Below are positions 1 through 22,050 of a DNA stretch of 22,050 nt, piece after piece. Positions within the stretch are counted from its first letter, which is position 1. Each line of letters opens with the position of its first letter. The notes beneath the pieces were generated by a model, which was given only the letters and a program-made list of their open reading frames with translations, had not been told where the DNA came from and made no database searches. Made by a program: the position numbers and the translations under genes. This DNA comes from a virus, in IMG/VR virus record IMGVR_UViG_3300045931_000045, positions 1 to 22,050 of that record; one strand, written 5' to 3'.

Positions 1-1
1 G

Positions 2-154
2 ATCGACCCGCTCATGGGTGGACGGTATTGGCCGGCCGTGGTTGCCTACTTCAACCGCCGGCATGGTCTGGCCGATACCGTACCCCTGCCGGCGGCAGAT
101 GGGATCGAGAACTGGCCATGCAAACCAAGTTCACGGCACCGGGATTCCGGCTGA
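2..154 (+). CDS. C-terminal fragment of a small excisionase-like or DNA-binding protein (5' end outside window)
   Basis: The reading frame is open from base 2 and ends at TGA 152-154, giving about 50 residues with no start inside the window. It reads as ordinary protein (a GRYWPAVVAYFNRRHGL stretch, then a Pro/Ala-rich segment ending in GIENWP), whereas the frames around it read less naturally. Its end overlaps the start of the recombinase gene by 37 bases. Small helix-turn-helix or AlpA-like proteins often lie directly upstream of phage integrases and control excision. The position fits that job, but the fragment carries no diagnostic motif, so excisionase is an inference. It could equally be an uncharacterised helper protein co-transcribed with the integrase. 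Confidence 0.45.
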   Translation: MDPLMGGRYWPAVVAYFNRRHGLADTVPLPAADGIENWPCKPSSRHRDSG

Positions 155-1353
155 TCAACGGGCGCGCCTATTGGGTGGCGCGTCCGGATCTGGTGAAGCG
201 CGGATATCTGCCGCGCACTGTCCGCCTGCATTACGATTTCGACGATCCGGCCGAGCGGGCGCAGGCCGAGGCGCGCTGCCGCGTGCTGCAGGCGGAAATG
301 CTGGAATGGGCAAGCGGGCCGAAACAGGGGGCTAGGTCCGACGGGACGGTGAAAGGCCTCCTGGCCGTGTACCAGACGGACCAGGACAGCCCGTACCGCA
401 AGCTGCGGCACAAGGTCGGGCTGCGGTACGCCGTCAACATGGCGGCGATCGAGCGCACGGTCGGCGGTCGCGTCCTGGCTACCCTTGGCGGCCGGGATTT
501 CCTTCGCTGGTTCGATAATTGGGCGCAGGGTGAGGATGGCGCCCGCCACATTCCGCGCGCCCACGGGCTGATTACGATGCTCCGGCTGGCCCTCAAGTTC
601 GGCGTGGTGCTCGAATTGCCGCACTGCGATCGGCTGTGCACCATCCTGTCTACGCTGCAGTTCGAGGTCGGGCGTCCGCGCACCATCGAGCTGACCGCCG
701 AGCATGCGCTTTCGATCCGGGCCGAGGCGCACCGGTGCGGCCTGCCGTCAATGGCGCTGGCGCAGGCCCTGATGTTCGACCTTCTGCTGAGGCAGAAGGA
801 TGTCATCGGCGAATGGATGCCGCAGTCCGAGCCCGGCATGTCCGACGTCACCCTTGGCCATGACAAGTGGCTCTACGGGATTACCTGGGCCAACGTCACG
901 CCCGACCTCGTCCTGACGCACCGGTTGAGCAAGAGCCTGCGCGGCCGGCACGCCATCATGGATCCGCGCGCAGGCAAGGCCAAGGCGTTCGACCTGAAGC
1001 TTTACCCTATGGTGATGCAGGAGCTGCAGCACGTGCCCGCCGAGCAGCGCGTCGGGCCGATCGTCAAGGACGAAGCTACCGGCCTGCCCTGGCGCACGTT
1101 CAAGTTCCGGCAGCGCTGGCGGGCGATTGCGCGGGCGGCCGGCGTGCCCGACGAGGTGCAGAACCGGGACAGCCGAGCGGGCGGGATCACCGAGGGCATC
1201 GAGGCCACCGGCGGCGATATCGAGGCTGCGCGCAAGGCGGCTGGGCATGCGCAGGCCAGCACCACGGCACGCTACAGCCGCGGCGACGATCGAGCGACGG
1301 CGAAAGTCGCGGTGCTGCGGGCGGAAAGAAGGAAGCGCGAACGTCCAGAATAA
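118..1353 (+). CDS. Phage tyrosine recombinase (integrase)
   Basis: A 411-residue protein of the tyrosine recombinase family, which cuts and rejoins attachment sites through a covalent 3'-phosphotyrosine. Catalytic landmarks are visible: Arg I at about R225 (LLLRQKD), a possible lysine at about K272, Arg II at R353 in NRDSRAGG, His at H377 in AGHAQAS, and the nucleophile Y386 in TTARYSRG, nine residues after that His as is usual. The HxxR box reads RDSR, so its His is replaced by R350. The N-terminal 180 residues would hold the arm-binding and SAM-like core-binding domains. I chose the ATG at 118 over an upstream ATG in the same frame at 28, because bases 2-154 read as the end of another gene. 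The lysine- and arginine-rich tail after Y386 is normal. Prophage integration and excision is the expected role. Confidence 0.88.
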   Translation: MQTKFTAPGFRLINGRAYWVARPDLVKRGYLPRTVRLHYDFDDPAERAQAEARCRVLQAEMLEWASGPKQGARSDGTVKGLLAVYQTDQDSPYRKLRHKVGLRYAVNMAAIERTVGGRVLATLGGRDFLRWFDNWAQGEDGARHIPRAHGLITMLRLALKFGVVLELPHCDRLCTILSTLQFEVGRPRTIELTAEHALSIRAEAHRCGLPSMALAQALMFDLLLRQKDVIGEWMPQSEPGMSDVTLGHDKWLYGITWANVTPDLVLTHRLSKSLRGRHAIMDPRAGKAKAFDLKLYPMVMQELQHVPAEQRVGPIVKDEATGLPWRTFKFRQRWRAIARAAGVPDEVQNRDSRAGGITEGIEATGGDIEAARKAAGHAQASTTARYSRGDDRATAKVAVLRAERRKRERPE

Positions 1354-1427
1354 CGCGATAGTATGACCGATAGCCGGATCAACGGGTTATGCTGGTTTCG
1401 CCGTCATGCTACATAAAGGTCTAAGCC

Positions 1428-1565
1428 TTGGACAACAAAGAAGAAATTACGCAAATACTGCTGCGCGCCGAGAATGCCCATTTCCGCGACCTGTTGATAA
1501 AAGGGCTGCCGGTCACGGGATTGGAACTATCCGAGGACATCGGACATGCGCTCGCCACGGTATAG
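1428..1565 (+). CDS. Small hypothetical protein, 45 residues, TTG start
   Basis: A short frame opens at TTG 1428 and closes at TAG 1563-1565. The translation begins MDNKEEITQILLRAENAHF, is mostly acidic and helical, and ends in ALATV. An AAAGG stretch at 1415-1419 lies 8 bases before the TTG, a good Shine-Dalgarno distance and the main support for the start. It sits 74 bases after the integrase stop and 17 bases before the next ORF, so it heads a run of very small accessory genes. I do not recognise the family. It could be a non-coding leader, but composition and spacing favour a real small protein. Confidence 0.5.
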   Translation: MDNKEEITQILLRAENAHFRDLLIKGLPVTGLELSEDIGHALATV

Positions 1566-1582
1566 CGAGACGAGGGCAAGAA

Positions 1583-1876
1583 ATGAGATTGATGCACGTC
1601 ACAGAGATCGACGAGGGAGAGCTTGCGATACGCATGGCCGAGGCGGCAATAGGCATAAAGCGCCCGCCTGGAAAAACGCAGGCAGAGGTTCTTGCATCGT
1701 TTCCGGCAGACTGGGGCGCAGCATTCAGCCGCGCGGCCAGAGCCGCCATGAAATATTGGGGAGAGTGCATCGAGGCGGGGCAAGACGATGACGACTATGA
1801 CAGCACAGAGGAGCGGTTGCGGGCGGCGCTACAGCGCATACAGACAAAGGCTCCCTCGATGACATATCGGCGATAG
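1583..1876 (+). CDS. Hypothetical phage accessory protein, 97 residues
   Basis: The protein starts MRLMHVTEIDEGELAIRM and continues as a helix-rich, acidic sequence with an aspartate-rich loop (EAGQDDDDYDSTEERL) before a helical C-terminus. The frame is open further upstream, to 1406, but that extension is arginine-rich and overlaps the preceding 45-residue ORF out of frame. A GAGGG box at 1572-1576 lies 6 bases before ATG 1583, which fixes the start. I do not recognise a family and see no signal peptide, membrane segment or catalytic motif. It belongs to the string of small plus-strand genes after the integrase. Such genes in temperate phages often encode host-takeover or superinfection functions, but nothing here shows which. 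Confidence 0.6.
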   Translation: MRLMHVTEIDEGELAIRMAEAAIGIKRPPGKTQAEVLASFPADWGAAFSRAARAAMKYWGECIEAGQDDDDYDSTEERLRAALQRIQTKAPSMTYRR

Positions 1877-1908
1877 CCAGCGAGGCATTACGATGACCAA
1901 GTACCGCG

Positions 1909-2130
1909 ATGACTGAGAGACCAAAGCCCGCGCATATCATCAGCGCCCTCGCCCGCATGGCTGAGGGAGCTAGAGAACGCGGACATTACTCAATGGATCG
2001 GCTCGACGCCGCTTGGTGTGAGGCGGCGATCGACCTGATTGGTCATATGCACGAGCGATTGCGCGCTCATACTGATTGTCCAGTATGCGCGGATACCGAT
2101 CGCTATGCGTCCCGACGGGGTGCATTATGA
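1909..2130 (+). CDS. Small hypothetical protein with a CPVC motif, 73 residues
   Basis: The 73-residue protein is largely helical, with two amphipathic stretches around residues 10-25 and 30-52. It ends in a short segment with a CxxC pair (C57, C60, in DCPVCAD). A lone CxxC could be half of a zinc site completed by nearby His residues or by dimerisation, but this is not certain. Its TGA overlaps the ATG of the next gene by four bases (2127-2130), implying translational coupling. The start is moderately supported: a 7-codon ORF (1892-1915, beginning MTKY) overlaps the ATG, and no strong ribosome binding site is visible. The CP-aliphatic-CAD motif recurs in the tiny ORF at 2461-2556. Confidence 0.55.
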   Translation: MTERPKPAHIISALARMAEGARERGHYSMDRLDAAWCEAAIDLIGHMHERLRAHTDCPVCADTDRYASRRGAL

Positions 2131-2303
2131 CAAAGTACGCATGGGAGAGACAAGAGGCCGGCTGGTACACCAGCCCGCGTGGCGGGATCGTCCAGGAGTA
2201 CGACGGATGGTATTACTGGCCCGATGATAGCGATCGTAGGATAGGTCCGTTTCGATCAGCCATTGCCGCTATGAGGCACGCTGACCAGGAATCCAAGCGA
2301 TGA
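2127..2303 (+). CDS. Small Trp/Tyr-rich hypothetical protein, 58 residues
   Basis: The protein begins MTKYAWERQEAGWYTSPRGG and continues with a DGWYYWP stretch and IGPFRSAIAAMRHA. Aromatic strands followed by a GPF-x-S-x3-A-x2-A helix are a pattern I associate with small phage proteins that resemble the β-β-α ends of larger phage proteins. No function is established. The start is ATG 2127, which overlaps the stop of the preceding gene as ATGA; the frame is open further upstream, but that part lies inside the preceding gene. The stop at 2301-2303 overlaps the next ATG in the same way. It is probably translated by re-initiation from the upstream frame. Confidence 0.6.
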   Translation: MTKYAWERQEAGWYTSPRGGIVQEYDGWYYWPDDSDRRIGPFRSAIAAMRHADQESKR

Positions 2304-2464
2304 CACAGGGCACAATGATGACGCTGCGTGAAAGGCAGCTTGCTCTAGCTGATCGGATCGCATTTGAGATCAAATGCGGCGTTCGGCACTATACGCTCGG
2401 AGGAGCCGAGCTTGACTGGGTTATCGAGGCAATCCGCCGCGCATACGGTGAGCAGAAACCATGA
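2300..2464 (+). CDS. Small helical hypothetical protein, 54 residues
   Basis: The frame runs from ATG 2300 to TGA 2462-2464 and encodes a compact, mostly helical protein (TLRERQLALADRIAFEIKCG, then ELDWVIEAIRRAYG). Both ends use ATGA overlaps with their neighbours, which is the strongest evidence that it is translated. A second in-frame ATG pair at codons 6-7 could serve as an alternative start. I recognise no family. Length and helical make-up would suit a small regulator or an inhibitor of a host protein, but that is only context. Confidence 0.55.
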   Translation: MTQGTMMTLRERQLALADRIAFEIKCGVRHYTLGGAELDWVIEAIRRAYGEQKP

Positions 2465-2556
2465 CCTGCAACCACACCGAAGTCGTCAGACATGCAGCCT
2501 GTGATCTGCGCTGCCCCATCTGCGCCGACCCGCGGCGGATGGCCGCCGCGGCCTAA
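2461..2556 (+). CDS. Very small Cys/His-rich protein, 31 residues, possible zinc knuckle
   Basis: This 96-base frame (ATG 2461 to TAA 2554-2556) encodes C3, H5, H11, C14, C18 and C21, ending in RCPICADPRRM and an alanine tail. It is linked by an ATGA overlap to the gene before it. The C-x2-C plus upstream Cys/His arrangement could bind one zinc ion. It lies directly upstream of the methyltransferase relic and the Mom-family gene. In phage Mu, a small zinc-binding protein (Com) is encoded just before mom and activates its translation. The resemblance is positional and in metal ligands only; I see no sequence alignment with Com. It may instead be the remains of a longer gene destroyed by the deletion that made the relic. 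Confidence 0.4.
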   Translation: MTCNHTEVVRHAACDLRCPICADPRRMAAAA

Positions 2557-2740
2557 CCTATCGCGATCACGACACGGGGGTTCTATCGGAGCAGATTGGT
2601 GGGCAGTTGAACCCGACGTGGGTCGAGTGGCTCATGGGGTTCCCGCTCGATTGGACCGACTGCGCGCCCTCGGCAATGCGGTCGTCCCGCAAATCCCGGA
2701 AATCATCGGGCGGGCAATCATGAACACTTTGAAGCCATGA
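2505..2740 (+). pseudogene. Relic of a C5-cytosine DNA methyltransferase (C-terminal end, two frames)
   Basis: Two overlapping frames carry consecutive pieces of a Dcm-type methyltransferase. The frame open from 2505 contains LNPTWVEWLMGFPLDWTD (about 2610-2660), typical of the region just after the target-recognition domain. The frame ending at TGA 2738-2740 contains RLRALGNAVVPQ (about 2657-2692), matching conserved motif X near the C-terminus of the family. Joining them needs a -1 shift near 2650-2660. Everything upstream is missing: the SAM-binding motif I, the catalytic Pro-Cys motif IV and motif VIII, some 250-300 residues. It therefore cannot be an active enzyme. Its last codon overlaps the Mom-family start as ATGA, suggesting the original gene was coupled to it. 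The double-frame ending may be old, since proteins ending in the alternative frame seem familiar from Rhizobiales phages. Confidence 0.7.
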
Positions 2741-3456
2741 GAGTTGACTACACCATAACCGGTGCCGAACCGGATGAAATATGGCCCTTGGTCCGGGATC
2801 ATCATTATTCCGGGCGGATGCCGGCGAACATTCAGCATTGTTACGCTATCCGGCGGCCGGGTGGATTGTTTGGAGATTCCGGCGAACCGATTGCAGGCAT
2901 CATCTATTCAATTCCGCCAACCCGTTGGTCAGAAAATTCCCTGGTAGAATTATCACGGCTTGTCCGGCATCCGAGTTGTGCAATTCCATTAACTAAACTG
3001 ATCAGTTTCACATTCCCATGGCTCAAACGGGCCGGGTGGGCGCTCGCTGTTAGCTTTGCGGATTGGACACAAAAGCACCACGGCGGGATTTATCAGGCTG
3101 GCGGTTGGTTATACGGCGGGTTGCGCGAAAGGCGCATGGACGGCCTTCTAATCGGCGGCAAATTCCTTTCCGGGAGGACATGCAACCACGTCTATGGAAC
3201 GCGGTCGCCAAGCAAGATTTTAGAACGTCTGCCGGAAGCGGATATTGAACCGCATTATGATGAAGGTAAGCACCTGTACTGGCGCCCGGTTGCGGTAGCC
3301 GGCCGGGCGAAAGCCAAGCGGCTTGGACTCAAGTCGCTACCCTATCCGAAACCCAATGCGGCCGGTCTAGTGGACGAGCCACCCCCAGGTGGTGTGAGCC
3401 CCGAGCATACCGGGGAGGCCGCTCCATGCGCTCTCACTTCTAAAGAGCAAGAATGA
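2737..3456 (+). CDS. mom-like: Mom-family DNA adenine modification protein
   Basis: A 239-residue protein that I recognise as the Mom family, the GNAT-fold relatives of phage Mu Mom. Mu Mom modifies the N6 of adenine in phage DNA (methylcarbamoyl/acetamido-adenine) and so blocks many restriction enzymes. Visible family hallmarks are HHYSGRMP at residues 22-29, a β-strand pair around GEPIAGIIYSIP (49-60), ELSRLV (71-76) leading into a helix with LTKLISF, then SFADWTQKHHGG (106-117), YQAGGW, and C-terminal DEGKHLYWR and LPYPKP. These suggest an intact catalytic core. The last 35 residues are low-complexity and probably flexible. The gene is coupled by ATGA to the methyltransferase relic upstream and to the XF1762-like gene downstream. 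I inferred the function by recognition; the exact chemistry in this phage is unknown. Confidence 0.75.
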   Translation: MRVDYTITGAEPDEIWPLVRDHHYSGRMPANIQHCYAIRRPGGLFGDSGEPIAGIIYSIPPTRWSENSLVELSRLVRHPSCAIPLTKLISFTFPWLKRAGWALAVSFADWTQKHHGGIYQAGGWLYGGLRERRMDGLLIGGKFLSGRTCNHVYGTRSPSKILERLPEADIEPHYDEGKHLYWRPVAVAGRAKAKRLGLKSLPYPKPNAAGLVDEPPPGGVSPEHTGEAAPCALTSKEQE

Positions 3457-3848
3457 AGCAGAAACTCACCATAGAGCGCTTGGGGCTTGATGAGGCGAAC
3501 GCATTCGTGAAGGCCCATCACCGCCACCATATGCCAGTCATCGGGCACCTGTTTTCAATCGGGGCTGCGCTCGGAGACAAGATCGTTGGCATCGTTATAG
3601 TTGGCCGGCCGGTATCCAGAATGCGCGATGACGGGATGACGGCAGAGGTCACCCGCCTCTGCACCGATGGCACCCGTAACGCATGCTCGTTTCTGTACGG
3701 GGCGGCTGCTCGCTGCTCTGGCCTCCATAGCCGAATGGGGAGAAATGGGCCATTGCCCGTGCGCGGCGACAGCGCGAGCTGGACCCCGGAGGCGATCGCC
3801 GCGCTGCGGGCGCTCGAGCGCGCGGGGCATGAAATGGCGTGGCGCTAA
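3453..3848 (+). CDS. XF1762-family protein, C-terminus replaced or truncated
   Basis: Residues 1-87 match the XF1762 family that I recall from many prophages: EANAFVKAHHRHHMPVIGH, a strand with KIVGIVIVGRPVSR, a short DDG loop, then EVTRLCTDGTRNACSFLYGA. Intact members run to about 150 residues and finish with a second strand-helix unit carrying a GT-x-L-x3-GW signature. Here that part is absent. After residue 87 (about base 3714) the sequence becomes unrelated-looking and ends in SASWTPEAIAALRALERAGH, which resembles the start of a small helix-turn-helix protein. A deletion or recombination fusing the gene to another fragment is likely. The family's function is unsettled; its layout parallels the Mom-type GNAT core. 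The start overlaps the mom-like stop (ATGA). It is the last plus-strand gene before the terminator. Confidence 0.65.
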   Translation: MKQKLTIERLGLDEANAFVKAHHRHHMPVIGHLFSIGAALGDKIVGIVIVGRPVSRMRDDGMTAEVTRLCTDGTRNACSFLYGAAARCSGLHSRMGRNGPLPVRGDSASWTPEAIAALRALERAGHEMAWR

Positions 3849-3867
3849 TCGGAATTCTGTCCGCAAC

Positions 3868-3897
3868 AAAAAAGCCCCGGTGTTAGCCGGGGCTAGT
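3868..3897 (-). terminator. Rho-independent terminator of the minus-strand late operon, possibly bidirectional
   Basis: A perfect 8-base-pair stem, AGCCCCGG (3873-3880) and CCGGGGCT (3887-3894), encloses a 6-base loop. On the minus strand it is followed by a run of six T (complement of the A run 3868-3873), an ideal intrinsic terminator 22 bases after the last lysis-region gene. On the plus strand only AGTTTA follows, so termination of the Mom/XF1762 transcript would be weaker. It marks the meeting point of the two convergent blocks. Confidence 0.88.
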
Positions 3898-3918
3898 TTA
3901 CAGGGAGCGCAGATTAAA

Positions 3919-4125
3919 TCATAAAAGTCGCGAGAGGCCGGCGCTCGGCAGCAGGATGCGCAGGATGAGCAGCAACGCGACCAGCACGAACACAACCCAA
4001 ATGATCTTGATGACCTTATCCGGCAGGGCCACGCCTGCCACCGTCTGCAGCGCCCATATGATCAGGTAGATCACCGCGGCTACAATCAGCAGATAGATCA
4101 GCACCAGGATGATTGACTCAAGCAT
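3919..4125 (-). CDS. Small two-span membrane protein (Thivi_2564-like, possible holin)
   Basis: The 68-residue protein has two hydrophobic spans, residues about 4-27 (ESIILVLIYLLIVAAVIYLI) and about 41-62 (IIWVVFVLVALLLILRILL). They are joined by a short loop with LPDKVIK, and the protein ends in a short basic tail. This layout and the ALPDKVIKIIWV segment resemble the small Thivi_2564-type membrane proteins of proteobacterial phages. Size, topology and position after the endolysin suit a class II holin or a holin partner, but there is no functional proof. I take ATG 4125 as the start because a perfect AGGAGG lies five bases upstream; the frame is open to 4287, but that part is antisense-like and non-hydrophobic. 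It is the final gene of the late operon. Confidence 0.65.
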   Translation of the reverse strand: MLESIILVLIYLLIVAAVIYLIIWALQTVAGVALPDKVIKIIWVVFVLVALLLILRILLPSAGLSRLL

Positions 4126-4303
4126 TGTCGCCTCCTGTGAGTTTGGCCACGACCTCGGCGAGCTCGCCGCGCACAACCTGCATCGCACCGGCAAAATTGA
4201 GATGTATGAGACCGGGCTTGCCTTCGGGCGCGACCGTTGCGACAGCGGCCGGATTGACCCAAACCGGCGACCCGTCCGGCCGTTCAAGCTGAATGAATTT
4301 CAT
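4118..4303 (-). CDS. Small FlbD-like hypothetical protein, 61 residues
   Basis: The sequence starts MKFIQLERPDGSPVWVNPAA and continues with a strand-turn-strand pattern ending in a helix (GELAEVVAKLTGGDNA). It resembles the short FlbD-type fold: an N-terminal IxLxRxDGxxxxVN motif with a C-terminal EVV-x-K helix. FlbD-like domains occur in small proteins of flagellar operons and phages and have no fixed enzymatic role. Here the protein lies between two small membrane proteins of the lysis region, with an ATGA overlap upstream (4300-4303) and an 8-base overlap with the gene after it. It might modulate lysis timing, but only its position suggests that. Confidence 0.6.
   Translation of the reverse strand: MKFIQLERPDGSPVWVNPAAVATVAPEGKPGLIHLNFAGAMQVVRGELAEVVAKLTGGDNA
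4131..4136 (-). promoter_or_regulatory. Strong Shine-Dalgarno AGGAGG of the small membrane protein
   Basis: The minus strand reads AGGAGG here, five bases before ATG 4125. It lies inside the 3' end of the preceding gene, fixes the start of the 68-residue protein, and predicts stronger translation than for its upstream neighbours. Confidence 0.85.
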
Positions 4304-4584
4304 GGGCAGTTGCCAGCGTCAGTGCGGATGATGTTCTGAATCGAATTCTCAACCGGCAGCGACGTCTTGCTCGGCGGCGGGTGCGTCAACGTCAGGCAGC
4401 GGTCGAACAGCGACTGCACGATCTGTCCGATCCGTTCGCCGCGGTGCGCGTGCTGGCGCTCGTTGTAGAAAACAAACGCCAACAAACTGATGTTGGTGAT
4501 CAGGATGGCGAGCAGAAGCGGGTTGGTCTTGAGCGCGTCGATGATGCCGACTGCCGCCTTGCCGCCGTTGCCGGGCAGGCTCAT
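4300..4584 (-). CDS. Single-span membrane protein of the lysis cassette, 94 residues
   Basis: A short Gly/Lys N-terminus is followed by one hydrophobic span at about residues 22-40 (NPLLLAILITNISLLAFVFY). After it comes a basic, heptad-like helix (NERQHAHRGERIGQIVQSLF) and a Pro/Ser-rich tail. One span with a periplasm-sized soluble part is compatible with an inner-membrane spanin subunit (Rz-like) or a pinholin-type protein. The C-terminal region is shorter and less coiled-coil than in classical Rz. No lipobox ORF for an Rz1 partner was found overlapping it. It overlaps the endolysin stop and the next start by four bases each, so the lysis genes form one translationally coupled set. Confidence 0.55.
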   Translation of the reverse strand: MSLPGNGGKAAVGIIDALKTNPLLLAILITNISLLAFVFYNERQHAHRGERIGQIVQSLFDRCLTLTHPPPSKTSLPVENSIQNIIRTDAGNCP

Positions 4585-6176
4585 GTCACAACCTGCCCGT
4601 TGATCTTCACGGTCACCGGTCCGGCTGCGGTGAGTGTGATATTGACCTCGGCCTGCTCGTCCGGCGGTATCGGTTCTGGCTCGGGCGGTTCCGGCGCGCT
4701 GTCCATGAGGGCCTGCACATCCTGCAGAAGCACGTCGGCCTCATCCCGCAATTCAAGTTCTTTGCGCGTTACGGGTCCCCAGTGCTGTCGCCGTTTTCGC
4801 AATCCAATGGCGGTCACCATGGCGGCGAATGCCGGCGAGTGCTTGGCCAGGAACTGATAGCGCGCCCCGTCGCCCATGCCGTATGAACCGATGTCGCTGG
4901 CATTCGGCGATCCGGTCCCCTCTCGGAACTGCGGCCAGAACCCGTTCGGGTCGCCCCAATAGCCGGTGAGCATCGGCGGAATGGCCGGATCTGCGGTGGC
5001 GATGTTCCATGACGTTTGGAATAGCCCGGCTTCGGCCGTATCCGCCTGTACGTTCGATGCCGTGGTGTCCCGGCCCTCCCAGTACACCCCCGACGATTCC
5101 CGAACCCCTAGGCCAATCATGAGGACAAACAGGTGCCGCAGCGTGTCGAGGCCGGCCTGGCTGTTGTCCCAACCCTTGGCCTGCATTTCGGAGCGGTACC
5201 AGGTCAGAACGTCGGTATCGGCATTGTTGCGGTCCGCCTGTGCCATGGCGGCGGCACTCGCACTGCCGGTCTTGTACCAGTCGACCGCCAGCGCAAAACT
5301 GCAGGCCATACCGGCGAGGTATCCGGGCGGGGCCTTGCCGCGATCCTTCCACGAGTAGTCAAGCAGCGGGCTCTCATCGACGAGCTCGACGATGTCCGCG
5401 ATCATGGTGTCGGACAGGCCGGATTCGCCGTCCTTCTGTTTCTGATCGAGGTCGTCGAGGGCGGCCCACGTGTTGGGCCCAACCTGGCCGTCTGCGGTGA
5501 GGCCGGCCGCGGCCTGGAAACTCTTGACCACTGCATCCGTGGTTGGGCCGAAATCACCATCAGCTGGCACCTGCAGGATGCGCTGCACCTCGGCGACGTC
5601 AGCGCCGCTGTCGCCCTGGCTGACGGTGCGCTCGGGCATAGGAGCACCCTTGGGCCACACGTACTTGATGACATCGCTTTTCGAGTAATTCGAGACGTTG
5701 ACCGCGTCGCTCTGGTTGCCACCCCTGCACTTGTTCGAGCCGTTGGTCTCGCCCTCCCACAAGGTGACGTGACCGCCACCCGATCTCGTCATGACAATGA
5801 TACAGCCCAAGATAGGATCGGCGATCTCAACGAAGCCCGGATCGTATGCGAACGATTGCGCCCACAAAAACTTATCGGTGTCGGTTGCGCCGAACGGCGG
5901 ACGAACGTCTGCCGTCGCGCAGCAGAATGCCGCGCACAGTCCACACCACGCGATCGAATCGTGGTTGTACTGGGCGCAGTAGCTGGCCATCTCGGGATAC
6001 TTGCGGGCGATATAGTCGGCCATCGCCAAGATTTTGCTATTGTCCGCATCGCCCGGTGTTTCCGTCAATCCGGTGATGGCGCGCATGGTGTTGAGCCACG
6101 GAGGTACGCCTGCCGTCTGCGTGGCCATCGCGGCCTGGACGTCAGCCTTGGTCGGCTGCTTCGCTTTCTTTGCCAT
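4581..6176 (-). CDS. Multidomain endolysin: CHAP-like amidase, peptidoglycan-binding, lysozyme-like
   Basis: The 531-residue protein combines three parts. Residues 25-175 resemble the TIGR02594/CHAP-type cysteine hydrolases, with a probable nucleophile C78 in AWCGLCAAFC and a His at H136 in GGGHVTLWEG. Residues 186-240 form a peptidoglycan-binding domain 1 (GADVAEVQRILQV, GDFGPTTDAVVKSFQ, GPNTWAAL). Residues 350-460 hold a lysozyme-like core with GLGVRESSGVYW, E360 being the likely catalytic acid. A Pro/Glu linker (495-506) precedes a short β-rich C-terminus. I see no signal peptide, so release would depend on a holin. I chose ATG 6176 over the upstream frame extension (to 6281) because GGGTGAG lies just before it and the tail-fibre gene ends at 6182. 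It would degrade host peptidoglycan at lysis. Confidence 0.82.
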   Translation of the reverse strand: MAKKAKQPTKADVQAAMATQTAGVPPWLNTMRAITGLTETPGDADNSKILAMADYIARKYPEMASYCAQYNHDSIAWCGLCAAFCCATADVRPPFGATDTDKFLWAQSFAYDPGFVEIADPILGCIIVMTRSGGGHVTLWEGETNGSNKCRGGNQSDAVNVSNYSKSDVIKYVWPKGAPMPERTVSQGDSGADVAEVQRILQVPADGDFGPTTDAVVKSFQAAAGLTADGQVGPNTWAALDDLDQKQKDGESGLSDTMIADIVELVDESPLLDYSWKDRGKAPPGYLAGMACSFALAVDWYKTGSASAAAMAQADRNNADTDVLTWYRSEMQAKGWDNSQAGLDTLRHLFVLMIGLGVRESSGVYWEGRDTTASNVQADTAEAGLFQTSWNIATADPAIPPMLTGYWGDPNGFWPQFREGTGSPNASDIGSYGMGDGARYQFLAKHSPAFAAMVTAIGLRKRRQHWGPVTRKELELRDEADVLLQDVQALMDSAPEPPEPEPIPPDEQAEVNITLTAAGPVTVKINGQVVT

Positions 6177-6181
6177 TGTTC

Positions 6182-8542
6182 TCACCCAAAATTTCCGAAA
6201 CCAGATGGCGCAGTATGTGCGAATGAAGTCGCGCCAAAATTGGCCGTGACCGTCTCGTTTGCAGTTGCAGCACAAGTCCAAACCACGAAGTATGGTCCGG
6301 CGTTGAGCCCAGAAATGTCAAAACCGCCGGTGTTGGTCGCCGGATTGGCCGCGCCGCTGTTGTTCCAGTTGCCGTTGTTCTTGCGGAACCAGATGCGCTC
6401 GTTGTCCAGGTCGAGCGCCATGTCGATCAGATCGCCGGTGGTGTAGGTTACAATAGTCCCGATGCTGCCAGAATCTAGGAACACCTGCCCCAGGACACTG
6501 TAGTAGCCGACACCATCAGCATCCGCGCCGGGGAAATCGGAGGTGGCTTCAATTGGCAGGCTGGAGTTCGCGAGTCCGATGAAGACGCCACTGCCAGCAA
6601 CGAGGCTAGAAAATTCACAGTAGTATTTTCCAGACGACTTTCCGGCCACCGTCCGGACAGAGTTGTTGCTTGCCCCTTCGATTGATGTGGCAGTCAGATC
6701 GCCGTTGCTCAGATTGATGGACGAGGATTTGTCGGCCGAGTTCCACGTCGTCGATGCCGCTGCTGGCAGCACGGCGTCTGCAAACAGGCTACCAGCACCC
6801 GCCATGCTCACTTGCAGCCGCAGTTTAGATCGCGCCAGCGCTGACAGAACGCCGGCGCCGGCAAACGTCGCATGCAATTGCAGCAGTTCGGCCGGCAATT
6901 GAGCATTCGCTTGCAGCGCGCTTGCCCCGGCGAGCGCGGCCTGCGCTCGAGCGTTCTGCCGCGTCAGCGCAGTGAGAACGCCGCTGCCCCCGAAGATGGC
7001 ATCCAGCGTGTCGACGGACGGCGCAATAATTGACGTGGTTTCGTAGCCGTAAAGTGTAAGGCTTCCGCTTTTCCAGCTTGCCGCGGCACCGAAGCGGAAT
7101 TGCAGACCAGTGATTGCGCCGAGATTCTTCAGCCGTCCGGAACCCTTCGCCGTCGCCATGCCGCCCGGAGTGTTGGCGGCAATCTGCCAGTCGAACAGGA
7201 CATACACCGTCACGCCCAGTGTCGGCGTGCTGAATCTGATCCAGCCATTCAGCGCCACGTCATCGTCGGCGGCCGAGTACAAAACGATCTCGTCATCGGC
7301 CGACGAAGCTGATGCGGTGAGCGAAAACTGAGTACCCTCAGTCCTGTTCCACGCGTAGTCAGCAGTGCCGTCGTTGAAGCCCGGACTGTTGCCGCTCGCC
7401 AGGCGCAGGTTGAACGACTGCCCAGTGAACTGCGGCGTCAGATTGCTGAAGCGAATCTCGTATGCGTTAAACGTGCTGTCGAGGTTTGCCGTGAACTCTG
7501 CAGAGGTGTCGCCGCTATCAATGCTTATGGTTTCCAATTTGCGGCAGCCGTTGTCATATGGAATTGGGCTCTCGCCAGGCAGATATTCCGCATCGATCTC
7601 ACCGCCCGTGCCGATCGGCACATAGCGGCGGACCCGCGATGTCACGCCGTCAGTTACGTCGATCCGGTAAGAGCCGCCCGCGACGTGGAAAAAATATGGG
7701 CCGTCTGCGGCCTCATACTGCTCTGTCGGCGGCGTGAAGTTCGACGTGTGACGCGCCGTCCCGACCGAGATGCGGAACTCGTCAATGTTGCCGGTCCACA
7801 ACTCCGAGAACTCGGTCAGCCCGCCGACGCGAACCTCGGTCGCGCCAGGGTTTACTGTTCCAGAGAACGCAACATCGCCGCCTTGCTGCGCGCCGTCCAC
7901 AAAGAGCTTGAGCGTATTTCCGGTGCGGACGAACTCGACGTGGTGCCAGCCAGGGTTCAGGCTGCTGGTGTATTGGGTTGTCCCGGTGACCGTCGTCGCC
8001 GTCGCTATCGCCGCCACACTGGCGGTAATGACGTTGCCTGCGGTTTTTCTTATCTGCCAGGACGAGTTGCCATGCGCGAGCGTGCTGAACGCCACTTGCT
8101 GCGCGAGAACGCGGGCCGCGCCGCCTGCGTCCTCGGCCAGGAAGCGCAGGTCGATCGTGAAGTCGCCGGCGCCGAGATCGAGATCGTCATACTCGTCAGT
8201 CTCGATCGTGTCATTGAACGAAGTGCCCAGCAACAGCGATGTCCCGAACGCGCCTTCGCTGTCGATCTGCGCCGCGCCGGTTGCCGTCCACGCGCGCGTG
8301 ACGAGCGCGCCGTCGTCGACGATAGACTGCGATCCGATCGCGCCCTCGAAATGCAGAAGCACGTTGGTGAAACTGTCGTTGCCGCCCACCGGCGCGAATG
8401 GATTTGATCGCGCGACCGTTCCCTCACGATCGCTGAACAGGCTGGCGGCCCCGCCGTCCTCGTCCGTGACCGTGACGCTGGTCGGGACAATGACGTCGCC
8501 TTCATCATCGAATTCGCATTCTGAGAACCGCGCCAGCGTCAC
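6182..8542 (-). CDS. Tail fibre / receptor-binding protein with LamG, 20-residue repeats and SPRY domain
   Basis: This 786-residue virion protein starts at GTG 8542, overlapping the previous stop as GTGA. It is modular. Residues 1-50 and 279-320 are two halves of a module found intact in the neighbouring 277-residue protein. Between them, about residues 55-275, lies a LamG/concanavalin-like domain (LHFEG, NPGWHHVEFVRTG, KLFVDG, IDEFRIS-x-GTARH). Residues 335-500 match the second half of the neighbour, ending GSLTLYGYE. Residues 514-590 hold four copies of an AxFAGAGxLSAxA repeat, shared with the repeat protein at 18999-20465. Residues 597-786 form a SPRY domain (GKYYCEFSSL, GVGYYS, DLIDMALDLDNERIWFRKNN, VTANFG). 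Host glycan or receptor binding is the likely task. Confidence 0.75.
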   Translation of the reverse strand: MTLARFSECEFDDEGDVIVPTSVTVTDEDGGAASLFSDREGTVARSNPFAPVGGNDSFTNVLLHFEGAIGSQSIVDDGALVTRAWTATGAAQIDSEGAFGTSLLLGTSFNDTIETDEYDDLDLGAGDFTIDLRFLAEDAGGAARVLAQQVAFSTLAHGNSSWQIRKTAGNVITASVAAIATATTVTGTTQYTSSLNPGWHHVEFVRTGNTLKLFVDGAQQGGDVAFSGTVNPGATEVRVGGLTEFSELWTGNIDEFRISVGTARHTSNFTPPTEQYEAADGPYFFHVAGGSYRIDVTDGVTSRVRRYVPIGTGGEIDAEYLPGESPIPYDNGCRKLETISIDSGDTSAEFTANLDSTFNAYEIRFSNLTPQFTGQSFNLRLASGNSPGFNDGTADYAWNRTEGTQFSLTASASSADDEIVLYSAADDDVALNGWIRFSTPTLGVTVYVLFDWQIAANTPGGMATAKGSGRLKNLGAITGLQFRFGAAASWKSGSLTLYGYETTSIIAPSVDTLDAIFGGSGVLTALTRQNARAQAALAGASALQANAQLPAELLQLHATFAGAGVLSALARSKLRLQVSMAGAGSLFADAVLPAAASTTWNSADKSSSINLSNGDLTATSIEGASNNSVRTVAGKSSGKYYCEFSSLVAGSGVFIGLANSSLPIEATSDFPGADADGVGYYSVLGQVFLDSGSIGTIVTYTTGDLIDMALDLDNERIWFRKNNGNWNNSGAANPATNTGGFDISGLNAGPYFVVWTCAATANETVTANFGATSFAHTAPSGFGNFG
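6773..7003 (-). repeat. Four copies of the same 20-residue repeat inside the tail fibre gene
   Basis: Residues 514-590 of the 786-residue fibre consist of four units (AIFGGSGVLTAL, AALAGASALQAN, ATFAGAGVLSAL, SMAGAGSLFADA, each followed by 8-11 variable residues). They match the consensus of the 19-copy array at 19143-20381, so both proteins share one repeat family. Confidence 0.75.
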
Positions 8543-9372
8543 TTGAGGAAGCCATAGAGCGATACTGAACCGGATGTGATCGTGCCAGTGCTCGGCAGGA
8601 TACGGACGGCCGTGATAGCAGTGAGCGCGGCGATGTAGCGGCCCGAGCCAAATGTGGTAACGATTTCAGGATGAGGACTCAGATAGACGCCCTGCCATCC
8701 GAACATCTTGTAGATCGTCGAGGATTCTGGATTGCTGAAAAAGATGTTGAAGTTGAAACTTTCGGACGCGTCATTGCCGATCGAATTGGCGAGCTTGATC
8801 TGATTATCGGCGCTGTCCCCGCTCGCCGTGATTGCCGGTGACACGGTGCCGTCATTCAGTTGCCAGGCGTAGTCAGAGGCTCCGGCTTGATACGTCGGCC
8901 CGCCGCCGGTGCCGATGCGCAGCCACATCGCGGCGCCATCGCTCGATGGCCGGAGACTGCTGCCTCGCAGTTCGAACGAGTCAAAGTAGGCATCATACCC
9001 AGAGAGCAGAAAATCGAGCTGGGCGCTGGCGCTAGCGGTTTGCGTGTCGAGCAGATAGACCGCGGCCTGTCCAGCTGCCGCGGCCGCTGCGGTGATGTCG
9101 AATTCCGCAGCCGTGCCGATCCCCTTGTAACGAACGGTGCGGCGAAAATTTCCCTTGGTGGCGATGATGCGATACGCGCCGCCCAGGACGTGGAACGAGA
9201 ATGATCCATCGGCATTGCCAGTAAACGGATTGGTTATCGGCGTCGCGCCAGCCCGGTCGCTGTAGAGCGCTGCCAGTGCGCCAGTCAGTTCCGAACGCAC
9301 CTCGATCGTCGGGCTCGCCTGCACATTGCCCGACGCGTCGACAACGAAACTCTGATAGCGCGCCAGTGCCAT
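8539..9372 (-). CDS. Tail fibre-like protein, short paralogue of the next gene
   Basis: The 277-residue protein has an N-terminal β-module (MALARYQSFVVDASGNVQAS, a SDRAGATPITNPF loop, FHVLGGAYRIIATKG, VRYKGIGTAAEFD). A short alanine-rich helix (95-105) follows, then a C-terminal β-sandwich with ASDYAWQLNDG and a final SGSVSLYGF. Both parts recur in the downstream 786-residue protein, but without its LamG, repeat and SPRY additions. The two genes therefore look like a tandem duplication that diversified. The N-terminal module probably docks on the baseplate, and the rest forms a trimeric or monomeric fibre tip. It starts at ATG 9372, three bases after the stop of the hub gene. I cannot assign a receptor. 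Confidence 0.65.
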   Translation of the reverse strand: MALARYQSFVVDASGNVQASPTIEVRSELTGALAALYSDRAGATPITNPFTGNADGSFSFHVLGGAYRIIATKGNFRRTVRYKGIGTAAEFDITAAAAAAGQAAVYLLDTQTASASAQLDFLLSGYDAYFDSFELRGSSLRPSSDGAAMWLRIGTGGGPTYQAGASDYAWQLNDGTVSPAITASGDSADNQIKLANSIGNDASESFNFNIFFSNPESSTIYKMFGWQGVYLSPHPEIVTTFGSGRYIAALTAITAVRILPSTGTITSGSVSLYGFLK

Positions 9373-9375
9373 GGG

Positions 9376-11664
9376 TTAAACCTGCGGCCCGACGATGTCG
9401 CCTGTAACGGTAAACGTCACGAAGGCGACGCCGTCGATCGCATTGCCGGCGGCCCCGCCCGATCCGGCAGTACCGCCGGCCAAGGCCGCGGCATTCTGAC
9501 CAGCAACACCAGGACCCCCGCCGTAGCCGCCGTTGCAGTTCACCTCGATGCCAGGACTGCCGCCGGTGGTGAACGTTCCCGACTGACCCTCTGAGGTGCC
9601 GCCGCCGCCCAGGCCAGGCACTCGGCCTGCCCCGCCGCCGCCGCCGCCCACACGGCTGCCGCCAGGACCGATGCCCATGCCGCCGCCGCCGCCGCCGCCC
9701 CAGATCGAACCGTTGTTCTCCAGGCTGAATGCGACCGTGGTCTTGAGCGCCGTGCCACCCGGTTGACCGTCGTTCGCGAATGCCAGACCGCCGGCGCGAC
9801 CACCAGCACCGGCTATCATGCCGTTGTTGATCAGGACGCGCGTGACGCCGGCCGGCCAGGATCCCCAATCGAGCGATACCAATTCGCTGGAAGTCGATCC
9901 AATTTTGATCGAGGTGTTCACGTAGACGGTGACGGTATCGCCGGATATCGGCTCGGGGAACAGTTCGTCATGCCGCGTCCTGATGTTGATATTGTTCTCG
10001 TCAGAGTCGAAGATGATCGTGTGTTGAGTTGGGTCGACGATCGCGCCCGCGTATTCCGTGAACAGCATTTCCTCGGCTTCGACCACGTATTCCTCGGCCT
10101 TCGGCTTGATTCTGGTCACAGTGATCGGCGTAGTTGTCTCCGCTCCGGTGTCGTCCTGGATCATCCAGCCGCCGAGCTGGTAGCCGCCGCCGAGCGTCGG
10201 ATCAGTGCCGGCGTCACGCGCAAGCGCCAACGTGAAACGGCGCGGCGCGGTGACGTAACGGCTCAGATACGCATAGCCCAGGCGCTCTGCGACTGCACGA
10301 CCGCCGGCTGCTACACCATCAGCCAGGATGCGCGCAATCGACGCGCCGCCGAACGTCTCTTCTGCCTCCTCGTCGAACACCTCGACCATTGATCGGTAAT
10401 TTTCTAGCTCGTCATGGCGCTTCAGCGGATTGACTTGCCCAAAATAGACCTGCACGCGCGTGACGCGCTTCTCTGGCTGCTCCTTGGCTTCCAGGGTGCC
10501 GGCCTTTATGTTGCCGCCGTCATAAACGTCGGCCTCGGTGCCGATCGCACGCAACACCTGAAACCGTATCTGTTGAGTAATCTCGTCCTGCCAGACCGCG
10601 GCGCCCATCTGCTTCAGAAGCCGACTAATCAGTGTGTTGACGCCTGTCGGCTCCGCGACGTTGACCGTATAAACGTTGCCAATGAAACTTGCCGATTCCG
10701 CCTGCCATTCCGAGAGATTGATCAGTCCGGCGCTCACGCCCGCATAGTTGACAAGCCAATCCCAGATGATGTCGACGCCATCCTGGCCCACTGCCCGGTA
10801 GACGACCTGCACGCGATCGCCGGCCGAATGCGCCACCGCCTCGGTATTCAGTTGAGCACGGACAATCGTGAGAGTGTCGCTGGCGCGCGTGAACGAGACG
10901 ATTTCCTTGCCGCCGATGTTGGCATAGCCCGATGCGGGATAGGTCGCGCCGATGCCGGCCTCTGAGAGCACCAGCGACAGCGCGCCAGAGGTGATGTCAG
11001 ATTGCAGAAATCCGTTGCTCGCAGCCGGCGCCTGAGATCGATCAGAATCAGCCAGCTTGAGAGTGTCCTTGGCAATGATGGAAAAGTAGCCAGCAGGAGT
11101 TGGCCCGTCCGTGCTCTCGATGATGTAATGTCGCGTTTCCATGTCCTCGATTTCATCACCCAGGACGCCTCGGATCAGGCGCAGCGCTCTGCCTCGCAAG
11201 GATGGATGACGGAAACGAAACTTGCCCCAGAATGTGCCCTGCTCGAATGGATCGTAATCGCGCTCGGAAAGATACTTGTCGAAGCCAACGCCGGTGTCCG
11301 AGTGCTTGCTGTCGCGCATGGTCACCCGGATCGAACCGCGAGTGCCCAAGTCTTGGCCGAGCGACACAGTCTGCGGCGTCACATCGACATCTTCTGGGCG
11401 CTGAATGAATGGCAGACAGTCGATGTCAGTCGGCAAATAATCGGTGTCCAGCGCAAAACGCAGCGTGGTGGGAACCTGAGGGCAGTCCCCTGGCTCGTCC
11501 AGGTCGGTGTAATTCGGTAAATCCTGGCAGGTGCCCCGACTCTGAAAACATTTTCTTGTACCAGTAGGCGGCGACGACGTTAGAGACGCGGTGCACGGCG
11601 AAACGCCGTATGTGAGCGAGCAGTATGATATGTCGATCTCGACATAAAGCAGAACTTCGCTCAT
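9376..11664 (-). CDS. Baseplate/tail hub protein with Cys-rich N-terminus and polyglycine C-terminus
   Basis: The 762-residue protein starts with six cysteines in the first 83 residues (C15, C24, C39, C46, C61, C83; motifs CSLTYGVSPC and RKCFQSRGTCQDLPNY). I associate this feature with a family of siphophage central tail proteins. The middle (about 90-600) reads as baseplate hub or tip protein, with GTFWGKFRFRHP and long mixed α/β stretches. From about residue 615 to the end it is glycine-rich (GMIAGAGGRAGG, a seven-Gly run, several GGGG runs, NGGYGGGPG), typical of polyglycine-type receptor-binding modules. It lies between the distal tail protein and the fibres, as expected for the hub. It probably carries the fibres and contacts the cell surface. 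The exact domain assignment needs structure prediction. Confidence 0.65.
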   Translation of the reverse strand: MSEVLLYVEIDISYCSLTYGVSPCTASLTSSPPTGTRKCFQSRGTCQDLPNYTDLDEPGDCPQVPTTLRFALDTDYLPTDIDCLPFIQRPEDVDVTPQTVSLGQDLGTRGSIRVTMRDSKHSDTGVGFDKYLSERDYDPFEQGTFWGKFRFRHPSLRGRALRLIRGVLGDEIEDMETRHYIIESTDGPTPAGYFSIIAKDTLKLADSDRSQAPAASNGFLQSDITSGALSLVLSEAGIGATYPASGYANIGGKEIVSFTRASDTLTIVRAQLNTEAVAHSAGDRVQVVYRAVGQDGVDIIWDWLVNYAGVSAGLINLSEWQAESASFIGNVYTVNVAEPTGVNTLISRLLKQMGAAVWQDEITQQIRFQVLRAIGTEADVYDGGNIKAGTLEAKEQPEKRVTRVQVYFGQVNPLKRHDELENYRSMVEVFDEEAEETFGGASIARILADGVAAGGRAVAERLGYAYLSRYVTAPRRFTLALARDAGTDPTLGGGYQLGGWMIQDDTGAETTTPITVTRIKPKAEEYVVEAEEMLFTEYAGAIVDPTQHTIIFDSDENNINIRTRHDELFPEPISGDTVTVYVNTSIKIGSTSSELVSLDWGSWPAGVTRVLINNGMIAGAGGRAGGLAFANDGQPGGTALKTTVAFSLENNGSIWGGGGGGGMGIGPGGSRVGGGGGGAGRVPGLGGGGTSEGQSGTFTTGGSPGIEVNCNGGYGGGPGVAGQNAAALAGGTAGSGGAAGNAIDGVAFVTFTVTGDIVGPQV

Positions 11665-11667
11665 CGC

Positions 11668-12507
11668 TCACGCAATGCCCCGCATGGCCAATGTGGTATG
11701 CACACGCTGCGTGATGGTGCTGGTCACGGCGTCCGGGTTGTTAGTGAGCCACGCGTAAGACGCTTCCAACGGATAAGTCTCCGGGTGCCACGCGAAAAAG
11801 AACGGCTTGGTGCGGGCGAACTGCAGGAACGGGTCCATGTAGGTGCGCCACCAATCCGGCTCGAAATGCTCGAAGCGCGCCTCAGACTCGCGCCATTCCT
11901 GCAACAGCGTGCGGCCAAGGAAGTTTCCAGTCTCGCTCATGCCGTTGACGACGATCGAGCGCCGGCCGTACTTCATGGGAACGTGATCAGCTTCAACCGT
12001 GATGCTGCGCTGAGGCACCAGCAGCTTGCCGACGTACATCGAACCGATTCGCGGCGACTCGCTGCCGCCCTGGATGCGCAGCCGGATGTGCGTCAACGGC
12101 TGCGGCTCGAAACGAAAGATCGTCGGTGAATCGTCTGGCAGCAGCATCTCGTCGATCAGCGTGACGTAAGGCTGATCGGGCGAATCAGGTGCGACGTCGA
12201 TCTTGCCTTCGACCGAAACCGTGAAGCCGCCGCTGCCGAGGTTGTGCGCGGCGATCGCCAGATAATCGATATCGTCGCCATAGGTGATGCCGCTGACCGA
12301 CACATACTCGTCGGAAGCGGTGTTGGCGCCGCCGAGCCAGTACAGATGGGTCGCTGGATTGGCAATATTGGTCACTGGGTGCGATGAATCTTCAGTGGTG
12401 CTGTCCACGTTGCTGCTGGTCGCAAGCTGATGGTAGCCAATCCACGGGCATCCTGGCGGCCCCTCATCGACTTCAGCCAGGACAAGCGAGCTGCTCAGCA
12501 CGATCAT
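11668..12507 (-). CDS. Distal tail / minor tail protein, 279 residues
   Basis: A 279-residue β-rich protein directly after the tape measure gene, coupled to it by an ATGA overlap (12504-12507). It contains a galactose-binding-like or carbohydrate-binding-like first half (residues about 30-165, with LAIAAHNLGSGGFTVSVEG and THIRLRIQGG). A second half has features common in siphophage distal tail proteins (KYGRRSIVVNGMSETGNFLG, WRESEARFEHFEPDWW, KPFFFAWHPETYP, TLAMRGIA). In such phages the gene after the tape measure usually encodes the distal tail protein, the ring joining tube to baseplate. I infer this role from order and fold pattern and cannot name an exact family. Confidence 0.65.
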   Translation of the reverse strand: MIVLSSSLVLAEVDEGPPGCPWIGYHQLATSSNVDSTTEDSSHPVTNIANPATHLYWLGGANTASDEYVSVSGITYGDDIDYLAIAAHNLGSGGFTVSVEGKIDVAPDSPDQPYVTLIDEMLLPDDSPTIFRFEPQPLTHIRLRIQGGSESPRIGSMYVGKLLVPQRSITVEADHVPMKYGRRSIVVNGMSETGNFLGRTLLQEWRESEARFEHFEPDWWRTYMDPFLQFARTKPFFFAWHPETYPLEASYAWLTNNPDAVTSTITQRVHTTLAMRGIA

Positions 12508-14486
12508 GCGCGGCTCGCGTCGAACAACACGCGCCCTCCGCTGTCACGCTGCCATTCCAGGATGCCGTTGACGATGTCGCGCACCACGTCGCCACGGAAG
12601 TAGTCGCCTGATCGCACGCCAGTCACGTTGAGCGTGGCGCTGTCCTGCCTCCTAGGCTTGCCAGGCGTCTCGACGGTGACCCGCTCGCCGGCGGTGGCCA
12701 TGAACGATACCGGCACGCGGTCGATGCCAGCCGGACCAGCGATGTTGAATGAGCCGCCGTGCGCCATGCCGATCGGCGTGCCCTTGATTGCAGCGACCAG
12801 CGACAAGCCCTTGGCCAAGACTATGGCGGCAGCAGCGAGGTTGCCAGGAAACGGACCGACGAGCGCCTCGGCAGAGGCAGCAAAAGATGAGAACAGAGCT
12901 TGCGCCGCCATCGCGATCTTGGAAGCTCGAACCCAATCTTTCTGATCACCACCAATCGCCGTGAACATTTCTCCGAACGCGCCGGCAATCTGCCCGGCAG
13001 CACTGGAATAGGTCGCAGCCAGCGCCATGGCCGCCTTCTGCGACGCTGCGACGCGAACTTCTTCGGTGATCTTTCCTTTCTGGTGCAGTAGATCAATCTG
13101 GTCTAGCTTGAGTGCATACTGATCCCAGGGGGTCAAGAACTCCTGCGTCAGCTTCATGCCCTGCAGTCCAAGCATGGCTTCATTCAATTTTTGAACTGAA
13201 GGAGGAAGCGCGAGAATAGCTTTATTGCCTTCGAAGAATGATGCCTCGACGAGCTTCATCTGAACGGCAGTCTGCGCCAGACCAGGAGCCAGCTGACGGG
13301 AAAAAACATTGGACGCTTCGATGGTCTCGATTCGCAGGCTCTCCAGCTTCTTCCTCAGAGCTTCCGCAATCTGCGCCTGCTCCTTGGACTGCATCTCGCG
13401 CTTCAGTTTGGCTTCCGCTTCAGCCTGCGCATCCAGCGACTTCTTCAAGCGATCGGTCTGGTCAGTCAATGCGGCAGTGCTGATGCCGACTGACTGAAGC
13501 AGCTTGGCGAAATCATTCATGAAAGTAGAAGACTCACTGAGTTGCCCCAGCGCTTTGGCAGCAAAGACAATGCCAGCGGCAATCAGAGCGAACTTGAGCA
13601 GCAGCGGAGACAGTATGGCGACTATCGCACCCATCGCGATCAGGAACGGAGTGGAGTTATCAGCGACGAATCTCAACGCTCTGCCTATCGCCTCCGCCGT
13701 CGACCGGAAACCATCGGAGTCAAGAGTCGCCTTGACTATCTTATTGCTCAGGTCCTCCAGCCGCGGCAGCACTAGGCTGGCAATGACGTTGTAGAACCCC
13801 TGACTGGCGGCAGACATCCGCTTTAGGTTGTCCTGAAAATTCTCTGCCTGCTTGGCCGTATCCTTACTGATGACAAGATTCAGCTTCTGCGCCTGCTCGT
13901 AGACTTCCTGAATTCCTTTCGCTCCAGAGTTCAGCAGCGGAATGAGCTGCTGACCAACGCGCGCACCGAACACCCCCATCGCGATGGCGGTCTTGGTCGC
14001 GCCATCCTCAGTGCGCGCGAACTCGAACGCCAGCTTCTCGAGCTGCTTCTCCGGTGTCAGATCCTTGAATGCCTTGGCATCGATGCCAAGCGCCTTCAAG
14101 GCGCGCGCCATCTCGCCAGTTTCCTTGTCGGCGTCGGTCATGCCCTTGGCAAGCCGACCCATCGCCTTGGTGAGTGACTCGATGCTCACATCGGACAGGC
14201 CAGCCGCCAGCGACAAGGCCGACATGGCCTCAGTGGTGACGCCGATCTTCTGGGCTTCCTTGCCGAGCTTGTCCATTGAATCAATGGCGCGCCCGACACC
14301 CTTGATCATGTCTCCGATCGCGCTGCCGACCTTGTCGAATATCTCAGCAAGTTTTATCCCGGCAGCAACAGCAGTAGCGTCGCGCGCGAAGCCCTTCAGG
14401 CCGCTGCTGGCCTTCTTGATGCCATCCTCGAACTCGCCGGTATCGGCTCCGAGGACAACACGTAGTGCGCCAATAATGGCGGCCAT
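12504..14486 (-). CDS. Tail length tape measure protein
   Basis: The 660-residue protein is long, helical and rich in Ala, Lys and Glu, with the tape-measure signature at its start (LRVVLGADTGEFEDGIKKAS). Residues about 290-330 contain two adjacent hydrophobic segments (TPFLIAMGAIVAILSPLLL, ALIAAGIVFAAKAL), the membrane-interacting part found in many tape measures. The C-terminus has AHGGSFNIAGPAGIDRVPVSF and GERVTVETPG, a β-rich end common to the family. Tail length is set by this protein; at about 0.15 nm per residue, 660 residues suggest a tail near 100 nm. It follows the chaperone frameshift product with an ATGA overlap and precedes the distal tail gene, the usual order. Confidence 0.88.
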   Translation of the reverse strand: MAAIIGALRVVLGADTGEFEDGIKKASSGLKGFARDATAVAAGIKLAEIFDKVGSAIGDMIKGVGRAIDSMDKLGKEAQKIGVTTEAMSALSLAAGLSDVSIESLTKAMGRLAKGMTDADKETGEMARALKALGIDAKAFKDLTPEKQLEKLAFEFARTEDGATKTAIAMGVFGARVGQQLIPLLNSGAKGIQEVYEQAQKLNLVISKDTAKQAENFQDNLKRMSAASQGFYNVIASLVLPRLEDLSNKIVKATLDSDGFRSTAEAIGRALRFVADNSTPFLIAMGAIVAILSPLLLKFALIAAGIVFAAKALGQLSESSTFMNDFAKLLQSVGISTAALTDQTDRLKKSLDAQAEAEAKLKREMQSKEQAQIAEALRKKLESLRIETIEASNVFSRQLAPGLAQTAVQMKLVEASFFEGNKAILALPPSVQKLNEAMLGLQGMKLTQEFLTPWDQYALKLDQIDLLHQKGKITEEVRVAASQKAAMALAATYSSAAGQIAGAFGEMFTAIGGDQKDWVRASKIAMAAQALFSSFAASAEALVGPFPGNLAAAAIVLAKGLSLVAAIKGTPIGMAHGGSFNIAGPAGIDRVPVSFMATAGERVTVETPGKPRRQDSATLNVTGVRSGDYFRGDVVRDIVNGILEWQRDSGGRVLFDASRA

Positions 14487-14812
14487 CAGCCAGCTACCTT
14501 ACCTTTTCGCGCGGCCTCGACGCGCTCCATGGCCTTGACCCACTTGTTCATGACTTCAGCCTGCTCCTCCAGCGTCTGCTTGCGGCGTCTCTGCGAGGGC
14601 TCATCCTTGAGCAGGAGACGATTGAGCTTCGGCATTGATTTCGTTCTGCTCAAAGCAGCAACGTGCCAGGCCAGCCAGGCGCGCTCGTTGTGCTCGCGCC
14701 TGCGCTTGACTTCATAGGCGCGGAAAGTCGCGTTGATCTGCCGCGGCGTGCGACGCCAGAAAACGTCAGCGTCTAGCCCGAGGGACTCCCAGAGGGCGAG
14801 GAGTGCTTCCCA
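14486..14812 (-). CDS. -1 frameshift extension of the tail assembly chaperone (T part of G-T)
   Basis: This frame has no convincing start but reads as a real basic, helical protein of about 108 residues. From W-E-A-L it runs through FWRRTPRQINATFRAYEVKR, EHNERAWLAWHVAALSR and PKLNRLLLKDEP to EAARKGKVAG. Its stop TGA (14486-14488) overlaps the tape measure ATG. It lies in the -1 frame relative to the preceding gene and overlaps its 3' end (up to at least 14812). This matches the conserved G-GT organisation, where ribosomal slippage fuses a C-terminal T domain to the chaperone; the T part binds the tube protein and the G part coats the tape measure. The left limit given is the TGGGAAG candidate slip site; the frame is open further upstream. 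The exact slip site is unknown. Confidence 0.7.
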   Translation of the reverse strand, partial: WEALLALWESLGLDADVFWRRTPRQINATFRAYEVKRRREHNERAWLAWHVAALSRTKSMPKLNRLLLKDEPSQRRRKQTLEEQAEVMNKWVKAMERVEAARKGKVAG

Positions 14813-15165
14813 TTGGGACCGGGTGTCACCATCTGCGGAGGGCGGGCAGAACCATCCTCCGGCTCGAACGTGGCATTCAGCGCTTTGGTGATGATGTCGC
14901 TGGTCTCGTTCGGCAATTGATGCTTCCAGATCTCTGTCACGTCTTCCATGCTGAGACCAGGATGATGGTCCTGCAGACCAGCCCAGAATATCTTCTGCAA
15001 TGTGCTCAGCCGAAAATTCTCTGGATCGTTCGCCAACTTGACGATCTTCGTGGTGCTCATGTCCAGCATCTCTTCCAGCTGCCGCAGCGCGTTAGTGGAA
15101 AAATGCATGGTGTAGCTGGACGCGCCAGCCCTGAACTCAATATCTCCGCGCAAGGAGTTCGCCAT
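14773..15165 (-). CDS. Tail assembly chaperone (G-type), 130 residues
   Basis: The 130-residue protein begins MANSLRGDIEFRAGASSYTM and continues with a helical core (NALRQLEEMLDMST, STLQKIFWAGLQDHHPGLS, DIITKALNATFEPEDG). It resembles the GTA-type or lambda gpG-type chaperones that lie between tube and tape measure genes. The last 25 residues (Pro/Ser/Gly-rich) end at TAG 14773-14775 and look like the out-of-frame leftovers expected upstream of a frameshift. It would keep the tape measure soluble until the tail tube polymerises around it. A large frame-extended product is predicted in addition. It starts nine bases after the tube gene stop. Confidence 0.72.
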   Translation of the reverse strand: MANSLRGDIEFRAGASSYTMHFSTNALRQLEEMLDMSTTKIVKLANDPENFRLSTLQKIFWAGLQDHHPGLSMEDVTEIWKHQLPNETSDIITKALNATFEPEDGSARPPQMVTPGPNGKHSSPSGSPSG

Positions 15166-15173
15166 CGTTATCC

Positions 15174-15635
15174 TCAGTAGTTGGTTGTGATCAGGCCGGT
15201 CACCTTGATCGTGACGGTGGCCGTCATCTTATCATCTACTGGCGCTTCCGGCTCATAGCCCGTGATCTCTCCGTTGAATGTCCACGACATGCCATTGGAG
15301 AAGATGATCTGGCAGCTGCGGCGCCGGCTCTCAGTGACTGCCGTGTTCATCCAGTCGAACAATATCTGGTCTGTTTCGCTGCCAGGAATGAAGTTCATCT
15401 CGAACGAAGTTTCACCAGGATCGATTAGTCCGCTGATGAACTCGCGAATGCGACCGGGAGACTGCATGTGAGTGACGTCGACCTGATCCACGGTAAGCGA
15501 CGGAGGCGTTATGTTGCTGACCTCCGACAGGTACATGTAGTCCGTTGGGGAGGACCCGCTGTTGCCAACGCGAAAGAATGAGCCATAGCCAAGCAACGCG
15601 CTGCTTGCTTGACCTTCGGGAGGGGAGTTAGCCAT
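15174..15635 (-). CDS. Major tail tube protein
   Basis: The 153-residue protein reads as a siphophage tube subunit. It has a short flexible N-terminus, then strands with YMYLSEVSNITPPSLTVDQV, DVTHMQSPGRIREFISG and DPGETSFEMNFIPG, a central helix (TDQILFDWMNTA), and final strands SWTFNGEITGYEPEAP and KMTATVTIKVTG. The DPGE-x-SFEMNF and GYEPEAP segments are typical of tube proteins of the lambda gpV type. A strong AAAGGAG lies eight bases before ATG 15635, in keeping with the high copy number needed. Its position between the connector genes and the chaperone agrees. It polymerises into the tube through which DNA passes. Confidence 0.82.
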   Translation of the reverse strand: MANSPPEGQASSALLGYGSFFRVGNSGSSPTDYMYLSEVSNITPPSLTVDQVDVTHMQSPGRIREFISGLIDPGETSFEMNFIPGSETDQILFDWMNTAVTESRRRSCQIIFSNGMSWTFNGEITGYEPEAPVDDKMTATVTIKVTGLITTNY

Positions 15636-15643
15636 CGGGTTTG

Positions 15644-15650
15644 CTCCTTT
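15644..15650 (-). promoter_or_regulatory. Strong Shine-Dalgarno AAAGGAG of the tail tube gene
   Basis: The minus strand reads AAAGGAG, eight bases upstream of ATG 15635. It fixes the start of the tube protein and is one of the best ribosome binding sites in the late operon, fitting a high-copy structural protein. Confidence 0.8.
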
Positions 15651-15656
15651 GTGTGA

Positions 15657-16106
15657 TCACTTCTTTGCCGCCAGTCGAGCAGCCTTGCGCGCCGCCCGCG
15701 CCGCGGCTTTCTCTATCTCGATCCAGAGATCGTCGGCCACGCTTTTCAACGCCGTCTGTTTGTTGGCATCCCACGCCGGCCGCAGCGTCGGGTGCGGTGT
15801 GCTGTTGACGGTTCCGAATTCTTCCGTGATTGCTTGTGCAAGCGCGCCGGGGCCGGCAAAGACTTCCACTTCGGATTCTTTTTGATGTTGCGATCGCTGA
15901 CGCTTCGACAGCTTGTCGCTAACGCCAAATGAGCGCTGAAGTCTACCCGTCAGCACGCGCGACGCTGATCTGGCATCATCTGCGATCGGTTGGCCGGCCT
16001 TGATCAGCGCCCGCTTGATCACGTTTTTCTGGGTAGCTCTCGGCAATTCGCCAAGCGCATCCAGCGTGTCGCTCAATCCCTCAACGACGAAAGTCTTTTT
16101 CGCCAA
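15657..16106 (-). CDS. HK97 gp10-like neck / tail-joining protein, TTG start
   Basis: The 149-residue protein begins LAKKTFVVEGLSDTLDALGE (L read as Met from TTG). It follows the HK97-gp10-like pattern: an N-terminal strand-helix, then PRATQKNVIKRALIKAGQPI, TGRLQRSF, and a later VEVFAGPG, EFGTVNSTPHPTLRPAWD. It ends in an alanine/lysine-rich helix (EIEKAAARAARKAARLAAKK). The family lies at the head-tail interface and tail terminus. I use TTG 16106, one base after the previous stop (TGA 16108-16110), because an ATG further upstream (16172) would overlap the previous gene by 65 bases with a sequence unlike the family. No strong Shine-Dalgarno is visible, consistent with re-initiation. Confidence 0.72.
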   Translation of the reverse strand: MAKKTFVVEGLSDTLDALGELPRATQKNVIKRALIKAGQPIADDARSASRVLTGRLQRSFGVSDKLSKRQRSQHQKESEVEVFAGPGALAQAITEEFGTVNSTPHPTLRPAWDANKQTALKSVADDLWIEIEKAAARAARKAARLAAKK

Positions 16107-16107
16107 T

Positions 16108-16530
16108 TCAGTACTCGGCGAACTTGAAGAAATAATCCCTGCGGCGAGCAAACAACTTGGCAGTCGAGTCATACTCGTCGCGACCTATGTCATGGAACAC
16201 ACCGTGGATGTTCACGGTTGACTGCGGCGAGTTCGATCCATATGCAACCACACCGCGGAACCCGCTCAGTGCATCGAAGCAGGCATCCCCAAGCTGAGCA
16301 GACAGGTCGGCTGTCAGAGCCCAGCCGTCAATCTGGTAGCGCGCACTGATCAGATTATCTGAGCTTCGCATGTTATAAGTCGTGTCTTCAGTCACCAGGA
16401 AATACACCACACTCGGGCTGGTGATGCCCTGCGGCAGCAGGGTCGGATAGACGCGCGAGCCTCCGACCAAGCCGGACACGGTGGCGTTGTTCAGCAGCAA
16501 TTGCCTGATCGCCGGGCGGATGTCTTTCAT
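16108..16530 (-). CDS. DUF3168 tail completion / terminator protein
   Basis: The 140-residue protein has features of DUF3168 tail-completion proteins: an N-terminal helix (DIRPAIRQLLLNNATVSGLV), SRVYPTLLPQGITSPSVVYF, then ARYQIDGWALT, a helix-loop with CFDALSGFRG, and a final strand-helix ending RRDYFFKFAEY. It corresponds to proteins that cap the tail where it meets the head (SPP1 gp17-like). It starts directly after the stop of the large fibre-like gene (TAG 16531-16533 abuts ATG 16528-16530) and precedes the HK97 gp10-like gene by one base. Confidence 0.75.
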   Translation of the reverse strand: MKDIRPAIRQLLLNNATVSGLVGGSRVYPTLLPQGITSPSVVYFLVTEDTTYNMRSSDNLISARYQIDGWALTADLSAQLGDACFDALSGFRGVVAYGSNSPQSTVNIHGVFHDIGRDEYDSTAKLFARRRDYFFKFAEY

Positions 16531-18576
16531 CTACGTCCCGTTGTTCGACCGCGCTATTTCCAGCCACGCGCTGAGAGCGACGCTGTAAACTAGCGTGATA
16601 GTGTCTTCTTCGTTATCGAGTACCATGTCGCCGGCCAATTTGAGATTTCCCGTGCCATCCTTGAGGGTAACGGTGCGGGCAGAATTGGCGGCGCGGAGAA
16701 TGAGTAATTCGCAGACTCCTAGGGATGGGGTGATCGTGTCCAGATCGTCGGACGCGGCATCGGCTTCAGTGTCGACGGTATGAAACGACTGCGTTTGAGA
16801 GATGACTCCAGATGCGATGGTCCGCTCGGACTCACCCAGATAAAATGCGAGCGGCCCACTGCATAATGTTCGACCGCTAATGATTGTATTAGCGCCTGGA
16901 ATAGTGATTCCACTTCCTCCAAAAATTATCTGGTCAACACCCCCACTCGCCAGCGTTGGTGTTCCGCCGCCGCTTGGGTTGTCATATAGCCTGAACTTGC
17001 TAGTCGCACCCTTTTTTGCCTCTATATAGGTGAAGTCCGTTGGCGCAGCCGACGATGCATTAACTTGCAAGTATCCTGTTGTGTTTGTCGTTGGTGGCGT
17101 TGCGCTGTCGCCTGCTGCCCCCACATCAGCATAAGATGGCGTAGTCGGCAGCAGCGACGAATTGTTCAGAAGCGGATAAACATCCTGATCAACCGTCGCG
17201 ATCAATCCAGTTGTGTTGGTTACGGTGCCCCCAGCGACGGTGCGATAAATTCTGTAACCGCCAACCGCGCCCTCGACGGGCGTCCATGTGACCAAGTTAT
17301 TTTGATTGTCCTGAGATAGATCATCAAAGCCAACGGCAGTGCTTACCTCCGCAGACGATTGCGATGTGAGACCATCCGCGAGAACGGCAACGACTTTATA
17401 AGCATAGGTTTTACTGCCGCCGCCAACACATTGGTACTGCCCAAGGCACCCGGTTTGAACGCTGGTAATGGTTGGAACACCGAGAGCCTGGATATCCACG
17501 CGCCCATTGATTGCGCCGCCGAGCGTGAGATTGTCCCCGAACTGAACCACACCATCGCCAGTGCGGATGGCCATGCTCAGATTAAGCGCTGCTTCCATGT
17601 CTGGGATATTGATCCCGATATTGTTGATCACATTGCCCGCGTCAATCTTGTTCTCAAACCATCCCGCTATGGCATTGGCGGTATGGCTCTCGACTTTGAC
17701 ACACCCACCAATACCGACGCCGATCTTATTCGATAATGCAATAATGTTCTGATTGAGATAAACCCGACCCAGAACACCAGAAACGCCCCCGGCCGTATCG
17801 ATCGGATCGAATTCATTCACGGAGCAATAGCCATTTGTGAATACGGTGAACAAGCCACCAATCGCACCATCGCCAACAACCCCACCGCCGCCTGGATTGC
17901 CCATGGACGCCGTACCCATTACTCCGCAAGTCGGATTGGTGCTTCCTGCAGAACCTTCACGATGCAACCGATATGCAGAGAACCGTCCTCCAACCAGCCA
18001 AGCTAGAACGGTATCGCTGTCTGATGAGACGGTTCCGGATACGCCGCAATACATTGAACCGTGGTTGTCAACGTCGGTGCTTGGAGTCACCTCCGTATGA
18101 AACGACGGTCCGATAAATTCGAGTTCATCAGGAGCCGGGGCCGGACCAGTAAATTCCCAACGCAGGTCGAATGGAGACTTAAAAACTCGATCGCCAGCCA
18201 ATTGGGTGCCCGCATTGTCAAACGAAATGACGTACTGGGTTGGACTATCTTGAACATAAAGTGCCCCCGTGCCTCCGTTATCAGCAGCCGCGGAATTGAT
18301 CCAACCATCCGAAGAAGTCCTAACCGCAAATCCAGCATCAGAACCGAGCGACGCGTCAAGGTCTGGATCGAGATTATCCAATCGACTGTCGAGCGTTGCC
18401 GACATTGTTTCGAGCGCATCAAGCCGCGCGTCAGCGTCGGTAAAACCCGTGTCGTGCGTATCAAGCCGGCCCTCTACATCCGAGAAGCCGCTGTTGATCT
18501 TGCCGCCAGCGGTTCGGAGCGTATCACCAGTGCCGTCGTCCGGAGTAGAGCCGATATTGATTGGATCGTAACTCAT
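16531..18576 (-). CDS. Large fibre-like virion protein within the head-tail joining region
   Basis: The 681-residue protein starts MSYDPINIGSTPDDGTGDTL, leads into a helical, heptad-like stretch (about residues 30-75, DVEGRLDTHDTGFTDADARL), and is then dominated by glycine-rich β-sequence. A fibronectin-like segment (KTYAYKVVAVLADGLTSQSS, residues about 390-415) lies in the middle, followed by a β-rich C-terminus. That C-terminus (YLGESERTIASGVISQTQSF, then EADAASDDLDTI, ILRAANSARTVTLKDG, WLEIARS) resembles an end module found on many phage appendage proteins. It overlaps the head-closure stop by ATGA and abuts the DUF3168 gene. It may be a head or neck fibre, as its location suggests, rather than a tail-tip fibre. 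I cannot assign a receptor or enzyme activity. Confidence 0.55.
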   Translation of the reverse strand: MSYDPINIGSTPDDGTGDTLRTAGGKINSGFSDVEGRLDTHDTGFTDADARLDALETMSATLDSRLDNLDPDLDASLGSDAGFAVRTSSDGWINSAAADNGGTGALYVQDSPTQYVISFDNAGTQLAGDRVFKSPFDLRWEFTGPAPAPDELEFIGPSFHTEVTPSTDVDNHGSMYCGVSGTVSSDSDTVLAWLVGGRFSAYRLHREGSAGSTNPTCGVMGTASMGNPGGGGVVGDGAIGGLFTVFTNGYCSVNEFDPIDTAGGVSGVLGRVYLNQNIIALSNKIGVGIGGCVKVESHTANAIAGWFENKIDAGNVINNIGINIPDMEAALNLSMAIRTGDGVVQFGDNLTLGGAINGRVDIQALGVPTITSVQTGCLGQYQCVGGGSKTYAYKVVAVLADGLTSQSSAEVSTAVGFDDLSQDNQNNLVTWTPVEGAVGGYRIYRTVAGGTVTNTTGLIATVDQDVYPLLNNSSLLPTTPSYADVGAAGDSATPPTTNTTGYLQVNASSAAPTDFTYIEAKKGATSKFRLYDNPSGGGTPTLASGGVDQIIFGGSGITIPGANTIISGRTLCSGPLAFYLGESERTIASGVISQTQSFHTVDTEADAASDDLDTITPSLGVCELLILRAANSARTVTLKDGTGNLKLAGDMVLDNEEDTITLVYSVALSAWLEIARSNNGT

Positions 18577-18995
18577 GTTTCGGCATCCATGGTTATTTCA
18601 GTGGAATCAAAAGTCGTGTCTTCCGAGTCGAAAGTCACCGATTGCTCGTCGTCGCCGACGACTAGCGGAAGCTCACCCGCAGCCCAGGCATCGACCTCGA
18701 TGCCCTGCCTCCGGCCGATCTCGCGCACGTCGGTGATGTTGAATTGTCGACCGTCGAACAGAATGCGATGCTCGACCGTTATGCCGGATACTGCATTCGA
18801 CCAACGGAATGCAAACGTCTTGACGGCATAACCGACATTCTGGCGCGCCGCGAAACGTTCGGCCCCGGCATTCTCGCGCTTCTCGGCCCAGACCGTCGCC
18901 ACGGTGCTCCACTCGACGACTTCCTCGCCGCTGTCACTGTGCGTGATCAACTGACTTTGGATCGTGATGCGGCGATCGAGCTTCTCGTGCTGCAT
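18573..18995 (-). CDS. Phage head closure protein (SPP1 gp16-like adaptor)
   Basis: The 140-residue protein has the head-tail adaptor signature: LDRRITIQSQLITHSDSGEE at the start, TVATVWAEKRENAGAERFAA, a strand with VKTFAFRWS, ITVEHRILFDGRQFNITDV and a REIGRRQGIEVDA turn. Such proteins (Phage_H_T_join) close the portal after packaging and receive the tail. The last 25 residues (DDEQSVTFDSEDTTFDSTEI) are an acidic Phe-Asp-Ser-rich tail outside the family core and probably unstructured. ATG 18995 lies three bases after the upstream stop. Its appearance after three fibre-like genes and before another is unusual. Confidence 0.8.
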   Translation of the reverse strand: MQHEKLDRRITIQSQLITHSDSGEEVVEWSTVATVWAEKRENAGAERFAARQNVGYAVKTFAFRWSNAVSGITVEHRILFDGRQFNITDVREIGRRQGIEVDAWAAGELPLVVGDDEQSVTFDSEDTTFDSTEITMDAET

Positions 18996-18998
18996 GCG

Positions 18999-20465
18999 TC
19001 ATCCGCGTCGCTGCGTGTTGTGCCGGCGCGCGCTCTGTGTGTTCGATCGGCGACCGCTGGAAACTTGAGGAGAGCGCGAGATGGTGTTTTCGTTGGCGGG
19101 CGAGAACACGCGGACGCTACCCTCGCGCAGTGGGATTGCGCGGACCCGTTCAGTATCAACCGAGAGCGTGCCGGACCCAGCAAAGACGGCATGTATTTGC
19201 TGATGGCTGATTACGGTAACGCTGAGCGCCCCGTCGCCACTGAACGTCGCTGCCGCCGCCGCGCCAACCACCGCGCGCGCAGACATCGCGCCACTGCCGG
19301 CGAATGTGGCCTGCGCAAGTTTGTTTTGCGCCTGAACCGATAGCGAGCCGGAACCGTTGAACCTCGCCGCGGCCAGCTTGACAACATACGCGTCAGCCGA
19401 AAACGAGCCGAGGCCCAGGAACCGCGCGGCGATGGCGGCCCGCAGCGTGGCGAGCGCCGACAGCGAGCCAACGCCGTCAAAGCGCGCGGCGGCTGAAAGC
19501 CGAAGCCGCGCCAGCGCCGATAGATTTCCAACGCCATCGAAGCGCGCCGAGATGCTGGCGCGCACCGTCGCAAGGACGGATAACGAGCCAGCGCCGTTGA
19601 AGGTGGCTTCGCCGAGTTGAATGCCAGCCTGAACGGCCTGGGCCGAAAGGTTGCCAGTGCCGTTGAAGATTGCAGCGGCTTGCTGGCGCGATGTCGTGTT
19701 GATCGACATCGAGCCAGCGCCGTTGAAGATCGCGCTGGCCTGAAAGCGGGCGGCAACCAGGGCAGAGAGGCTGCCGGCACCTGCGAATATTGCCTCACCA
19801 AAATGCCGGCCGGCCAGGACGGCATCGGCCGATACATTACCGGCACCGTTGAATATTGCAGCCGCTGCGTGGCCTTGCGTAACGTTGGCGGAAAGATTGC
19901 CAGCACCCGCAAACGTCGCTTCCGCGGTCTTGGATTTCTGCGCATTGACGGACAAAGCGCCGCCGCCGGCAAATCGCGCCTCGGCAAACTGTTGCGCTAC
20001 CGCGAACTCAACCTCGACAAACGAGACGACCGCATAAGTATCCGCAGTCGTTTGCCCGTCCGCTGAGAGCGAGCCAGCGCCGTTGAATGTGGAAGCCGCG
20101 CCATGTGCCTGGCTTGCAGCCGCCTGCAGCGAGCCAGCACCCTCTAAAGTCGCCGCCGCCGTTTTCGATTTACCGGCATCAGCGGAAACGGTGCCGATGC
20201 CATCAAATCTTGCAGCCGCTTGGTACGTTTGCTGCGTGGCAACCGACAGTGAGCCTGCGCCGTCTAACCTCCCTTCCCCTGAATATGCGAGCGCAAATTG
20301 AATCTCGACAAACGAGACGATAGCGCTGGCGCTTTGGGTTGTATCAGCCGACAGCGAGCCAGCGCCATTAAAGCGCGGCGTTACCGAATGCCTCAGATTT
20401 TCGTCGGCGCTGAAACCGCCGACAAGATCAGTGCCGGACGCTGTGCTGAGAGTTCTCAGCGCCAT
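18999..20465 (-). CDS. Repeat protein: 19 copies of a ~20-residue FxGxGSLSA unit
   Basis: After a 28-residue N-terminus, the 488-residue protein consists of about 19 tandem repeats (residues 29-441) of the form A-R/T/I-F-x-G-x-G-S/N-L-S-A/V, followed by 8-10 variable residues. Two copies carry an insertion with VSFVEIQFALA / VSFVEVEFAVA (first and fifth). Period 20 with conserved Phe, Gly and Ser-Leu-Ser suggests a regular β-solenoid or stacked-turn rod. The C-terminal 47 residues (RSPQVSSGRRSNTQSARRHN) are basic and low-complexity. Four related units occur in the tail fibre at 6182-8542. It starts at ATG 20465, four bases after the previous stop. It is probably a virion surface or fibre-shaft protein; the function is unknown. 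Confidence 0.6.
   Translation of the reverse strand: MALRTLSTASGTDLVGGFSADENLRHSVTPRFNGAGSLSADTTQSASAIVSFVEIQFALAYSGEGRLDGAGSLSVATQQTYQAAARFDGIGTVSADAGKSKTAAATLEGAGSLQAAASQAHGAASTFNGAGSLSADGQTTADTYAVVSFVEVEFAVAQQFAEARFAGGGALSVNAQKSKTAEATFAGAGNLSANVTQGHAAAAIFNGAGNVSADAVLAGRHFGEAIFAGAGSLSALVAARFQASAIFNGAGSMSINTTSRQQAAAIFNGTGNLSAQAVQAGIQLGEATFNGAGSLSVLATVRASISARFDGVGNLSALARLRLSAAARFDGVGSLSALATLRAAIAARFLGLGSFSADAYVVKLAAARFNGSGSLSVQAQNKLAQATFAGSGAMSARAVVGAAAAATFSGDGALSVTVISHQQIHAVFAGSGTLSVDTERVRAIPLREGSVRVFSPANENTISRSPQVSSGRRSNTQSARRHNTQRRG
19143..20381 (-). repeat. Coding tandem repeat array, 19 units of about 60 bp
   Basis: The DNA encoding the FxGxGSLSA units repeats with a 60-base period, for example the plus-strand gccgttgaa(g/t) and gagccagcgcc segments that recur at about 19570-20100. 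Copies differ mainly at third positions and in the variable half, so the array is old rather than freshly expanded. Two units have an inserted stretch of about 48 bases. Confidence 0.8.
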
Positions 20466-20469
20466 AGCA

Positions 20470-20853
20470 TCAGCTCAGCGTGATCTTCATCTGTGCCGCG
20501 GCGGCAATGACGATCGTGTCATTGCTGGCCATGCCGACCGACGCGCCGAATGTGCCGTACATCAGACGCTGCCCGCCGCTCGACGAGTTCCACATGTTCC
20601 AACCCACCGCAGTCATGATGGCAGTGGATGTGCCCTGCGGCGAGGCCGAACTGAGAATCGTTGCCGACATCTGCGGCGAGTTGGCCGCGGCGTATTTCAG
20701 CGTGCCGCGCGAACGGAACGGGCCGTCAAATGCCGATTGTGTCGTTGGCGACTGCGTGGCGTATGAAACCCAGCGCGAACCCGGCTGCGTCGCCGCTGCG
20801 CCGCCGAGCACCCAATCGAGCAGAAGTTTACGCGCGAATGGATCGAGCGGCAC
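20470..20853 (-). CDS. Small virion β-sandwich protein (Gp80-like fold by pattern), GTG start
   Basis: The 127-residue protein begins (GTG) MPLDPFARKLLLDWVLGGAA, a helix followed by a β-rich body: RWVSYATQSPTTQSAFDGPF, TLKYAAANSPQMSATILSSA, MTAVGWNMWNSSSGGQRLMY, and a final AAAQMKITLS. Helix plus LLDWLLG, then a jelly-roll with an xVGWxxW-x-S strand and a KITL end, is the layout of small phage fibre or decoration proteins such as mycobacteriophage Gp80-like proteins. It lies between two larger fibre-like genes and may decorate capsid or tail. GTG 20853 is four bases after the stop of the gene upstream. Confidence 0.5.
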   Translation of the reverse strand: MPLDPFARKLLLDWVLGGAAATQPGSRWVSYATQSPTTQSAFDGPFRSRGTLKYAAANSPQMSATILSSASPQGTSTAIMTAVGWNMWNSSSGGQRLMYGTFGASVGMASNDTIVIAAAAQMKITLS

Positions 20854-20856
20854 GAA

Positions 20857-22008
20857 TCACACCGCCCCAACTGCCTGCAGATAGGGCAGCAGTGCGTCGT
20901 AGAGTTCACCCTGCTCTGTTGAGTTCAGCGATGATCCAATACCGCCAGCCGACAACTCCCAGGCACTGTTGGCAATGCCGCTCTCGCCTTTCAAAAACAC
21001 AATATTTTCATTATTCGGCGCTGAAGAAGTTTCAGGAAAATCATCAACGTCAGTACCATTCCGATACAGTTGTGAATTGCTTGAGTCTGTACGATTGACG
21101 GAAAAAAGCGCAATCGTGGTGGAAGGCGACGACTCATTACTGCTGGAGTTGGAATTACATGCAAAATACGTCTGCCCGCTGAAATTTACATATATCCTGA
21201 GGCCCGCCGCACCAGAGACATATCCGATTGCATCGGCTGGTGCTACAGAGCCCGGATTCGTTCTGTTCCAGGCGAACACGCACGCGCTATTTTGAGTAAA
21301 ATGCGGACTACCTGATGTCGGATTGAATCCTGTGTCGAGATATCCCGTCCCATCATCGCTATTGAAACCGCGATCGGCGGTAAAGTCTGGCGCACTGACC
21401 GCAGTGATACCAAAGCTCGACGATTTCAGATTTGTGAGCGCAGTCGAGCTATCAGGAGCCGCAAACAGATAAAGCGCGTCGAGCTTGGCCCATATCCCAG
21501 CGCTGACGAGCGCGTCGATTGCGTCTGCATACAAATTCTTTCTGGTCGTGCCTGGATCGGAAATCCGATCGAAGAATTGTTGCGCCTCATCGGAATAAAC
21601 AACTCCGGGATTTGCCGTCAACTCAATGTAGAGATCGTTGAAATCACTGATCGCCGAGAACTGCGGCGATGTCAGCGTCTGCTCACCATCGACGTATGAC
21701 GTGGTAATATCGTCATGCGACCACGCTGCGATCTCAGTAGCGCCCTGCAGCAGGCGCACTTGCAGATCGATCGTATCGGTACCGACTTTTTTGTACCGAT
21801 ATCTCACCTTCATCGGCTGTTGCGGAGCCGAGCCGGGATTGCTCAGCCGAAGCTTGCAGGCGTCATTCGACGGATTGCTCGATGAGCGGATGAAATCGGA
21901 ATCGCTGGCGCTGGTCTCGTCGACCTTGTCGAACAGCGTAGTGCCGCCCGACTGATCGGTCCAGCCGCCATCCGTATCATCAGCATCCGGACGCAGATAA
22001 TCCGGCAT
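20857..22008 (-). CDS. Fibre-like virion protein with lectin-like (ConA-type) domain
   Basis: The 383-residue protein has an N-terminal β-sandwich (residues 1-140, starting MPDYLRPDADDTDGGWTDQS, with KVRYRYKKVGTDTIDLQVRL). After it comes a short helical linker (TRKNLYADAIDALVSAGIWA) and a ConA/LamG-like second domain (DALYLFAAPDSSTALTNLKS, DRGFNSDDGTGYLDTGFNP, VFAWNRTNPG, QLYRNGTDVDDF) ending with a helix (STEQGELYDALLPYLQ). I recognise the linker and second-domain pattern from Rhizobiales prophage structural proteins. Carbohydrate binding is plausible, but no ligand residue is proven. It is the first complete gene of the late block in this window. Confidence 0.6.
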   Translation of the reverse strand: MPDYLRPDADDTDGGWTDQSGGTTLFDKVDETSASDSDFIRSSSNPSNDACKLRLSNPGSAPQQPMKVRYRYKKVGTDTIDLQVRLLQGATEIAAWSHDDITTSYVDGEQTLTSPQFSAISDFNDLYIELTANPGVVYSDEAQQFFDRISDPGTTRKNLYADAIDALVSAGIWAKLDALYLFAAPDSSTALTNLKSSSFGITAVSAPDFTADRGFNSDDGTGYLDTGFNPTSGSPHFTQNSACVFAWNRTNPGSVAPADAIGYVSGAAGLRIYVNFSGQTYFACNSNSSSNESSPSTTIALFSVNRTDSSNSQLYRNGTDVDDFPETSSAPNNENIVFLKGESGIANSAWELSAGGIGSSLNSTEQGELYDALLPYLQAVGAV

Positions 22009-22027
22009 CGCTCAATCCATCACAGCG

Positions 22028-22050
22028 TCATGACAGCGTGATGATCAGCG
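22028..22050 (-). CDS. Last codons of a gene entering from the right edge
   Basis: The minus strand is open from the edge to TGA 22028-22030, reading L-I-I-T-L-S. That end resembles the KITLS end of the β-sandwich protein at 20470, so this may be the last residues of another small virion protein. With only seven codons the call rests on operon continuity and the 19-base distance to the next ATG. Confidence 0.3.

Follow-up and report, generated by a model that had tools for sequence, protein, structure and literature searches.

Introduction

Little is understood about the fibres of phage necks and collars, and annotation is missing for most of their genes. In the podophage GP4, fiber I is reported to be built from dimers of gp80 that an elongated "rope" protein links together. 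The fibre lies near the head-tail connection, and gp80 itself is represented by a Pfam family (PF23140) and by a structure (PDB 8jou). Anabaena phage A-1(L) has a beaded neck fibre (gp82-gp81-gp80) of about 100 nm with 16 beads and a distal carbohydrate-binding module, for which host binding was not detected; no rope is known for this fibre, whose beads connect head and tail, and its genes stand at a distance from other structural genes (PMC10966104). Collars without fibres also exist, as in Milano (PMC10491603). In LSH1, gp34-gp35-gp36 include an adhesin-bearing protein whose beta-helical, possibly repetitive part is poorly predicted and whose gene stands beside a gp80-type fibril gene; the repeats are left undefined there, and the genes come after the lysis module (PMC13243795).

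Two protein families outside the neck fibres also resemble the protein described here. DUF2807 head-GIN adhesins (PF10988) share with it a GxGxL-type turn motif, a similar predicted coil length and a match in sequence profile and predicted fold. They are adhesins of cells, and their Pfam domain spans 181 positions, whereas REP (the protein described here) belongs to a phage and its copy number is open-ended. Curli CsgA, like the AlphaFold2 model described below, has two strands per coil of about 20 residues.

The window analysed here is the whole 22,050-base stretch of a virus record, from a soil phage. It encodes a 488-residue protein, called REP below, consisting mostly of 20-residue repeats. 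As in several relatives of GP4, the gene that comes after a gp80-family gene encodes a protein with a period of 20 residues. The units differ, being FxGxGxLS in REP and alternating hydrophobic residues with RR in the GP4-type partners, as do the copy numbers (6 to 40 in REP proteins against 5 to about 10 in the partners, units read by eye). In contrast to LSH1, the motif, period and relatives are defined for REP and its gene lies among head-tail genes. An uncharacterised repeat family is thus tied, by gene linkage, to one solved fibre component. We consider it somewhat probable that REP forms the backbone of a neck or collar appendage resembling fiber I.

The repeat protein and its gene neighbourhood

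The features of the window that are needed here are as follows.

20857..22008, minus strand: LamG-like protein (concanavalin A fold), candidate tip adhesin, upstream of the gp80-family gene (Laminin_G_3 21.2 bits, below the cut-off of 27.6; phrog_26223, 3.3e-20)
20470..20853, minus strand: gp80-family protein (PF23140, Podophage GP4 fiber I), 127 residues, ending 5 nt ahead of REP (39.8 bits; cut-off 27)
18999..20465, minus strand: REP gene, 488 residues, ATG start (open reading frame list and repeat analysis)
19125..20375, minus strand: 19 FxGxGxLS repeats of period 20, about residues 31-447 (repeat and lag analysis; two strands per repeat in the AlphaFold2 model)
20271..20330, minus strand: first insert, VSFVEIQFA, between repeats 1 and 2, about residues 46-65, spacing 35 (translation)
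19974..20036, minus strand: second insert, VSFVEVEFA, between repeats 5 and 6, about residues 144-164, spacing 38 (translation)
19002..19142, minus strand: basic C-terminal tail of REP, residues 442-488, resembling the tail of the unlike repeat protein that occupies the REP slot in a related phage (L003)
18573..18995, minus strand: head completion or head closure protein, the gene after REP (PF05521, E 3.6e-17; phrog_25, head closure Hc1)
16531..18576, minus strand: 681-residue protein, between the head completion and DUF3168-type genes
6740..6997, minus strand: three further FxGxGxL repeats, inside a LamG plus SPRY-like protein (6182-8542)

A regular-expression search found 19 copies of G-x-G-x-L/V/M/F-S/Q at residues 34-430, after two off-register matches (46 and 404) were discarded. 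Identity at lag 20 is 0.335 against a shuffle maximum of 0.174 (64 lags, 1000 shuffles); in a separate lag test the z-score at lag 20 is 26, reached by 0 of 300 shuffles. The first-pass annotation had described a 19-copy period-20 repeat protein, 85 percent of it filled by repeats; these figures agree with that description, the repeats occupying about residues 31-447. It had also called the period strict, which does not hold: only 13 of the 18 spacings are exactly 20, the remaining five being 35, 38, 22, 22 and 19, and the two long gaps carry one VSFVE[IV][QE]FA insert apiece. The composition is rich in Ala, Gly and Ser. An alternating A-x-F-x-G-x-G-x-L-S-A pattern is kept across diverged phages, and the register stays at 20 in otherwise diverged copies. 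Tandem Repeats Finder detected no tandem array at the DNA level, so the repeat copies are old or have diverged in their DNA. The basic tail noted earlier is also present: the last 48 residues hold 10 K/R against 2 D/E and have a pI of 12.

The placing of the gene in the head-tail joining region is upheld by its neighbour, since REP ends 3 nt before a gene for a Phage_HCP head completion protein. Reading downstream on the minus strand, the order is LamG-like protein, gp80 family, REP, Phage_HCP, the 681-residue protein and the neck genes. After the 681-residue protein come DUF3168-type and HK97-gp10-type neck proteins, the major tail protein, a chaperone and the tape measure; the DUF3168, major tail, chaperone and tape measure names are our presumed reading of the sequence and gene order. 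The first 38 residues of the 681-residue protein resemble a baseplate wedge tail-fibre connector (phrog_677, 1.6e-6). Its gene appears to be fast-evolving too, because identity to L003 is 70 percent, against 98 percent for the next gene. Among the tail genes, 6182-8542 (minus strand) encodes a 786-residue protein in which LamG-like and SPRY-like ends are linked by the three further repeats.

Relatives and linkage to gp80

As a single sequence REP matched no PDB entry, and it matched no PHROG. Peptides unique to REP retrieved no viral relatives, whereas repeat-block alignments did. Repeat-only scans returned 54 loci; after removal of duplicates sharing a 30-mer, of L104 (on the same contig as L027) and of L105 and L106 (no REP open reading frame at 1e-15), 25 unique IMG/VR loci were left, 5 of them without upstream DNA. 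Microbacterium phage Magritte was the one record with a REP match among 50,697 phages.

A gp80-family gene lies at most 4.1 kb upstream of REP in 17 of the 20 independent loci with upstream sequence (about 1 kb to over 5 kb of it), and at most 600 nt upstream in 13 of the 20. L028 and L090 carry REP with no gp80 gene in about 5 kb upstream, and none was found within the 1.4 kb of upstream DNA of L019. Magritte, an isolated phage, has a weak gp80-family gene (E 3e-4) just upstream of its repeat-protein gene, within gp25-gp27. On the other side, a head-tail adaptor gene stands directly 3' of REP in L015, L019, L023 and L102, and 276 nt further in L103.

The number of repeats varies among relatives, with 6 motif copies in L010, 24 in L009 and 40 in L015. 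Several relatives have additional N-terminal parts, namely glycine-rich regions in L013, L021 and L026 and a LamG domain ahead of the repeats in L028 (78 bits, above the cut-off). L028 has two REP genes in tandem, and in L021 REP adjoins a lysozyme gene. The repeat module is not confined to the neck, given the lysozyme neighbour in L021 and the repeats in the tail-cluster protein of the window.

A 20-residue period in gp80 partners

An alignment of 17 gp80-family sequences matches PDB 8jou_a (E 2.5e-8), a sequence listed with 10 chains. The gp80-family profile did not match the PDB entry of the A-1(L) neck fibre. GP4-related phages were found by tblastn with the letters of 8jou_a, and the partner gene family in these relatives is phrog_19041. 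Annotations of the gene that immediately follows gp80 differ: virion structural for BcepMigl, virion-associated for BcepIL02, and hypothetical or unknown for other phages. In the available report on JC1, the gp80 homologue gp53 is found in virions by mass spectrometry with 59 percent coverage, and the partner product gp54 is not among the virion proteins (PMC9144972). The gp80 homologue phiM5_17 carries the annotation "detected in phage particle proteome".

Periodicity was tested in nine genes next to gp80 in phages or prophages (PBC5, Atu_ph08, L038, L070, POI1126, BcepIL02, BcepMigl, Itty13 and phiM5_18), L038 and L070 being a genome locus and its viral relative. In these nine, which were selected after the first lag-test result had been seen, a periodicity of 19-21 residues was reached by 0-14 of 1000 shuffles, and lag 20 was among the top three lags in all nine. 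Among 56 other proteins of the same phage stretches, 4 reached a like threshold (Fisher 2e-8 for 9/9 against 4/56) and 8 had lag 20 in the top three. A further nine gp80-next genes were tested alike (Hocus_34, CRP4_54, Lietuvens_27, L037, L039, L040, L041, L043 and L045), and two show the period at no more than 14 of 1000 shuffles: CRP4_54 and L045, the latter in a gene not directly adjacent to gp80. The partners in PBC5, Atu_ph08 and L038 have five units each when read by eye.

The partners are not alike REP in sequence. Alignment of partner repeats with REP repeats by hhalign was not significant, and the score between the REP and partner unit profiles was reached by 100 of 5000 permutations. 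Because the unit sequences are not demonstrably homologous, the common period may reflect a shared physical register or a coincidence of fold. The C-terminal tail motif of the partners is absent from most REP tails, and a tail motif shared by both, which was considered, is unsupported, the tail test of L081 also being weak. A PDB search with the BcepMigl partner, from a relative of GP4, found no GP4 partner chain. In the Sporosarcina phage Lietuvens, the gp80 homologue lies among baseplate genes, and the gene after it (L034, 6403-7326) encodes about 120 N-terminal residues followed by a Mu Gp48-like baseplate domain (PF10076), which may indicate a physical link of this gp80 partner to the baseplate.

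Predicted fold of the repeats and resemblance to DUF2807

AlphaFold2 models the whole of REP (15 aligned sequences) at pLDDT 64 as an all-beta protein with two strands per 20-residue repeat, the C-terminal tail and the insert regions falling below 50. A fragment of eight repeats (38 aligned sequences) reaches pLDDT 82 and pTM 0.67 with no residue below 50. With the fragment as query, the top match in VIA-align is 3lyc (Z 13.5, 2.6 A, 158 residues), other beta-helices lying within about one Z unit. For the whole model the top match is curli CsgA (8c50_A), at Z 29.3 but with an rmsd of 8.5 A and 10 percent identity; a Pfam scan of REP, reporting matches up to E 1, shows no curlin domain. Foldseek found no PDB match with E below 0.001 for model or fragment. 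A search of the viral structure library matched one protein of an uncultured phage (E 6e-4, TMq 0.83), and a protein of Roseobacter phage CRP-5, which also has a gp80 homologue, follows at E 0.06.

The repeat profile has four PDB matches, 3jx8 (2.7e-4) and 3pet, 3lyc and 4opw (0.055-0.14), all of which we take to be DUF2807 proteins. The DUF2807 cut-off is passed by 3 of the 10 relatives scanned (L009, L018 and L030), while REP of the window stays below it (21.0 against 24.2). The nearest relatives in sequence profile and predicted fold are DUF2807 beta-helix adhesins, and the earlier statement that the repeats match no known family is corrected to that extent. The proposed beta-solenoid is a tentative reading, supported by the two strands per coil and the match to 3lyc, AlphaFold2 being biased in its favour. 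According to one study, AlphaFold2 predicts confident but unrealistic solenoids for repeats (PMC11795689), and the LSH1 authors express similar doubt about the predicted structure of gp34 (PMC13243795). AlphaFold2 favours a rigid beta-solenoid over an extended rope carrying gp80 beads, but it over-predicts solenoids for repeats.

The repeat profile was also run against candidate host genomes. It matched 0 of 397 genomes in the order of a Hyphomicrobiales MAG (L035), with a positive control matching 6 of 6 records. In the phylum of that genome it matched 9 of 398, and the best match in each was DUF2807, so a host genome carrying REP was not found among these 398. The MAG itself holds two adjacent major-tail-protein-like genes (L035, 9445-10420) that are 43 and 46 percent identical to that of the window.

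Exchange of the protein body in close relatives

Loci L003-L007 come from a few related samples and were counted as one phage. Identity to the window is 84 percent in the head completion protein, 98.6 in the DUF3168-type protein, 99 in the major tail protein and 96 in the tape measure protein where sequence covers it. The REP slot of this phage holds a 521-residue protein with quite different repeats (327 residues are covered in L004), and over the compared stretch the DNA similarity between window and L003 ends at the boundary of the head completion gene. The body of the L003 slot protein resembles REP only at chance level (score reached by 99 of 300 shuffles). Its C-terminal tail resembles the REP tail with a local score of 61, a value found in 0 of 2000 shuffles. 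Of 16 other tails, 15 are no more like the window's tail than chance, so tail retention is seen in one pair.

In L018, the first 200 residues or so are closely similar to the L003 slot protein, but the body consists of FxGxGxL repeats. N-terminal domain, repeat body and tail thus appear to recombine, since L003 and the window share a tail type and L003 and L018 share an N-terminal part with different bodies. If near-identical phages keep the C-terminal tail of this protein and exchange its body, they could vary surface binding in this way and leave the tail tip untouched. A fusion of the head completion protein with a LamG-type protein was considered, because phrog_10356 spans the head completion protein as well as part of the L018 protein, and was rejected, three records showing separate genes. 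An N-terminal domain of about 130 residues holding D-GGWTDQ is common to the LamG-like protein of the window (20857-22008, minus strand), L003 3658-4125 and L018 986-2245, and their C-terminal parts differ.

A possible neck-fibre backbone

The reading that we regard as somewhat probable is that REP is the shaft or "rope" of a neck or collar appendage like GP4 fiber I, anchored by its C-terminal tail. The basic tail would dock on the virion near the head-tail junction, and the repeat array would project outward from there. The gp80-family protein would form beads on the array or along it, and a distal lectin-like domain would bind surface glycans. Candidates for this domain are the neighbouring LamG protein in the window and the lectin, glycine-rich or other domains fused to the N-terminus in relatives. 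Since repeat number differs between phages, it may set the length of the fibre. An external location of REP on the virion has a fair probability. The first-pass annotation had suggested a rod-like head or neck decoration, which is plausible in kind, and the gp80 linkage suggests, more specifically, the backbone of a fibre or neck fibril.

An unlikely competitor is that REP is a beta-solenoid rod or spike standing free on the head or neck, with a fold related to that of DUF2807 head-GIN adhesins and with gp80 a mere neighbour. Such a rod would be about 9 nm long for 19 coils at 4.8 A. It draws on the AlphaFold2 models of REP and of the fragment, on the 3lyc match, on the four PDB profile matches, on the relatives that pass the DUF2807 cut-off and on the DUF2807 best matches in the nine phylum genomes. 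It leaves the gp80 linkage in 17 of 20 loci unexplained; the known solenoid bias for repeats (PMC11795689), the Foldseek result and the score of the window protein below the DUF2807 cut-off also tell against it. The same linkage, together with the adaptor genes 3' of REP in five loci, makes it improbable that the repeats are a generic spacer, exchangeable among fibre-like phage proteins of any kind and specially tied neither to the neck nor to gp80, although their presence between LamG and SPRY-like domains in 6182-8542, beside lysozyme in L021 and in the tandem pair of L028 would suit a spacer.

Two further explanations were considered. Mostly disordered, low-complexity filler kept only for bulk would account for the Ala/Gly/Ser-rich composition and the low pLDDT of tail and inserts, but the conserved alternating pattern, the constant register in diverged copies and the fragment model with no pLDDT below 50 make it very improbable. 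It is hardly credible that REP sits inside the head and uses its basic tail (pI 12) to bind DNA: while the gene does lie among head-completion genes, its linkage to gp80 fibre genes and the lectin-type domains that are fused to the repeats or encoded nearby (LamG in L028; glycine-rich regions in L013, L021 and L026) fit an external role.

An extension of the backbone reading, possible though rather doubtful, is that the 20-residue repeat is a bead-binding register common to all gp80 partners, with one gp80 protomer or dimer per repeat, and that copy number is a genetically encoded ruler of neck-fibre length. If so, the window would encode about 19 beads, and an extended chain (about 6.5 nm per 20 residues) would give a fibre of the order of 100 nm, not a 9 nm rod. 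The REP repeats may also account for the repeat-like stretch that stands beside adhesin domains in LSH1 and was poorly predicted there (PMC13243795).

Around REP in ten loci (L009, L010, L011, L015, L016, L019, L020, L023, L024 and L027), glycosyltransferase-like, methyltransferase-like and other sugar-modifying-like genes are interleaved with virion genes. Their identity is assumed from our own reading of the sequence, and they might modify fibre proteins.
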